Assembly: GCF_003385775.1 (NCBI RefSeq)
Contig: NZ_QRDP01000004.1
Location: 1,978,957-2,042,956, forward strand
DNA: 64,000 nucleotides
Source: Parasphingopyxis lamellibrachiae
GTDB taxonomy: Bacteria; Pseudomonadota; Alphaproteobacteria; Sphingomonadales; Sphingomonadaceae
Reading direction: 5' to 3'
The notes below the pieces were generated by a model. It saw nothing but the letters and a program-made list of their open reading frames with translations. It was not told the origin of the DNA and did not search any database. The position numbers were made by a program, and so were the translations under genes. Within the stretch, counting starts at the first letter, position 1. Each line of letters opens with the position of its first letter. This document shows positions 1 through 64,000 of the stretch, piece by piece.

Positions 1-2
1 TT

Positions 3-68
3 GTCGCCATCGGGGCCGGGCTCGCCGCTCCCCCGCCGCCGCAGACCGGGCCGCCCGCCACCTTCTGA
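3..68 (+). CDS. C-terminal end of an unidentified gene (partial)
   Basis: From base 3 a short frame runs to a TGA at 66-68 and would encode an Ala/Pro-rich tail ending in Phe. It lies 59 bases upstream of the next outer-membrane gene on the same strand. A terminal Phe is common in outer-membrane proteins, but 21 codons are too few to name a family. A second frame also stays open here, so this is only the more natural reading of the window edge. Confidence 0.35.
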   Translation, partial: VAIGAGLAAPPPPQTGPPATF

Positions 69-127
69 ACCGACCAATATGCGCCTTTCCGGGTGCAGCT
101 ATTTTCGATTCAGCAAGGATATATTTT

Positions 128-1192
128 GTGAAATACGCTTCTCTTGCGGTCCTTTCGGCCGCGCTTCTCTCGACTCCCCTCGCCGCCCATGAGGGCACCC
201 ATGCCAATGGCCATGCGCCGATCGGCGTCATGGGAGACCATACCCATAATGCCGGCGAGGTGATGTTCTCCTACAGGTTCATGCATATGGAAGGGTCTGG
301 CAACCAGGTCGGCACGGACTCCATTTCCTCCGACGATATCGTCACCGCCATTCCGAACCGCTTCGCCGGCATGCCCGGCCAGCCGCCTACCCTGCGCGTC
401 GTTCCGCAGGAAATGCGCATGGAAATGCACATGATCGGCATGATGTATGCGCCTGTCGACTGGATGACGCTGATCGCGTCCGGCCGCTACATGACCCGGG
501 AAATGGAATCGACCACCTATCAGGGCGGTATGGGGACCACCGTGCTTGGCGGCTCCGACCTCTCGGTCAACGGTTTTGGCGACATGGTCGTCGGAGCGCT
601 CTTTCCTTTGTCGAAAGTGGAAGGCGATCATGAAATCGTCGCCCGTGCCGCGATCAGCATCCCGACCGGCTCGACAACCCAGACCGGCGAGATGCTGACG
701 CCGATGGGCACGACCCGGACAATGCGGCTGGCCTATCCGATGCAGCCGGGATCGGGGACATGGGATCTCAAGCCCGCCATCATCTATCGCGGCTATGCGG
801 GCCAGATCGGCTGGGGTGCGCAATATAATGCGACGATCCGGCTCGGTACGAACGACCAGGGCTATAGCCGGGGAGACGTGCATGAGGTGACGGGTTGGGT
901 CAGCTACGAACCGGCGCGCTGGATCAGCCTGTCCGGCCGGCTCGCGGCGCGAACGACCGGCAGGATCGACGGTATGGACCCGGCAATCATGGGCCCGAAC
1001 CAGGCCGCCAACCCCGATTTCCAGGGCGGCGAACGCGTCGACGCCTTTTTCGGTATCAACCTCGCTGCCCAGGGATCACTTGATGGTCAGCGACTCGGTA
1101 TCGAGATCGGTGCGCCCATCCATCAGGACGTGAACGGCCCGCAAATGACCGGAGATTGGTCGCTGACGGTCGGCTGGCAGGGCAGCTTCTAG
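128..1192 (+). CDS. His/Met-rich outer-membrane protein, transporter-like (Phenol_MetA_deg-type beta-barrel)
   Basis: This is a 354-residue secreted protein starting at GTG 128. It has a signal peptide ending near AAH (residues 1-20), then a His-rich stretch (HEGTHANGHAP) and unusually many Met and His residues up to about residue 120. The remainder alternates polar and aromatic residues and ends WQGSF, as expected of an outer-membrane beta-barrel inserted by the BAM complex. I recall similar proteins annotated as transporters of the MetA-pathway/phenol family, often beside metal-handling genes. The His/Met richness suggests a copper or other metal context, which is inference. Its stop codon overlaps the convergent stop of the next gene. 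Confidence 0.6.
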   Translation: MKYASLAVLSAALLSTPLAAHEGTHANGHAPIGVMGDHTHNAGEVMFSYRFMHMEGSGNQVGTDSISSDDIVTAIPNRFAGMPGQPPTLRVVPQEMRMEMHMIGMMYAPVDWMTLIASGRYMTREMESTTYQGGMGTTVLGGSDLSVNGFGDMVVGALFPLSKVEGDHEIVARAAISIPTGSTTQTGEMLTPMGTTRTMRLAYPMQPGSGTWDLKPAIIYRGYAGQIGWGAQYNATIRLGTNDQGYSRGDVHEVTGWVSYEPARWISLSGRLAARTTGRIDGMDPAIMGPNQAANPDFQGGERVDAFFGINLAAQGSLDGQRLGIEIGAPIHQDVNGPQMTGDWSLTVGWQGSF

Positions 1193-1455
1193 CCGGCGGT
1201 ATCGCCTCCGGCGCTCGCGGTTTCCGTTTCGGCGGAACCGGCGCCGGGGGCGTCCGCTTCATCGCGTTCACGCTTCCTGTCCCACAGATATTTGGCCACC
1301 AGCCCGCCGCCGACCAGGGCGGCCCCGGGCAGGGAGCGCGTCGCAACGCGCGCTGCGATCAGGCCGATGCCCGCACCGAGCAGCCCGCGCCCCGCCGTCC
1401 GGTTGCGGACATGGCCGCCCAGCGCGCCGCGGGCGATTTCCCTGAAAATGCTCAT
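1189..1455 (-). CDS. Small hypothetical membrane protein
   Basis: This is an 88-residue protein with a Gly/Ala-rich hydrophobic stretch at about residues 22-55, probably one or two membrane segments. A basic WDRKRERDE segment and an acidic Ala/Gly/Thr-rich tail follow. The ATG overlaps the last bases of the upstream mscS-like gene by 4 nt (ATGA), so the two are probably translated together. I do not recognise a family. The size and architecture resemble small envelope proteins that accompany mechanosensitive channels, but no function can be assigned. Confidence 0.6.
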   Translation of the reverse strand: MSIFREIARGALGGHVRNRTAGRGLLGAGIGLIAARVATRSLPGAALVGGGLVAKYLWDRKRERDEADAPGAGSAETETASAGGDTAG

Positions 1456-2318
1456 TTCTTCTTCTCCAGCGGTACGGGTTCCTTGAACGTATGGGTGATA
1501 TAGGGAAAGGGAATTTCGATCCCGGCCCTGTCCAGCGCGGCTTTTACGGCGCGGACGACCTGATCGCGGCTTTCATGGCCCGCGCGCGGCGTGGAGCCCG
1601 ACCACCAGCGGATCAGATAGTCGACCGAGCTGGAATTGAATTCCTTCGCGAAGACATCGACGCCGCGATCCGTATCGACCTTGTCACAGCCCCTGACCGC
1701 CTCTTCGATCACTCTGGCCGCTTCATCGAGATCGACATCGTACGCGACGCCGCAGACGACTTCGTGCCGCCGCCCGTCCATATCGGTGAAAATCTCGACC
1801 GGGTTCTTGAACAGCATGGAATTGGGAACGATCGTGACTTCGTTGGAGAGCTTGCGAACATAGGTCTCGCGCAGGTTGATCGCCTCGACCTTGCCGGAAA
1901 TGCCCTCGCATTCGATGACATCGCCGATCCGCATCTTCTCCCGGATCATGATCAGCACACCGGCGAGGAAATTTTCGAAAATATCCTGAAAGGCAAAACC
2001 GATTGCCACCGCTCCGATGCCGAGACCGGCAATTATGCTCGCCGCGGTAACGCCGGGCAGGATGATGGCCGCGGTCGCAAACAGGCCGACAAACCAGATC
2101 AGGATTGTCACCGCCGTTTCGACAAGGGTCAGCAGGCTGGGCCGGATATCGGTCCGCCCGATAAAGCGGTGCGCTATTTTGCGCCCGCCCTTGGCAACGA
2201 GCCATGTAAGGATGAGAATGACCAGTCCGACCGCCAGCTGCGGCAGCATCCGCACGGTCGTCTCGGCCATATCGCCGAGCTGGTCCTGCAATATCGTCAG
2301 AAAATTCGCGTCCATCAT
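1452..2318 (-). CDS. Small-conductance mechanosensitive channel (MscS family)
   Basis: This is a 288-residue inner-membrane channel that would open under membrane tension to release solutes on hypo-osmotic shock. It has three hydrophobic segments (about residues 23-42, 65-85 and 90-112). The third is the Gly/Ala-rich pore helix (GLGIGAVAIGFAFQDIFEN), and a soluble MscS beta/alpha domain follows (GDVIECEGISGKVEAINLRET). The length matches E. coli MscS (286 residues). The ATG has a purine-rich AGAGGGG-type site upstream. It shares a 4-nt overlap with the small membrane protein downstream. Confidence 0.9.
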   Translation of the reverse strand: MMDANFLTILQDQLGDMAETTVRMLPQLAVGLVILILTWLVAKGGRKIAHRFIGRTDIRPSLLTLVETAVTILIWFVGLFATAAIILPGVTAASIIAGLGIGAVAIGFAFQDIFENFLAGVLIMIREKMRIGDVIECEGISGKVEAINLRETYVRKLSNEVTIVPNSMLFKNPVEIFTDMDGRRHEVVCGVAYDVDLDEAARVIEEAVRGCDKVDTDRGVDVFAKEFNSSSVDYLIRWWSGSTPRAGHESRDQVVRAVKAALDRAGIEIPFPYITHTFKEPVPLEKKK

Positions 2319-2388
2319 CGCCCCTCTTATATCATACCCTTAACAAACGGGGCGCAGGGGCGATTGTTCCCCGCTATTGGAGGCGCCT

Positions 2389-3783
2389 TTAGCGGCCCAG
2401 CATTTTCTCCGGCCTGACAACCCGGTCGAACGTCTCTTCATCGACCAGGCCGAGATCAAGCCCCGCCTCTTTCAGCGTCATGCCTTTCTTGTGCGCATGT
2501 TTGGCGATGCCGGCGGCGTTGTCATAGCCGATTTCCGGCGCCAGCGCGGTCACCAGCATCAGCGAACGACCGACCAGTTCGGCAATCTTGTCCTCATTGG
2601 CTTCGATCCCCTCGACACAGCGTTCGGCAAAGCTCGTCATCCCGGTCGCCATCAGCTCAATGGAGCGCAGAACATTGGCGCCGATCAGCGGCATGAAGAC
2701 ATTGAGTTCGAAATGCCCCTGCATGCCGCCCACCGTGACTGCCTGATGATTGCCGATAACCTGCGCGGCGACCATGGTCAGGCTTTCGCACTGGGTCGGG
2801 TTGACCTTGCCCGGCATGATCGAGCTGCCCGGTTCATTGGCGGGCAGAGACAGTTCGCCAAGCCCCGAACGCGGGCCAGACCCGAGGAACCGGATATCGT
2901 TGGCGATCTTGTTAAGCGCGACCGCCAGTGTGTTCAGCGCGCCGGAGAAGAAGACGAGCCCGTCCTTTGCGGCGAGTTGCTCGAATTTGTTGGGCGCGCT
3001 TTCGAACGCGAAACCGGTAATGTCGCTGATCGCCCCGGCCATATCCGTCGCCCAGCCTACCGGGGCGTTGAGCCCGGTGCCGACCGCCGTGCCGCCAATG
3101 GCGAGCTTCGCGATATTGCCGGCAAGCGCGCCTTCGATCCGCGCCTTGCAGCTGACGAGCTGGGCCGCATAGCCGGAAAACTCCTGCCCCAAAGTCAGCG
3201 GTGTTGCATCCTGGGTGTGGGTACGGCCGATCTTGACGATATGATCCCAGGCTTCGGCCTTGGCCGTCAGCGCGGCGATCAGGATATCCAGCGCGGGAAT
3301 CAACTGATCACGCGTCGCCATCGCCGTCGAGACGTGGAGCGCAGTCGGGAAGCTGTCGTTCGAGCTTTGCGACATGTTCACATGGTCGTTGGGGTGAACA
3401 GGCTCCTTGCCGCCCCGCGTACCGGCCAGCGTCTCATTGGCGATCCCTGCGATCACCTCGTTGACGTTCATATTGGTCTGGGTGCCGCTGCCCGTCTGGA
3501 ATATGGTCAGCGGAAATTCGCCATCATGGCTGCCAGAGCGGATCGCGGTCGCCGCTTCCTCGATGGCATCGGCCAGTCCGGCATCGAGGCCGTGCTTCTT
3601 GTTGACCCGCGCCGCCGCCTGTTTGACCGCCGCCTGGGCATGGACGATGCCTATCGGCATCCGCTCGCTTGCGCCGAAGGGAAAATTCTCCAGGCTCCGC
3701 TGTGTCTGCGCGCCCCAATAGGCGGAGGCTGCTACCTCGATCGGGCCGATAGAGTCGGTTTCGGTACGGGTTTCGGTGGTCAT
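2389..3783 (-). CDS. fumC: Fumarate hydratase class II
   Basis: FumC is the iron-independent fumarase, interconverting fumarate and L-malate in the TCA cycle in the cytoplasm. The 464-residue length is typical. The fumarase/aspartase signature [11 protein letters not shown] is present, with the substrate-binding segments [10 protein letters not shown] and GRTHTQDA. I chose the internal ATG at 3783 because AAGGA lies just upstream and the family N-terminus ([23 protein letters not shown]) begins shortly after it. An open frame extends 18 codons further. A low-GC gene separates it from sspB on the same strand. Confidence 0.97.
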
Positions 3784-3814
3784 ATTGTCCTTGATATCCT
3801 GTGTCTCGATCCAA

Positions 3815-4222
3815 TTAGCCGATCTGGTTGAACTCAATAAACTCTAAACGCTTCTTCCCGTCAGCAAATTCCCAAAAATAGCCGTCTCTCAATGGCAAGA
3901 AACCTCTGACCCAACGATCCACTTCGCAGTGCGCGGCCTTCGCAATGTACTCATCCGAGTCATTGCCAGCCAGCCACTCGATATAGGATCTCGAATAAAG
4001 CCTTACATATTCCTCTCGCGCAGTGCGTTGCGCCAAGTTTTCTAGATCAAGAATGATCCGTTTGAAAAGATTCCATGCTTCCTCATCCCGATCTTGACGC
4101 ACGTAGACGGTTGCCAGAAGCGCTTCTGCGACCAACCATTGGGGAACTTCCTTGAGGTCTCTATCGAGAGCACGCTCGGCCTGATCAAATTTCTCTCGCA
4201 GATAAAAAATGTGCGCCCGCAT
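3815..4222 (-). CDS. TPR-like hypothetical protein in a low-GC patch
   Basis: This is a 135-residue soluble protein with one clear helix-turn-helix repeat of TPR type ([17 protein letters not shown], then [26 protein letters not shown]). The C-terminus is Trp/Arg-rich ([18 protein letters not shown]). Base composition falls to about 42% GC, against about 63% in sspB and fumC, and codon use is correspondingly different. The start is uncertain. ATG 4222 is used here, but a TTG at 4258, immediately after the sspB stop, would add 12 residues that continue the helical pattern. It may be the remnant of a longer transferred gene. No function is assigned. Confidence 0.55.
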
Positions 4223-4259
4223 GAGATGAATGCGAGCACTAAGCCTTTTCAGGAACAAC

Positions 4260-4736
4260 CTATTTCTTCCGTTTGAAATCCACCGCGACGACATTGGAGC
4301 CGTCCTCGATAGGCTCGGCGGCGGGCGGATCGTTTTCCGCATGATCATTGGGCGCGCGATCATCGCCCTGCGCCTGGAACTGCAAGGCGAAGTTCACTGC
4401 CGGATCGACAAAGCCGGTAATCGCCGCGAACGGCACGACGAGGGTCGAGGGAATGTCGCTGAAGCTCAGTCCCACCGAAAACCCTTCTTCATCGACCGTC
4501 AGGTCCCAGAAGCGCTTCTGCAGGACGATAGTCATCTCGTCCGGAAAGCGTTCGAGAAGATGGCCGGGAATGTCGACGCCCGGCGCGCGGGTTTTGAAGG
4601 TAATGTAGAAATGATGCTCGCCGGGCAGATCGCCGGCATCGCCGACTTCGCTCAGCACCCGGCCGACCACCGCACGCAGCGCTTCCTGCACGATCTCGTC
4701 ATAGGGAATCAGGCTGTCGGGCGTCTCGTCGGTCAT
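4260..4736 (-). CDS. sspB: ClpXP adaptor protein SspB (alphaproteobacterial type)
   Basis: SspB tethers ssrA-tagged and other substrates to the ClpX unfoldase so that ClpXP degrades them. The 158-residue protein opens with SLIPYDEIVQEALRAVVGRVL, continues with the beta-rich substrate-binding core (HHFYITFKT, DEMTIVLQKRFWDLTV, FSVGLSFSDIPSTLVVPF), and ends in an acidic/Pro linker and a short basic tail (VVAVDFKRKK) that would contact the ClpX N-domain. ATG 4736 is chosen because the family begins just before PDSLIPYDEI. An in-frame Met 12 codons upstream is less likely. Confidence 0.92.
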   Translation of the reverse strand: MTDETPDSLIPYDEIVQEALRAVVGRVLSEVGDAGDLPGEHHFYITFKTRAPGVDIPGHLLERFPDEMTIVLQKRFWDLTVDEEGFSVGLSFSDIPSTLVVPFAAITGFVDPAVNFALQFQAQGDDRAPNDHAENDPPAAEPIEDGSNVVAVDFKRKK

Positions 4737-4834
4737 GCGTGTTTTGGTGAACGGCTGGAAGCGCAGGGTCAAGATGAGATTGTATTTGGACGGCTCTCAC
4801 CCAAATGGCCGCCCCGACAGCGCGAATGCAAATA

Positions 4835-5662
4835 TCAGATCCGCGGAAGCCACATGCCCATTGTCGCGGCAAATATGCCGATCACCATGCCGAAGGTCGC
4901 GATCCCGATCAGTCCCGCTGCCGCGAATTTGCCGGCCGAACTGGAGCCATCCTTGGCGCGCAGATAGATTTCGAGGATGGCGAGCGGAACGAGCATCTGG
5001 CCAAAGAACAGGAAGGTGAGAAACGGTCCGGTAAAAGTTTCGGTATCGATGCCGATGCCTCCGGTCGTCATGAACCAGAACATCAGGCCAATCCGGTAAA
5101 ACCAGACTGCGCTGACGACCATGAACAGTCTGAGCGCCCAGCGGCGATGCTTGTCGATTTTGCGCGCAATCGCATGGCGCAGCGCGATGACCGCAAACAG
5201 GATGATCAGCAGCCCGTCCAGACTGATGGCGATGTGCGCTACGCTTCCGCCGATCACGCCCCGCGTCCAGACAAGGAAAAGGCCGGCAATGCTGGTGAGA
5301 ACCGCCATCGCCACATAGGTCCGCCCCAGATAGCGGTGAAAGGCGGGAAAGCGCGCGCGAATCTGCGGTATCAGCTGAAGCGGCCCACCACCGATGATGA
5401 CGATAGCGATGAGGAGATGGAACCCTAATGCCAGATTCCCCATCAGGTCGCCGGGAACATATCCGGCCGGGAGATGGGTTTCATCCAGTCCCGCCAATCC
5501 CTTGCCGAACAGCAACGGGCCGTAAAAGGCCGTGACATAGAAAACGAAAATCCATTGGCCGATGGCGGTCACAACAAACCAAGCCGCAGCCGCTATCGAC
5601 AAGATACGCACTGATCCATGAAGATTGGCCGCGCGCGCGGAGACCGAACCTGCTATTTCCAT
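4835..5662 (-). CDS. DUF2306-type integral membrane protein
   Basis: This is a 275-residue inner-membrane protein with about seven hydrophobic segments. The family pattern is visible as HLLIAIVIIGGGPLQLIPQIRARFPAFHRYLGRTYV, followed by KHRRWALRLFMVVSAVWFYR, which carries the conserved His/Arg residues of DUF2306. Function is unknown. I chose ATG 5662 over GTG 5689 because GGAAAG lies at good spacing before it. It is divergent from the AraC-family gene, which could control it from the shared 130-nt intergenic region. Confidence 0.75.
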   Translation of the reverse strand: MEIAGSVSARAANLHGSVRILSIAAAAWFVVTAIGQWIFVFYVTAFYGPLLFGKGLAGLDETHLPAGYVPGDLMGNLALGFHLLIAIVIIGGGPLQLIPQIRARFPAFHRYLGRTYVAMAVLTSIAGLFLVWTRGVIGGSVAHIAISLDGLLIILFAVIALRHAIARKIDKHRRWALRLFMVVSAVWFYRIGLMFWFMTTGGIGIDTETFTGPFLTFLFFGQMLVPLAILEIYLRAKDGSSSAGKFAAAGLIGIATFGMVIGIFAATMGMWLPRI

Positions 5663-5793
5663 TGACTTGCTTTCCAGTCTGATATTCACCGTGTTACCGT
5701 ATTAAGGCGATATTCAAGCAGAGCCCATGACCGCATCGTTCAAAAACATGATCCGCGCCATCAACAGCCAGGACGGGCTATGTGAGACCGCGC

Positions 5794-6813
5794 ATGTCTG
5801 AACCGACCGTTTCCGCGGCTTATGCCAGGGCGCTATTCGACCTTGCGGTCGAAAAGGGCGCGGATCGCAATATGTTGACGGCTCGGACCGGGGTTCGTCC
5901 GAGAGATTTTGATGACCCGCATCGGCGTATTGCCTTCGACACGTTCAAAATGCTGATGCGCGAGGGTCAATCGCTGTGCGGCGAACCTGCGTTGGCGCTT
6001 TATTTCGGGGCTCAGATTGCGTTCGATCAATTGTCGCTGGTCGGATTGATCAGCCGGGCGGCTCCGACGATGGAAGACGCGTTCCGGGAAATGAACCGCT
6101 ATGGCCGCCTGATCATCGAAGTCGAGGGGATCGGGGCGGAAGACCGGTTCCAGATCGTCCGCCGCGACGGCCGGACTTGGATCGACGATATCCGTATGTA
6201 TCCAAACAGCTTTCCCGAACTGACCGAATCGACCCTCGGCCGATTCATCTGCGGCGTGAACCGTTACTTTCCCGACCGCCATTATTACCGATCCGCACAG
6301 GTGACGCATGCGAGACCCGAATATGCACCCCTCTATGACGAGTTGCTGGGCATTCCAGTCGAATTTGGATGTACGCACAACGCGATGGAAATCGATCCTT
6401 CGTTGCTCGAATTGAAGCTGAATCCGAAAAAGAACTATGTTTTCGGCATGCTCAGCGAACAGGCCGCGAAGCTTTTGGCGGAACTGGAAACGATGAAGAC
6501 CTTGCGCGCCGAAATCGAACGCCATCTCATGCCGATCCTCCACACCGGCACGCTGGGATTGGAGGATGTGTCAAGCGAGATGGGCATGAGCCGGCAGCAG
6601 CTATACCGCGCGCTTCGTGCCGAGGGTGTCCGGTTCAAGGAAATAGTCGACGATCTACGGCACCGGCTGGCGCTCGAATATCTCAAGGGTGGCAAGGTCA
6701 GCATCAACGAAACCGCCTATCTCGTCGGCTTTTCCGACCCCAGCGCATTTTCGCGCGCCTTCAAGCGCTGGACCGGGGAAAGCCCCGGACAATTCGCCGC
6801 AACGGCAGGATAG
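5794..6813 (+). CDS. AraC-family transcriptional regulator with Arabinose_bd-type N-terminal domain
   Basis: This is a 339-residue DNA-binding regulator. The N-terminal 190 residues match the Arabinose_bd/OruR-like sensor domain (ALALYFGAQIAFDQLSLVGLISRAAPTMEDAFREMNRYGRLI). The last 100 residues carry the double helix-turn-helix (SSEMGMSRQQLYRALRAEGVRFKEIVDDLRHRLALEYL and INETAYLVGFSDPSAFSRAFKRWTGESPGQF). ATG 5794 is used; a GTG 12 nt upstream is possible. The ligand is unknown. The most likely target is the divergent DUF2306 gene. Confidence 0.88.
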   Translation: MSEPTVSAAYARALFDLAVEKGADRNMLTARTGVRPRDFDDPHRRIAFDTFKMLMREGQSLCGEPALALYFGAQIAFDQLSLVGLISRAAPTMEDAFREMNRYGRLIIEVEGIGAEDRFQIVRRDGRTWIDDIRMYPNSFPELTESTLGRFICGVNRYFPDRHYYRSAQVTHARPEYAPLYDELLGIPVEFGCTHNAMEIDPSLLELKLNPKKNYVFGMLSEQAAKLLAELETMKTLRAEIERHLMPILHTGTLGLEDVSSEMGMSRQQLYRALRAEGVRFKEIVDDLRHRLALEYLKGGKVSINETAYLVGFSDPSAFSRAFKRWTGESPGQFAATAG

Positions 6814-6885
6814 CCACGGAAGCCGGATCGGCTAAGCGAGACATGACCGATTGCCTGAACGCTCGTTTCAGCTATATCGCCCGCC

Positions 6886-7476
6886 ATGAGGACGGCAAAA
6901 ATCGCTCGCAAGACCGGGGAAACCGATATCGCCGTCGAGATCAATCTCGACGGGACCGGCACCTATGACATCTCCACCGGGATCGGCTTTCTCGACCATA
7001 TGATCGAACAGCTCTCCCGCCATTCGCTGATCGACGTGTCGCTCACGGTCGAAGGCGACCTCCATGTCGACCAGCATCACACGACCGAGGACAGCGCGAT
7101 CGCGCTGGGCGAGGCGGTGGCCGAGGCGCTGGGCGACAAGGCCGGGATCCGTCGATACGGATCGGCTTATTCGCCGATGGACGAAACACTGAGCCGCGTC
7201 GCGCTCGATATTTCGGGGCGGCCTTTTCTCGTCTGGAATTCCGGTTTTACTCAGGAGCGGCTCGGCGAGATGGACACCGAACTGATCCAGCACTGGTTTC
7301 ACAGCTTTGCGGGCTCTGCCGGCATAACGCTCCATATCGAAACCCTTTACGGCGACAATAACCACCATATTTGCGAGAGCGTTTTCAAGGGACTGGCCCG
7401 CGCGCTGCGCGATGCGGTGGAGATCGATCCGCGCAAAGAGGGCGCGATCCCCTCGACCAAGGGTACGCTCGGCTGA
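6886..7476 (+). CDS. hisB: Imidazoleglycerol-phosphate dehydratase
   Basis: HisB dehydrates imidazole glycerol phosphate to imidazole acetol phosphate in histidine biosynthesis, using two Mn ions per site. The 196-residue length fits a monofunctional enzyme without the phosphatase domain found in E. coli. The metal-binding motifs [17 protein letters not shown] and DNNHHICES are all present. It begins a his gene run, and its stop overlaps the hisH start by one base (TGATG), implying translational coupling. Confidence 0.97.
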
Positions 7477-8096
7477 TGAGTGAGCGCATTGCGCTGATCG
7501 ACTATGGCGCGGGGAACCTCCGTTCGGTGCATAATGCGCTGATGGCAGCGGGTGCCCAAGCCGTCGATGTTGCCGCGAACGCCAGCGATGTAGCTGCCGC
7601 AGACCGGATCGTGCTGCCCGGCGTTGGCGCTTTCGGGGCCTGTATGCAGGCACTCAGCGCGCTTCCCGGTATGGTGGATGCCCTTCATGACGCGGCAGTC
7701 GAGAAGAAGCGCCCCTTTCTGGGCATTTGCGTCGGTATGCAGCTGATGGCCGAGCGCGGCGAGGAGCATGGTACGCATGACGGGCTTGGCTGGATTGCGG
7801 GCACGGTGAAACCAATGGCCAGCGTCGATCCCCAGCTCAAAATCCCGCATATGGGCTGGAATGATGTGACGCCGCACGGCGCGCCGCCGCTGATCGAGCG
7901 CGGCGAGGCCTATTTCCTGCACGGTTATCATGTCGCGCTGGCCGACCCGGCAGACTCCTATGCGATCACCGATCATGGCGGCCCGGTGACGGCAGCCATT
8001 GGCCGCGACACGATGATCGGCGTACAGTTTCATCCGGAGAAATCACAGGGCTATGGCCTTGATTTTCTGTCCCGTTTCCTGGCGTGGCGACCATGA
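7476..8096 (+). CDS. hisH: Imidazole glycerol phosphate synthase, glutamine amidotransferase subunit
   Basis: HisH hydrolyses glutamine and passes ammonia to HisF for imidazole glycerol phosphate and AICAR formation. The 206 residues have the class I amidotransferase nucleophile motif GICVGMQ (Cys85) and the FHPEKSQ motif carrying His186 and Glu188. The N-terminus IALIDYGAGNLRSV is typical. The start ATG shares a base with the hisB stop. The downstream gap to hisA is filled by an inverted-repeat element. Confidence 0.97.
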   Translation: MSERIALIDYGAGNLRSVHNALMAAGAQAVDVAANASDVAAADRIVLPGVGAFGACMQALSALPGMVDALHDAAVEKKRPFLGICVGMQLMAERGEEHGTHDGLGWIAGTVKPMASVDPQLKIPHMGWNDVTPHGAPPLIERGEAYFLHGYHVALADPADSYAITDHGGPVTAAIGRDTMIGVQFHPEKSQGYGLDFLSRFLAWRP

Positions 8097-8103
8097 CGTT
8101 ATA

Positions 8104-8240
8104 TTGTCAGACTCGACCTGACGATCGAGCGCGGTACCAGCCCGCCCCCCCTCCCGACCTCCCACGAGTGTACCCTGAATGGGAGGCCGGGAGGGGGAGC
8201 GGGCGGGTGCCACGATTTTCTGCGAAGAAAATTCTGACAA
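8104..8240 (-). repeat. MITE-like palindromic element, copy 1 (inverted relative to copy 2)
   Basis: This 137-bp non-coding element is bounded by TTGTCAGA (8104-8111) and its inverse TCTGACAA (8233-8240). It contains a large GC-rich hairpin with arms at about 8141-8164 and 8180-8207. The reverse complement of its right half matches the left half of the element at 19671, including TGTCAGAATTT followed by an AAATCG block and the cognate CCTCCC-type stem. It ends 13 nt before the hisA ATG, so it forms most of the hisH-hisA spacer. No transposase is present. It is probably mobilised in trans, or it is a REP-like palindrome. Confidence 0.75.
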
Positions 8241-8253
8241 CAAGGATTTCTCC

Positions 8254-8985
8254 ATGAGCCTTATCGTTTTCCCCGCAATCGACCTCAAGGGCGGACAGGT
8301 CGTTCGCCTTGCAGAGGGCGATATGGACCGGGCCACCATTTATGGCGACGACCCGGCCCATCAGGCCGAGCTGTTTGCCGAGGCCGGTGCCGAGCATGTC
8401 CATGTTGTCGATCTGGACGGCGCCTTTGCCGGCAAAGCGAAAAACGCGGCCGCGGTGGAATCCATTGTCGCGCGCTTCCCCGGCTATGTGCAGTTGGGCG
8501 GCGGCATCCGAACGCGCGCCGATGTCGAGCGCTGGTTCGATCTTGGCGTGGCGCGCATCGTGATCGGCACGGCGGCCCTTAAAGACCCGGATTTCGTCAG
8601 GGATGTGGCCCGCGAATATGAAGGCGGCATCGTTGTCGCTGTGGACGCTAAAGGCGGCTTTGTCGCAACTGAAGGCTGGGCCGAAACTTCCGAAGTCAGC
8701 GTGATCGACATGGCGCGCCGGTTCGAGGATGCGGGCGTCGCCTCCCTGCTGTTCACCGATGTCGGGCGCGATGGCCTACTCAAGGGCTGCAATATCGAAG
8801 CCACGGTCGATCTTGCGCGCGCTACGGATATTCCGGTCATCGCCTCGGGCGGCGTCAAGGGCATTGCCGATATCCACGCGCTCAACATCCATGCCGAAAC
8901 CGGCATCGAAGGCGTGATCACGGGGCGGGCGCTGTATGATGGCACGCTGGATCTGGCGACCGCGCTGGCGCTGGCGGCCAAGTGA
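8254..8985 (+). CDS. hisA: ProFAR isomerase (HisA)
   Basis: HisA isomerises ProFAR to PRFAR, the substrate of HisF. It is a 243-residue (beta/alpha)8 barrel. The N-terminal PAIDLKGGQ carries the first catalytic Asp, VAVDAKGG the second, and the phosphate-binding loops GGGIRTR and ASGGVKG are present. The start ATG 8254 is preceded by AAGGATTTCTCC. A longer open frame upstream lies inside the repeat element and is not used. Confidence 0.96.
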   Translation: MSLIVFPAIDLKGGQVVRLAEGDMDRATIYGDDPAHQAELFAEAGAEHVHVVDLDGAFAGKAKNAAAVESIVARFPGYVQLGGGIRTRADVERWFDLGVARIVIGTAALKDPDFVRDVAREYEGGIVVAVDAKGGFVATEGWAETSEVSVIDMARRFEDAGVASLLFTDVGRDGLLKGCNIEATVDLARATDIPVIASGGVKGIADIHALNIHAETGIEGVITGRALYDGTLDLATALALAAK

Positions 8986-9009
8986 AGTTGGGAACTCCTC
9001 GCTCCGTTT

Positions 9010-9090
9010 GGGCTGAGCTTGTCGAAGCCCTGTCCTGCCTTTTCTCCCGTTCAAGAGAAGGTCAACCCTTCGACAAGCTCAGGATGAGCG
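9010..9090. repeat. Dispersed inverted repeat with CTTCGACAAGCTCAG arms
   Basis: CTGAGCTTGTCGAAG at 9013-9027 is repeated as its exact reverse complement at 9068-9082, a 15-bp perfect inverted repeat around a 40-nt loop. It fills the hisA-hisF spacer. From memory, the sequence cttcgacaagctcaggatgagc is a very common intergenic repeat in sphingomonad and other proteobacterial genomes. It can form a strong mRNA hairpin and could attenuate or stabilise the his transcript. It differs from the element in the hisH-hisA gap. Confidence 0.8.
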
Positions 9091-9109
9091 GGATTGCGCG
9101 ACGTTACTC

Positions 9110-9886
9110 ATGACCGTCCGCAAGCGCATCATACCGTGCCTCGACGTCGCCAATGGCCGCGTCGTCAAAGGCGTCAATTTCGTCGATCTTGCCGATGCCG
9201 GCGATCCGGTCGAACAGGCGCGCGTCTACGATGCGGCGGAAGCGGACGAGCTGTGCTTTCTCGATATCACCGCCAGCCATGAAGAGCGCGACACGCTGCT
9301 CCATATCGTCGAGCGCACGGCGGCGGTCTGCTTCATGCCGCTGACCGTGGGCGGCGGGGTACGCACGCCGGACGATGCAAGAAGACTGCTCCTTGCCGGG
9401 GCAGACAAGATCGCCGTCAACAGCGCGGCCGTCGCGCGGCCCGAACTCATTGGTGAGATGGCAGAACGCTTTGGCAGCCAGTGCGTGGTCGGCTCGATCG
9501 ACGCCCGGGCGGACGGCAAGGGCGGTTGGGAGATTTTTACCCATGGCGGGCGGCGCGGAACGGGGGTCGATGCGATCGCGCATGCGCAGCGGCTCGCTTC
9601 GCTCGGCGCCGGAGAATTGCTCGTCACTTCGATGGACCGGGACGGAACCAAGGACGGATATGACCTCGCTCTCACCCGGACCATTGCCGACAGCGTGTCC
9701 GTGCCGGTGATCGCGTCAGGCGGCGTGGGCACGCTCGATCATCTGGTTGCAGGGATCAGTGAAGGCCATGCCGATGCGGTACTCGCCGCCTCGATCTTCC
9801 ATTTCGGCGCATACAGCATCGCGGATGCGCGCGCAGCGCTCGCCGCCGCCCATATCCCCGTCCGCAGGCGGGAATCCGTCGGGTAA
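9110..9886 (+). CDS. hisF: Imidazole glycerol phosphate synthase, cyclase subunit
   Basis: HisF condenses PRFAR with HisH-derived ammonia and cleaves it to imidazole glycerol phosphate and AICAR. It is a 258-residue (beta/alpha)8 barrel. The catalytic Asp motifs are [14 protein letters not shown] at the N-terminus and CVVGSIDAR near residue 130. The phosphate loops GGGVRTP and ASGGVG are present. The ATG follows the inverted repeat with only a weak ribosome binding site. Confidence 0.97.
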
Positions 9887-10009
9887 CTTTACACTAACCA
9901 TATTCTTCAGGCGGCAGTTAACCATCGGAGCGCTGGTCGGAGCTTATTGCCCTGAAATTGGCCGAATTCTTGCGTTGTAGGCGGAAAGTTCACACTTTTC
10001 GGAGCGCGC

Positions 10010-10201
10010 ATGCCTTTCGCCCGCCTTATTGCCGCATTTCTGGCCGCCATCGCGATTGGCGCAACGCCGGCCATGGCGAGCGCGGTAAGCGTGGATGCGC
10101 CGGGCGATGTCATGCTGTTCGGGCTGGGGGTGGTCGGGCTGCTTGTCGGGCGGCAGGTCAGCAAGCGCCGGAAAAAGAACGGGTCTGACAAGCCCGGTTG
10201 A
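10010..10201 (+). CDS. Miniature PEP-CTERM-like protein
   Basis: This is a 63-residue protein consisting of an N-terminal signal peptide (residues 1-24, ending ATPAMASA) and a C-terminal segment. The C-terminal segment resembles the PEP-CTERM sorting signal: a short Pro motif (VDAPGD), a hydrophobic run (VMLFGLGVVGLLVG), then basic residues (RQVSKRRKK). PEP-CTERM proteins are processed by exosortase and exported, usually alongside exopolysaccharide. Here almost no mature domain lies between the signal peptide and the sorting signal. GGAG (10000-10003) precedes the ATG. It sits between hisF and hisE, 22 nt before hisE. Confidence 0.65.
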   Translation: MPFARLIAAFLAAIAIGATPAMASAVSVDAPGDVMLFGLGVVGLLVGRQVSKRRKKNGSDKPG

Positions 10202-10223
10202 CGCGGCGCGCCTGCCCGCGCAG

Positions 10224-10550
10224 ATGACGGCAATGGCCAAGATACTCACCCGCCTGGAAACGACCATCCATGCCCGCAAGGGCGGCGATGCGGGATCTTC
10301 CTATGTCGCGAAACTGATGGGAAAAGGCCGGGAAAAGGTCGCCCAGAAATTCGGCGAGGAAGCGGTCGAGACGATCGTCGCGGCGCTGACGGAGGACGAT
10401 GCCGCGCTGGTTGGCGAGGCCGCCGACACACTCTTCCACCTGCTTGTCCTGCTGGCCGAACGCGATGTCCGGCTTGCCGACGTGCTGGCCGAGCTGGACC
10501 GGCGCGAAGGCGTGTCCGGGCTGGACGAAAAAGCGGCGCGCAAATCCTGA
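10224..10550 (+). CDS. hisE: Phosphoribosyl-ATP pyrophosphatase
   Basis: HisE converts phosphoribosyl-ATP to phosphoribosyl-AMP, the second step of histidine synthesis. The 108-residue length fits the stand-alone MazG-like enzyme. The metal-binding helices KFGEEAVETIVAA and EAADTLFHLLVLLAER carry the expected EExxE and ExxD residues. ATG 10224 is used, with a second ATG at 10233 also possible. It closes the his gene run; hisG, hisD, hisI and hisC are not in the window. Confidence 0.95.
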   Translation: MTAMAKILTRLETTIHARKGGDAGSSYVAKLMGKGREKVAQKFGEEAVETIVAALTEDDAALVGEAADTLFHLLVLLAERDVRLADVLAELDRREGVSGLDEKAARKS

Positions 10551-10560
10551 CGCAAAAGCC

Positions 10561-11319
10561 CTAGCTGCAACGCAGCGCGCCCGATCCGATCGCGCTTGAC
10601 CGGCATTGCGCCCCGCCGCGCACCGTTACGTCGCCCGACCCGATAAAGGAGGCTTCGACGTTTTCGGTTACATAGGCTTCGACGTCGCCTGAACCCGCGA
10701 TACTGACATCAAGGGTCCGGGCGCGGAATTCTCCGGCCGCCACATCACCGGAGCCGGCAATATCCAGTTCGATGCTGTCCGCCGTCCCGGCAACGCTGAG
10801 ATCACCAGAGCCGGCGATTTCAAATGCGGCGCGATCGGTTTGAAGAGACTGGATCGCTATATTGCCCGAGCCGGCAATAGAGGCTTCGAAACCCTGCGAA
10901 GCGAACTGGCCGACATCCATGTCACCGGATCCAGCCAAGGAAACACCGTTTAGGCCGGGCATCACGATCGAGATGGTGGCCGGCCTGTGATCGGGACGCC
11001 TCCAGCGGCGCCTGTCGTGATCGTCGCGATAACCGATCCGCAAAGTACCGTTCTCGACCGTCAGTTCCAGCTCGTTGAGTATCTCTGCATGGCCCTCGGC
11101 GCGGATGGAGAAAACAGCACCTTGCCTGATTTCAACGGTATCGGGCGTCGCCAATGAGACCCGGGCGAAGCCGGACAGATCATAGTCCCGGCGCGTTTCC
11201 GTGGCGGCCACGCGCCTTTCGGCCTGATCGTCACCGGGCGCGGCCCGGCTTTCCTGTGCTGCACTGTTCGTGCACCCGATCAGCGCGGCAACGCCCAATC
11301 CATAAGCTATAACTCGCAT
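10561..11319 (-). CDS. DUF2807 (head-GIN domain) lipoprotein, copy A
   Basis: This is a 252-residue envelope protein. The lipobox ALIGC near residue 16 indicates lipidation. The C-terminal half repeats AGSGD/AGSGN about every 18-20 residues, the pattern of the DUF2807 right-handed beta-helix, and it ends CRSSAIGSGALRCS, suggesting a disulfide. It has the same architecture and ending as the next gene and is clearly a tandem paralogue. GGGAGG precedes the ATG at good spacing. The biological role of this family in Gram-negative bacteria is not established. Confidence 0.8.
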   Translation of the reverse strand: MRVIAYGLGVAALIGCTNSAAQESRAAPGDDQAERRVAATETRRDYDLSGFARVSLATPDTVEIRQGAVFSIRAEGHAEILNELELTVENGTLRIGYRDDHDRRRWRRPDHRPATISIVMPGLNGVSLAGSGDMDVGQFASQGFEASIAGSGNIAIQSLQTDRAAFEIAGSGDLSVAGTADSIELDIAGSGDVAAGEFRARTLDVSIAGSGDVEAYVTENVEASFIGSGDVTVRGGAQCRSSAIGSGALRCS

Positions 11320-11416
11320 GCCAACCTCCCTGTTCGCAGGGACGATCAGTACGGCATAACCCCAATTACGACAAGTGCCGTTTATCGATTGCCTGATGGC
11401 GTTGGTCGGATTGCCA

Positions 11417-12139
11417 CTAGCTGCAGCGCATTTCGCCGGAGCCGATCGAGTTCGACCGGCAATCGGCGCCGCCGCTCACACGAACATCCCCGGACCCGAT
11501 CAGGCTGCCGCTTACAGTCTCGGTTGCGAAAATCTCGACACTGCCGGACCCGGCGATATCGACATCGGCGCGTTCGACCCGAAGTTCCGCGGCTTCGACA
11601 TCGCCCGATCCGGCGATCCCGATTTCCAGATCGGCAACGGTACCGGCCACGGTCATGTCGCCCGAACCGGCAATATCGAATTCGGCCCGCGCCGCCTCGA
11701 GTGCGGCGATCGCCATGCTGCCCGACCCCGCGATCGAGGCTTCGAAATCATCCGACGCCGCACGGGCAATCTGCATGTCTCCCGAACCGGCAAGCGACGC
11801 GCCGTTCAGAACCGGCATGGTGATATGCACCGTGGCCACGCCCTCGTTTATCGTAATTCCATGACTGCTTTCGCGTCCGATCCGCAGCTTTCCATTGCGA
11901 ATTTCGAACTCGACCCTGGCCACGACATCGTCATCCCCTTCGACCCGGATGTCGAATTCGTCGCCCAGGGCGATCACGACATTGTCGGGCCCTCGCAGCG
12001 ATACAGAATCGAATTCCTCCAGGGTCAGTTCGGCAAGCGACTGTCCGTTGGACAGACCCGAGTCCCTGCCACCCATCTCAACCAGCGGCCCGCATGCCGC
12101 CAGTGCCAATGCCGAAAGCGATACCAAAAGCGCGCGCAT
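11417..12139 (-). CDS. DUF2807 (head-GIN domain) lipoprotein, copy B
   Basis: This is a 240-residue lipoprotein with lipobox LALAAC and the same series of AGSGD/AGSGS repeats. The terminal CRSNSIGSGEMRCS nearly matches copy A. Two Met codons are six bases apart. The second (12139) has AGGAG at normal spacing, whereas the first (12145) is too close to it. The 97-nt gap to copy A suggests a duplicated pair transcribed together or from a similar promoter. Confidence 0.8.
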   Translation of the reverse strand: MRALLVSLSALALAACGPLVEMGGRDSGLSNGQSLAELTLEEFDSVSLRGPDNVVIALGDEFDIRVEGDDDVVARVEFEIRNGKLRIGRESSHGITINEGVATVHITMPVLNGASLAGSGDMQIARAASDDFEASIAGSGSMAIAALEAARAEFDIAGSGDMTVAGTVADLEIGIAGSGDVEAAELRVERADVDIAGSGSVEIFATETVSGSLIGSGDVRVSGGADCRSNSIGSGEMRCS

Positions 12140-12198
12140 CTTCATTCTCCTGACTGTATTGTTTACTTAATACAGCAATGCAGCACGGCTGACAAGTC

Positions 12199-13506
12199 CT
12201 AGCCCTTAGCGTCCGGTTTTGCGGGCACCGCTTCGGAGACATTGCGGATATCGCCATCGCGGTCGATCTCGCCGGCTTCGTCCGCTTCGATCTCCGCATG
12301 ATGCACATGGAGAGGCGCAAATCGCAGCACGAGGAAGCCCACCACACCTGAAAAAGCGGATCCGAGCAGGACACCGATTTTCGCTTCCTCGATCAGCAGC
12401 GCGTTACCTGGAAAAGCGAGGCCGCCGATAAACAGGCTCATGGTGAAACCGATACCGCACAGCATGGCCGTCCCGTAGATCTGCAGCCAGGTGGCCCCGC
12501 GCAGCTTGCCGGCAATGCCGAATTTTACCGCAAGCCAGACGCTACCGAAAATTCCGACCTGCTTGCCTGCGAACAGGCCCAGCGCGATGCCGAGCGGCAG
12601 CGGGGCAAGAATATGTTCGACGCCCATGCCCGAAAGGTTCACGCCCGCATTGGCGAAGCCGAAAATGGGCACGATGAAAAAGGCGCTCCAGGGGGTTATC
12701 GCATGTTCCATCTTGTGGAGCGGGCTATCCACGGCATCGGGCGCGCCCGGCGTCTTGGTGATGGGTATCAGCATCGCCGCGAGCACCCCGGCAATTGTCG
12801 CGTGGACGCCGGACAGCAGCACACAATACCAGAGCAGGATCGCCAGCAGGATATAGGGCAGCAGGCGCTTAACCCCGGTGGCATTCAGATAATACATGAC
12901 GCCGAGGACGATCGCCGCGGCGAAGAGCCAGATCGTGGCCAGCGATGGCGTATACACCAGCGCGATAATCGCAACGGCGCCCATATCGTCGACGATCGCA
13001 ACGGTCACGAGAAACAGCTTGAGCGATGTCGGCGCACGCTTGCCGAGCAGCGCCAGCACGCCAATCGCAAAGGCGATATCGGTCGCCGCGGGGATCGCCC
13101 AGCCATTGGCCAGTTCCGGATAGTCCCACGTGAAAAAGAGGAAGATGATGGCGGGCACCGCCATGCCGGCAGCAGCAGCGATAATCGGCAAGCGGCGCTT
13201 TTCCCAACTCGACAGGCGGCCGTCGACAAATTCGCGCTTGATCTCGAGCCCGACGAGAAAGAAGAATATCGCCATCAGCCCGTCATTGATCCACAAATGG
13301 AGCGACATAGGCCCCAGTTTGCTTGTCAGTTCAGGGCTGAAAATCGGCCCCATATTGTCATGCAGGATATGGTGATAGGCATCGTACAAACTGCTGTTGG
13401 CGACCGCCATCGCCAATATCGCCGCCACCATAAGAACGATGCCGCCAGCGGCCTCGCTTTTCAGAAAAGTGCGCAACGCAGATCGGACACCCAAACGTTC
13501 AGCCAT
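12199..13506 (-). CDS. nhaA: Na+/H+ antiporter NhaA
   Basis: NhaA exchanges protons for sodium across the inner membrane and supports pH and salt homeostasis. It has 435 residues and about twelve membrane segments. The conserved functional region is present as AATDIAFAIGVLALLG and VAIVDDMGAVAIIALVYT, which contain the essential aspartates. A hydrophilic, acidic C-terminal tail (about 40 residues) goes beyond the E. coli length. ATG 13506 is chosen because GAGGGAG lies upstream; the frame extends 30 codons further without a family match. Confidence 0.94.
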   Translation of the reverse strand: MAERLGVRSALRTFLKSEAAGGIVLMVAAILAMAVANSSLYDAYHHILHDNMGPIFSPELTSKLGPMSLHLWINDGLMAIFFFLVGLEIKREFVDGRLSSWEKRRLPIIAAAAGMAVPAIIFLFFTWDYPELANGWAIPAATDIAFAIGVLALLGKRAPTSLKLFLVTVAIVDDMGAVAIIALVYTPSLATIWLFAAAIVLGVMYYLNATGVKRLLPYILLAILLWYCVLLSGVHATIAGVLAAMLIPITKTPGAPDAVDSPLHKMEHAITPWSAFFIVPIFGFANAGVNLSGMGVEHILAPLPLGIALGLFAGKQVGIFGSVWLAVKFGIAGKLRGATWLQIYGTAMLCGIGFTMSLFIGGLAFPGNALLIEEAKIGVLLGSAFSGVVGFLVLRFAPLHVHHAEIEADEAGEIDRDGDIRNVSEAVPAKPDAKG

Positions 13507-13665
13507 ATTCACTCCCTCTTTGGCGCCTTGCTCTAATGGGTAATGGGGGCGATGAAAACCGTCATGAGTCGCTGCTGAGCCCCTTTTGCCTAACATCTTC
13601 CGTAGATTGGCTTTTCATCGTATAGACACGGATAACGCTCATGGGGGTACGAGCACGGGGGGAGC

Positions 13666-15060
13666 ATGCAGGGGGGCGGACTGCTATTGGAGCTTGCCGG
13701 ACTCGCTTTTCGCGAGCTGGCCCTGTTCGCCGCCTTCGGATTTCTGCTCGGGGCGATCGACACGCTTGCGGTCGACTTTTTGTGGTTCTGGCGAACCATC
13801 CGGCGCCGGGCGGCCCGCCGCGACGGGAAACGGCAGTACCTCGCCGACCTGCCACCGGCCAAGCGCCCCGGCGGTCATGCGGTATTCATCCCGGCATGGG
13901 ACGAGGCTTCCGTTATCGGGCCAATGCTGGAAAACACAGCCCGGCGCTTTGTGGCGCAGGATTGCGTGCTCTTCGTTGGCTGCTACCCGAACGACCCGGA
14001 TACGATCGCCGAAATCGAAGCCGTCGCAAGCCAGGTTTCCACTATCCGGACGGTCGTGTGTCCCAACCCCGGCCCGACAACCAAGGCCGATTGCCTCAAC
14101 GCCCTTTGGGCAGAGCTGGAACGCGAAGAATGGCGCACAGGCCGGCGCTTCAAATCAGTAATCCTTCATGATGCCGAGGACGTCGTGCACCGGGCCGAGA
14201 TCCCCTTGTTCGACAGGCTCATCGACCATCACGATCTCGTTCAGATTCCCGTGATCGCTTTACCGGATGCGCATTCGCCCTGGATCGCCGGCCATTATTG
14301 CGACGAGTTTGCCGAAGCGCATGGCAAGGATCTGGTGGTTCGCGACAGTCTTGGCGCGGGCGTACCTTCGGCCGGTGTGGGCTGCGCGATTTCCCGACAG
14401 GCGCTCAGCAGGCTGGCGCATGAGCGCGGCGGTCGTCCGTTCGATGCCGACAGCCTGACCGAAGATTATGAGCTTGGCCTGTCGCTGGCCGAGAATGGCG
14501 GGTGCGGAACCTTCATGCGCTGTTACGACAAGCGAACGAATGCGTTGATCGCCGTCCATGCCCATTTCCCCGGGACGCTGAGCGAGGCCGTAAGGCAAAA
14601 AACGCGCTGGATCGCCGGGATCGCCCTCCATGGATGGGACAGGCTCGGCTGGCATGCGGGTATTGCAGACCTCTGGATGCGCGCCCGCGACCGCAGCGCC
14701 ATCCTGGCCTCGATGATATTGCTGGCCGCCTATCTTGCAGCCATTCTGGGATTCGGACTGCTGATCGCAACCGCCACGACGCCATACGCCCTGCCCGAGA
14801 TGCCACCCGTCCTCACCTATATCCTCATCGCCAATTTCTGGCTCTTGCTGTGGCGACTGGCCGTCCGCGCAAGTTTCACCGGCTATTGCTACGGCTGGCG
14901 CGAAGGATTGCGGGCCATACCGCGCGCCCTTGTCTCGAACATCATTGCAATGATGGCCGCCCGGCGGGCCATGACCCGCTATATCTTCGCCCGGCGCGAC
15001 GAACCCCCGATATGGGATAAAACGCAGCACACCTTCCCGGATACCGCCGCCCTGCAATGA
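13666..15060 (+). CDS. NfrB-like membrane glycosyltransferase (GT2)
   Basis: This is a 464-residue inner-membrane glycosyltransferase. An N-terminal membrane segment (about residues 16-40) precedes a GT2 catalytic domain with FIPAWDEASVIGPMLEN, the acidic HDAEDVVH motif, TEDYELG and the QxxRW-type RQKTRWIAG. C-terminal membrane segments follow. This arrangement is that of NfrB, which in E. coli works with the outer-membrane NfrA to make and export an exopolysaccharide used by phage N4. It lacks the extra C-terminal cyclic-di-GMP-type domain of E. coli NfrB (about 745 residues). GGGGGGAGC precedes the ATG, and the next gene overlaps by 4 nt. Confidence 0.78.
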   Translation: MQGGGLLLELAGLAFRELALFAAFGFLLGAIDTLAVDFLWFWRTIRRRAARRDGKRQYLADLPPAKRPGGHAVFIPAWDEASVIGPMLENTARRFVAQDCVLFVGCYPNDPDTIAEIEAVASQVSTIRTVVCPNPGPTTKADCLNALWAELEREEWRTGRRFKSVILHDAEDVVHRAEIPLFDRLIDHHDLVQIPVIALPDAHSPWIAGHYCDEFAEAHGKDLVVRDSLGAGVPSAGVGCAISRQALSRLAHERGGRPFDADSLTEDYELGLSLAENGGCGTFMRCYDKRTNALIAVHAHFPGTLSEAVRQKTRWIAGIALHGWDRLGWHAGIADLWMRARDRSAILASMILLAAYLAAILGFGLLIATATTPYALPEMPPVLTYILIANFWLLLWRLAVRASFTGYCYGWREGLRAIPRALVSNIIAMMAARRAMTRYIFARRDEPPIWDKTQHTFPDTAALQ

Positions 15061-16145
15061 TCCGCTTCACCCCGCCTGTCCGCTTTGTCGCCTCCGTCCT
15101 GACACTCTGGATCGGCTTGCGGATAATATTCTGGACCCCCGCCGATATTCCGCAAAGGCTCCTCCAGATGCCCAATCCTTTCCTGCCGGGCCTGCCTGCC
15201 CTTCCGGCGTTCGGCGCACTGAGCCCGGATGAGGCGGGCGGCGCACCCGGCGCACGCGAGCCGCACCAGACGACAGCGCCGGGCGCGCGCCATGCGCAGC
15301 CGCCGACGCTCTATCCGAAGCGCGTGTTTGCCGTAGCGCGCCAACCCCGGGGTGAACGCTGCGGTGCCAGGTGTACGCGCATGCTGCTCGCTGCGAATAT
15401 ACCGCCGCTCAGCCAGGCCATGCTGATGCGTTTTGCCCGGCGCCGGTCCGGCATCCCGCCCGGCAGTCGGCTGGCGACGCAGGCAAATCCGGCCTTGCCC
15501 CCCGCATTCAGCCTTTCGGCATGGGCGCAATGGCGTTCGGGCGACGGGATCGGTGCGCTGGCCGATGACGGGGAATTGGGCGGCAGCCAGGCGGGAATTG
15601 CCGCCCGCTACCGGGTCTGGCGCGGCGCCGGTGCAGAGGCGGCGCTGGCCGCGCGCCTGTCCCGCCCGATCGACCATGGGAACGGAGCGGAAGCGGCCAT
15701 CGGCATTGCGCTGCGCCCGGCCGAACGGATACCCGTCGAGCTGATAGCCGAACGGCGGATCGGACTGGACGATGGCGGGCGCGATGCCTGGTCCCTGGGC
15801 ATTGCAGGCGGCGTCTACCGACAACCCCTGCCGTTGGGCTTCGAACTGGACGGCTATGCCCAGGCCGGGATTGTCGGCGCCCGGCGTCGCGATTTTTACG
15901 GCGATGCCGCGCTGGTCGTCTCGCGGCCCGTGCCGCTTTCGGAGCGCAGCACGCTCTCGATTGGCGGCGGCGTCTGGGCGGGCGCGCAGCCCGGCGCCTC
16001 GCGCGTCGACATCGGCCCCGAAGCCAGTGTCCGTCTTCCGGCCGGCGATGGCGGCATCCGGCTTTCGCTGAGCTGGCGCGAGCGCGTCGCCGGGTTCGCC
16101 GCCCCCGGCTCGGGACCGGTGCTGGCACTCGGTGCCGATTTCTAG
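15057..16145 (+). CDS. NfrA C-terminal-like outer-membrane beta-barrel
   Basis: This is a 362-residue protein overlapping the glycosyltransferase by 4 nt. After one hydrophobic segment near the N-terminus and a Pro/Arg-rich linker, residues from about 145 form alternating strands (AWAQWRSGDGIGALADDGELGGSQAGIAARYRV) and end VLALGADF, as in an outer-membrane barrel. The strand region resembles the C-terminal domain of the bacteriophage N4 receptor NfrA. The TPR body of E. coli NfrA is missing. It is likely the export partner of the GT2 enzyme. Family assignment is from context and pattern. Confidence 0.62.
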   Translation: MIRFTPPVRFVASVLTLWIGLRIIFWTPADIPQRLLQMPNPFLPGLPALPAFGALSPDEAGGAPGAREPHQTTAPGARHAQPPTLYPKRVFAVARQPRGERCGARCTRMLLAANIPPLSQAMLMRFARRRSGIPPGSRLATQANPALPPAFSLSAWAQWRSGDGIGALADDGELGGSQAGIAARYRVWRGAGAEAALAARLSRPIDHGNGAEAAIGIALRPAERIPVELIAERRIGLDDGGRDAWSLGIAGGVYRQPLPLGFELDGYAQAGIVGARRRDFYGDAALVVSRPVPLSERSTLSIGGGVWAGAQPGASRVDIGPEASVRLPAGDGGIRLSLSWRERVAGFAAPGSGPVLALGADF

Positions 16146-16214
16146 AATGAATCCGTTCATCCGCGCAGACTCTACCTTCCGCTTCCCCGCCAAAATCGGT
16201 AGGCCGGGCACAGC

Positions 16215-17129
16215 ATGGATATTTACCTTCCTATCGCTGAAATCTCCGTCAACGCCCTCGTCATCATCCTGCTTGGCGGCGTTGTCGGGATATTGTCCGG
16301 CATGTTCGGCGTCGGCGGGGGATTCCTGACCACGCCGCTGCTGATCTTTTCCGGTATTTCCCCCGCAGTGGCTGTCGCCTCCGCCACGACGCAGATCACC
16401 GGGGCCAGCGTTTCGGGCGTCGCCGCGCACGCCCAGCGCAAGGGCGTCGATTTTCGCATGGGCGGCGTATTGATCGCGGGCGGCATAGTCGGAACGATCG
16501 CCGGCGGCTTCCTCTTCCTGCAATTGCAGCAGGCCGGGCAGGTGGATGTCGTGGTCGCCATTCTCTATATCATCCTGCTTTCCGGGATCGGCGCGCTAAT
16601 GGTCCGTGAATCCTGGACGGTGATCCAGGCGCGGCGCACCGGCATCCCCATCAAACCGCCCGTTCGCCGCCATCATCCCGTGGTCGCCGCCCTGCCCCTG
16701 CGTTGGCGGTTTTACGGATCGGGGCTCTACATCTCGCCGCTTGCACCGTTCGGTGTCGGCTTTCTTGTCGGCACCCTGACGGTGATGCTGGGCATTGGCG
16801 GCGGGTTCGTCCTTGTTCCCGCCATGATCTATCTGCTCGGCATGTCGACCCGGGTGGTCGTCGGCACATCCCTGTTCCAGATCCTGTTCGTCGCGGCGGC
16901 CACCACCATGGTCCACGCCCTGACCACGCAGGCGGTCGATATCGTTCTCGCCATATTGTTGCTGCTCGGCAGCGTGACCGGCGCGCAGATCGGCGCGCGG
17001 CTTTCCACGCGCATCAACGCCGAATGGCTGCGGCTATTCCTGGCAGCATTGTGCATTCTGGTCGCGGTTCGCATGGGCCTGGGCCTGGGTTGGCGGCCCG
17101 ATGAAATCTACTCGATCCAGATCACATGA
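16215..17129 (+). CDS. TSUP family anion exporter (TauE/SafE)
   Basis: This is a 304-residue inner-membrane protein with about eight membrane segments. It shows the duplicated TSUP motif: GMFGVGGGFLTTPLLIFSGIS in the first half and LTVMLGIGGGFVLVPAMIYLLGMSTRVVVGTSLFQI in the second. TSUP proteins move sulfite, sulfoacetate or related anions. The TIGR02186 gene overlaps its end by 4 nt, a pairing I recall from other alphaproteobacteria. The substrate cannot be read from sequence. Confidence 0.88.
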   Translation: MDIYLPIAEISVNALVIILLGGVVGILSGMFGVGGGFLTTPLLIFSGISPAVAVASATTQITGASVSGVAAHAQRKGVDFRMGGVLIAGGIVGTIAGGFLFLQLQQAGQVDVVVAILYIILLSGIGALMVRESWTVIQARRTGIPIKPPVRRHHPVVAALPLRWRFYGSGLYISPLAPFGVGFLVGTLTVMLGIGGGFVLVPAMIYLLGMSTRVVVGTSLFQILFVAAATTMVHALTTQAVDIVLAILLLLGSVTGAQIGARLSTRINAEWLRLFLAALCILVAVRMGLGLGWRPDEIYSIQIT

Positions 17130-17887
17130 ACAGGCTGGGCATCCTCCTTTTTCTGGCGCTCGTGCCGATGCTGATGGGACAGGCCCGGCCCCGGCTCGTC
17201 CCCGCAGTCGATCAGGAGCAGATCGAGATCATCTACAGCTTCACCGGTGCCGAGCTGATGGTCTATGGCGCGATTCTGTATCCGAACGGGCGCGTGCCAG
17301 ACGAGCCTGTCGATATTGTGGTCGTCCTCAAAGGCCCGGAACAATCGATCCTCGTCCGCGAGAAGCAGCAGCGCATGGGTATCTGGATGAATGTCGCCCA
17401 GGCGCGCTTTCGTTCGGCGCCGGCCTTTTATGCGCTGGCCAGCGCACGCCCGATTGACGAGATTGTCGATGAGCGGACGGCCGCCATCTACGAGCTGGGG
17501 ATAGACAGCCTGCAATTGTCGCCGGCCAGCGCCAATCCGCCCGAAGAGGCACAGCGCTTCGACGAGGGCCTTGTCGACCTGAGGGGGCGCGGCGGCCTGT
17601 ATGTCGAGCAGCTGGACGCGGTCGAGGTTACCGAGGGCGTGTTGTACAATGCGCGGATCGACATTCCCGCCCGTGTGCCAGTCGGCGAATATACCGCAGA
17701 AACTTTCCTGATCCAGAATGGCCGAGTGCTGGCCGGCGAAGTCCGGGATATCCGGATCACCAAATCGGGATTCGAGCGGTTCGTTGCCACAGCGGCGGCC
17801 GAACACGGCTTTCTCTACGGCCTTGCTGCCGTTCTCGTCTCGCTGCTCCTCGGGTGGCTCGCGGGCATCCTTTTTCGGCGAATTTGA
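17126..17887 (+). CDS. TIGR02186 family (Alph_Pro_TM) membrane-anchored protein
   Basis: This is a 253-residue protein with a signal peptide (residues 1-19). Its periplasmic beta-rich body contains the family-typical IEIIYSFTGAELMVYGAI and the Arg/Asp-rich VVLKGPEQSILVREK. A single C-terminal membrane helix (LYGLAAVLVSLLLGWLAGILF) ends in RRI. The family is restricted mainly to Alphaproteobacteria and is usually next to a TSUP transporter, as here. It may be a periplasmic accessory to the transporter; that role is inferred. Confidence 0.82.
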   Translation: MNRLGILLFLALVPMLMGQARPRLVPAVDQEQIEIIYSFTGAELMVYGAILYPNGRVPDEPVDIVVVLKGPEQSILVREKQQRMGIWMNVAQARFRSAPAFYALASARPIDEIVDERTAAIYELGIDSLQLSPASANPPEEAQRFDEGLVDLRGRGGLYVEQLDAVEVTEGVLYNARIDIPARVPVGEYTAETFLIQNGRVLAGEVRDIRITKSGFERFVATAAAEHGFLYGLAAVLVSLLLGWLAGILFRRI

Positions 17888-17976
17888 GCCATTTCGTTAT
17901 AGTAAGCGAAAAATTTACCCCTGTACTGCTAGGCTTTCCGCTGTTGGAAGAACACAGGATTGAGCAGGGCATAAAT

Positions 17977-19659
17977 ATGGAAGATATCGGCGCCTTTCGG
18001 CCAGTAGCTGACGACCAGACACCGATTGCAACGGCCGAACCGGACGGAGATTCGTCGCAGCAGGGCATCGTTATCGGCCGGGTGACGGAGATTGCGGGAT
18101 CCGGTTCGCGTATCGCGGTCGACGCCGAAACACTCAACGCCGTCCGTTCGGAACCCGATCCGACGCTGGCCATGGCCGGCCAGGTCGGCAGCCAGGTGAA
18201 GATCAGGGTCGGCGATACATGGCTCGTCGCCAACATCCGCACGCTTGCCGCCGACACCCATGATGCCAGTTCGGTCGACGCCTATATCGATTTTCTCGGC
18301 GAAGGCATGGTCGTGGAAGGATCAAGCAGGGTGAAAGGTTTTCGCCGCGGCGTAACGCGCTTTCCCATACCCGGCATGCCCGTATTGGCCGTGTCCGATG
18401 CCGATATGCGCCAGATGTTTGCAACCGAAAGCCGGCCGCATATCGAAATCGGCAACGTCTATCCGACCAAGGACATTCGCGGCGCCCTCTATATAGACGC
18501 CATGCTCGGCAAGCATTTCGCCGTGCTCGGATCGACCGGTACCGGCAAATCGACAAGCGTCGCACTAATCCTGCACCGGATCTGCGAACTGGCGCCCGAA
18601 AGCCATATCGTGATGATCGATCCGCACGGCGAGTATAGCGCGGCCTTCAAGAATACCGGCGAAATTCTGGATGTGAACAATATCGCGCTCCCCTATTGGC
18701 TGATGAATTTCGAGGAACATTGCGAAGTCCTGATCACCACATCGGGGGCGGACAAGCAGCGTGACCGGGACATTCTGGCAAAATGCCTGCTGGCAGCGCG
18801 CAACAAGAGTCGCCTTGCCCAGGATATTCCGCAAATGACCGTGGACAGCCCGATCCCTTATCTGTTGTCCGACCTGCTCGCCCTGATCACAACCGAGATG
18901 GGCCATCTCGATACCGCCAATGACACCGCGCCCTATATGCGGCTGAAGAGCAAGATCGAGGAGCTGAAGGCCGATCCGCGCTACACCTTCATGTTCTCCG
19001 GCATGCTGGTTGCCGACACCATGTCGGAATTCATTAGCCGAGTGTTCCGCCTTCCGGGCAATGGCCGGCCGATATCGATCGTCGATGTATCGGGCGTTCC
19101 TTCGGACATTACGTCAGTGGTTGTCGCCGTTCTCTCGCGGATGGTGTTCGACTATGCGATCTGGTCGCGCAACGAAGCGCAGCGGCCGATCCTGCTGGTT
19201 TGCGAAGAAGCGCATCGCTACATTCCGGCCAACAAGGCCAATGTCGACTCCTCGGTCGGCAACATTCTGAGCCGGATTGCCAAGGAAGGCCGTAAATACG
19301 GCGTATCGCTCGGGCTTATCACGCAGCGTCCGTCCGATCTGGCGGAAGGTGTGCTTTCCCAGTGCGGCACGATTATCGCCATGCGGCTCAACAACGATCG
19401 CGATCAGGCGCATGTCCGCGCCGCAATGCCAGAAGGCGCACGCGGGTTTCTCGACGTGATCCCGGCCCTGCGCAACCGCGAGTGCATTGTCTGCGGCGAG
19501 GGCGTATCGGTGCCGATCCGCATCGCTTTCGACAATCTGGAAGAGGAAAAGCGGCCCGCTTCGGGCGATCCCGTCTTCTCCGATCTCTGGACGCAAGTCG
19601 GCGACGAGCCCGGCATCGTGGCCCGGACGATCACACGCTGGCGCAACCAGGGGCGTTAG
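17977..19659 (+). CDS. HerA-like DUF87 ATPase
   Basis: This is a 560-residue soluble ATPase of the HerA/FtsK superfamily. A beta-rich HAS-barrel-like N-terminal domain (GIVIGRVTEIAGSGSRIAVDAE) precedes Walker A GSTGTGKST, the DUF87 signature MIDPHGEYSAAF and Walker B-like ILLVCEEAHRYIP. HerA pumps DNA for end resection together with NurA; no nurA-like gene is adjacent, so the partner is unknown. ATG 17977 was chosen because GAGCAGGG lies upstream and conservation starts after it. The MITE-like copy 2 starts 12 nt after the stop. Confidence 0.85.
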   Translation: MEDIGAFRPVADDQTPIATAEPDGDSSQQGIVIGRVTEIAGSGSRIAVDAETLNAVRSEPDPTLAMAGQVGSQVKIRVGDTWLVANIRTLAADTHDASSVDAYIDFLGEGMVVEGSSRVKGFRRGVTRFPIPGMPVLAVSDADMRQMFATESRPHIEIGNVYPTKDIRGALYIDAMLGKHFAVLGSTGTGKSTSVALILHRICELAPESHIVMIDPHGEYSAAFKNTGEILDVNNIALPYWLMNFEEHCEVLITTSGADKQRDRDILAKCLLAARNKSRLAQDIPQMTVDSPIPYLLSDLLALITTEMGHLDTANDTAPYMRLKSKIEELKADPRYTFMFSGMLVADTMSEFISRVFRLPGNGRPISIVDVSGVPSDITSVVVAVLSRMVFDYAIWSRNEAQRPILLVCEEAHRYIPANKANVDSSVGNILSRIAKEGRKYGVSLGLITQRPSDLAEGVLSQCGTIIAMRLNNDRDQAHVRAAMPEGARGFLDVIPALRNRECIVCGEGVSVPIRIAFDNLEEEKRPASGDPVFSDLWTQVGDEPGIVARTITRWRNQGR

Positions 19660-19670
19660 GCTCTCGTATA

Positions 19671-19857
19671 TGTCAGAATTTCGCTCGCGGGAAATCGCCG
19701 CACCGGCCCACTTCCCCACCCGGCCTCCCACTCAGTATATTCTATGGGAGGCCGGGTGGGGGAGTGGGCGAAGATGGCAAAGGCTCCGGCGGCGCGAAGC
19801 GTCGTTGGATGCCATCGGAGGGCGGTGCGGCGCTCAACCGATAGGGTGAGTCTGACA
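19671..19857 (+). repeat. MITE-like palindromic element, copy 2
   Basis: This is a 187-bp element with 7-bp terminal inverted repeats TGTCAGA (19671-19677) and TCTGACA (19851-19857). It contains a 25-bp hairpin whose arms (19706-19730 and 19745-19769) differ at a single G-U pair and surround a 14-nt AT-rich loop. The left end and stem match the copy at 8104-8240 in inverted orientation; the right arm carries about 80 extra bases. No convincing gene lies inside. It separates the convergent HerA-like and M23 genes, where the hairpin could also act as a terminator. Confidence 0.75.
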
Positions 19858-19917
19858 AAGTAAATCCGGCGCTCCGCCTAAGACACAGCCAAAATCCGGC
19901 AATTCCAAAATTCTAAC

Positions 19918-21525
19918 CTAGCTGCGCGGCGGTGCGGACCGGCTGCTGCTTGCGACGACTTCACTGTCTTCGCGATCCTCGCGGCGGGCCAGCGCGGCTC
20001 CCGGTTCGACTTCCAGCAGATTGGCAAGCGTGGCGCGGAAACGCTGGAGCTCACCACCTGTTAATTGCGCCTGCCGCGTAAAGCTGACCGAGCGCGGATC
20101 GACCTTGGTGCCGTTGCGGATCAGCTCATAGTGCAGGTGCGGACCTGTCGACATGCCGGTCGAGCCGACATAGCCGATAATCTGCCCCTGGCTGACGCGC
20201 GACCCGTTGGAGGCGACGATCCGGCTCATATGCGCATAGGCCGTCTGGATACCGCCGCCATGGTTGATCCGGACATAATTGCCGTAACCGCGATTGCGGC
20301 CCGAATAATTGACCGTTCCCGACTGGGCGGCGCGAATCGGCGTACCGCGCACGGCGGCAATGTCGAGCCCGGTATGGAGGCGGCGATAGCCAAGAATGGG
20401 ATGGCGGCGATAACCGAAACCCGATGTCAGCCTGCCATTGATCGGCATCAGCATCTGCCCGGTCTGCTGGCCTTCGCCCGATGCCTCGAACCATTGATCG
20501 TCCCCGCCTACCGACCAGCGCAGCAGCTGCGTCTCGCGATCTCCGCGCTCGATACCGGCAAAGATCAGCCGGCCGGTCTCGGTTTCGCCGGTTTCGGCCC
20601 GGCGATGGTCGACGATGATGTCAAAGATCGCATCGGCGCCGATGTCGCGATTGACCGACATGCGCGTGCCGATCGCCCGCAGATATTCCTGGATCGCCGC
20701 AGGCGGCGCACCAGCGGCGCGTGCCGATCGGTACAGGCTTGAACCGACCCGGCCCCGGATACGCAGCGGTGTATCGTCGACCGCGATCTGGATCTGGTTG
20801 AGACGCAGCGCACCATCGACGCGTGCAACCTCGACCTTCAGATCGAAACGGGCGCGAAAAGCTATTGCGTCAACCGGCCGCGGCACCGTGCGGTTCGGTC
20901 GGCGGCCGAGAACAATGTCCATAACCGTGCCTGGCCGGATATCCTCCATCGGCACGGCGTCCGATATCATTCCTTCAAGCTCCGCAGCCTCGCCAGGGGC
21001 TACGCCGGCGCGCTGCAATACGCTGCGCAGCCCATCGCCGCGGCCAAGGGTTGCGGACATTTCGATACGCGGACGTTCGGGTGTGCCGGCAAGCGGCTCC
21101 ACGGCGTCGGTCGCGGCCATCCGGCGGCCGGTATCCCCACCCAGCGCCAGCGGTGTTATCGCCTGGGCGCGAGCTTCGTCCCATTGCCCGGCCTCGAGCG
21201 GCTGGATCATGGTCGGGATGGCTTCGACGCTTGGTGCCATTAGGAAGGTCGTACCGCACAGCACCGCGCAGGTCAGCGCGCCGCGCCACCACAGCTTGCT
21301 GCCAACCTGGGCGCCAAGATCGACAACGAGATCGATATCCCGCCAGCCGCCGCCGGGCTGGGTCGATCGCATCGCTTCACCGAAAATCGGAGTTCTTCCG
21401 GGTTTTCCATCGGAAACGGCTGAATCGATGGAGAGAGCGGCTGTACCGCTGCCCTGTGACCCTTCGAATTCGTTGCGCTGATACAAGAGCGACCCCGTTT
21501 GAAACTGTTTCTGGCCCGGGCGCAT
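19918..21525 (-). CDS. M23 (LytM-type) peptidoglycan endopeptidase
   Basis: This is a 535-residue membrane-anchored periplasmic protein. A hydrophobic segment near residues 81-100 follows a cytoplasmic N-terminus. A middle region with LysM/opacity-associated-type character follows, then a C-terminal LytM domain with metal ligands in YRRLHTGLDIAA and TGPHLHYEL. Such enzymes cleave peptide cross-links in peptidoglycan or activate amidases. The start is ATG 21525; an in-frame TTG lies nine bases upstream. It is divergent from the Suv3-like helicase. Confidence 0.9.
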   Translation of the reverse strand: MRPGQKQFQTGSLLYQRNEFEGSQGSGTAALSIDSAVSDGKPGRTPIFGEAMRSTQPGGGWRDIDLVVDLGAQVGSKLWWRGALTCAVLCGTTFLMAPSVEAIPTMIQPLEAGQWDEARAQAITPLALGGDTGRRMAATDAVEPLAGTPERPRIEMSATLGRGDGLRSVLQRAGVAPGEAAELEGMISDAVPMEDIRPGTVMDIVLGRRPNRTVPRPVDAIAFRARFDLKVEVARVDGALRLNQIQIAVDDTPLRIRGRVGSSLYRSARAAGAPPAAIQEYLRAIGTRMSVNRDIGADAIFDIIVDHRRAETGETETGRLIFAGIERGDRETQLLRWSVGGDDQWFEASGEGQQTGQMLMPINGRLTSGFGYRRHPILGYRRLHTGLDIAAVRGTPIRAAQSGTVNYSGRNRGYGNYVRINHGGGIQTAYAHMSRIVASNGSRVSQGQIIGYVGSTGMSTGPHLHYELIRNGTKVDPRSVSFTRQAQLTGGELQRFRATLANLLEVEPGAALARREDREDSEVVASSSRSAPPRS

Positions 21526-21701
21526 CGGGCGCAAATCCGGGTATGAGCGTTGTGGTTAAAAAGTGTTAAAGTCAAATTAAGGTGGGACAGGGTGAATCGT
21601 CGATGCGGCGAGCCGTGACTCGGCGGCGACAAGCCGAATCCTGTTGCTTTTTGGGGGCCATATGCCTTGCGCCTGCATCCATCATCCCCGATCATGCAGC
21701 C

Positions 21702-24239
21702 ATGAGTGATTTCGCCCGCGCACCGCTCGCCGCCGTGCTTGGCCCGACCAATACCGGCAAGACCCATCTCGCCGCTGAGCGGATGATGGGCCATGCTAGC
21801 GGAATGATCGGCTTTCCGCTGCGCCTGCTGGCCCGCGAAGTCTATGACCGGGTGGTTGCGGCAAAGGGCGCGGAAAGCGTCGCGCTGATTACCGGCGAGG
21901 AAAAAATCCTGCCCGAAAAAGCGCGCTGGCTGCTGTGCACGGCGGAATCGATGCCACGCGACCGCGATGTGGCTTTTGTCGCACTCGACGAGGCGCAGCT
22001 GGCGGCAGACCCTGAACGCGGCCATGTCTTTACCGACCGCCTGCTCCATATGCGCGGCCGCGAGGAGACCATGATCCTGGGGTCGGACAGCCTGAGGCCG
22101 ATGCTCTCCGCGCTGACGCCCGAGGCCGATATCATCTCGCGTCCGCGCTTTTCGACGCTTTCCTATGCCGGACCGAGGAAACTCTCCCGCCTCCCCCCGC
22201 GCTCGGCGATCGTCGCGTTCAGCGCCGAGGAGGTTTATGCCGTTGCGGAAATGCTCAGGCGGCTGCGGGGCGGGGCGGCGGTCGTGATGGGCGCGCTTTC
22301 CCCGCGCACCCGCAATGCGCAGGTCGCGATGTTCCAGGCCGGCGAGGTCGATTATCTCGTGGCGACCGATGCGATCGGCATGGGCCTCAATATGGATGTC
22401 CACCATGTCGCCTTCGCCTCGCTGAGAAAATTTGACGGCCGCCGTCGCCGCCGCCTCCATATTCACGAAATGGCGCAGATCGCCGGGCGCGCAGGCCGGC
22501 ACCAGCGCGACGGGACATTCGGCACGCTGGGGCTGGAGGGAGAGAGCCATACCGCCTTCACCGATGAGGAAGTTGCGCGCATCGAGGCGCATGATTTCCC
22601 GCCTCTGCGCCAGCTCTACTGGCGCGAGGGCGACCCGCGCTTCGAGACGCTCGATACGCTGATCGCCGACCTTGAGGCCAAGCCGCAGGATGCGGTGCTG
22701 CAGGCCGCGCCCGAAGCGACCGATCTCGCTGTCCTCAGAAAGCTGGCCGAGGAGGGCTGGGTACGAGAGCGCACGGTCCAGCCGGCGCTTGTCGAGCGGC
22801 TCTGGTCGGCCTGCGGCCTGCCCGATTTTCGCAAGACCGGTGTCGACGGCCATGCCCGGCTCGTCGGCCGCTTGTTCCGGCATCTCTCCGAAGGCGAGGG
22901 CCATATTCCCGGCGCGGCTTTCGCCCAGGAGGTCAGTGTGCTCGAGAATCTGGCGGGCGATGTGGAAACGCTGGCTGGCCGGCTCGCAGCGATCCGCATC
23001 TGGGCCTATGTCGCACACCGCGCAGACTGGCTCGCCGACCCGGCCAGGGGAATTGCGCGGACCCAGCAGATCGAGCAGCGCCTGTCCGACGCGCTGCATG
23101 ACAGCCTGACCCAGCGTTTCGTGGACCGCCGGACGACCATCCTGATGCGCGATCTCGGCGCGAGCGACGAAGACGCGCTGCCTGTGCATGTCGATACCGA
23201 GGGCATCGTGACCGTCGACGACGAACCGATCGGCCGGGTATCGGGCTTTCGCTTTCACGTCGATGCCGGCACCAACCATGCCGACACGAAGCGCCTCCTG
23301 GCCGCGGCCGAACGGCGTCTGGGCGGAGAATGGGCTGCCCGCACGGCAGCACTGGCGGCCGATGACGACGATGCCTTCGCGCTTGTCGCCGCACCGGGCG
23401 AGACCGCCACCCTGGCCTGGCATGGCGAAACCGTGGCGCGGCTGACCCCCGGCAGGATGTTGCTGAGGCCCGAGATCGCGCTGGACGCTTCGCTTGGCAC
23501 CCTGACCGCCACTCAGCAGGGGCGGATCGCGGACCGGCTGCTCGGCTGGCTCGAGCGGACCCTTGCCCATATACTCGGGCCGCTCCGCAAGATGGAGGCC
23601 GTGCTCGAAGCCCCCGGCACGGCACCCGCCATTCGCGCCCTGCTGGCACCGCTCACAGATGCGGGCGGCATTCTCCCGCGCAAGGCGGCGCTGGAACCGC
23701 TCGGCGCGCTCGACAAGGAGCAACGGTACCGTATCGGCCGGATCGGACTGATCATTGGCGCGCTCGACATATTCCATCCCAAGCTCCTCAAGCCCGAAGC
23801 GATGCGCTGGCGCGCGGCGCTGGCCGCCGTGCTGAATAACCAAAAGATGCCCGAGCTGCCCCCAGCGGGTGCGACGCTCGTACCGGAGCCCAAAGGCAGG
23901 ACGCTTGCAGCCTGGCGTTCCGCCGGGTTTCGCGGCTTTGCCGGGCAGATGCTGCGGGTCGACATGGCCGAACGGATCGCCCGGGCCGCACATGATGCCC
24001 GCGACGGCAAGAAGCCCTTCGTGCCCGATCCGGCACTCTCGACATCGCTGGGTCTCAGCGATGCGGCGCTCACCCGGCTGATGCAGGCGCTGGGCTTCCA
24101 GTCTATCCGCAAGACAGTCGGCGACAGCCCCGCCCAATGGGTGTGGCGCGGCCGGCGCGCACCGAAGAAAAGGACGCGCAAACCGGTTCCCGGCAACGCT
24201 TTCGCCAAACTCGCCGAACTCGATCTGGGCCATGGCTGA
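21702..24239 (+). CDS. Suv3-like DExH RNA helicase
   Basis: This is an 845-residue superfamily 2 helicase. The Walker A motif is GPTNTGKTH, the DExH-type motif is ALDEAQL, and the C-terminal helicase motifs are VATDAIGMGLNM and QIAGRAGRHQ. A long C-terminal extension ends in a basic tail (RRAPKKRTRKPVPG). In alphaproteobacteria this relative of mitochondrial SUV3 is followed by an S4 RNA-binding protein and a ferredoxin, as here. It probably acts in RNA turnover or ribosome-related RNA remodelling. The start is the ATG at 21702, next to the conserved N-terminus. The S4 gene overlaps by 8 nt. Confidence 0.9.
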   Translation: MSDFARAPLAAVLGPTNTGKTHLAAERMMGHASGMIGFPLRLLAREVYDRVVAAKGAESVALITGEEKILPEKARWLLCTAESMPRDRDVAFVALDEAQLAADPERGHVFTDRLLHMRGREETMILGSDSLRPMLSALTPEADIISRPRFSTLSYAGPRKLSRLPPRSAIVAFSAEEVYAVAEMLRRLRGGAAVVMGALSPRTRNAQVAMFQAGEVDYLVATDAIGMGLNMDVHHVAFASLRKFDGRRRRRLHIHEMAQIAGRAGRHQRDGTFGTLGLEGESHTAFTDEEVARIEAHDFPPLRQLYWREGDPRFETLDTLIADLEAKPQDAVLQAAPEATDLAVLRKLAEEGWVRERTVQPALVERLWSACGLPDFRKTGVDGHARLVGRLFRHLSEGEGHIPGAAFAQEVSVLENLAGDVETLAGRLAAIRIWAYVAHRADWLADPARGIARTQQIEQRLSDALHDSLTQRFVDRRTTILMRDLGASDEDALPVHVDTEGIVTVDDEPIGRVSGFRFHVDAGTNHADTKRLLAAAERRLGGEWAARTAALAADDDDAFALVAAPGETATLAWHGETVARLTPGRMLLRPEIALDASLGTLTATQQGRIADRLLGWLERTLAHILGPLRKMEAVLEAPGTAPAIRALLAPLTDAGGILPRKAALEPLGALDKEQRYRIGRIGLIIGALDIFHPKLLKPEAMRWRAALAAVLNNQKMPELPPAGATLVPEPKGRTLAAWRSAGFRGFAGQMLRVDMAERIARAAHDARDGKKPFVPDPALSTSLGLSDAALTRLMQALGFQSIRKTVGDSPAQWVWRGRRAPKKRTRKPVPGNAFAKLAELDLGHG

Positions 24240-24516
24240 GGACGGGCTGAGGATCGACAAATTTCTGTGGTTCTCCCGCCTTGCCCGGACCCGCGCCCTG
24301 GCCCGCAAGATCGCCCAGAAAGGCCATATCCGCTGTGCGGGCCGGCGGATCGACAGGGCCCATGCCATGGTGCGCACCGGCGACGTGCTGAGCGTGCCGA
24401 TGCCCGGCGGTGTGCGGGTTATCCGCATCGATACACTGCCCGAACGACGGGTATCTCCGAAGCTGGTAGCTGAGGTTTATCGGACCGTGGAAAGCCTTGA
24501 TGACAGAAAGCGTTGA
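24232..24516 (+). CDS. S4-domain RNA-binding protein (Hsp15-like)
   Basis: This is a 94-residue protein made up almost entirely of an S4 RNA-binding fold (LRIDKFLWFSRLARTRALARKIAQKGHIRCAGRRID). It resembles Hsp15, which binds 50S subunits carrying stalled nascent chains, but it lacks a long basic tail. Its start lies inside the helicase stop region (8-nt overlap), so the two are probably co-translated. Confidence 0.9.
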   Translation: MAEDGLRIDKFLWFSRLARTRALARKIAQKGHIRCAGRRIDRAHAMVRTGDVLSVPMPGGVRVIRIDTLPERRVSPKLVAEVYRTVESLDDRKR

Positions 24517-24575
24517 CGGCAGCGTCAACAAGTGGCTAGCAGCGTCATGCGCACCAGCGAGGGAGAGCCGCGCCA

Positions 24576-24914
24576 ATGACCTATGTCGTCACCGATGCCT
24601 GTATCAAATGCAAATATATGGATTGCGTGGAAGTCTGTCCCGTGGACTGCTTCTATGAAGGCGACAATATGCTCGTCATCCACCCGGCCGAATGCATCGA
24701 TTGCGGCGTGTGTGAGCCTGAATGCCCGGCCGAAGCCATCCTCCCGGACACGGAGCCGAACCAGGAAAAATGGCTCGAGCTGAATACCAAATTTGCCGAG
24801 GAATGGCCCAATATCACGCAGAGCCGCGAAGCCCCCGAAGACGCGGACGAGCATAAGGGCGAAGAAGGCAAATATGAGAAATATTTCTCACCGGAACCCG
24901 GCCAGGGCGATTGA
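24576..24914 (+). CDS. fdxA: 7Fe ferredoxin FdxA
   Basis: This is a 112-residue electron carrier with the [3Fe-4S]/[4Fe-4S] cysteine pattern: [17 protein letters not shown] in the first cluster region and [12 protein letters not shown] in the second. The C-terminal acidic extension is typical of FdxA. GGGAG lies ten bases before the ATG. It closes the helicase-S4-ferredoxin series and faces the minus-strand peptide-modification cassette. Confidence 0.96.
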
Positions 24915-24959
24915 TCGCCTGGAGGAATTCCGGCCTGAGACACAGGCTGGCAACCGGCT

Positions 24960-25625
24960 TTAGTAGATATCGCGCAATTTCTGGTTGCTCGCGATAATCT
25001 CTTCGAGCGCTGTTCCGCCTGCCGCCTCGGCGAGTCCCGTGAAATCGATCCTGACGGCCCTGAACCGGGCATATTGCAGCTTGCTCGCTTCCAGCGCCGT
25101 TTCATAGGCGAGCTCGAACAGCGTCTTGCCCTGATTCGGTCCACTATCGACGATCTTGCTGCCTTCGGCCGATTTGGGGCTGTCCTTGTTGAGCTGACTA
25201 TGGGTCGGCGCATTCGGCCCGCACAGCTTGGGCGAGCCGATCCACCAGGTGCCGCTGACAATGGCCTCGGGCAGGCTGGCGAGCGTCTGATCCCATACCG
25301 GGACCGGCGACTGGCCCTGATGCAGCTCGATCCAGTTGGAATGGGCGTAGAAATCCTGCGTCGTATGGAGCAGCGCGCCGAACGCACCGAGCGCGCTATC
25401 GGCATATTTGTCGCCGACCGTGTCGATCACCGCCCATTCGGCGGCCAGATGGTCGATCCCGCCCGGAAAGTCGCAATTGTCGAAATGGACCTTGCTCTGA
25501 GTCTGTAGCAGATCCTGCGCAATATTGGCGGCCACGACATAGGCAAGCTGCGTCGTATCGAGCACGCCGTCATTCGCCTCGGAGGTAAGCTCGCTGTGAT
25601 AGCCGATATCGAACTGGACGCTCAT
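24960..25625 (-). CDS. Het-C-like protein, third gene of the peptide-radical SAM cassette
   Basis: This is a 221-residue protein whose middle matches Het-C proteins: VHFDNCDFPGGIDHL, then LGAFGALLHTTQDFYAHSNWIELHQGQ. The conserved His/Asp set resembles the helical zinc phospholipase C/P1-nuclease fold to which Het-C is related, so metal binding is plausible. No signal peptide or membrane segment is visible. The start ATG 25625 has AAAGGAG upstream. It lies 31 nt after the radical SAM gene on the same strand, which argues for co-transcription. Het-C takes part in fungal incompatibility; its bacterial role is poorly known. It could process, bind or be protected from the modified peptide. Confidence 0.68.
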   Translation of the reverse strand: MSVQFDIGYHSELTSEANDGVLDTTQLAYVVAANIAQDLLQTQSKVHFDNCDFPGGIDHLAAEWAVIDTVGDKYADSALGAFGALLHTTQDFYAHSNWIELHQGQSPVPVWDQTLASLPEAIVSGTWWIGSPKLCGPNAPTHSQLNKDSPKSAEGSKIVDSGPNQGKTLFELAYETALEASKLQYARFRAVRIDFTGLAEAAGGTALEEIIASNQKLRDIY

Positions 25626-25656
25626 CGCGCTCTCCTTTCGCCATTGCGGCGCTCTG

Positions 25657-27039
25657 CTAATCGAAAAAGGGGCCGCCGCAATGCGGGTCCTTGGCCAGAT
25701 ATTTGCCGGTCGCGTTATAGGCATCGACAAAACAGGAGGTGCGGCACTGATAGAGCTTGCTGCATTTGGCGCAGTCCGGGTCGATCAGGTCGGGCTGGAC
25801 AGTGCGCTCGCGCAGATCGGCAAAGGCTTCACCGTTCCAGATCGCCTCAAGCCCCCGGTCGAAGACATTGCCATAGGTGAAATCCTTCACCCCGTGCATC
25901 TTGTCGCACACCGATACATCGCCGGTCGGGAAAATCGACATGCCCATATTGATCCCACCGCACGGATACCAGTCACCGTCCTTCCAGACTTTTTCGGCAT
26001 CCTTCGGCGGATGGATATCACACGTGCCCGCATAGAGTTCGCGCTTCGCCTGGACCCGGTCGCGAACAATACGCAACTCGTCCATCGATACATTGTCGGC
26101 GGCGTTGGCGCCGGACTCGATCGCCCCGCCTTCCATGAAGGAAATGCCGATCTCATGGACGCCCATCGTTACCAGCATGTCGATCATCGGCTCGACCGAA
26201 TGCTGCGTCCTGGGCGTCAGCACGCTTTTTATCACCACGCGAAGCCCGGCATCGACCAGATAGCGGACAGCGTTGAGCACTTTCGGGAACTGGCCTTTTG
26301 ACCGGGTAATCTCGTCATGCAGTTCGGCCGAAGGCGCATCGAAGCTGATCGTGATTTCCTCCATGCCGGCCGCCGCGAGACGCTGAGCGATCTCCGGATC
26401 GCTGCCGATCACCGTTCCGTTCGAGGTCATGGTCGGGATCATGCCGCGTTTCAGCCCGGCCTCGATCAGTTCGAGCCAGCCCTTGAAGATCGTCGGTTCG
26501 CCGCCCGTCAGCCCGAGAAACACCACGCCCCAGTCGGCCGCTTCCTCGACCAGTTCGCGGCACTTGCCGAGATCCCAGCGATTGTCGCCGGTCTGGAGCA
26601 GATCCTGATAGCAATAGGAGCAGTTGAAATTGCACTTGAAGGTGAGAGTCACATTGATGCCTGCCGGCACCGGCCATTTGCCATAGGCCGCGCCGTCAAT
26701 CTTGCCCTTGTCGCCCGGAAAGAGGAAGTCCTGCGGACTGAACCGGACAGCCTCTCCGGGTTCACCGCCAAAATCCAGGAACATGCGGTGCTGGTCGAGC
26801 AGGCGGCTCGCCTGATAATCCGCATCGTCCGCGTCCAGGCCAAAGGTCTCGCCGTAAAGATAGGCGATTTCGGCCGGCCGGAAGGTGCCATTGCACAGGG
26901 CCAGGAAAAAGGCGTGGGACGGGTCGATCATCCGGATCAGAGACGGATGATAGCCATGGGCCAGCGCATAGCCGTTCATCGGCTTCAGCCGCACATCGGA
27001 TTTCAGTGCGGGGATAAAATCATTCTGCTCGATGCCCAT
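25657..27039 (-). CDS. Radical SAM/SPASM peptide maturase with N-terminal PqqD-like segment
   Basis: This 460-residue enzyme has three parts. Residues 10-85 resemble a PqqD-like peptide-recognition winged helix (VRLKPMNGYALAHGYHPSL, then IDPSHAFFLALCNGTFRPAEIAYLY). The radical SAM core has C136-x3-C140-x2-C143 (CNFNCSYC) and LTGGEPT. The C-terminal SPASM domain has the full seven-Cys pattern: C360-x12-G-x4-C378, C423-x2-C426-x5-C432-x3-C436 and C454. Such enzymes make thioether, C-C or ether cross-links in ribosomal peptides. ATG 27039 has GGAGG upstream. A 60-codon Cys-bearing peptide gene precedes it by 128 nt, the likely substrate. Confidence 0.88.
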   Translation of the reverse strand: MGIEQNDFIPALKSDVRLKPMNGYALAHGYHPSLIRMIDPSHAFFLALCNGTFRPAEIAYLYGETFGLDADDADYQASRLLDQHRMFLDFGGEPGEAVRFSPQDFLFPGDKGKIDGAAYGKWPVPAGINVTLTFKCNFNCSYCYQDLLQTGDNRWDLGKCRELVEEAADWGVVFLGLTGGEPTIFKGWLELIEAGLKRGMIPTMTSNGTVIGSDPEIAQRLAAAGMEEITISFDAPSAELHDEITRSKGQFPKVLNAVRYLVDAGLRVVIKSVLTPRTQHSVEPMIDMLVTMGVHEIGISFMEGGAIESGANAADNVSMDELRIVRDRVQAKRELYAGTCDIHPPKDAEKVWKDGDWYPCGGINMGMSIFPTGDVSVCDKMHGVKDFTYGNVFDRGLEAIWNGEAFADLRERTVQPDLIDPDCAKCSKLYQCRTSCFVDAYNATGKYLAKDPHCGGPFFD

Positions 27040-27167
27040 GGTCCATGCCTCCTGAACGCTTGCCGTCGGGGCACGCATTGGGATCGGCAGTTCCCCGCAC
27101 GCGACCTGACAATGGCTGATGATTGGGCCGGCGGCGCACCGGCTGGCGCGCGCCGGACCGTTATGTT

Positions 27168-27350
27168 CTAGAGCGGTTGCACCTGGATACAGGTGGACAG
27201 CACGTTCCAGCAGCCGGATTCGCATCCGACGGCTTCCTCGCCGGTTTCAAGCCGGCTGGCGCGCGCTTCGGCGCGATCGGCTTCCGCACGCAATTGCTGT
27301 GCGAGGCCTTTGAGATAATCGGGTTGGTGAAGATGTCCTGCATTGGCCAT
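27168..27350 (-). CDS. Candidate RiPP precursor peptide
   Basis: This 60-residue peptide starts at ATG 27350, with AAAGGAGA at ideal spacing. Residues 1-36 form an Ala/Arg/Glu-rich helical leader (LKGLAQQLRAEADRAEARAS). After GEEAV the C-terminal core is GCESGCWNVLSTCIQVQPL, with Cys43, Cys47 and Cys54 and a Trp beside Cys47. No metal-binding or folded domain is apparent. The layout (charged helical leader, short Cys-rich tail, radical SAM/SPASM gene immediately downstream) is that of a precursor to a radical-SAM-modified peptide. I do not recognise the family. A structural or regulatory micro-protein remains possible. Confidence 0.75.
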   Translation of the reverse strand: MANAGHLHQPDYLKGLAQQLRAEADRAEARASRLETGEEAVGCESGCWNVLSTCIQVQPL

Positions 27351-27370
27351 TGGTCATTCTCCTTTTGGGT

Positions 27371-27880
27371 CAGACTGTCCTGTCAAAGCTCCGCCCTGCC
27401 GGCACACAGCCAGCATTTTCACGGAACCGGTCATTTCAAGCAAATCAACGCCTACTATACGCAACAATACATGTTTCAATGCAGTAATACCTGCATATTA
27501 TAGTACGACTCGTCAGTGCCAATATTGTGGTTTCCGCCCCCAATCGAGTCAATCAACGGGCGGCCCGAACGGCGGGAAAGCTGATCCGTTTCCGATCATC
27601 TTGCGCTTGATGGCGCGGCAACGGCCCGGCACCCGGCGAGTCCCTGCGCCTCCGGGCGAAACGCCCGATCGACGTACACAGGCGCCCGGCCGCGCCATGC
27701 CGCAGCGCAACACTGGAAATTTTCTTACGAATGTGTTACATAATGTCGCGAAGCGGGAATAATTAGTTCCGCAAATGGTCTAACACACGGAAAAGGCTGA
27801 TAAAATCGAAAATGCAGTGAGGGTCGGCAACGGTCTTCTGCACGATTCGCACGGCTGTCCGTCAAGAAAGGTCTTACTGC
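27371..27880. promoter_or_regulatory. Divergent intergenic region between the peptide cassette and carD
   Basis: This is about 510 bases without a convincing gene. The segment 27440-27520 is markedly AT-rich and must hold the promoter for the minus-strand peptide-radical SAM-Het-C operon. TGCAG (27480-27484) and CTGCA (27491-27495) form a small palindrome there. The carD-proximal end has AAAGG before the carD ATG. A plus-strand open frame crosses the region but lacks coding character. I cannot place -35/-10 boxes with confidence. Confidence 0.45.
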
Positions 27881-28447
27881 ATGGCTAGCAAGGTGCTTGA
27901 CTTCGAAGTCGGAGATTATGTCGTCTACCCGAAACACGGCGTAGGCCGCGTCATCGAACTCCAGAATGAAGAGATTGCGGGCATGCAGCTCGAACTCTAC
28001 GTCCTGCGGTTCGAAAAGGAAAAGATGACGCTCCGCGTTCCGACGAACAAGGCGGAAGGTGTGGGGATGCGCAAGCTCTCCTCCGACAAGACGCTCAAGG
28101 ACGCACTCAAGACGCTCGAAGGCAAGCCCAAGGTCAAGCGCACCATGTGGTCGCGCCGGGCGCAGGAATATGAAGCGAAGATCAATTCCGGCGATCTGAT
28201 CTCGATTGCCGAAGTGACGCGCGATCTTTTCCGCGCCGATGACCAGCCCGAGCAGAGCTATTCCGAACGCCAGATTTTCGAAGCGGCCTCCAGCCGCCTC
28301 GCCCGCGAACTCGCGGCGATGGAAAAGACGGACGAACCGGCAGCGCTGGAGAAGATTCTCGAAATCCTCAACAAGGCAGCGGCCATCTGGAACGCCGCCA
28401 AGGCCGAGGAAGAGGCCGCGAAGGCCGAAGCCGCTGCCAACAGCTAA
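27881..28447 (+). CDS. carD: CarD/CdnL family RNA polymerase-binding regulator
   Basis: CarD/CdnL binds the RNA polymerase beta subunit and stabilises open complexes at rRNA and growth-related promoters. The 188-residue protein has the N-terminal RNA polymerase-interaction domain (DFEVGDYVVYPKHGVGRVIELQNEEIAG). The helical DNA-binding domain follows, with MWSRRAQEYEAKINSGDLISIAEVTRDLF. The tail is Ala/Glu/Lys-rich. AAAGG precedes the ATG. A strong hairpin follows the gene. Confidence 0.93.
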   Translation: MASKVLDFEVGDYVVYPKHGVGRVIELQNEEIAGMQLELYVLRFEKEKMTLRVPTNKAEGVGMRKLSSDKTLKDALKTLEGKPKVKRTMWSRRAQEYEAKINSGDLISIAEVTRDLFRADDQPEQSYSERQIFEAASSRLARELAAMEKTDEPAALEKILEILNKAAAIWNAAKAEEEAAKAEAAANS

Positions 28448-28492
28448 GCAGGCCGCGAAAGCGCCAAAACAGTTCGCGCAAGCGAGAGTGGG

Positions 28493-28538
28493 AAGAAGCC
28501 CGGTCGCACCCCAGTGGTTCGGCCGGGCTTCTTCGTTT
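28493..28538 (+). terminator. Intrinsic-type terminator after carD
   Basis: AAGAAGCCCGG (28493-28503) and CCGGGCTTCTT (28523-28533) form a perfect 11-bp stem with a 19-nt loop, followed by CGTTT. The run of T is short, so termination may be partial. Confidence 0.75.
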
Positions 28539-28569
28539 AAGATAGGCACCGAACAGGGGGAACCACGCC

Positions 28570-29547
28570 ATGGCAATTGCAGACCAAATTCCGACAGAGT
28601 CCGGTTTTCCGGCCAAGACGGACGGCGCGGACGTTATCAAGGGCATAGACTTGGCGGGCAAAATCGCGATCGTTACCGGCGGCTATAGCGGGATCGGGCT
28701 CGAAACCGTGCGCGCGCTTGTCGGCGCCGGCGTCACTGTGATCGTGCCGGCGCGCAACCGCGAAAAGGCGGAGAGCAATCTTGCCGAGGTCGACGGCGAT
28801 GTTCAGGTCGGCGATATGGACCTGGGCGATATCGTCTCGGTCCGCCGCTTTGCCGATGCGATGGTGGACCAGCTCGACAGCCTCGATCTCCTGATTAACA
28901 ATGCCGGGATCATGGCCTGCCCCGAAGCGCGGGTCGGCCCGGGCTGGGAATCGCAGTTCGGCACCAACCATATGGGCCATTTCGCGCTGACCGTCGGGCT
29001 GATGCCGCTGCTCGAGAAAACCCCCGGTGCCCGTGTCGTCGCGCTGTCTTCGACCGGACACAAGCGCAGTGACATCCAGTGGGACGATATCCAGTTCGAA
29101 AACACGCCCTATGACAAATGGGATGCCTATGGGCAGGCGAAGACGGCCAATGCACTGTTCGCCAATGCGCTGAGCCGCCGCCTGAAAGCAGGCGGCGGCC
29201 TCGCCTTCTCCGTCCATCCCGGCGGTATCTTCACCCCGCTCCAGCGGCATCTTTCCCTCGAGGAACAGGTGGAACTGGGCTGGCTCAACGAAGATGGCAG
29301 CATGTCCGAGCTTGCCAAGATGGGCTTCAAGACTCCGGCGCAGGGCTGCTCGACGACCCTCTGGGCGGCAACGTCGCCCAGGCTGGAAGGCAAGCCCGGC
29401 GTCTATTGCGAGGATTGCGACATCGCCGTGCCGACCGACCCGCAAAGCCCGATGTCCCGGTTCATGGGCGTCGAGGCCTATGTGTGCGACGATGACGCGG
29501 CGGAGCGGCTATGGGTAATCAGCGAGAAGTTGCTGGCGGAGGCATAA
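28570..29547 (+). CDS. Short-chain dehydrogenase/reductase
   Basis: This is a 325-residue NAD(P)-dependent oxidoreductase with a Rossmann fold. The nucleotide-binding motif is TGGYSGIG (residues 36-43 approximately). NNAG, the catalytic Ser in ALSSTGHK and the YxxxK motif in AYGQAKTANALF are all present. The sequence resembles the retinol dehydrogenase/WW-oxidoreductase-like SDR branch. The substrate is not predictable. It is followed by a bidirectional terminator. Confidence 0.88.
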   Translation: MAIADQIPTESGFPAKTDGADVIKGIDLAGKIAIVTGGYSGIGLETVRALVGAGVTVIVPARNREKAESNLAEVDGDVQVGDMDLGDIVSVRRFADAMVDQLDSLDLLINNAGIMACPEARVGPGWESQFGTNHMGHFALTVGLMPLLEKTPGARVVALSSTGHKRSDIQWDDIQFENTPYDKWDAYGQAKTANALFANALSRRLKAGGGLAFSVHPGGIFTPLQRHLSLEEQVELGWLNEDGSMSELAKMGFKTPAQGCSTTLWAATSPRLEGKPGVYCEDCDIAVPTDPQSPMSRFMGVEAYVCDDDAAERLWVISEKLLAEA

Positions 29548-29551
29548 AAAA

Positions 29552-29584
29552 AGCCCCGGCGCGAACCGGGGCTTCTCTTTTTTT
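29552..29584. terminator. Bidirectional intrinsic terminator
   Basis: AGCCCCGG (29552-29559) pairs with CCGGGGCT (29566-29573) around a 6-nt loop. A run of T follows on the plus strand (TCTCTTTTTTTT) and a run of A lies on the other side, giving U-tracts in both directions. It serves both the SDR gene and etfA. Confidence 0.9.
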
Positions 29585-29600
29585 AGCCAGGGCATCGCGC

Positions 29601-30530
29601 CTAAAGCTTGCCCGTCAGCTCCGGCACGGCGTTGAAGAGATCCGCGACGATGCCGTAATCGGCGATCTGGAAGATCGGTGCGTCTTCATCCTTGTTGATC
29701 GCGATGATCGTCTTGGAATCCTTCATGCCCGCAAGATGCTGGATCGCACCGGAGATGCCGATGGCGATATAGACTTCCGGCGCGACGATCTTGCCGGTCT
29801 GGCCGACCTGGTAATCGTTGGGCACATAGCCCGCATCGACCGCGGCGCGCGAAGCACCGATACCGGCACCGAGCTTGTCCGCCAGAGGCGTGATGACTTC
29901 CTCGAACTTTTCCGAAGACCCCAGTGCGCGGCCACCAGAAACGATGATCTTGGCGCTGGTCAGTTCGGGACGATCGCTTTTCGCAATTTCCTCGCTGACA
30001 AAGGCGGAGAGCCCGGCATCGCCGGAACCGCTCACTGCTTCGACTTCGCCCGAGCCGCCTTCGGTCGCGGCTTTGTCGAACGCCGTGCCGCGCACGGTGA
30101 TGACGAGCTTTTCGTCCGACGTCGTGACCGTGGCGATTGCGTTGCCGGCATAGATCGGGCGCGTGAAGGTCTTGTCGCCTTCGACCGAGAGAATGTCGGA
30201 AATCTGCATAACGTCCAGAAGCGCGGCAACGCGCGGGGCGATATTCTTGCCCGTCGTCGTGGCCGGCGCGACAAACGCATCGTGATGGCCCATAAGATCG
30301 GCGATCAGCGGCGCGACATTTTCCGGCAGCGCATTGGCATAAGCGGCATCGTCGGCAAGATGGACCTTGCCGATCCCGGCGACCTTTGCGGCCTGATCGG
30401 CCACGGCCTGACAGCCGGAACCGGCGACGATGGCGTGGACTTCGCCGAGCTTGGACGCGGCCGTGACGGCGGCCAGCGTTGCATCTTTCATCTGAGCATT
30501 GTCATGCTCAACCCATACGAGCGTCTTCAT
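29601..30530 (-). CDS. etfA: Electron transfer flavoprotein subunit alpha
   Basis: EtfA, with EtfB, accepts electrons from acyl-CoA and other dehydrogenases and passes them to ETF-ubiquinone oxidoreductase. The 309-residue length is normal. The C-terminal FAD-binding signature is clear: [45 protein letters not shown] and [15 protein letters not shown]. It overlaps the etfB stop by one base. Confidence 0.97.
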
Positions 30531-31276
30531 TAGGCGACTCCCATTTCTTTGAGTTTGGCGACCAGCGTATCCACATCTTCGAGGATCTCACCGGCTTCGC
30601 GCTTCGGCGGCTCGGTGACTTTGCTGGTGGTGAGGCGCGGCGCCGTATCGACACCATAATCGGCCGGCGTTTTCTGATCGAGCGGCTTGGACTTCGCCTT
30701 CATGATATTCGGCAGGGACGCATAGCGCGGCTCGTTGAGGCGCAGATCGGTGGTGACGATCGCCGGCAGCTTGAGCTGTACGGTTTGGAGGCCGCCATCG
30801 ATTTCGCGCTTCACGTCGATCGTGCCGTCGCCGACTTCCACCGTATTGGCAAACGTGCCCTGGCCCCAGCCGAGCAATGCTGCAAGCATCTGGCCCGTCT
30901 GGTTGCTGTCGTCATCGATCGCCTGCTTGCCGAGGATCACGAGACCCGGGTCTTCGGCCTCGACAATGGCTTTCAGGATCTTGGCCACGGCGAGAGGCTC
31001 TACCTCGTCGTCCGTCTGGACCAGGATCGCGCGGTCGGCGCCCATGGCGAGCGCGGTGCGCAGCGTTTCCTGCGCCTTGGCCGGACCAACCGATACGGCA
31101 ACGATTTCTTCCGCCTTACCGGCTTCCTTGAGGCGGATCGCCTCTTCAACCGAAATTTCGTCGAACGGATTCATCGACATTTTGACATTGGCGAGATCGA
31201 CGCCCGAACCGTCGGCCTTGACCCGCGGTTTCACATTATAATCGATCACCCGCTTCACCGGGACCAAGATTTTCAT
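30530..31276 (-). CDS. etfB: Electron transfer flavoprotein subunit beta
   Basis: EtfB is the AMP-binding partner of EtfA. The 248 residues start [19 protein letters not shown] and contain the ETF beta signature in the middle ([33 protein letters not shown]). AGGAGGAAG precedes the ATG. A clean palindrome (31313-31328) lies 37 nt upstream and is probably an operator for the etfBA operon. Confidence 0.97.
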
Positions 31277-31312
31277 TGCTTTCTTCCTCCTGGGCTTGCT
31301 TTTCTATCGCCC

Positions 31313-31328
31313 TTTACGTTCACGTAAA
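31313..31328. promoter_or_regulatory. Palindromic operator upstream of etfBA
   Basis: TTTACGTTCACGTAAA is an inverted repeat (TTTACGT / ACGTAAA around TC) placed 37 nt before the etfB ATG. The symmetry and position fit a dimeric repressor site. I recall similar palindromes for LiuR/PsrA-type regulators of acyl-CoA and branched-chain amino acid catabolism, which would suit ETF genes; that assignment is from memory and unverified. Confidence 0.65.
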
Positions 31329-31461
31329 CCTAGCTAGCATGTTGCACTGCAAAAAATCAACTCTCTCGTCAATCCCGCCACGCTCGCCCTGCGCCTGTTC
31401 AAGGCTGCGTCCATAGCCCCGGACGTGCTCAGCCTATGCTCGTTTCAGGTCGCTTATGGTC

Positions 31462-32655
31462 TTATTTCCGGACCTGGGCGACAATCTTGCGCGCGGCGTC
31501 GCCAAGATCGTCGGCGCTGACGATGGGCAGGCCGCTATTGGCGAGAATATCCTTGCCCTTGGCCACATTGGTCCCTTCCAGGCGCACCACCAGCGGCACA
31601 TCCAGATCGACTTCCTTGGCCGCGGCGACGATGCCCTCGGCGATGATGTCGCACTTCATGATGCCGCCAAAGATATTGACGAGAATGCCCTCGACCGCCG
31701 GATCCGACAGAATGATCTTGAAGGCGGAGGTAACCTTTTCCTTGGTAGCCCCGCCGCCAACGTCGAGAAAGTTCGCCGGGAAGGCGCCATTGAGCTTGAT
31801 GATGTCCATCGTCGCCATGGCCAGGCCCGCACCATTCACCATACAGCCGATGTTGCCGTCCAGCTTGATATAGGCGAGATCGTGCTTGGAGGCTTCGAGC
31901 TCCATCGGATCCTCTTCGCTCTCGTCGCGCAGCGCCGCCCATTCGGGATGGCGGAACTCGGCATTGGAATCGAAGCTCATCTTGGTGTCGAGAACGAGCA
32001 GCTGCCCGTCATCGGTTTCGACCAGCGGGTTGATTTCGAGCATCGCGCAGTCGAGCTTGAGGAACGCTTCGTAGAGATTGCCGGTCAGCGCGACACAGGC
32101 ATCGGCCAGATCGCCGGAAAGCTCCAGCGCATCGGCAGCCTTGCGGCCATCGCTGTCCGTAAAACCGGCCAGCGGATCGATGGTGATGGTCGTGATCTTT
32201 TCCGGCGTGCCATGCGCGACAGCCTCAATATCCATGCCGCCCTCGGTCGACACGACCATGGCTACCCGGCCCGAAGCCCGGTCGACAAGCAGCGCCAGAT
32301 AATATTCCTCTTTGATATCGACACCGTCGGTGACGTAGAGACGGTTCACCTCCTTGCCGGCATCGCCGGTCTGGGCGGTGACCAGCGTGTTGCCAAGCAT
32401 CTCTTCGGCGTCACCGCGCACATCGTCGATCGATTTCGCCAGCCGCACACCGCCCTTGGCGTCTGCGCCCAGTTCCTTGAATTTGCCCTTGCCGCGTCCG
32501 CCCGCATGAATCTGCGCCTTTACGACATAGAGCGGGCCGGGCAGCGTTTCGGCGCCGGCCACTGCTTGATCGACCGTGGTCGCAGCCACACCGGCAGGGA
32601 TGCCGATCCCGAATTTCGCGAGCAGTTCCTTGGCTTGATATTCATGGATGTTCAT
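31462..32655 (-). CDS. sucC: Succinyl-CoA ligase (ADP-forming) subunit beta
   Basis: SucC forms the ATP-grasp/nucleotide-binding subunit of succinyl-CoA synthetase, coupling succinyl-CoA cleavage to ATP formation in the TCA cycle. It has 397 residues, with N-terminal [16 protein letters not shown] and the C-terminal signature [17 protein letters not shown]. The ATP-grasp segment [18 protein letters not shown] is present. The alpha subunit gene sucD is not adjacent and must lie elsewhere. Confidence 0.97.
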
Positions 32656-32717
32656 GGCGGCAAAGCGCTCCTGAAAGAAAATGGAGTCGGAAGGGTTCGC
32701 TGGGCGCTAAAGCATAG

Positions 32718-33077
32718 TCACCGGCGTATGGAAAGACCCTCCAGCCGCCGCGTCCGCAGCGCACAAACGGCGCCCGCCCGCCCGGCCAGTATCAGCACGT
32801 CCCGATCCCGCAATCCTCCCGTCGCGTCGACGAATTCGCCGATCGTCAGGTCATGTGCCGGACGATCGCGAAAAACGCTGAGCGAAGACAGACGCCAGAG
32901 CTGCGTGTAACTCAGATCGTCTGCGAGCCGGGAGGCCATGCACTCGGCAACCGGCTCTTCCAGGCCCGCCTCGACAAATGCCGCCCGCATGCGGCTTTCC
33001 GGCGTTCCGTAAATCAACAGGAAACCCAGCGGGACGATTATGACAAGGGCGAGGATGGCGAGCAGAATTTTCTTCAT
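32718..33077 (-). CDS. Hypothetical membrane-anchored protein
   Basis: This is a 119-residue protein with one N-terminal membrane helix (LLAILALVIIVPLGFLLIYG), a small helical domain with two Cys residues, and a basic tail. GGAGAAGACCCGG precedes the ATG. The pattern FVEAGLEEPVAECMASRLADDLS looks like a short helical repeat, but I recognise no family. Confidence 0.6.
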   Translation of the reverse strand: MKKILLAILALVIIVPLGFLLIYGTPESRMRAAFVEAGLEEPVAECMASRLADDLSYTQLWRLSSLSVFRDRPAHDLTIGEFVDATGGLRDRDVLILAGRAGAVCALRTRRLEGLSIRR

Positions 33078-33142
33078 CCGGGTCTTCTCCTATTCCATGA
33101 GAGCGGTGGCAAGGCCGGGCAACCGGGCCTATATGACAAGTC

Positions 33143-33676
33143 ATGCACTGGTCGCTCGGCATCCTGCTTTTTTTCGGCACGATCCTCTTCATGGAGGGTG
33201 TGGCCTATGTCGCGCATCGCTGGGTGATGCACGGGTTCGGCTGGTTCCTGCACGCAAGCCATCACCGGCCGCGCACGGGCAATTGGGAGCTCAACGATCT
33301 CTACGCGCTGATTTTCGCGGTGCCCTCCTTCCTGCTGCTGCTCGGCGGAGTGCAGCTGGGCTGGTGGCCGGGTTTTACCTGGATCGGCGCGGGGATCGCC
33401 GGCTATGGCGCGATCTATTTCGGCTTTCACGACGTGATCGTGCACAAGCGGCTGAACCATCGCTACATTCCCAAATCCCGTTACATGAAGCGCATCATCC
33501 AGGCGCACCGGCTTCACCATGTGGTGGAAACCAAACATGGTACGGTGAGTTACGGCTTTCTCTATGCACCGAAGCCGGAGGCTCTGAAAGCGGAGCTCAA
33601 GCGGCGCGGCTATGAAGGCGTACGGGCCCCGGTCGGCACCTTTCACGAGTCCGACCGGCAATCGGAGCATATCTAG
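33143..33676 (+). CDS. crtZ: Beta-carotene 3-hydroxylase CrtZ
   Basis: CrtZ is the di-iron integral-membrane hydroxylase that turns beta-carotene into zeaxanthin. The 177-residue protein has the four conserved His motifs HRWVMHG, HASHH, HDVIVHKR and HRLHH between hydrophobic segments. It faces the crtY-crtI-crtB operon and overlaps the end of the 158-residue gene downstream of crtB by 4 nt (convergent). Confidence 0.95.
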   Translation: MHWSLGILLFFGTILFMEGVAYVAHRWVMHGFGWFLHASHHRPRTGNWELNDLYALIFAVPSFLLLLGGVQLGWWPGFTWIGAGIAGYGAIYFGFHDVIVHKRLNHRYIPKSRYMKRIIQAHRLHHVVETKHGTVSYGFLYAPKPEALKAELKRRGYEGVRAPVGTFHESDRQSEHI

Positions 33677-34149
33677 CCCATCGAAAGCCGGTGCTCGCGA
33701 TACTGGCCGGGCAACAGCCCGAGATAGCGCACGACGCTTTTGCGCATCGCATAATGCAGGCCGACCCCGACCAGCCCGCTGCCAACCACCGCGATGAAGA
33801 GCGCGGGGAAGAAACCATCGAGCCAATAGGCGGCCAGGGCCGCGACAAGGATCAGCGCGCCGATCACCCGGCCATGATGCGGAACGACGACCGTGTAGGA
33901 AACTGCGCCGGTCGGCCCGAACGGCATTTCGAACCGCACGCTGTTTGCCATACGGACCGAAAAATCGAGCTTGCCGCGCCGACGGAATGCGCGGCGGAAA
34001 CGCTGCAACCAGCTGAGTTTGCGCTGCCCCCGCAGCGGTACCGCAGTGAAAATGGCGAAACCGTCACCAGCCAGCCGGTCAGGCAGCACCTCGCGAATCC
34101 GGTCGACAACGCCGGGGCGATCGATCGTCAGATGGCCGTTAAATTCCAT
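33673..34149 (-). CDS. Hypothetical protein embedded in the carotenoid cluster
   Basis: This is a 158-residue protein with a soluble N-terminal half (GHLTIDRPGVVDRIREVLPDRL) and two C-terminal membrane segments (about residues 95-112 and 115-130). Its ATG lies two bases after the crtB stop, so it belongs to the crt operon by position. I do not recognise the family. A role in carotenoid metabolism or membrane placement is suggested only by context. Confidence 0.6.
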   Translation of the reverse strand: MEFNGHLTIDRPGVVDRIREVLPDRLAGDGFAIFTAVPLRGQRKLSWLQRFRRAFRRRGKLDFSVRMANSVRFEMPFGPTGAVSYTVVVPHHGRVIGALILVAALAAYWLDGFFPALFIAVVGSGLVGVGLHYAMRKSVVRYLGLLPGQYREHRLSMG

Positions 34150-34151
34150 GG

Positions 34152-35054
34152 CTAGCTAGCTGGGGCATAGGCGGCGCGATTCAATGCCTGCCGCCAGCTT
34201 TTGAACAGCCAGCCGAGCTTTTCGCGCCGCGTCGTGAAAACGCGCTCGTCCAGCGCCGCTTCTCCGCGCGCTTTCACCTTGCGGGCGATATCGCCATAAA
34301 TCCCCGCTGCCGCCAGCACCGCCCAGGCGGAGCGGAAGGGCAGCGCCGCCGTGCCGCGCCGGGCGCTCTCTTCGTAGCGCTCGGCCAGTTCGGCCAGGCG
34401 GCGGGAGAGGCCGGCAAGGGCCGCGCGGTTCGCAGGATCGCCAAGCGCCGCCGGATCGACATGCTTCTCCGCAAGCCAGCTCATCGGCAGATAGCAGCGG
34501 CCGTTCGCCGCATCCTCCCCTATATCGCGGGCGATATTGGCAAGCTGGAAGGCAAGGCCGAGATCGCGGGCGCGCGCGAGCGTGTCTGCATCGTCCGGCT
34601 TCACGCCCATCACCAGCGCCATCATCTGCCCGACAACCCCGGCGACATGGTGGCAATATTGCAGAAGATCGCCCTCATTTTCTGGCATCCAGCCCGCTGC
34701 GTCGAGTGCAAATCCGGCGATATGATCGTCGATCATCGCGCGCGGAATACTGCATTCCAGCGCCACCTGGCCCAGCGCATCGAAACTCGAGTCGCCCGCG
34801 GGCACTCCGGCCAGGGCCTTGTCCGTACGGGTCCGGATTTCGTCGAGCCTTGCGACAGGATCGGCGACGACCGACATGTCATGGCCGAGCGCCTGCCCGT
34901 CCGCCAAATCGTCGCAGCGGCGGCACCAGGCATAGAGCAGCCAGGCCCGCTCGCGGGTTTCCTTATCGAACAGCCGGGAAGCCATGGCGAAGCTCTGCGA
35001 GCCCCGTCCGATCGTCTCGCGCGCTCTGGCGACAAGGGCTTCGCGGCCGGACAT
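34152..35054 (-). CDS. crtB: Phytoene synthase
   Basis: CrtB condenses two geranylgeranyl diphosphates to phytoene. It has 300 residues, with both Asp-rich motifs: CRRCDDLAD near residue 45 and NIARDIGEDAANGRCYLP near residue 175. AGGAG lies close before the ATG. The gene is 30 nt after crtI on the same strand. Confidence 0.96.
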   Translation of the reverse strand: MSGREALVARARETIGRGSQSFAMASRLFDKETRERAWLLYAWCRRCDDLADGQALGHDMSVVADPVARLDEIRTRTDKALAGVPAGDSSFDALGQVALECSIPRAMIDDHIAGFALDAAGWMPENEGDLLQYCHHVAGVVGQMMALVMGVKPDDADTLARARDLGLAFQLANIARDIGEDAANGRCYLPMSWLAEKHVDPAALGDPANRAALAGLSRRLAELAERYEESARRGTAALPFRSAWAVLAAAGIYGDIARKVKARGEAALDERVFTTRREKLGWLFKSWRQALNRAAYAPAS

Positions 35055-35084
35055 CGCTAGCTCCTGCCCTGAACGGGAGGGAGA

Positions 35085-36566
35085 CTAGCGCCCGAGATCA
35101 TCGATCATCAGCCCGGCGGTTGCCTTGGCGCTGCCCACCACGCCCGGAATGCCCGCCCCCGGATGGGTGCCCGCACCGACGAAATAGAGATTGTCGATAA
35201 TATCGTCGCGATTGTGGACGCGGAAATAGGCGCTCTGCGTCAGGATGGGCTCCAGGCTGAAGGCGCTGCCCTGATGGGCATTCAGATCCTGCGCGAAATC
35301 CTTGGGCGTATACCAGAATTTGGTCTTGATCCGGTCTTTCAGGCCCGGGATCAGCCGCGCCTCGATATGGTCGAGAATCCGGTTCGCATAATCCTCGCCG
35401 ATCGTGTCCCAGTCCGCCGGAAATTTGCCGAGATGGGGAACCGGAGCCAGCGCATAGAATGTCGAACAGCCGTCGGGCGCCATTGAGGGATCGGTGATCG
35501 TCGGATGGTGCAGGTAGAGGGAGAAATCCTCGGCCAGCACGCCATGGTCGTAAATATCCCTGAGCAATCCGTCATAACGCGGGCCGAACAGGATCATATG
35601 GTGCGGGATGCCCGGCCATGTGCCCTCCACCCCGAAATGGAGCACGAAGAGCGACGGGGAATAGCGTTTCCTGAGCAAGCTTTTCGTCGCCCGCTCGCCG
35701 CGCTTCGAACTGGTCAGCAGGTCGCGGTAGCTGTGCACGATATCCGCATTGCTGGCGACCGCATCGAAATCGTCGTGCCAGCCGCTCTCGCAGCGCAGCC
35801 CGGTTGCCCGGTCCCCCCTGGTTGCGATATCGACGACCGGATCGCCGGTCCGCACAATGCCGCCAATTCGCTCGAAGTGCGCGACCATGCCCGCGATCAG
35901 CCTGTTCGTGCCGCCCCTGGCAAACCAGACGCCGCCATCCTTTTCCAGCTTGTGGATCAGCGCATAGATGGAGCTGGTCTTCATCGGGCTGCCGCCAACC
36001 AGCAGCGTGTGGAAGGACAGCGCCTCGCGGAGTTTTTCGTTTTCGACAAAACTCGAGACGATAGAGTAGACCGAGCGCCAGGCCTGTTTACGGGCCAGCG
36101 CGGGCGCGGCCTTGAGCATGGATTTGAAATCGAGGAACGGCACATCGCCGAGTTTCAGATAGCCTTCCTCATACACGCCGGCCGAATATTCGAGGAACCG
36201 GCGATAGCCCTCGACATCGGCGGGGTTGAGCTTTTCGATCTCTTTGGTGAGATCGACCTCGTCGTTCGAATAATCGAAATTCGTGCCGTCCGGCCAGTTG
36301 AGGCGATAGAAAGGAAAAACCGGCTCCAGCTCGACATCGTCTTTCATGTCCGCGCCGGTCAGCTCCCACAGCTGGGTCAGGCAGTCGGGATCGGTGATCA
36401 CCGTCGGCCCGCCATCGAAGACGAACCCCTCGCGCTCCCAATAATAGGCGCGGCCGCCCGGCTTGTCGCGCGCTTCGACGACTGTCGTCTCGATCCCTGC
36501 CGACTGCAGGCGGATGGCCAGCGCCAAACCGCCAAAACCCGCGCCGATCACGGCTGCCTTGGTCAT
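35085..36566 (-). CDS. crtI: Phytoene desaturase
   Basis: CrtI is the FAD-dependent desaturase that converts phytoene to lycopene. The 493 residues begin with the dinucleotide motif VIGAGFGGLALAIRLQSAG and end with the family signature (FVGAGTHPGAGIPGVVGSAK). It overlaps the crtY stop by 4 nt (ATGA), so the two are translationally coupled. Confidence 0.97.
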   Translation of the reverse strand: MTKAAVIGAGFGGLALAIRLQSAGIETTVVEARDKPGGRAYYWEREGFVFDGGPTVITDPDCLTQLWELTGADMKDDVELEPVFPFYRLNWPDGTNFDYSNDEVDLTKEIEKLNPADVEGYRRFLEYSAGVYEEGYLKLGDVPFLDFKSMLKAAPALARKQAWRSVYSIVSSFVENEKLREALSFHTLLVGGSPMKTSSIYALIHKLEKDGGVWFARGGTNRLIAGMVAHFERIGGIVRTGDPVVDIATRGDRATGLRCESGWHDDFDAVASNADIVHSYRDLLTSSKRGERATKSLLRKRYSPSLFVLHFGVEGTWPGIPHHMILFGPRYDGLLRDIYDHGVLAEDFSLYLHHPTITDPSMAPDGCSTFYALAPVPHLGKFPADWDTIGEDYANRILDHIEARLIPGLKDRIKTKFWYTPKDFAQDLNAHQGSAFSLEPILTQSAYFRVHNRDDIIDNLYFVGAGTHPGAGIPGVVGSAKATAGLMIDDLGR

Positions 36567-37762
36567 GCGTCCCTGCTCTTTCGTTTCATGTTCTTCCCGA
36601 TGGCCCGGATGCCACGGCCAACCGGGATAGGCGGCTTGCCGGATATGATGCGCAGCTTGTCGGTCCAGCGGCTGCGCCCTGCGTAGAAGCGCGATATAAG
36701 GGCCGGGCTCAGCCGATAAAAGCGCTCAAGGATTTTATATCGGTTTGATGTGTCGGCGCCGTAGAACATCATGCTGTCCAGCATCCGGTAATAGCTTGTC
36801 TCGCGCCATCTTTGCGCCGCCCGTGCGAACAGCCGGCCATGCAGCGCTTCGCCCGAAAGATCGGCATGGCCGGCGATGAAGAGTGCGCTGCGCACCGCAT
36901 CCGGCAGTGAGTATCCGGTCACCGGGTGAAACTGTCCGGCGCGAACCCCCGCCTTGGGCACTGCGCCCGTCGAGCGCCAATATTCTCCGAATGCCCCGTT
37001 GCAGACCACGGGGAGAACACCCTTTTCACGGTGAACGACCTCAGCCACCCGCCAGCCTTGCGCCACCGCATAGCCAAGCACGCGCTCCTCGATCAGCGCC
37101 GCATCGAGTTCCGGTCCGTCGCTATAATAGGTGTCCTCGACAAATATCCGGTTCGGGCCGAAGGGCAGAAGATAGACGAAGCGGTAGCCGTCTATCTGTT
37201 CGACGGTCGCATCCATGATCACCGGCCGTTCCAGACCGTGCGGCGCGGCCAGTTCGAGCTCCAGCCCGACAAATTTCTGCCAGCCGCCTTCCAGCGCGTC
37301 GAGATCGCCGGCACCGCGACAATCGATAACCGCGCGCGCTGCAATCTCCTCCCCGCTTTCCAGGACGACATTGTCGCTGGTCGCCGAAGTGACCGCAGCA
37401 CCTGTCCGGATCGTGCCTTCGGACAGCATTTTGCGAAGGCCCGCATCGAACTGGTCCGAGCGGATCGCATGATAGGCTGTGTCCAGCATACGCCGATGCG
37501 CGGGAAAGCGCACGTCATAGCCGTCCCAGCGATGGGTGATCAGAGGATCCAGCAACGCCATGCCGCGCGCATCCACATCGCCTGCAAAAAAGGACCATAT
37601 ATGATTGCCGCCCAGAACCGGGCCCGCCTCAATCACCTGAAGCCGCAGATCCGGGCGCTCCCGGCGCAAGGCCAGTGCAATCAGCCCGCCAGCGAGGCCG
37701 CCGCCGAGTATCGCAATATCGCAGTCCAGATTATGGCCGGCTCCGGCCTCTGCATGACCCAT
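36563..37762 (-). CDS. crtY: Lycopene beta-cyclase
   Basis: CrtY cyclises lycopene to beta-carotene. The 399 residues start after ATG 37762 with DCDIAILGGGLAGGLIALAL, and carry FVEDTYYSDGPEL, GQFHPVTGYSLPDAVRSA and MMFYGADTSNRYKILERFYRL. An open frame continues 75 codons upstream but overlaps the riboswitch region and lacks family residues, so it is rejected. It is the first gene of crtY-crtI-crtB plus the 158-codon gene. Confidence 0.94.
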   Translation of the reverse strand: MGHAEAGAGHNLDCDIAILGGGLAGGLIALALRRERPDLRLQVIEAGPVLGGNHIWSFFAGDVDARGMALLDPLITHRWDGYDVRFPAHRRMLDTAYHAIRSDQFDAGLRKMLSEGTIRTGAAVTSATSDNVVLESGEEIAARAVIDCRGAGDLDALEGGWQKFVGLELELAAPHGLERPVIMDATVEQIDGYRFVYLLPFGPNRIFVEDTYYSDGPELDAALIEERVLGYAVAQGWRVAEVVHREKGVLPVVCNGAFGEYWRSTGAVPKAGVRAGQFHPVTGYSLPDAVRSALFIAGHADLSGEALHGRLFARAAQRWRETSYYRMLDSMMFYGADTSNRYKILERFYRLSPALISRFYAGRSRWTDKLRIISGKPPIPVGRGIRAIGKNMKRKSRDA

Positions 37763-37894
37763 GGCGCTGCGCTCTACAGAAAAGCCGGCACGGCGAACAG
37801 CCCGTAACTGGCCAGCGGGATCGCGCTTTGGCGCTTGCACAATCCGGCAAAGGCGGTATTTCGGCCCCTGATGGGCAATACCGGGTAACCGGAG

Positions 37895-38097
37895 GCGTCT
37901 TTCCAATGCGCGCCGGTAGCGGGAATGCAGTGCGAGCCCCGGGCTCAAATCTGCAGCTATCCTTGTAACTGTAAGCGGCGAGCGCATCCTGCACGCGGCC
38001 CTTCGGGTCCGCAGCCACTGGATGTTCCGGCAATCGCCGGAACGCTATCTGGGAAGGCGCAGGAGGCGCGATGACCCGTGAGCCAGGAGACCGACCG
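37895..38097 (+). ncRNA. Cobalamin (B12) riboswitch
   Basis: The conserved cobalamin aptamer elements occur in order: GCGGGAATGCAGTGCGAGCC, the core TAACTGTAAGCGGCGAGC, GCAGCCACTGG, then GGGAAGGCGCAGGAGGCGCG and GATGACCCGTGAGCCAGGAG. It lies about 190 nt upstream of the TonB receptor gene, whose leader should be repressed when adenosylcobalamin is abundant. The downstream leader has further hairpins, such as CGGGCGCGGCATGCCGCCCG, that could form the expression platform. The opposite strand carries the crtY promoter side. Confidence 0.93.
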
Positions 38098-38288
38098 ACG
38101 CGCGTCGCTCTTGCCGGGCTCAAGGATTGGTCAGGCGCGGAACGGTTTCTGTCTGAGCGACATGAAGCGGCTGGGGCCGTTTCGACCTGTGCGAACGGGC
38201 GCGGCATGCCGCCCGCTTTCGCAGAGAGGCCACGCATCTGCGTGGAGGTCCCGCCACATCGCGCTCAGCATGCGGAGACCGAAGACTC

Positions 38289-40211
38289 ATGACCAAATTT
38301 ACCTATGGCGTTGCCCTGTCAGCGCTCCTCACTCCCGCTATCGCCCCGGCGCAGGCCGGACCTCCCCAAACCCCCGGCGAAACCCTGATCGTTACCGGCA
38401 CCCGGGCGGCCGACCCCCTGCAACTGGATCAACAAGGCGGCTCCGTAACCGTTATTGATTCCCAAGCGCTCGTCCAGCGCCAGGCGCGCGAGATTGCTGA
38501 CATCCTGCGCGACGTGCCGGGGCTTTCGGTATCGGGCATCGCCGGCCAGACCCAGGTTCGTATTCGCGGCACCGAAGCCAATCATACGCTCGTTCTGATC
38601 GACGGAATCGAAGTGTCAGACCCGTTTTTCGGCGAGTTCGATTTCGGCAGTCTCGCCATCGACCAAGCGGCGCGGATCGAAGTGCTGCGCGGCCAGCAAA
38701 GCGCGCTATACGGATCGGACGCGATTGGCGGCGTCATCCATTATATCACCCTGCCGGGCAGCGAGGCGCCGGGCCTGCGGCTGCGCGCCGAGGGCGGCTC
38801 GTTCGGCACCTTCAACGCGGCCGCCCGCTATGGCGGCGTCGCCGGCAACCTCGACTATGCAATCTCGGCAACCCATCTCGGCACCGATGGCACGGTCGGC
38901 ACACGCGGCGGCACGCGCAGCCTCGACAAGACAAGCAACACGCTGTCCTTCAACACCCTGTGGACGCCAGCACCCAATGCCCGGGTCAGGATCGTCGGCC
39001 GCTATTCGGCAACCGATAGCGAGTTCAACAATCAGGACTTCACGCCCGGCAGCCCGACATTCGGTTTTGCCATCGATTCGCCCGGCACCTATACCGAAGC
39101 CGAAGGGCTTTATGCGCTGGTCAGTGGCGAGATCGACCTGCTCGACGATCGCTGGACGCACAGCCTGACGGCCCAGATCGCCGATATCGACCGCGACGGT
39201 TTCAGCAACAATGTCCGCAATTCAGGCAATGAGGGGCAAAGGCTCAAAGGCTCCTACACATCCAGCCTGCGCCTAGGCACGGACGCGGTGCGCCACACCC
39301 TCACCTTTGCCGGCGACTGGGAGCGCGAGCGTTTCCGCAACACGACACCCGGCGGCTTTGCTTTCAATGGCCGCCGCCAGATCCGCAATCTGGGTCTGGT
39401 CGCCGAATATGGGCTGATCCTCGATAACCGCCTCTCGTTCGATGCCGCGCTGCGCTGGGACGACAATTCACGCTTCGACGACACGACAACCTATCGTGTA
39501 CAGGCCAGCTACAGTTTCGATTTCGGCTTGCGGGCGCGCGCCGCCGCCGGATCGGGGGTCAAGAATCCGGGGTTTTTCGAACTGTTCGGTTTTGTCGACG
39601 GGCGTTTTATCGGCAATGCCGCCCTGAAGCCCGAACGCTCCGAAGGCTGGGAGATCGGGCTGGAGCAGACGCTTGCCGAAGGCGCGATCACCATCGGCAC
39701 GACCTATTTCGAAAGCACATTGGAAGACGAGATATTCACCGACTTCCCGCCGCCAACTTTCGTCGCAACGCCGGCCAACCGGACCACGGAATCGCGCCAG
39801 CATGGCGTGGAAACATTTCTGCGCGCGCAGCTCGGCCCGCAATGGCGGATCGACGCCAGCTATACGCGGCTGACATCGCGGGAAAACGGCACCCGCGAAG
39901 TCCGCCGTCCGCGCGACACCGCCAATGTCGCGATCGCATGGCAGGCGCCGGAAGAGCGCGGCGGCCTGACGCTTGTCGTCCGGCACAGCGGTTCGCAAAC
40001 CGACAGCGCCTTTCTCGATCCCAGTTTCGTGCCGACGACGGTCAGGCTGGACAGTTTCACCCTCGTTTCGCTCGCCGGTTCGCTGCGGCTGACCGAGGGC
40101 GTCGAGCTGACGGCTCGCGTCGAAAATCTGCTCGACCAATCCTATGAGCAGGTTTTCAGCTTCACCAATCCCGGCATCGGCGCCTTTGCCGGCGTCCGCG
40201 CGCATTTCTGA
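38289..40211 (+). CDS. btuB: TonB-dependent outer-membrane receptor, BtuB-like
   Basis: This is a 640-residue receptor with a signal peptide (to about residue 24), a TonB-box-like GETLIVTGTRAADP and a plug domain (GSVTVIDSQALVQRQAREIADILRDVPGLSVSG). A 22-strand-type barrel ends GVRAHF. The preceding cobalamin riboswitch and the following BtuF-like gene make cobalamin the likely ligand. The length matches E. coli BtuB (about 614). The gene symbol rests on context plus family. Confidence 0.88.
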   Translation: MTKFTYGVALSALLTPAIAPAQAGPPQTPGETLIVTGTRAADPLQLDQQGGSVTVIDSQALVQRQAREIADILRDVPGLSVSGIAGQTQVRIRGTEANHTLVLIDGIEVSDPFFGEFDFGSLAIDQAARIEVLRGQQSALYGSDAIGGVIHYITLPGSEAPGLRLRAEGGSFGTFNAAARYGGVAGNLDYAISATHLGTDGTVGTRGGTRSLDKTSNTLSFNTLWTPAPNARVRIVGRYSATDSEFNNQDFTPGSPTFGFAIDSPGTYTEAEGLYALVSGEIDLLDDRWTHSLTAQIADIDRDGFSNNVRNSGNEGQRLKGSYTSSLRLGTDAVRHTLTFAGDWERERFRNTTPGGFAFNGRRQIRNLGLVAEYGLILDNRLSFDAALRWDDNSRFDDTTTYRVQASYSFDFGLRARAAAGSGVKNPGFFELFGFVDGRFIGNAALKPERSEGWEIGLEQTLAEGAITIGTTYFESTLEDEIFTDFPPPTFVATPANRTTESRQHGVETFLRAQLGPQWRIDASYTRLTSRENGTREVRRPRDTANVAIAWQAPEERGGLTLVVRHSGSQTDSAFLDPSFVPTTVRLDSFTLVSLAGSLRLTEGVELTARVENLLDQSYEQVFSFTNPGIGAFAGVRAHF

Positions 40212-40224
40212 GAAGGAGGACAGC

Positions 40225-40767
40225 ATGGATACCCTGGCTACACATGGTCGCGATTGGGCGTGGCCGCCGACTTTTGCCGCAATAGCGGTCCTTGGCAGCC
40301 TTGCCGCAGCCTGCCTTATGCCCTTTGTCGCCGTAGCGGTGATCGCCGCCGGCACGCTCGATGGCCGGCGCGGCCTGATCACCGTGGTCGCGGTCTGGAT
40401 GGCGAACCAGATTGTCGGGTTCGGCCTGCTCGGTTATCCGGTCAATGCGCCGACCATCGGCTCCGGCTTCGCGCTTTGTGCATCGACGCTGATCGCCTTT
40501 GCGCTCGCCCGGTGGCTCTTCGCCGCAGCGGCGCCCGCATTGGGCCGGATGCTGTTCGCCGGGCTCCTCTGCTTCGCCGCCTATGAAGTCGCGCTCTATG
40601 CGATGGCCCATCTCTATGGCGGCACCGATATGTTCACCGCCGAGATCGTTATACTTATCGGTTCGAACGAAGCGCTCTGGTTCGCGGGCCTGTTGCTGGC
40701 ACATCAGCTTCTGACCCGCACCCTGCCCGGCCAGTTCGGCGCACCAACACCGTTGCGGATCGCCTGA
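40225..40767 (+). CDS. Small integral-membrane protein in the cobalamin operon
   Basis: This is a 180-residue protein with about five or six membrane helices (PTFAAIAVLGSLAAACLMPFVAV, RRGLITVVAVWMANQIVGF and so on). AGAAGGAGG precedes the ATG. It lies between the riboswitch-controlled receptor and the BtuF-like gene, whose ATG overlaps its stop by one base. Size and topology resemble an ECF S-component, and no BtuC or BtuD is present in the window. The family is not recognised; a role in cobalamin uptake is inferred from context. Confidence 0.65.
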   Translation: MDTLATHGRDWAWPPTFAAIAVLGSLAAACLMPFVAVAVIAAGTLDGRRGLITVVAVWMANQIVGFGLLGYPVNAPTIGSGFALCASTLIAFALARWLFAAAAPALGRMLFAGLLCFAAYEVALYAMAHLYGGTDMFTAEIVILIGSNEALWFAGLLLAHQLLTRTLPGQFGAPTPLRIA

Positions 40768-41708
40768 TGGAATCCCGCGGTGCCGACGATCTCAGGATCG
40801 TCTCGCTCCTGCCGAGCGCCACCGAAATCGCGGTGGCGCTCGGCCTTGGCGACAATCTGGTTGGCCGCTCGCACGAATGCGATTTTCCGGCGGCGGTAAC
40901 GGCGCTGCCGGTCTGCACCAGAACCCGGCTCGAAAAGGGGCTGCGCTCGGCAGAGATCGACCGGCGCGTGCAGGAAATCGTGACCCAGGGCCTCTCCATG
41001 TACGAGGTCGATGCCGAACTGCTCCGGTCGCTGAAACCCGATATCATCCTGACACAGACGGCGTGTGCGGTCTGTGCAGTGACGCCGGACGATCTCGAAA
41101 CCGCGCTCGCCGACTGGATGGGCGAGCCGCCGGAGCTGATTTCCACCGCACCCGATACGCTGGACGATGTCTGGAACGATATCAGTTCGGTCGGCGCTGC
41201 GGCGCACTGCAACGTGAAGGCCGAAACCGTCGTTCGGGATTTGCGGGGGCGACTGAACACTCTCGTCGGAAAGCGGACCGCCGGAACGCACAAACCGCGC
41301 ATCGCAGCGATCGAATGGTTCGATCCGCTGATGGTCGCCGGCAACTGGATTCCCGAACTGATCCGCATCGCCGATGGTAAACCGCTTTTCGCCAAGCCGG
41401 GAGAGCATTCGGATTTTCTCGATTGGGACGAACTGGTCGCCGCCGATCCCGATCTGCTGATCCTGATGCCCTGCGGCTATCAGATCCCGCAAAGTCTGGC
41501 CGATATCGAGGCGGTGGCGGGCGATCCGCGCTGGGAACGGATGCGCGCGGTCCGCGAAAGCCAGGTTTATATCGCAGACGGCCATCATTTCTTTAACCGG
41601 CCGGGGCCGCGCCTCGTCGAATCCGCCGAAATCGTCGCCGAAATCATCGCGGCGTGGCGCGGAGAAGCGGAAACGGGCTCGCAGCACTGGATGCGCTATT
41701 CCGGGTGA
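40767..41708 (+). CDS. BtuF-like cobalamin-binding protein without a signal peptide
   Basis: This is a 313-residue protein of the periplasmic binding protein fold (BtuF/FhuD type): RIVSLLPSATEIAVALGLGDNLVGRSHECDFP, DIILTQTACAVCAV and a C-terminal DPRWERMRAVRESQVYIADGHHFFNRPGPR. The N-terminus is MESRGADDLRIVS, with no hydrophobic leader, so it appears cytoplasmic. That is unusual for a substrate-binding protein and suggests a cytoplasmic corrinoid role. It is coupled to the membrane protein upstream. Confidence 0.82.
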   Translation: MESRGADDLRIVSLLPSATEIAVALGLGDNLVGRSHECDFPAAVTALPVCTRTRLEKGLRSAEIDRRVQEIVTQGLSMYEVDAELLRSLKPDIILTQTACAVCAVTPDDLETALADWMGEPPELISTAPDTLDDVWNDISSVGAAAHCNVKAETVVRDLRGRLNTLVGKRTAGTHKPRIAAIEWFDPLMVAGNWIPELIRIADGKPLFAKPGEHSDFLDWDELVAADPDLLILMPCGYQIPQSLADIEAVAGDPRWERMRAVRESQVYIADGHHFFNRPGPRLVESAEIVAEIIAAWRGEAETGSQHWMRYSG

Positions 41709-41728
41709 CGCTGGACGGACGGCGGGCT

Positions 41729-42514
41729 ATGCAGGCGTGCATGACCGGCAGCATCACCGCCATCCTCGTTTCCGCGCTCGCGATGACGCTGATCGTCGGC
41801 GTCCGCTATCTGGCGGCAAGCGGCTTTTTCGCGTGGCTCACAGGGCGTGTCCGTCCCGGTCTCTATGCCAGCCTGCGTCCGCAGATCGGCAGGGAAATCA
41901 CTTGGTCACTGCTCAGCGCGGCGATCTACGGCGTGCCTGCCGGCATCGTCGCCTGGGGCTGGAACAGCCAAGGCTGGACGCTGATCTACAGCGACATCAC
42001 CGCCTGGCCGCTCTGGTATGTGCCGGTTTCCATTTTTCTCTATCTGCTGGCGCAGGACACATGGTTTTACTGGACGCATCGCTGGCTGCACCGGCCGCGC
42101 GTCTTTCGCATCGCCCACGCCGTCCACCATGCCAGCCGCCCACCTACCGCCTGGGCGGCAATGAGCTTTCACCCATTCGAAGCGCTGACGCTGGCGATCT
42201 TCGTGCCGCTGCTCGTTTTCCTGATCCCCATCCATATCGTCGCTTTGGCTATCGTTTTGACCATTATGACGATAATGGGGGTGACAAATCATATGGGGTG
42301 GGAGATTTTCCCTAGGTTCATAGTCAAGGGGGTAGCAGGGCGCTGGCTGATAACAGCAAGCCATCATCAGCGGCATCATGCGGACTATAGGTGTAATTAT
42401 GGGTTATATTTCCGGTTCTGGGACCGGCTCTGCCGGACCGATACGGGGCTGGGGAGCTTCGATGGCGAAAGCCGGGGCAGCAGCCGCAGCGTTTCTGCTT
42501 CTGGCGGGCGTTAG
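41729..42514 (+). CDS. Fatty acid hydroxylase/sterol desaturase-fold membrane protein
   Basis: This is a 261-residue di-iron membrane protein. The conserved His clusters are HRWLHRP, HAVHH and HHQRHH, spread between hydrophobic segments. Members oxidise sterols, fatty acids or carotenoids. It starts 20 nt after the BtuF-like stop, at one of two close ATGs (41729 or 41741). Its 3' end overlaps the DUF2141 gene by 53 nt, with a Ser-rich tail that may not be conserved. Confidence 0.8.
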   Translation: MQACMTGSITAILVSALAMTLIVGVRYLAASGFFAWLTGRVRPGLYASLRPQIGREITWSLLSAAIYGVPAGIVAWGWNSQGWTLIYSDITAWPLWYVPVSIFLYLLAQDTWFYWTHRWLHRPRVFRIAHAVHHASRPPTAWAAMSFHPFEALTLAIFVPLLVFLIPIHIVALAIVLTIMTIMGVTNHMGWEIFPRFIVKGVAGRWLITASHHQRHHADYRCNYGLYFRFWDRLCRTDTGLGSFDGESRGSSRSVSASGGR

Positions 42515-42890
42515 CCCCAGCGGCGAGCTTGAGGTTAATGTCGAAGAGCTGCGTTCGGACCGGGGCTTGCTCCATGTCTGCGTAACCCGCGACGAACGCC
42601 ATTTTCCGGATTGCGCGGGCGATCCCGCAGCAACGAAGGAGAGCTTCCGGGTTCGCGATACCCGGTCCGTCCACTTCGCCAACCTGCCCTCGGGCCAATA
42701 TGCCATCGCCATCCTGCATGACGAGAACAGCAACAACCAGCTCGATCGTTTTGCCGGAATTCCGCGCGAAGGCATCGGCTTTTCGCGCAATCCCCGATTC
42801 TCCTTCGGCCCGCCGCGTTTCTCATCGGCCCGGTTCAGCCTAGGCAATCGCGGAGAAGTGCAGAGTATAAGGATGCGCTACTTCCTGTAG
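42462..42890 (+). CDS. DUF2141 secreted protein
   Basis: This is a 142-residue protein with a hydrophobic leader (residues 5-22) and a beta-rich DUF2141 domain: LEVNVEELRSDRGLLHVCV, then AIAILHDENSNNQLDRF and GIPREGIGFSRNPRFSFG. ATG 42462 has GGGGAG upstream. The gene starts inside the end of the hydroxylase-fold gene. Function is unknown. Confidence 0.75.
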   Translation: MAKAGAAAAAFLLLAGVSPSGELEVNVEELRSDRGLLHVCVTRDERHFPDCAGDPAATKESFRVRDTRSVHFANLPSGQYAIAILHDENSNNQLDRFAGIPREGIGFSRNPRFSFGPPRFSSARFSLGNRGEVQSIRMRYFL

Positions 42891-42917
42891 GCGGCAATTC
42901 TGGGGCATAAGGCGGAT

Positions 42918-44021
42918 GTGAACACCGACCCGCCCGAAAACGCGCCGCTCCGCAAGATCATCCATATCGATATGGACGCCTTTTACGCATCGGTCGAACA
43001 GCGCGACAATCCCGAGCTACGCGGAAAGCCCGTGGCGGTCGGCGGATCGAGCGGACGCGGGGTGGTCGCGGCGGCAAGCTATGAGGCGCGCCAGTTCGGT
43101 GTGCGCTCGGCAATGCCCTCGGTGACGGCGAAACGGCGCTGTCCGGACCTTATCTTCGTGCGCGCGCGCTTCGATATATACCGTGCGGTCTCCAACCAGA
43201 TCCGCGCCATATTCCGCAGCTATACCGATCTTGTCGAACCGCTCTCGCTCGACGAGGCCTATCTCGATGTCACCGACTATCGCAAATTGCCGACGGCGAC
43301 CGCCGTTGCCGAGGAAATACGCGAACGGATAGAGGAGGCCACCGGGCTAACGGCCTCGGCGGGCGTTTCCTACAACAAGTTCATCGCCAAGATCGCCTCG
43401 GACCAGAACAAGCCGAACGGCATCTGCGTCGTGACGCCGAAACAGGGCCCGGCCTTTGTCGCGCGCCTGCCCGTCCGGCGTTTTCACGGCATCGGCCCCA
43501 AAACGGCCGAGAAGATGAAGCGGATGGGGATCGAGACCGGTGCGGACCTGGGCGCGCAAAGCCTGGAATTCCTGCAGGCCAATTTCGGCAAAAGCGCCAG
43601 ATATTACTACCGCGCCGCCCGGGGCATGGATGACCGCCAGGTGAAGCCGGACCGCGTCCGCAAATCGCTGGGTGCGGAGCGCACCTATGGCCAGGATCTG
43701 AAGACCCGTGAGGCGATGGTCGCCAAGCTGGCCGACGTGGCCGATGTCGTTTGGGAGCGCGCGCAAAAATCCGAAAGCTTCGGCCGCACCGTAACCCTGA
43801 AACTGCGCTATGCCGATTTCGAAACGCCAACCCGGGCGCGGTCCCTGCCGGAACCGGTCGCCAGCCGCGACGAACTGCTCGCGGTGGGAACTGCCCTACT
43901 CGACACGCTGATCCCCGACCAACGCGGCGTACGCCTGCTCGGGCTGACCATGTCGGGCTTCGGGGTCGCGGAAGACGCGGACGGTGAAACGGAAACGGCA
44001 CAATTCGGCCTCGAACTTTAG
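42918..44021 (+). CDS. dinB: DNA polymerase IV
   Basis: This is a Y-family translesion polymerase of 367 residues. The catalytic motifs are IIHIDMDAFYASVEQRDNPEL and PLSLDEAYLDVTD; the thumb helix-hairpin-helix is HGIGPKTAEKMKRMGI. The start is GTG 42918, since the family begins shortly after. No clear LexA box was found upstream. Its stop overlaps the convergent LysR gene by 4 nt. Confidence 0.96.
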   Translation: MNTDPPENAPLRKIIHIDMDAFYASVEQRDNPELRGKPVAVGGSSGRGVVAAASYEARQFGVRSAMPSVTAKRRCPDLIFVRARFDIYRAVSNQIRAIFRSYTDLVEPLSLDEAYLDVTDYRKLPTATAVAEEIRERIEEATGLTASAGVSYNKFIAKIASDQNKPNGICVVTPKQGPAFVARLPVRRFHGIGPKTAEKMKRMGIETGADLGAQSLEFLQANFGKSARYYYRAARGMDDRQVKPDRVRKSLGAERTYGQDLKTREAMVAKLADVADVVWERAQKSESFGRTVTLKLRYADFETPTRARSLPEPVASRDELLAVGTALLDTLIPDQRGVRLLGLTMSGFGVAEDADGETETAQFGLEL

Positions 44022-44902
44022 CCCGGCACGCGCACGCTTTTCGCTGCGTCGATAAAGGCCCGCACTGCTGGCAGCCGGGTCCGGTCCGCGGCAAAGAGCA
44101 ATTGCACGGGAACCGGAGTCAGCCGTATCCGGTCCAGCACCGTCACCAGCGAACCCCGTTCGAGCGCCGCAGCGGCCTGATAGTCGAACAGACAGGCAAG
44201 GCCGAGCCCCTCTTCCGCCGCGGCCAGACAGGCGGCAATCGCGTTGACCGACAGCCGCGGCGCGATCGGCACACGGATCCGGCCACGTTCGCCAAAGCGC
44301 CAGTAAGTCCTGCGCTCGACCGTGGTCGACAGGATCGTCGCATGGCCGGCAATGTCGTCGGGCGTCAGCGGTGTGCCATGGCGTTCGAGATAGCCGGGGC
44401 TGGCGACAACGACCTGCTGGACGGCGTCGATCCGCACCGACTGATAGGCGCTGTCCGGCTGGGCGCCGACCCGCACCGCGACGTCGATCCCCTCTTCCTC
44501 CATGCGAACGTTGCGATCGAGCAGAAGCAGCTGGATATTGAGTTCGGGATGGGCACGGAGCAGTGCGGCAACGACCGGCATGATGTGGAGCTGGCCATAC
44601 ATGACCGGCGCGGTGATCCTCAATTCGCCGCGGATCGCGCCCCTGCTGCCAGCCACCCGCCGTTCCGCGGTATCGATCTGCTCGAGGATCCGCCCGGCAT
44701 CCTCGAGATAGCGCGCGCCGCCCTCGGTCAGCTCGACGCGGCGGGTCGAGCGATGGAACAGCGTCAGCCCGAGATGGGCCTCGAGATCGGCAACAGCCCG
44801 GGTCACCACCGGCGGCGACAGGCCCAGCCGGCGCGCGGCGGCCGCGAACCCGCCTTCCTGCGCCACCGCGCGGAAAATCGTCATCGCCTTGAGTCGGTCC
44901 AT
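44018..44902 (-). CDS. LysR-family transcriptional regulator
   Basis: This is a 294-residue regulator with the N-terminal winged helix-turn-helix (MDRLKAMTIFRAVAQEGGFAAAARRLGLSPPVVTRAVADLE) and a C-terminal co-inducer domain. The AGGA before the ATG fits. It is divergent from the PNPOx/VOC pair with a 78-nt gap rich in dyads, so it likely controls that operon and itself. Confidence 0.92.
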   Translation of the reverse strand: MDRLKAMTIFRAVAQEGGFAAAARRLGLSPPVVTRAVADLEAHLGLTLFHRSTRRVELTEGGARYLEDAGRILEQIDTAERRVAGSRGAIRGELRITAPVMYGQLHIMPVVAALLRAHPELNIQLLLLDRNVRMEEEGIDVAVRVGAQPDSAYQSVRIDAVQQVVVASPGYLERHGTPLTPDDIAGHATILSTTVERRTYWRFGERGRIRVPIAPRLSVNAIAACLAAAEEGLGLACLFDYQAAAALERGSLVTVLDRIRLTPVPVQLLFAADRTRLPAVRAFIDAAKSVRVPG

Positions 44903-44980
44903 GATTATTCCTGATTATGGAATATTAATTTGTCACTTAGACCGATTATCATTGTATCACGGTTCTATAAACCCCGGCGC

Positions 44981-45610
44981 ATGGCAAGCAACTTCCTCCG
45001 CACCCTGTTTCGCCCCGGCGCCATCGCCCAGCAAAAGGCCTGGGGCTCCTATGAGAGCTATGCCCGGATGATTGCCGCGGGCGCGCCCGGGCCGGACCGG
45101 CTCGGCGAGAAGGAAGCCGCGTTCATCGCCGCGCGCGACAGCTTCTATATCGCCAGCCGCACCGACGACGGCTGGCCCTATATCCAGCATCGCGGCGGGC
45201 CGAAGGGATTTCTCAAACGGCTCGGCGGCAACCGGATCGGATTTGCCGATTATCGCGGCAACCGGCAATATCTGAGCGTCGCCAATATCGAAGCGGACGA
45301 CCGGGTCGCGCTGTTCCTGATGGACTATCCGAACCGGCGGCGATTGAAGATGATCGGCCATGCCCATCGCATTGACGCCGACGACGACCCTGAAACGGCA
45401 CAGGCACTGCAGGACCCCGGCTACCCCGCCAAAATCGAACGCTGCTTCCTCATCGATATTGTCGGCTTCGACTGGAACTGCCCGCAGCATATCACGCCGC
45501 GGCTCGACGGCGAGGCCATCGCCGAACATGTCCAGCCGCTGCACGACGAGATTGCCGATCTCAAATCCCGGATCGTGGCGCTTAACGCCCACCCGGACCA
45601 AGGAGACTGA
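44981..45610 (+). CDS. Pyridoxamine 5'-phosphate oxidase-fold protein
   Basis: This is a 209-residue flavin-binding split-barrel protein: EAAFIAARDSFYIASRTDDGWPYIQHRGGPKGFLKRL, then VANIEADDRVALFLMDYPNRRRLKMIGHA. This is the pattern of FMN- or F420-dependent PNPOx-like enzymes rather than authentic PdxH. A C-terminal helix (HVQPLHDEIADLKSRIVAL) follows. ATG 44981 is chosen. It is directly followed by the VOC gene. Confidence 0.82.
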   Translation: MASNFLRTLFRPGAIAQQKAWGSYESYARMIAAGAPGPDRLGEKEAAFIAARDSFYIASRTDDGWPYIQHRGGPKGFLKRLGGNRIGFADYRGNRQYLSVANIEADDRVALFLMDYPNRRRLKMIGHAHRIDADDDPETAQALQDPGYPAKIERCFLIDIVGFDWNCPQHITPRLDGEAIAEHVQPLHDEIADLKSRIVALNAHPDQGD

Positions 45611-45611
45611 A

Positions 45612-46034
45612 ATGACCCAACCGCTCGCCGCTCCCCTGACCCTGGGCGCCCATCATGTCGGGCTGGCCGTGCCCGATCTCGATACCGCGCGCGACTTTTT
45701 CCGTGACGGTCTCGGATTCGAACTGGTTGCCGAGAAACCCGACTATCCCGCCGCTTTCCTGTCCGACGGCACGACGCTGATCACCCTGTGGCAGGTCGAG
45801 GATCCGGACACCGCCCGTCCCTTCGACCGACGGCGCAATGTCGGGCTCCACCATCTCGCGCTGGCCGTTGCCGATCATGACGCGCTGGCTGCGGTCCATG
45901 AACGGGTCAAAGCCTATCCCGGCACGGCGATCGAGTTCGCGCCAGGGCCGATGGGGCCGGGTGCCAGCGCCAGCCACATGATCTGCGCAATTCCCGGCGG
46001 CATCCGCATCGAATTCGCCACGCCCTTTGCCTGA
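45612..46034 (+). CDS. VOC (glyoxalase/bleomycin resistance) family protein
   Basis: This is a 140-residue metal-binding fold with paired beta-alpha-beta units: HHVGLAVPDLDTARDFFRDGLGFELV and GLHHLALAVADHDALAAV. It ends with IRIEFATPFA. The ATG lies two bases after the PNPOx-like gene stop, with AGGAG upstream. Substrate unknown; probably part of the LysR-controlled operon. Confidence 0.85.
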   Translation: MTQPLAAPLTLGAHHVGLAVPDLDTARDFFRDGLGFELVAEKPDYPAAFLSDGTTLITLWQVEDPDTARPFDRRRNVGLHHLALAVADHDALAAVHERVKAYPGTAIEFAPGPMGPGASASHMICAIPGGIRIEFATPFA

Positions 46035-46161
46035 TTGGCGTCCGGCCTGGAGCCGTAACGCCCTTTTTGAAAAGCAAAGCCGCCCGGCGTGGAACCCCCC
46101 TGTTGACTTGGACCGAAAAATGGAAATTTTGGCCATGTCTTGAACGGGGGGAGATAGTTTC

Positions 46162-46803
46162 GTGTTTCGGATACTTGCATGCGGTCTTTCAACGCTTGCC
46201 GTGCTGGCCGGATGCGGGCCGGGCCAGGCACCGGCGGCGGGCGCCGCCGAAGCCGAGAATGCAACCGGCCAGAGCGGCTCGCCCGACGGATTGGCCGACC
46301 TGTCGCCATGGCTCGATTTCGCCGCCGCCCGTGATTGCGAATGGAGCGAGGAAGCCTACCGCGTTTTCGAAGAGGCAAGCGTCTTTGGCGACGACTATGT
46401 TTCCCGTCCGGGTACGGTGACCATCGCCGGTCTCGACGCGCCGGTCACCGCCCGGCTGGAACGCCCCTATGACGACGCACCGGACTTTGTGCAGGTCTAT
46501 CTCGATTTCGAAGGACAATGGCTGAGTCTGAAAGTCACCGGCCTCTCCGACGCATTTATCGAGGAAGGCGACGGCGTGTGGAGCAAAGGCATTCGCTTCG
46601 ATGCGCCGGTTTCCGAGGTCGCAGCAGCGCTTTCTGCGGCGGGGTTCGATGTCAGCGCCGACGGCAGCCAGCGTGAACGCGAACTTTCCAGCGAAGACGG
46701 CGAACGCATGGTCATGGCATCGGCTGTCGTTCGGGAGGGCGACGAAACCGTCTTTTTCTGCAATCAGCCCTATATCTATGAAGGCCAGACCTTCTCCTAT
46801 TGA
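46162..46803 (+). CDS. Hypothetical lipoprotein
   Basis: This is a 213-residue lipoprotein starting at GTG 46162, with GGGGGAGAT upstream. The lipobox is LAGC near residue 18. The rest is an acidic beta-rich domain ending SSEDGERMVMASAVVREGDETVFFCNQP. I know no family. A shrunken copy lies immediately downstream. Confidence 0.7.
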   Translation: MFRILACGLSTLAVLAGCGPGQAPAAGAAEAENATGQSGSPDGLADLSPWLDFAAARDCEWSEEAYRVFEEASVFGDDYVSRPGTVTIAGLDAPVTARLERPYDDAPDFVQVYLDFEGQWLSLKVTGLSDAFIEEGDGVWSKGIRFDAPVSEVAAALSAAGFDVSADGSQRERELSSEDGERMVMASAVVREGDETVFFCNQPYIYEGQTFSY

Positions 46804-46854
46804 TTTGGCTCTTCTTGAATTGGGGGCCATCAACGCATCGGTGAGGAGCTGACT

Positions 46855-47122
46855 ATGCGCCGCGGATGTCTTGCCGCCCTGTGCGCCGGTATCGTTTCAC
46901 TCGCCGCCTGTTCGGACGCCACGCCCGCAGCGGACACGCCATCGCCCGATCCGGGCGCGGCCTGACCGTCTCGGCCATCGGCTATCGCTTCCTGCCCCGG
47001 TCCGGCGCTCCGGCGAAGACGGCGCGATGTACGATTATTACGGTCTGGTTTCCTTTGTCGAACAGGCGGGCTCGGAAACGGTGTTCGAATGCAACGAGCA
47101 GGGCTGGGACCGGGGCGACTGA
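46855..47122 (+). pseudogene. Decayed duplicate of the upstream lipoprotein
   Basis: The frame from ATG 46855 encodes a lipoprotein signal peptide (MRRGCLAALCAGIVSLAACS) and stops at 46963-46965. A second frame from about 46970 to 47122 continues with EDG...GLVSFVEQAGSETVFECNEQGWDRGD, which resembles the end of the intact upstream protein (EDG...ETVFFCNQ). The middle domain is missing and the frame is shifted. It is either a broken duplicate or a very short 36-residue lipoprotein followed by a remnant. Confidence 0.5.
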
Positions 47123-47260
47123 GACCATTCCGGTGCGGCATCACTGGCTGCACGCACCTGCTTCGGCTACCGTTGCTGCGACACCGGTTGGGCACGAGGG
47201 CGCGCGAGCGCGGCTTCTCCAGGCTCCACTTAGCCGCATCCGGCCAATGGGAGGGGAAAT

Positions 47261-48223
47261 ATGGCGGAAGGCACAGGTTCGGTTTTCGTATCCTATTCGC
47301 GACGGGACCGGGACATCGCCGAACGGCTGGTGAACCGCCTGAGGGAAGAGGGATTCGAAACGCTTCGGGATGTGGACGATATCCTGCCGACCGAAGCCTG
47401 GCGCGAACGGCTCGAGGTGCTGATCCGCAAAGCGGATTCGATCGTGTTCCTTCTGAGCCCGCAATCGGCCGTTTCCGAGATTTGCGCATGGGAGGTGGAG
47501 TTCGCCAACTCGCTGAGCAAGAAAATTGCTCCGATAGTGATCGAGGATGTCGCGGGCGCAGACATTCCGCCCATGCTGGCCCGCTTGAATTATATCTTCG
47601 CAACCAAGCAGGACCGCTTCGACAATGCGGTGCAGAGTCTGTGCGACGCCCTGGGTTGCGATATCGACTGGATCAGGGAGCATTCGCGTCTGCTCGACCT
47701 CGCGCATCGCTGGACGCAAGGCGGCTCTTGGATAGGCCAGCTGCTCAGGGGCGAAGACCTGTTGGCGGCTGAAAAATGGGCCAATGCCCGCCCCGCTTCC
47801 ACGCCGCCCATTTCACCCGTCATCCTCGAATTCATCGAAGCCAGCCGCCATATGGAACGCATGGCGGCCGACTATGATCGCGAAAAACTTCTGGCTCTCG
47901 GGAAAACGATCGAACCCATATTGAAGGATCATGTGGCCGATCTGCAAACCAGGGCAGCCACCGCGGACCGGCAGACATCGTTTCGGGTGAGCACCACCGC
48001 CGCCGATATCCGGCTTGAAATCGAGACGATCGAGAATTTCTATGCCGATAACGGCCTGTGGCATCCGGAGCCGGCCATCCATCTGCAAACGGCAGACGGA
48101 TCGGCGGACTATGCGGAAGTCTATAAATTTCCCTGCTGCGGGAAAACTGCAATGCGGCGGGATCGGTCGCCGCCCAGCCAGTTTCGTGCCGATGGCTGCT
48201 CCCGAAACCCGCAGGCAGAATAG
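47261..48223 (+). CDS. TIR-domain protein
   Basis: This is a 320-residue protein. The N-terminal TIR domain runs from VFVSYSRRDRDIAERL to about residue 110. The SEICAWE segment places a Glu (E78) where catalytic TIR NADases have it. A helical region follows (DWIREHSRLLDLAHRWTQ, then LLRGEDLLAAEKWANARP), typical of bacterial TIR proteins that normally carry a further sensor domain. Here there is a C-terminal Cys-bearing tail (YKFPCCGK, then ADGCSRN). Many bacterial TIR proteins act in NAD-depleting antiphage defence. Whether this protein does is unknown. Confidence 0.78.
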   Translation: MAEGTGSVFVSYSRRDRDIAERLVNRLREEGFETLRDVDDILPTEAWRERLEVLIRKADSIVFLLSPQSAVSEICAWEVEFANSLSKKIAPIVIEDVAGADIPPMLARLNYIFATKQDRFDNAVQSLCDALGCDIDWIREHSRLLDLAHRWTQGGSWIGQLLRGEDLLAAEKWANARPASTPPISPVILEFIEASRHMERMAADYDREKLLALGKTIEPILKDHVADLQTRAATADRQTSFRVSTTAADIRLEIETIENFYADNGLWHPEPAIHLQTADGSADYAEVYKFPCCGKTAMRRDRSPPSQFRADGCSRNPQAE

Positions 48224-48282
48224 CGCCTCGACAATACAGCTTGTGGACATTGCAGGCGACCGTGCCTAATCTCCTGGCCATT

Positions 48283-48392
48283 CCCCGGGGAGCCTTAGGC
48301 TGAGAGGTGCGGTGCAAGTCCGCGCGACCCGCAGAACCTGATCCGGCCCCTCTTCAAACAGGGACTTACCGGCGGAGGGAGGGAGCGGCACC
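48283..48392 (+). ncRNA. TPP riboswitch (THI element)
   Basis: The aptamer elements are GGGGAGCCTTAGGCTGAGAG (48287 onward), then GCGACCCGCAGAACCTGATCCGG, and closing CCGGCGGAGGGAGGGA near 48379-48394. They match the TPP-sensing riboswitch. It lies 58 nt before the ATG of a small membrane protein and about 520 nt before thiC, so both should be shut off by thiamine pyrophosphate. Confidence 0.93.
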
Positions 48393-48450
48393 CGGCGCCA
48401 CGAAAGCCATCCGCCCCTTCTTTCCGGCAAGGCAAGGAGAGAGGTGCATC

Positions 48451-48870
48451 ATGGCCGACCAATTCACGCTTACCGGCTGGCTGATCATGGCGTTCGGCCT
48501 GTACTGCATGGCCGCCGGCTTCGGCATGGCCATGACGACGGATCGTTTCCAGCAGATGTTCGCGGAGATGGAGCGCTCGCCGGCGCTCAGTTTCGTCGCC
48601 GGCCTGCTGGTCTTCTCGATCGGCACGACAATCCTGCTCGTTCATCCCACAAACGCCAGATGGCCCGACATCCTCGTCGCGATCATGGGCTGGGGCGCGG
48701 CCATCGAAGGGCTGCTCTTCCTCGCCGCGCCGCAGGTCATGTGGGCGATTGCGCGTCCGTTCATGAAAACCGGCCCAAAGCTTTGGGGCTATATCGCGCT
48801 CGCGCTCGGAATTGCCTTTGTCATCATCGGCTGGTTCGAAGTCGAACGCACCACCGTCACCCTTGTCTGA
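48451..48870 (+). CDS. Small membrane protein between the TPP riboswitch and thiC
   Basis: This is a 139-residue protein with four membrane helices (WLIMAFGLYCMAAGFGMAM, ALSFVAGLLVFSIGTTILLV, ILVAIMGWGAAIEGLLFLA, LWGYIALALGIAFVIIGWF). AAGGAGAGAGG precedes the ATG. Its place between the riboswitch and thiC makes a thiamine-linked function likely, such as precursor transport or a membrane accessory. The family is not recognised and could be of DUF2065-like size. Confidence 0.7.
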   Translation: MADQFTLTGWLIMAFGLYCMAAGFGMAMTTDRFQQMFAEMERSPALSFVAGLLVFSIGTTILLVHPTNARWPDILVAIMGWGAAIEGLLFLAAPQVMWAIARPFMKTGPKLWGYIALALGIAFVIIGWFEVERTTVTLV

Positions 48871-48893
48871 TCCATTTTCCAACCCGTTCCTGA

Positions 48894-50831
<1,938 letters not shown>

Positions 50832-50836
50832 GACCA

Positions 50837-51214
50837 ATGCCGACCAGCCTCCACCTGACCCGGGATAGCGTTGCCGCCGGGGACGATTTCGACGCGCCGC
50901 ATTCCCGCACGATCAAGGTCGAACGCCGGATCGAGACCCCCGGCGCGCTGCAAGAGTGCCTAGACGATATTGCCGCCGTCTATCTCCCCAATGTCGCCGG
51001 TCCGGCGTGCTGGGCGGCCTACTCCCATATGCCGCTCGCTATCCTCTCCGACGCTTGGAGCAAGTCCAAACCCTTCTGGCTGCCCGATGGCAACTTCCAG
51101 CATCTGGATATCCGCGATGGTGCGATCCATCTGAATTTTGTGTATCTGGCGTTGGAAGACCCGGAAACCGCGCACAGGATCATTGGGAGAATTGTACGGG
51201 CGGGTCGGGGTTGA
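50837..51214 (+). CDS. Hypothetical protein after thiC
   Basis: This is a 125-residue soluble protein starting five bases after thiC, probably in the same operon. No signal peptide, membrane segment or known motif is visible. Pro/Trp-rich segments (VAGPACWAAYSHMPLAILSDAW, KPFWLPDGNFQHLDIRDG) suggest a compact enzyme or binding domain. No family is recognised. Confidence 0.6.
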   Translation: MPTSLHLTRDSVAAGDDFDAPHSRTIKVERRIETPGALQECLDDIAAVYLPNVAGPACWAAYSHMPLAILSDAWSKSKPFWLPDGNFQHLDIRDGAIHLNFVYLALEDPETAHRIIGRIVRAGRG

Positions 51215-51407
51215 ATGTCTGGGGATGGCATAGAAGCCACATAAATTTAATGGGATGCAACCTCGATATTAATATTGAGGATCAGCGAACAGATGATAGA
51301 GCGATGGAGCAGCAAACGCGTAAGTCGACAAGACTAGATAATTGTCGGAAAACGAACCAATTTTGTCTAGTCTTCGATTGTCAAGAATTTAGTATTTAGG
51401 AACCGGC
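51215..51407 (+). other. AT-rich leader with hairpins before the PIN-like gene
   Basis: Base composition drops abruptly after the 125-residue gene. CCTCGATATTAATATTGAGG (51261-51280) forms a near-perfect palindrome. AAGACTAGA (51330-51338) and TCTAGTCTT (51366-51374) form a second, perfect one across a 27-nt loop. These may be promoter/operator or attenuator structures of a transferred gene. No open frame of note occurs here. Confidence 0.5.
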
Positions 51408-52667
51408 ATGCCAGACGAAACCAAGTCCGAAAAGACTACGGATTATCTCGACCAGTTTTGGCTTTCCAAAGTGTACCCAAATGTCTCCGAAAGCTTTCTA
51501 TTTGAACAAGATTCCATCGAAGCCATCAAAGGTCAATGTATAGTGGTCCTAGATGCTAACGTGCTTTTGATGCCGTATCGTCTAGGTTCACATTCATTAG
51601 ATGAGATTAGAAAAGTTTACGCTGCACTATCGGGCGAAGATCGACTTTTTGTGCCCGGACAAGCTGCAAGAGAATTTTTGCGGAATCGAGGCAATAACAT
51701 TCGCGACATAGTCCGCACACTGCATGAGCAAGTCAGTCAAATCACTGTTCCAGCAGATAAAAAAGTGGGGTTTTTAGATTCTGACGACAAATATCAAGAA
51801 TTTGTAAAGTGCTCTGAACAGATTCGCGATCTAAAAAAATTGGCCTCTGAAAGCATTAAAGCTCTTTCCGCTGGGCTCAGGAGGGATTTAGGCTCAGATC
51901 CCGTTTCTAAGCTTTATGGTGAACTATTAGCAGAAAACGTTCTTGAAATTCCTATGGAAGATCACGCTCAGGCTTCTTTGGTCGAAGAAATGGAATGGCG
52001 CTTTAATCATAGTATCCCACCCGGATATAAAGATAGGAATAAAGCTGATGATGGCATTGGAGACCTATTAATATGGAAAGCAATTCTGCAGATAGGGCAA
52101 CAGAAGGAAGAACATTGTATATTTGTTACGGAAGATGCGAAGGGTGATTGGTGGGTTCAATCTGAGGGTATTTTCCAACCTAGAATTGAACTCGTAGAAG
52201 AATATCGTCGTTTAAGTGGCGGAAAAACAATCCATCTGCTCCCGTTATCGGAATTTTTGCAGCAGTTCGGCGCGGCAGAATCGGTGATCGAAGAGACAAA
52301 AATAACCGAGGTGGCACGCCGATCTCGAGAACGAAAAATGACAGATATCGAAAACACCAAAGGAATATTGGAAGACAGCTACGAAATGAACTGGATTATG
52401 AAGGCCAATTTATCCGCGCTTGGTAGAGATTCTCTGCTGCAGCTGCGCAGCAAGGCAGAGGAATTGTGGACGATTTTGGCAAAAAGGCATTCTAAGAACA
52501 ATGGGTTGATGTCAAATACAAATTTTCAAGATTTGAGCGATGCAGAAATTTCTGCAATCATCCAAGAAAAAGAGAATACTCAAGAACTGCTGATTAAATT
52601 GAATCATCGACGAAAGGAAATTGATAGTTACTTTAGAAATCTCTACGGCAAGCAGGGTAGACTTTAG
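51408..52667 (+). CDS. PIN-like (PIN_8) nuclease domain protein
   Basis: This 419-residue protein is encoded at about 40% GC, very different from its neighbours, and was probably acquired. The acidic residues of a PIN-like nuclease are D49 (VVLDANVLL), E89 (AAREFLRNR), D214/D215/D219 (DDGIGDLLIWK) and D243 (FVTEDAKGDWW). This matches PIN_8-type PIN-like proteins. The C-terminal third is Gln/Lys/Glu-rich and helical. PIN-like proteins of this sort occur in defence and stress islands; a role here is unproven. Confidence 0.8.
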   Translation: MPDETKSEKTTDYLDQFWLSKVYPNVSESFLFEQDSIEAIKGQCIVVLDANVLLMPYRLGSHSLDEIRKVYAALSGEDRLFVPGQAAREFLRNRGNNIRDIVRTLHEQVSQITVPADKKVGFLDSDDKYQEFVKCSEQIRDLKKLASESIKALSAGLRRDLGSDPVSKLYGELLAENVLEIPMEDHAQASLVEEMEWRFNHSIPPGYKDRNKADDGIGDLLIWKAILQIGQQKEEHCIFVTEDAKGDWWVQSEGIFQPRIELVEEYRRLSGGKTIHLLPLSEFLQQFGAAESVIEETKITEVARRSRERKMTDIENTKGILEDSYEMNWIMKANLSALGRDSLLQLRSKAEELWTILAKRHSKNNGLMSNTNFQDLSDAEISAIIQEKENTQELLIKLNHRRKEIDSYFRNLYGKQGRL

Positions 52668-52777
52668 ATTACGGCGACAATGCACCAAATAGTGCTCCGC
52701 AGAAGATCGTTCTTGTTCCGACCTGCGCGCAACAAAAGTCCTGTCCTATTTGGATATAATCTGTTCTATCCTGTCGG

Positions 52778-53281
52778 ATGACTCCCACCCCACATCCTCG
52801 CAGCGCAGAAATCCAGTCACGCCGTCTCTCGCGCATCCCCGCCTTTACGCCCGTTCCTGCCAATACTCGAACGGGGCGCGCCCGTCGTGACGGGTGGACG
52901 CCGGTGCGGCAGGCGGAGTTTATCGGCTATCTGGCCGAGACGCGCTGTGTGCGCACGGCCGCTGCCAAGGTCGGGATGAGCCGGGAGGGGGCGTATCGGT
53001 TACGGCGGAAGCGGGGCGCGGAGGGGTTTTGTGCGGCCTGGGATTTCATCCTTGGCGCGCCCGGAACGCCCCGGCGAAAGGTCACACTCGATGGGCTGAT
53101 GCAGCGCATCCGGCACGGCACCTATCGCCCTGTCCTGCGCAGGGGCCGCTATATCGGGACGGAGCGAAAAGCCGACAGTTCCGCGCTTTTCGGGATGCTG
53201 AAGCGGGCGGACCGGCGGATCAGCCCTGCGCCCGCCGCGCCGCACAGGGAGGCAGATCGCGGGCAGGAAAAGGGGCGTTGA
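52778..53281 (+). CDS. Sphingomonad conserved hypothetical, putative HTH DNA-binding protein
   Basis: This is a 167-residue basic protein. A Pro/Arg-rich N-terminus precedes the segment RQAEFIGYLAETRCVRTAAAKVGMSREGAYRLRRKRGAEGFCAAWDFIL, which reads as a helix-turn-helix. The basic C-terminus contains RRGRYIGTERKADSSALFGMLKR. I recall similar sequences as sphingomonad hypotheticals. GC returns to normal here. No function is assigned. Confidence 0.6.
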   Translation: MTPTPHPRSAEIQSRRLSRIPAFTPVPANTRTGRARRDGWTPVRQAEFIGYLAETRCVRTAAAKVGMSREGAYRLRRKRGAEGFCAAWDFILGAPGTPRRKVTLDGLMQRIRHGTYRPVLRRGRYIGTERKADSSALFGMLKRADRRISPAPAAPHREADRGQEKGR

Positions 53282-53311
53282 GTGTCAACTGCCGCACCCT
53301 GCCCTTGGCTA

Positions 53312-54079
53312 TTATCCCCCGGTCACCGCGTCCCAGATCAGCTTGCTGCCAAGGAGAACCATGAGGAGATAAACCAGCGTGTAGAAACGCGCCGGGTCCA
53401 TCCGGCGGATTAGCCAGACGCCGACAAAGGTGCTGACAATCGCAAGCGGCATGAGCATTGCCGAGGCGGTAAGGTTTTCGGGTGTGAACTCACCCAGCGC
53501 GGCATAGGCGGGAACCTTGATCCAGTTGATCGCGGCGAACAGGACGGAGCTGGTGCCCACGAACATCAGGTGCGGCATTTTTTGCGGGGTGAGCCACATC
53601 TGCATCGGCGGGCCGCCGGCATGGGCGATCTGGCTGGTGAAGCCGGTCGCCACGCCGAAGATGCTGCCGACCCAGCCGGGCGAGGTGGAGGCAGCGGCAA
53701 TGCGCCCGCCGCGCTCCAGCCAGAGCCGGTACAGGCCGAAGCCCAAGGTGATGCCGCCGAGCGCGCCGGTGACTGCGGATATGGGAAGCGTCGCGGCAAA
53801 GGCATAGCCGAGCGCCACACCAATCGCCGCGCCGGGCAGCATCCAGCCAACGGCCCAGCGGCTCCAGCTTTTGCGGAAACTCCACACGCTCACCACATCC
53901 TGCACAATGAGAATGGGCAGCAGGATCGCGGCGGCCCGGGTGGGCGCGACACTGAGCGCGAAAATCGGTGTCGCCAGCGCGCCCAGCCCGGCAAACCCGC
54001 CCTTGGCCAGGCCGAGAATGAACACGGCGAGGCAGGCAATGGCGATGGTCGCGGGATCGTAGGACATGGCGTACGCCAT
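53312..54079 (-). CDS. TSUP family anion exporter (TauE/SafE)
   Basis: This is a 255-residue membrane protein with about eight helices and the duplicated motif LAKGGFAGLGALATPIFALS and TGFTSQIAHAGGPPMQMWL. The length is the usual single-TSUP size. The start ATG 54079 is used, with an alternative at 54067. The substrate may be sulfite or another organic anion. Confidence 0.85.
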   Translation of the reverse strand: MAYAMSYDPATIAIACLAVFILGLAKGGFAGLGALATPIFALSVAPTRAAAILLPILIVQDVVSVWSFRKSWSRWAVGWMLPGAAIGVALGYAFAATLPISAVTGALGGITLGFGLYRLWLERGGRIAAASTSPGWVGSIFGVATGFTSQIAHAGGPPMQMWLTPQKMPHLMFVGTSSVLFAAINWIKVPAYAALGEFTPENLTASAMLMPLAIVSTFVGVWLIRRMDPARFYTLVYLLMVLLGSKLIWDAVTGG

Positions 54080-54195
54080 AACGGGCCCGCGCTATTGCAC
54101 AAGACGCGTCATTTGCGCGCGGCGGCGATCGGGCCTAGCCTTCCGCTTCGGCCCCGGGGGGCTTCCGATAACGGGCCGTTTGGGGGAGAAGTTTG

Positions 54196-54576
54196 ATGAT
54201 TGGACGCTATAGCTATTTGCAGATTGCCCTGGTGGCGTTCGGAGCGGTTTTCTGCCTGGTCTATCCGCTTGCCCTGGTCTGGCCGTCGGGCTGGATGTGG
54301 CATGAGGGGCCGCCGGCGGCCTCGCATTATTATATGATGATTATCGGCGTGTATGCGACGCTGGGCCTGTTCCTGATCCGCGCTGCGGCCGATCCGCAGG
54401 CCCATCGCTCGCTGATCTGGTTCACAATCTGGTCGAGCCTTGTCCATGCCGGTATCATGGCGGTGCAGGCGACGGGCAATCCGGAACATATGGGCCATAT
54501 GACCGGCGATGTGCCCGCGCTGCTGCTCGTTGCGGTCGTGCTCGGGTTGCTGATGCGGGCCAAACCGCAAAGCTAA
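54196..54576 (+). CDS. Small integral-membrane protein
   Basis: This is a 126-residue protein with four hydrophobic helices (YLQIALVAFGAVFCLVYPLALV, then YYMMIIGVYATLGLFLIRAA, SLIWFTIWSSLVHAGIMAV and ALLLVAVVLGLLM) and a HisMet-rich loop (PEHMGHMTG). GGGGGAG precedes the ATG. It resembles DUF6632-type proteins. No role is known. Confidence 0.65.
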   Translation: MIGRYSYLQIALVAFGAVFCLVYPLALVWPSGWMWHEGPPAASHYYMMIIGVYATLGLFLIRAAADPQAHRSLIWFTIWSSLVHAGIMAVQATGNPEHMGHMTGDVPALLLVAVVLGLLMRAKPQS

Positions 54577-54614
54577 CGCGCGGACGAGGGCGCGGATGAG
54601 CGGCGGGGCCGGCT

Positions 54615-55040
54615 TTACCGGCGGCCCATGCGGGCGACTACAGTGACAAAGAAGGCGGTCGACCAGCCGAGCAGGATCACGCCGTTCACGCCCTCGATCG
54701 CGGCGACCATCTGCCAGGCGGTGAGAAAGCCCTCATCGTCATAGCCGATCGTCGAATAGGTGATGGTGGAAAAATAGACGGCTTCGGGAAGGTTGGGCAG
54801 CGCGCCGAGCCAGAGATAGAGAAAGCCATAGGCCCAGATCTCCACACCATGCACCAGGAACAGGCCGAGGACGAGCATCAGGGTAACGGCCATGCCGCGC
54901 GGCGACATCGGGTGGATGTTGGCGCTCGCCTCCTCCTTCGCCTCAAGCCTGAGCAGGCGGGACAGCACGAACAGGCCGACGCCGTGGATGAGGACGGTCA
55001 GCACGACCATGAGGGTAGAAACGATAAGCGAGGCCAGCAT
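54615..55040 (-). CDS. Two-helix potassium channel-like protein with altered filter
   Basis: This is a 141-residue protein with a helix-pore-helix (Ion_trans_2) fold and hydrophobic segments near residues 5-28, 50-78 and 115-138. The filter-like segment is FSTITYSTIGYDDEG, so canonical TxGYG is TIGYD here. The Asp in place of the second Gly may alter selectivity or impair conduction. GGAGAAGG precedes the ATG. Confidence 0.7.
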   Translation of the reverse strand: MLASLIVSTLMVVLTVLIHGVGLFVLSRLLRLEAKEEASANIHPMSPRGMAVTLMLVLGLFLVHGVEIWAYGFLYLWLGALPNLPEAVYFSTITYSTIGYDDEGFLTAWQMVAAIEGVNGVILLGWSTAFFVTVVARMGRR

Positions 55041-55104
55041 GCCGCCTTCTCCCGGCGCGGGGCGGAGCCGTCAAGACCTCACGAAAAAGGGCGCGGGGTA
55101 TCGC

Positions 55105-55512
55105 TCAGGCATCGATCATCGCCTTCAGCCGCTCGGCCTGCCGCCGCCATGCGGCTCCGCCGTCTGCACTCTCGCTCGCGGCCTCGAGCAGCGCGTCGAC
55201 CGTCATGTCGATCCAGGCCGTCCACTGGGCCATCGGGATGGCGCCGTAATTGCGGTGCAGGTCGACGAAATTGACGATCGTGGTGTTCACCCACCAGGCG
55301 CCTTCGGCCAGCCCGAACAGGGCCTCCAGCGTTTCATTGACCATGCGGCCCGCGGCCGCCTCGACATGGGGAAAGAGCGCGCGAGTTTCGGGAAATTCGG
55401 CAAAGAACCGGTCGAAAATGATCGGGACGATATCGACGCCCGCCTCGCCCGCCCGCTCCATAACGGCCATCATGGCGGGTGAATCGTCTATTGTTGCGCT
55501 GTCTGTCATCAT
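55105..55512 (-). CDS. Globin-like haem protein
   Basis: This is a 135-residue single-domain globin with helices matching bacterial haemoglobins: AGVDIVPIIFDRFFAEFPETRALFPH and DLHRNYGAIPMAQWTAW. The His in LHRNYG may be the proximal haem ligand. Either of two adjacent Met codons may be the start. A role in NO or oxygen handling is inferred from the family. Confidence 0.7.
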   Translation of the reverse strand: MMTDSATIDDSPAMMAVMERAGEAGVDIVPIIFDRFFAEFPETRALFPHVEAAAGRMVNETLEALFGLAEGAWWVNTTIVNFVDLHRNYGAIPMAQWTAWIDMTVDALLEAASESADGGAAWRRQAERLKAMIDA

Positions 55513-55551
55513 GCAATTCAACCCTATTGCGGAGCGGGGCGCAAGGGGCGC

Positions 55552-55998
55552 CTAGTCGAAGCTGAAACCCGCCGCCTTGGCTTCCTCGATCACCTCGGCA
55601 CCGGTCTTTTTCACACTGTCCTCGGCGAAACTGTAATAGGCAGGCTTCTCGTCGATGAATATCTGTTCGTGCAGGGTCACCGCGCCGGGATCGTCGAACA
55701 GCCCGGCCGGGAAGGAATAGTTTGATGCCGGCGTGAAACAGTAGAAGAGATTGGAACCGCATTTTCCGCAAAATCCGCGCTCGGCCCAGTCGGACGAGGC
55801 ATAGCGCACAATATGTTCCTCGCCGGTGAAGCGCACATCCGCGCCGCACTGTATGCCGAGAAAGGCGCCGCCGCCCCAGCGCCGGCACATCTCGCAATGG
55901 CATGCCTCGACATGGGGCCGCTGGGGCACGCCCGTCATGGTTACCGCGCCGCACAGGCAGCGGCCGCTTATTTCGCCGGATGTCTTTGCCTCATTCAT
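55552..55998 (-). CDS. GFA family (glutathione-dependent formaldehyde-activating-like) protein
   Basis: This is a 148-residue zinc-binding protein. The Cys motifs CLCGAVTM, CHCEMCRRW and CGKCGSNLFY are all present. Family members include Gfa, which binds the formaldehyde-glutathione adduct, but most are uncharacterised. ATG 55998 with AGGAAGTG upstream is preferred over GTG 56004. Confidence 0.88.
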   Translation of the reverse strand: MNEAKTSGEISGRCLCGAVTMTGVPQRPHVEACHCEMCRRWGGGAFLGIQCGADVRFTGEEHIVRYASSDWAERGFCGKCGSNLFYCFTPASNYSFPAGLFDDPGAVTLHEQIFIDEKPAYYSFAEDSVKKTGAEVIEEAKAAGFSFD

Positions 55999-56187
55999 CT
56001 GCACTTCCTCGTCATGCTCGCCCTTCCCGCCAGATATCGCCCGCGGCGTTCATGTCGGTCAACTGACAATCTGGCCCTTTTGCAGCCCGGCATCGAACGT
56101 TGGTCGAAAGACGGCTCGACAGGCCGGGTGAAGCGGTCCGAAAAGCAGCCATCGCCTCCCCGGCAATCAACAAAAGGCCCCGGTCTC

Positions 56188-56712
56188 ATGAAATTCCTTT
56201 CCACCGCCCCGATCGCGCTCGCTCTCGCCCTGCTCGCCGCGCCGACCGCGCCGCTGTTCGCGCAGGAGCAGCCAAGCTTTGCGGAAATGAGCGCAGCCAC
56301 ACAAACTATAACCCAGGCCTATTTCGACGCCTATATCGCGCGCGACTGGGATAGGCTGGAGCCGCTGCTTGCCGATGCCGGCACCTTTCGCGACGTAACC
56401 GCAGACCCCGTTTTCGGAGGCGCCGGCGCGGAAGGTAAAGCGGCGATGATGACGTTGTTCCGGGAAGGCTATGCCGGGATCACGCGGATGTCGCTGCGCC
56501 CCCTGCGGACATTCCATTCCGGGCAGCATTCGGTTTTCGAAGGCGAGCTCGACTGGACGCTCCGGCTCGATGACGGCCGCGAGGTAGCAAGCGTCATGCC
56601 CTTCATCACCATCCTGCGCGTCGAGGACGGCCTTGTCGTCTCGCACCGGGATTTCGCCGATTATGCGCCGTTCATTGCGGCTCTCCGCGCATCGCGTGAG
56701 GCCACCGAATAG
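56188..56712 (+). CDS. Secreted NTF2/SnoaL-like protein
   Basis: This is a 174-residue protein with a signal peptide (ending PLFAQ) and an NTF2-like fold: ITQAYFDAYIARDWDRLEPLLADAGTFRD and VMPFITILRVEDGLVVSHRDFADY. It is likely periplasmic. Such folds bind small molecules or act as isomerases; the ligand is unknown. The start was placed where the signal peptide begins, well inside a longer frame. Confidence 0.72.
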   Translation: MKFLSTAPIALALALLAAPTAPLFAQEQPSFAEMSAATQTITQAYFDAYIARDWDRLEPLLADAGTFRDVTADPVFGGAGAEGKAAMMTLFREGYAGITRMSLRPLRTFHSGQHSVFEGELDWTLRLDDGREVASVMPFITILRVEDGLVVSHRDFADYAPFIAALRASREATE

Positions 56713-56736
56713 GCCTGCCGGAAAGGGTGCTGCACC

Positions 56737-57051
56737 CTAGCGCTTTTTCACAAATTCCGTCTTCAGCACCAGGCCCTTGATTGCATCGGTGCGGCAATCG
56801 ATCTCTTCGGGGTTTGCGGTCAGCCGGATCGTCTTCACGACGGTTCCGCGTTTCAGCGTCTGGCCCGCCCCCTTCACTTTCAGATCCTTGATCAGCGTCA
56901 CGCTATCGCCGTCTTCCAACCGGTTCCCGACCGCATCGCGCACTTCGGGGGCCGCATTCGCCGCCGCGCTCTTTTCGGCCGTCTCTTCCGGGCTGATCCA
57001 TTCGCCGCTGGCCTCATCATAGACATAGGCCCCGTCGTCCGTATCGGCCAC
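56737..57051 (-). CDS. PhnA-like protein lacking the zinc ribbon
   Basis: This is a 104-residue protein starting at GTG 57051. The second half is the PhnA/YjdM-type SH3-like domain (DAVGNRLEDGDSVTLIKDLKVKGAGQTLKRGTVVK, LVLKTEFVKK). The N-terminus, where PhnA proteins carry a CxxC zinc ribbon, has no Cys (VYDEASGEWISPEE). Despite its name, the family is not firmly linked to phosphonate use. Confidence 0.8.
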   Translation of the reverse strand: MADTDDGAYVYDEASGEWISPEETAEKSAAANAAPEVRDAVGNRLEDGDSVTLIKDLKVKGAGQTLKRGTVVKTIRLTANPEEIDCRTDAIKGLVLKTEFVKKR

Positions 57052-57054
57052 GAC

Positions 57055-57192
57055 TCAGCCCTTCTTCTGCATATGTTCGAGGCCCGAAACGACACCCGGC
57101 TTGGTGGAGGGGTTCGACATATTGTTCTTTTTCTTTTTTTCCGCTTTGGGTTTGCGGGCTTCCTTGGTGGATTTCTTCTGGCCTTTGGCCAT
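57055..57192 (-). CDS. 45-residue Lys-rich small protein
   Basis: This is a short gene starting at ATG 57192 with AAGGAACGCG before it. The product is strongly basic (KGQKKSTKEARKPKAEKKKK), then NNMSNPSTKPGVVSGLEHMQKKG. It ends three bases before the PhnA-like gene starts. Similar Lys-rich micro-proteins occur in sphingomonads as far as I recall. Nucleic-acid or ribosome association is possible. Confidence 0.55.
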   Translation of the reverse strand: MAKGQKKSTKEARKPKAEKKKKNNMSNPSTKPGVVSGLEHMQKKG

Positions 57193-57274
57193 GGCGCGTT
57201 CCTTCATACGGGCGGGATGCCCGTCGGCCGGATGCTAGGCGTATCGTCTGCAAAATGCGCGCGCTATCTGCGCC

Positions 57275-58825
57275 CTAGAAAATTCCCGGTGAGTTGATCT
57301 GGGCCGGATTGGGCCGGGCGGGCATCAGCATGGAGCGGCGGAGGGGATCGGGACTCGCAGCATGCGGCGCAACCGCGCCGGTCTGCGCACTGCTCCCCGC
57401 GCTCGCACCGGCAATAGGCTGGCAGCTTCGCCCGGCGAGAAAATCGAGCGCCCGGGCCACCGAATTCTCGCGCGGATCGCCAAGCGGAAAGGCAATATCG
57501 TCCCCCGCCGCGCAGCTCGCTTCGACACTGGCGGACAGGCCGCCAAAATAATCGGCATTGCTCTGCGAATTCTGTGTGGCGAAGGCAACGATGCGCAGCC
57601 GGTCGTCACACTGCTCCCGGTCCTCCGCAATCTGGCCGACAGGCTTGCCGAAGGTGTTGCTTCCGATAAGCGCAAGATCGGGGCCCAGAAAGGGAATGAA
57701 GGCGTTGATGACCAGTTCGCTCGCCGAGGCCGTAGCCCCTGTCCCGATAAAGGCGATCCGCATCGGCGCAACAGACTGGGACTTGGCCGAGATCCGTTTT
57801 ACCTCGTTGAACTGCGCTTTGCTTGCCCGGAAACTGAGCCGGGAGAAAACGGAATTGACCCGGTTGCGGCCCAGCAGATCGCCCATCAGTTCCGCCGTGC
57901 TGACGAGTCCGCCGCCATTATAGCGGAAATCGATGATGAACTCGGTAATCCCGCGCGACTTGAAATCGTTGAAGGCAGCCGTGAGCGCAGGATCTGCCGT
58001 ACTGATAAAGGTCCGCAGGTTCAGATAGCCGATTTCGCGCCCGCCATCGGCGATGACCTGTGCGCCATAGCGGGAGGACACAGGCTCAAGATCGTAATCG
58101 GCCTTCGTGACGGAAATCGTGCGCGTGCCGTTGGTGGCATCGGTTATGCGCAAGGTCCGCCGTACCCCGGCCGATGACGGGCCGAGCGCTACCGTGAGCC
58201 CCGCCTGCCCGTCTTCCGCAACGATCTGGCTGATGGTGCGCAGGTCGGCGCTGCTCGTGCCGATAGCGAGAATCTCCGTCCCCCGGTCGATTCCCGCCGC
58301 CAGGGCGGGCGCCCCCTCGAAGGCTTCGGAAACGAACAGGCGCTGGTTGGCGCTGTCGACTGCGAGCCGAATGCCGAAACCGGCATTGGCACCCTGCTGG
58401 AAAAAGGCATTTTCCGCGGCAATGGACGTCAGATAGGTGAAGAAGCGGTCGCGCCCCTGCGCCCGCGCGGTGGCGGTCAGATTGTCGATATAGGCGCTGA
58501 CGGTGGCAAAGCCGGTGGGGCTGCGATTGGCGGGCAGCGTTTCGGGAAACAGATACCATTCATCGATCTGGGCTTCGGCCCATTGCTGGCGGGCGCTGAC
58601 GGAACAGGCGCTGCTGGCCGGGGGAGGAGGCGGCGGTGCATTTGCCATGGGCGGGTTGCTCGCGCCTCCGCCACCCCCGCTGCCGCCCCCGCCGCATGCC
58701 GCGAGCAGCGCCAATACGCTCAATGCTGCGCCGAACCTGCCCGCTTTCCTGATCGCCTCGCCCTTTCTTCGCCTGCGCCCCGATCGAAAACGGAGCCGGT
58801 TGCAACCTGTTTGAACCGCACGCAT
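57275..58825 (-). CDS. S41 (C-terminal processing) peptidase lipoprotein
   Basis: This is a 516-residue lipoprotein with an N-terminal basic region, the lipobox LLAAC (about residue 44), and a Gly/Pro/Ala-rich linker. A PDZ-like segment (FGIRLAVDSANQRLFVSEAFEGAPALAAGIDRGTEILAI) follows. The catalytic region is FIDFRYNGGG-like (IIDFRYNGGGLVSTAELM), TASASELV (Ser) and TFGKPVGQ (Lys). S41 enzymes cleave unstructured C-termini in the periplasm. The first ATG gives a long n-region, so the true start may be further inside. Confidence 0.85.
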   Translation of the reverse strand: MRAVQTGCNRLRFRSGRRRRKGEAIRKAGRFGAALSVLALLAACGGGGSGGGGGASNPPMANAPPPPPPASSACSVSARQQWAEAQIDEWYLFPETLPANRSPTGFATVSAYIDNLTATARAQGRDRFFTYLTSIAAENAFFQQGANAGFGIRLAVDSANQRLFVSEAFEGAPALAAGIDRGTEILAIGTSSADLRTISQIVAEDGQAGLTVALGPSSAGVRRTLRITDATNGTRTISVTKADYDLEPVSSRYGAQVIADGGREIGYLNLRTFISTADPALTAAFNDFKSRGITEFIIDFRYNGGGLVSTAELMGDLLGRNRVNSVFSRLSFRASKAQFNEVKRISAKSQSVAPMRIAFIGTGATASASELVINAFIPFLGPDLALIGSNTFGKPVGQIAEDREQCDDRLRIVAFATQNSQSNADYFGGLSASVEASCAAGDDIAFPLGDPRENSVARALDFLAGRSCQPIAGASAGSSAQTGAVAPHAASPDPLRRSMLMPARPNPAQINSPGIF

Positions 58826-58932
58826 CCGGCGCGCAAGACGCTAGCGGGAAGCAATGGACATCCCGGTTCCATTTCATGGGTGTCTCGCCGCAAAAGCTGC
58901 GCTAGGGACGGCGCGAAACACAGGAGATGATG

Positions 58933-60231
<1,299 letters not shown>

Positions 60232-60245
60232 ACCGGACAGGGAGC

Positions 60246-60731
60246 ATGCAACGGATATCTCTCGCCTATGATATCGCTGCGGATATCGACCTCTTCTGCC
60301 GAAGCTTCTGGGATGAGGATTTCGTCCTCGCCAAGTTCCGGGCGCTGGGCGCTCGCGCCGTCACCCTCTCCATCGGCCCGGGCACCGATGGAGAGCAGAT
60401 CGTGACCAGCGAGCGCGAAGTACCGATGGATGCGCCGCCGATGCTGCAGGCGGTGATCGGCGAATGGAGCAAGGTGCATCAGGTGGAAAGCTGGAGCGGG
60501 GAAGCCGGCGGTCCCTATCGCTGCGATATCGAAGTCCGGCCCGAAGGGCTCCCGGCCTCGGCCAGGGGCGAGATCATCGTCGAAGCGAACGGCGATGGCT
60601 GTACGCTGCGCTGCGAAACAGATGCTATCTGCACCGTCCCGATGGTCGGCAGGATGGCGGAAAAATTCATGGCCGCCGATATCGGGAAGCGGCTGGACGC
60701 CGAAGTCGCCCATATCGCGGCGAGCCTGTGA
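60246..60731 (+). CDS. DUF2505 family protein
   Basis: This is a 161-residue soluble protein of START-like fold, family DUF2505: FDxA-type opening RISLAYDIAADIDLFCRSFWDEDFVLAKFRALG, then MVGRMAEKFMAADIGKRLDAEVAHI at the end. GGGAGC lies before the ATG. It is 14 nt after the sulfhydrylase gene. Function is unknown. Confidence 0.75.
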   Translation: MQRISLAYDIAADIDLFCRSFWDEDFVLAKFRALGARAVTLSIGPGTDGEQIVTSEREVPMDAPPMLQAVIGEWSKVHQVESWSGEAGGPYRCDIEVRPEGLPASARGEIIVEANGDGCTLRCETDAICTVPMVGRMAEKFMAADIGKRLDAEVAHIAASL

Positions 60732-60800
60732 CCGGAAACCCTTCCGGACATATCTTGACAGAAATCAATGTTGCCGCCGCGCTGGCCCGCCACTGATATA

Positions 60801-60825
60801 CCTGTCGGAGTGTGTTTCCGACAGG
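60801..60825. promoter_or_regulatory. Inverted-repeat operator before the monooxygenase gene
   Basis: CCTGTCGGA (60801-60809) and TCCGACAGG (60817-60825) form a perfect 9-bp inverted repeat with a 7-nt centre, ending 16 nt before the start codon. TTGACA at 60755 may be an upstream promoter element. A TetR-type site is a reasonable reading; it could also be an mRNA hairpin. Confidence 0.6.
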
Positions 60826-60841
60826 CAGGGAGAGCAGCGGC

Positions 60842-62350
60842 ATGACTGATACGCGAACGAGAACAGACAATACCGGCGCCGGACAGGCGGCCGAACATTT
60901 CGATGTTCTCATTGTCGGCGCGGGCATATCGGGCGTCGGCGGTGCCTATCACCTTGCCACCCAGTGCCCGGACAAAAGCTATGTCGTTCTCGAGGCTCAG
61001 GAAAGTTTCGGCGGCACCTGGATCACCCATACATATCCTGGCATCCGCTCCGACAGCGACCTCTATACGTTCGGCTATCGCTTCAAGCCCTGGGTCGGCG
61101 CACCGATCGCCTCGGCCGAGGAGATACTCGGCTATATGAACGAAGTGATCGAGGAGAATGATCTGGGGCCCCGGATCCGCTACGGCCACAGGATCAGCAC
61201 GGCACGCTGGTCGAGCGAGGACAAGCTCTGGACGCTGGAAGCCGTGCGCGCCGATACCGGAGAAACCGTTCGTTTCACCACCAATTTCCTGTGGATGTGC
61301 CAGGGCTATTACCGGCACGAACAGGGCTATACTCCCGAATGGGAAGGAATGGAGAGCTTTGCCGGCGAGATCGTCCATCCGCAAACCTGGCCGGAAGACC
61401 TTGCCTATAAGGGCAAGAAGGTCGTCGTCATCGGGTCCGGGGCGACAGCGGCGACGCTGGTTCCGGCGATCGCCGCGGATTGCGAGCATATCACGCTGCT
61501 CCAGCGCTCCCCGACATATTTCATTCCCGGCCGCAATGAGAATGAACTGGCCGATACGCTGCGCCAACTCGACATTCGGGAAGACTGGATCCACGAGATC
61601 GTCCGCAGGAAAGTGCTGTTCGACCAGCGCGAACTGACCCGGCGCGCGGTGGAAGAGCCGGAAGCGGTGAAGCAGGAACTGCTGGCCGGCGTGAAGGAGT
61701 TTCTCGGCGAGGATTTCGATATCGCCAGACATTTCACGCCCCGGTACCGGCCCTGGCAGCAGCGCATTGCCTTCGTTCCGGACGGCGACCTGTTTCAGGG
61801 CATCGCCGCGGGCAAGGCCAGCGTCGTCACCGATGAGATCGAGCGCTTCACCGAGAAGGGCATCCTGCTCAAATCAGGCGAAACGCTGGAAGCGGATATC
61901 ATCATCACCGCGACCGGGTTCAATCTCAACGTGCTGGGCGACATCGCCTTCATCATCGATGACGAGCCGCTCGTTTTTTCCGACACCGTCACCTATCGCG
62001 GCATGATGTTTACCGGTGTGCCCAACATGGTGTGGGTGTTCGGCTATTTCCGGGCAAGCTGGACCTTGCGGGCCGATCTGGTCAGCGATTTCGTCTGCCG
62101 GTTGCTCAGGCATATGGAAGAGAAGGGCGCGCAGAGCGTTACCCCCGCGCTACGGCCCGAAGATGCCGACATGCCGCTGCTCGACTGGCTCGATCCGGAC
62201 AATTTCAACCCCGGCTATATGATGCGCGGCATGCACCTGCTGCCCAAGCGCGGCGACAAGCCGGAATGGCAGCATAACCAGGATTACTGGACGGAGAAGG
62301 ACGAACTGCCCGAGATCGATCTGGACGATCCGGCGTTCCGCTATGCATAG
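60842..62350 (+). CDS. Flavin-containing (Baeyer-Villiger-type) monooxygenase
   Basis: This is a 502-residue FAD- and NADPH-dependent monooxygenase. The first Rossmann motif is LIVGAGISGVGG, the second is VVVIGSGATAATLV. The BVMO fingerprint FxGxxxHxxxWP is present as FAGEIVHPQTWP, followed by a second NADPH motif region. It is similar to EtaA/AlmA-type enzymes that oxidise ketones or hydrocarbons. The inverted repeat upstream suggests repressor control. Confidence 0.9.
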   Translation: MTDTRTRTDNTGAGQAAEHFDVLIVGAGISGVGGAYHLATQCPDKSYVVLEAQESFGGTWITHTYPGIRSDSDLYTFGYRFKPWVGAPIASAEEILGYMNEVIEENDLGPRIRYGHRISTARWSSEDKLWTLEAVRADTGETVRFTTNFLWMCQGYYRHEQGYTPEWEGMESFAGEIVHPQTWPEDLAYKGKKVVVIGSGATAATLVPAIAADCEHITLLQRSPTYFIPGRNENELADTLRQLDIREDWIHEIVRRKVLFDQRELTRRAVEEPEAVKQELLAGVKEFLGEDFDIARHFTPRYRPWQQRIAFVPDGDLFQGIAAGKASVVTDEIERFTEKGILLKSGETLEADIIITATGFNLNVLGDIAFIIDDEPLVFSDTVTYRGMMFTGVPNMVWVFGYFRASWTLRADLVSDFVCRLLRHMEEKGAQSVTPALRPEDADMPLLDWLDPDNFNPGYMMRGMHLLPKRGDKPEWQHNQDYWTEKDELPEIDLDDPAFRYA

Positions 62351-62362
62351 CGGGCGGCGCGG

Positions 62363-62956
62363 CTAGCTGTTGCCCGTCCGCTTGCCGAGCATGTCGCGGT
62401 AAAATGCGAAGGCCGGGGCCATATCGGCGTCATAATCGCCAGTCGGCACGATAACCGGACCGACCCCGGCCCGACGGCGCTTATAGTCCATAAAGCCGCA
62501 GACGATCGGCACGCCCGCGCCATGGGCGATCCGATAAAAGCCGGTACGCCATTCCTGCGCCGTTTTCATGCCGCGCGTGCCTTCCGGTGCGACGGTGAGG
62601 ACAAACTCCGTCCGCCGCGCGAACTCGTCGATCATCTGCTGGACCATATCGCGCTTGATACCGCGCTGGACGGGCACACCGCCAACCTGCCGCATGAATT
62701 TGCCCATCGGCCATTTGAACAGCGAATCCTTGGCCATGAAATGCGTATCGAGCCCCAGTTCATGGGTCAGCCCGACATAGTTGGGAAAATCCCAATTGCT
62801 CGTATGCGGCGCAGCAATAATGACGAAACGGCGCTCTGCGGGCGGAGTGCCGATGGCGGTGAATTTGTGGCAGCGATAGATGAAATGGAGAATGCCCAGA
62901 ACAAAGCGGGCGAGGAGGCCCATCGGCCGTGCGTCAGGGCGATCCGTTGCATCCAT
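62363..62956 (-). CDS. 1-acyl-sn-glycerol-3-phosphate acyltransferase family protein
   Basis: This is a 197-residue membrane-associated acyltransferase. The HX4D motif is HTSNWD, and the second conserved motif is PEGTRG. It probably acylates lysophosphatidate or a related lipid. ATG 62956 is chosen; the frame extends 27 codons with no family match. It is convergent with the monooxygenase gene. Confidence 0.86.
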   Translation of the reverse strand: MDATDRPDARPMGLLARFVLGILHFIYRCHKFTAIGTPPAERRFVIIAAPHTSNWDFPNYVGLTHELGLDTHFMAKDSLFKWPMGKFMRQVGGVPVQRGIKRDMVQQMIDEFARRTEFVLTVAPEGTRGMKTAQEWRTGFYRIAHGAGVPIVCGFMDYKRRRAGVGPVIVPTGDYDADMAPAFAFYRDMLGKRTGNS

Positions 62957-63073
62957 AACAACAGGCTCTGCACGAAAGCATGCCGATAGCCAATGGCCTT
63001 GCCCATGGCAGACAGTCCCGCGCATTCCTGCTAGCAAATGGCGGAGGCAGACAACGACCCCGGGGAGAGCGAT

Positions 63074-63535
63074 ATGCGAAACATGCTGGCGGCAACACTT
63101 GCAGCCATGGCGGCCCCGATTTCCACACCCGCCCCCGCGCAGGAAGTGACCGATCCCGATATGGAGGTCGACTCAATCGCACTGGTACCCGGCGAGGGCG
63201 TCGTGTTCGGTTTTGGCGAAGGCTATTCGCACCAGCTGCTGCTCGTCCGCCATCGCGGCGAAGAGGCGCTGGCGACGCCGCTCGCACCCGGCGAGGTCCG
63301 CGCCGTCCTCTACACCGATGCCGGTGAAACCTGGCTTGAAATGGAGAACGGCACAGGCGAGACCCTGTACTTCGATGCACTGGCGGACCGCAACGGCAAT
63401 GGCGGCTTCGGTTCGGTGCCCTCCAGCGCCGTGCCGGTGGGCGAGCGGATCATCGCCGGGCGCTGGGCCTTCGAGATCGCAAGCCTGGTGATCGGAGAAT
63501 TCTCCTATGGACCGCACGGAGATCACAACCATTAG
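63074..63535 (+). CDS. Hypothetical secreted protein
   Basis: This is a 153-residue protein with a signal peptide (MRNMLAATLAAMAAPISTPAPAQ) and a beta-rich domain. It is rich in Gly and acidic residues and ends SYGPHGDHNH. GGGGAGAG precedes ATG 63074. No family is recognised. Confidence 0.65.
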   Translation: MRNMLAATLAAMAAPISTPAPAQEVTDPDMEVDSIALVPGEGVVFGFGEGYSHQLLLVRHRGEEALATPLAPGEVRAVLYTDAGETWLEMENGTGETLYFDALADRNGNGGFGSVPSSAVPVGERIIAGRWAFEIASLVIGEFSYGPHGDHNH

Positions 63536-63562
63536 CGGCGTGGCGCCGATAACGGGGCGCCG

Positions 63563-64000
63563 ATGCTGAGCGCGACCCTTGCCGCCTTTCTCGGAACGGC
63601 GCTGCTGATCGAACTGACCCCGGGGCCGAACATGGCCTATCTCGCCCTGGTGTCCGCCGTTGAGGGACGGCGCGCCGGGTTGGCCACGACGATCGGCATT
63701 GCTCTGGGACTGGCGATCGTCGGCCTTGCCGCCGCATTCGGCCTGGCCGCGCTGCTCTCCGCTTCGCCACTAGCTTTTGCAGCGCTGCGCTGGGGCGGCG
63801 CACTTTACCTGTTATGGCTCGCTTTCGAAGCCTGGACAGGTGCCGGCGAAGTCTCCCCCAGCCGCGCCAACCACCGCAAAAATGCTGCGCAGCATTTTCG
63901 CCGCGGACTGACCGTGAACCTGCTCAACCCAAAGGCCGCCCTCTTTTTCGTCGCGATCCTGCCAGGCTTTACCGAGGCCGCCCGCCCGCTCATTCCGCAG
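63563..64000 (+). CDS. LysE family transporter (partial at window end)
   Basis: This frame runs from ATG 63563 to the window end without a stop. The first 146 residues have the LysE/RhtB pattern TPGPNMAYLALVSAVEGRRAGLATTIGIALGL, hydrophobic helices and RGLTVNLLNPKAALFFVAILPGF. LysE proteins export amino acids or related molecules. Confidence 0.9.
   Translation, partial: MLSATLAAFLGTALLIELTPGPNMAYLALVSAVEGRRAGLATTIGIALGLAIVGLAAAFGLAALLSASPLAFAALRWGGALYLLWLAFEAWTGAGEVSPSRANHRKNAAQHFRRGLTVNLLNPKAALFFVAILPGFTEAARPLIPQ

Follow-up and report, generated by a model that had tools for sequence, protein, structure and literature searches.

A rare three-gene cassette of Parasphingopyxis lamellibrachiae is very probably a minimal RiPP system of an uncharacterized family

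Why should a gene of only 60 codons stand ahead of a radical SAM enzyme gene and a Het-C-like gene in Parasphingopyxis lamellibrachiae? A sequence-only reading of the 64,000-nucleotide stretch analyzed here (the window) had taken the three, arranged as a minus-strand tandem, for an undescribed peptide-modification cassette, and both the trio and the ribosome site of its small first gene were borne out. The first gene (27168–27350) runs from an ATG at 27350, preceded by AAAAGGAGAATGACCA, to a stop codon ending at 27168, and encodes a 60-aa peptide. It is followed after 128 bases by the gene for a 460-aa radical SAM/SPASM enzyme (25657–27039) and, after a further gap of 31 bases, by the gene for a 221-aa Het-C/VWA7_N-like protein (24960–25625, with its ATG at 25625). 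A purine-rich ribosome site precedes all three genes. The likely start of the enzyme is the ATG at 27039, which has AGGAGG upstream and aligns with the starts of its relatives; a 522-aa ORF from 27225 was rejected as an over-extension on the same alignment. By Pfam, the flanks are ordinary: on one side lie a ferredoxin gene (which we take to be FdxA-like) and a gene with an S4 domain, on the other genes for a CarD-like regulator and for a short-chain dehydrogenase.

The two features that had been ascribed to the enzyme, a seven-cysteine SPASM domain and a PqqD-like N-terminus, both held up. Pfam places Radical_SAM (4.8e-24) and SPASM (8.7e-10) above their cut-offs, and the cluster ligands, which comprise the CxxxCxxC motif at residues 136–143 (C136/C140/C143) and the seven SPASM cysteines at residues 360–454 (C360, C378, C423, C426, C432, C436, and C454), are invariant in 13 aligned rows, the window included. 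At the N-terminus Pfam gives no PqqD match. Five records were fetched for comparison, four of which supplied a PqqD protein and the fifth of which lists no pqqD; aligned by hhalign to the profile of these four, the first 110 residues scored 28, with a probability of 44–49 and an E value of ~2e-4 for one comparison, against at most 18.4 in 200 column shuffles and at most 14.02 in eight of nine control segments; the ninth, at 28.1, was the same N-terminus again. This modest match suggests that residues ~7–85 form a PqqD-like domain. An AlphaFold model of the enzyme built from ten sequences was modest to weak (pLDDT 54.7, pTM 0.56), and its best PDB matches by Foldseek were SkfB (E 4.6e-10) and SuiB (E 6.8e-10), both of which are RiPP maturases.

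These likenesses stop short of identity with a known system. PqqE was the first match of the enzyme in a PDB sequence search; however, the PqqD-like domain is fused to the enzyme rather than separate, no pqq genes were seen beside the window cassette in the ORF list or by Pfam, and the precursor is presumably unlike PqqA. In maturases of the SkfB/SuiB/CteB type, as in the cassette, an N-terminal domain that binds the leader (putatively so in the cassette) is fused to a radical SAM domain and an auxiliary-cluster domain, and a small precursor gene adjoins, a layout of RRE-bearing radical SAM maturases that is described in excerpts of PMC8326336. The identity of the cassette enzyme to SkfB and SuiB is nevertheless only ~15–18%, and the precursor is different. 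Core cysteines together with an RRE and a SPASM/twitch enzyme also recall the ranthipeptides and sactipeptides (SCIFF, NxxcA, freyrasin, and SKF), but SCIFF has a six-cysteine pattern, whereas the window peptide carries three cysteines and any thioether in it is putative. The claim that no characterized family is involved was upheld: of the 79 NCBIfam models that the enzyme hits at E ≤ 1, the best 25 all lie far below cut-off, and the peptide resembles no family convincingly, its best E values being 0.15 in Pfam and 0.057 in PHROGs, with no match at all in NCBIfam or PADLOC.

Relatives of the cassette are few. Searching 72,556 plasmid records with the enzyme by tblastn gave 70 matches at E ≤ 1e-15; among the best 20 of these, six are rhizobial and 59–64% identical, and the 14 others are 24–27% identical. 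When 84,980 species genomes were scanned, ten related loci emerged; the scan required either of two peptide patterns and will have passed over more distant relatives. Their enzymes are 76% (Sphingomonas pokkalii), 71% (Afifella marina), 66% (A. pfennigii), and 61–64% (six rhizobial genomes) identical to that of the window, and the tenth is a degenerate enzyme-gene remnant with in-frame stops in Bradyrhizobium sp. Ai1a-2 (L053:979-1525). Close enzyme matches were confined to the window's own genome among 347 genomes of the family (E ≤ 1e-60) and among 296 of the order (E ≤ 1e-80). In a class sample of 385 genomes, 16 others matched at E ≤ 1e-20, all at less than 30% identity, and in a set of 60 relatives nothing beyond the window's own copy exceeded a match of 26% identity (77 bits). 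No relative turned up in the viral contigs scanned, and on these a viral home was rejected. From these plasmid, species-genome, family, order, class, and viral-contig scans we conclude that the system is rare and patchy. Cassette copies sit on plasmids of nodule isolates; in one related locus (L043) the enzyme frame is broken into two annotated pieces. In the enzyme tree, the ten rhizobial copies used form one clade (100/100) apart from Afifella. With a distant outgroup and support of 86/53 at the following fork, its rooting is uncertain, and the tree gives no direction, gain or loss, for the Het-C-like gene.

If the small gene encodes a precursor, it should recur upstream of the enzyme's homologues with its cysteines conserved, and on these two points the sequence-only reading had staked itself. 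The first holds throughout nearly the whole set: of the 16 related loci, 15 have a relative of the peptide upstream of the enzyme, 14 of them by tblastn at E ≤ 0.01 and one (L040) by a leader-only match (E 0.02). The Bradyrhizobium remnant gave no peptide match by tblastn, and because its contig begins ~200 bases before the expected start of the enzyme, the peptide could lie off the contig end. The second point stands in part. All three core cysteines are kept in 10 of the 16 peptides, window included (class A), which have in common the core C-x-x-G-C-W-N-x-L-S-T-C-I-x-x-Q-(P/Q)-(L/I) and include the identical or near-identical pairs L038/L039, L041/L052, and L047/L050. Five others (L042, L043, L048, L049, and L051), whose enzymes, so far as tested, fall into one clade, preserve the leader and carry another tail, RRPDWPGCWNTKxISxNCTEH, which aligns just one of the three cysteines; the L040 peptide retains the leader and has lost the core. 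We judge that the reading survives this variation.

The peptide of the window has a charged, helical-looking leader with LHQPDYLKGLAQQLRAEADRAEARA, ending near residue 38 by eye, and the core CESGCWNVLSTCIQVQPL, and it is 68–86% identical to the nine other class A peptides beside enzyme orthologues. A comparison of eight class A genes revealed purifying selection on the peptide, which together with this identity speaks against a chance ORF. Values of dN/dS were 0.07–0.22 in 14 pairs, of which three have dS > 2 and are nearly saturated; 13 further pairs were saturated at synonymous sites, and L047/L050 differ by no amino-acid change. For the window gene against its counterparts in L044–L046, dN/dS was 0.07–0.11. 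In the last 18 codons, pN (to two decimals) was lower than over the aligned 57 in 24 of the 28 pairs, equal in three, and higher in one, the pairs not being independent. The conserved precursor, the PqqD-like domain, the radical SAM and SPASM domains, and the co-occurrence of the genes across genomes make a RiPP-like reading the best one, in agreement with what had been proposed. We therefore hold it very probable that the locus is a minimal RiPP cassette, consisting of a 60-aa precursor and a radical SAM/SPASM maturase with a PqqD-like domain, and we judge that it represents a real, uncharacterized RiPP family.

Chance can place unrelated genes in tandem on one strand, and the three genes might be neighbors and nothing else. 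The same order of genes in four genomes, in three of which (L044–L046) the window's neighbors carD and fdxA are not beside the cassette, leaves this explanation with a negligible likelihood. Nine same-genus genomes were searched, and eight (all except G007) have the fdxA-like locus. The spacing between the fdxA-like and carD-like genes is 221–570 bases in six of the eight, ~1.1 kb in L068, and cut by a contig end in L067, against 2966 bases in the window. Similarity to the same-genus relatives ends near 24910–24919 (a side on which one of the six, L065, has no match) and restarts near 27679–27713, so that a stretch of approximately 24919–27690 is missing from the relatives. This near-empty site in six relatives suggests that the cassette arrived in the window's lineage, with loss elsewhere as the alternative. 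Composition gives no foreign mark, because the G+C content of the inserted stretch is 60.4%, compared with 61.9% for the window.

The upstream part of the inserted stretch (27351–27690) is the presumed promoter region. It contains weak sigma-70-like matches on the minus strand at 27552–27524 and 27522–27495, and three promoter-like matches were observed there compared with 1.1 (sd 1.0) in shuffles. A candidate regulatory dyad, ATGCAGGTATTACTGCAT, was rejected as a conserved element, since it occurs in the window alone among 12 upstream regions. Elsewhere in the window's genome there is a second ferredoxin-like copy (L087, G000:C2:4348-4677), 60% identical, with one TGA in the matched stretch.

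The third gene had been read as encoding a Het-C-like protein, and this was confirmed in part. Pfam assigns VWA7_N (PF25107) at 4.4e-12, with 46.3 bits against a cut-off of 27.5, whereas Het-C itself (PF07217; E 0.007) reaches 15.4 bits against 21 and stays below cut-off. The Het-C motifs given in excerpts of PMC3482391 are H, D/E, HxD, HxxxDxxxH, NxxD/E, and S/T-G, and by eye we assigned each of them in the cassette protein, as H10, D19/D23, H47xD49, H87xxxD91xxxH95, N97xxE100, and S124G125, all invariant in four rows. The same excerpts predict a metal site like that of phospholipase C and P1 nuclease for Het-C, from borderline profile matches. The HET-C treated in excerpts of PMC10197012 is of the glycolipid-transfer type and is distinct from the protein considered here. 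In contrast to Het-C/VWA7_N proteins otherwise, the cassette protein is short (221 aa), stand-alone, and placed beside a radical SAM enzyme. No signal peptide was obvious by eye. We predict that it is a metal-dependent hydrolase and a very rare one: at E ≤ 1e-5 it matched its own genome alone among 299 genomes of the phylum, and a scan for VWA7_N in 289 genomes of the class detected it in that same genome alone, with none among 14 control genomes.

The hydrolase could itself be the active agent, with the modified peptide switching it on or restraining it inside the cell. The invariance of the motifs is consistent with this proposal, as is the position of the gene, which directly follows the enzyme gene in all four loci that have it (the window and L044–L046, from Sphingomonas pokkalii and two Afifella), where the proteins are 66–70% identical. 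However, four of 17 loci is the full extent of its occurrence, and the gene is therefore not obligatory. Within the fetched DNA it is absent from all 13 rhizobial loci, 12 of which keep the enzyme and the peptide or its leader. The sole match to the protein among the 72,556 plasmid records, in Scytonema, is weak (29%) and has no radical SAM gene among its listed neighbors; the fold model is poor (pLDDT 49.7), Foldseek found no match to it at E ≤ 0.001, and four sequences are a small sample. We consider such an effector pair unlikely. Two invariant cysteines of the Het-C-like protein (C51 and C135, in four rows) would fit a different arrangement, in which this protein is the substrate that the enzyme modifies and the small ORF serves as a regulatory leader. 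This is very improbable, given that the rhizobial loci have enzyme and peptide without the Het-C-like gene, that the peptide is conserved at the amino-acid level along its length, and that the enzyme carries a PqqD-like domain.

Other partners were sought by comparing ORFs of at least 70 aa across the window stretch and 16 loci, counting as shared those present in at least three loci across clades. The shared set consists of the peptide, the enzyme, the Het-C-like gene (four loci), and one ABC-ATPase-like gene, which lies in varied places, kilobases off, in L045, L046, L050, and L053. None of the genes conserved beside the cassette in the window or the 16 loci encodes an exporter, an immunity protein, or a peptidase. 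Single loci have candidates that are not conserved: in L044 an aminopeptidase-P-like gene ending ~0.7 kb upstream of the peptide and in L046 ABC-transporter genes 2–8 kb away (both by eye), in L042 an annotated S8/S53 peptidase 2.4 kb downstream, and in L043 an annotated MFS transporter ~4 kb downstream. That the product is a sactipeptide or ranthipeptide secreted as an antimicrobial is doubtful; the three-cysteine core and the PqqD-like/SPASM enzyme do resemble the thioether systems in excerpts of PMC8326336, but no conserved export or immunity gene accompanies the cassette and even distant hosts show an unusually constant core. Both this proposal and the effector pair are functional sub-cases of the RiPP cassette and leave that reading in place.

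Several observations concern individual flanks. The Ensifer/Sinorhizobium class B copies L048, L049, and L051 (positions ~11100–17374) have long conserved flanks in common, some of them also found in L040, and by eye the translations resemble what we take to be type III secretion genes. Upstream of a Mesorhizobium peptide (L038:1-5092) are tyrosinase-like, LodA/GoxA-like, and FAD-oxidoreductase genes. The latter two were rejected as cassette partners, as they have no match among the loci except in L038/L039; for a small ORF that separates the two, L052 contains a relative at 50% identity. A second cassette, unlike the first, lies on the Rhizobium sp. CB3171 plasmid (L042:1020-4227), with a 77-aa peptide ending GCDSCTVCPCMICW and two radical SAM genes. 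A role in anti-phage defense was also rejected, the sole similarity being to viperin-like radical SAM.

How might the RiPP cassette work? The enzyme would recognize and bind the leader through its PqqD-like domain, abstract a hydrogen atom from a residue of the core at its radical SAM centre, and close the bond with the help of the SPASM clusters, giving one or more radical cross-links in the core CxxGCWNxLSTCIxxQPL. The three conserved cysteines make thioethers our first guess, and we give these most likely cross-links about an even chance. Carbon-carbon or other bonds based on tryptophan or cysteine are possible alternatives, a tryptophan-based bond because W48-N49 is conserved. A general host protease may cleave the modified peptide. 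Because the core is constant and no export or immunity genes are conserved, we prefer a product of fixed structure, such as a signal or a cofactor-like molecule, to a fast-diversifying antibiotic. Where it is present, the predicted Het-C-like hydrolase may act with the product, by processing it, sensing it, or being controlled by it. A more specific version, in which the modified peptide governs the hydrolase of its own operon as a built-in switch or antidote, and rhizobia have the peptide arm alone with an altered core in one clade, strikes us as quite unlikely; nothing of the kind, a modified peptide acting as switch or antidote of an intracellular hydrolase, was found in the literature searched.

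That literature covers few subscription papers or bioRxiv preprints; within it the core strings were not found, and Het-C is absent from the 20 matches listed, of 34, for its pairing with radical SAM, SPASM, or RiPP. Judging by titles and the openings of abstracts among the matches listed, work on Het-C and phospholipases, rhizobia, Sphingomonas, Alphaproteobacteria, and Afifella does not describe the cassette. What the locus offers is a compact, testable system of two or three genes, whose precursor is without a convincing match in the four family collections searched. The short core varies little among Sphingomonas, Afifella, and several rhizobia, so that a single co-expression could reveal its chemistry. 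The Het-C-like partner ties a domain of cell-death and toxin systems (excerpts of PMC3482391) to peptide modification, and the plasmid copies in nodule isolates invite the question whether the cassette plays a part in life with plants.
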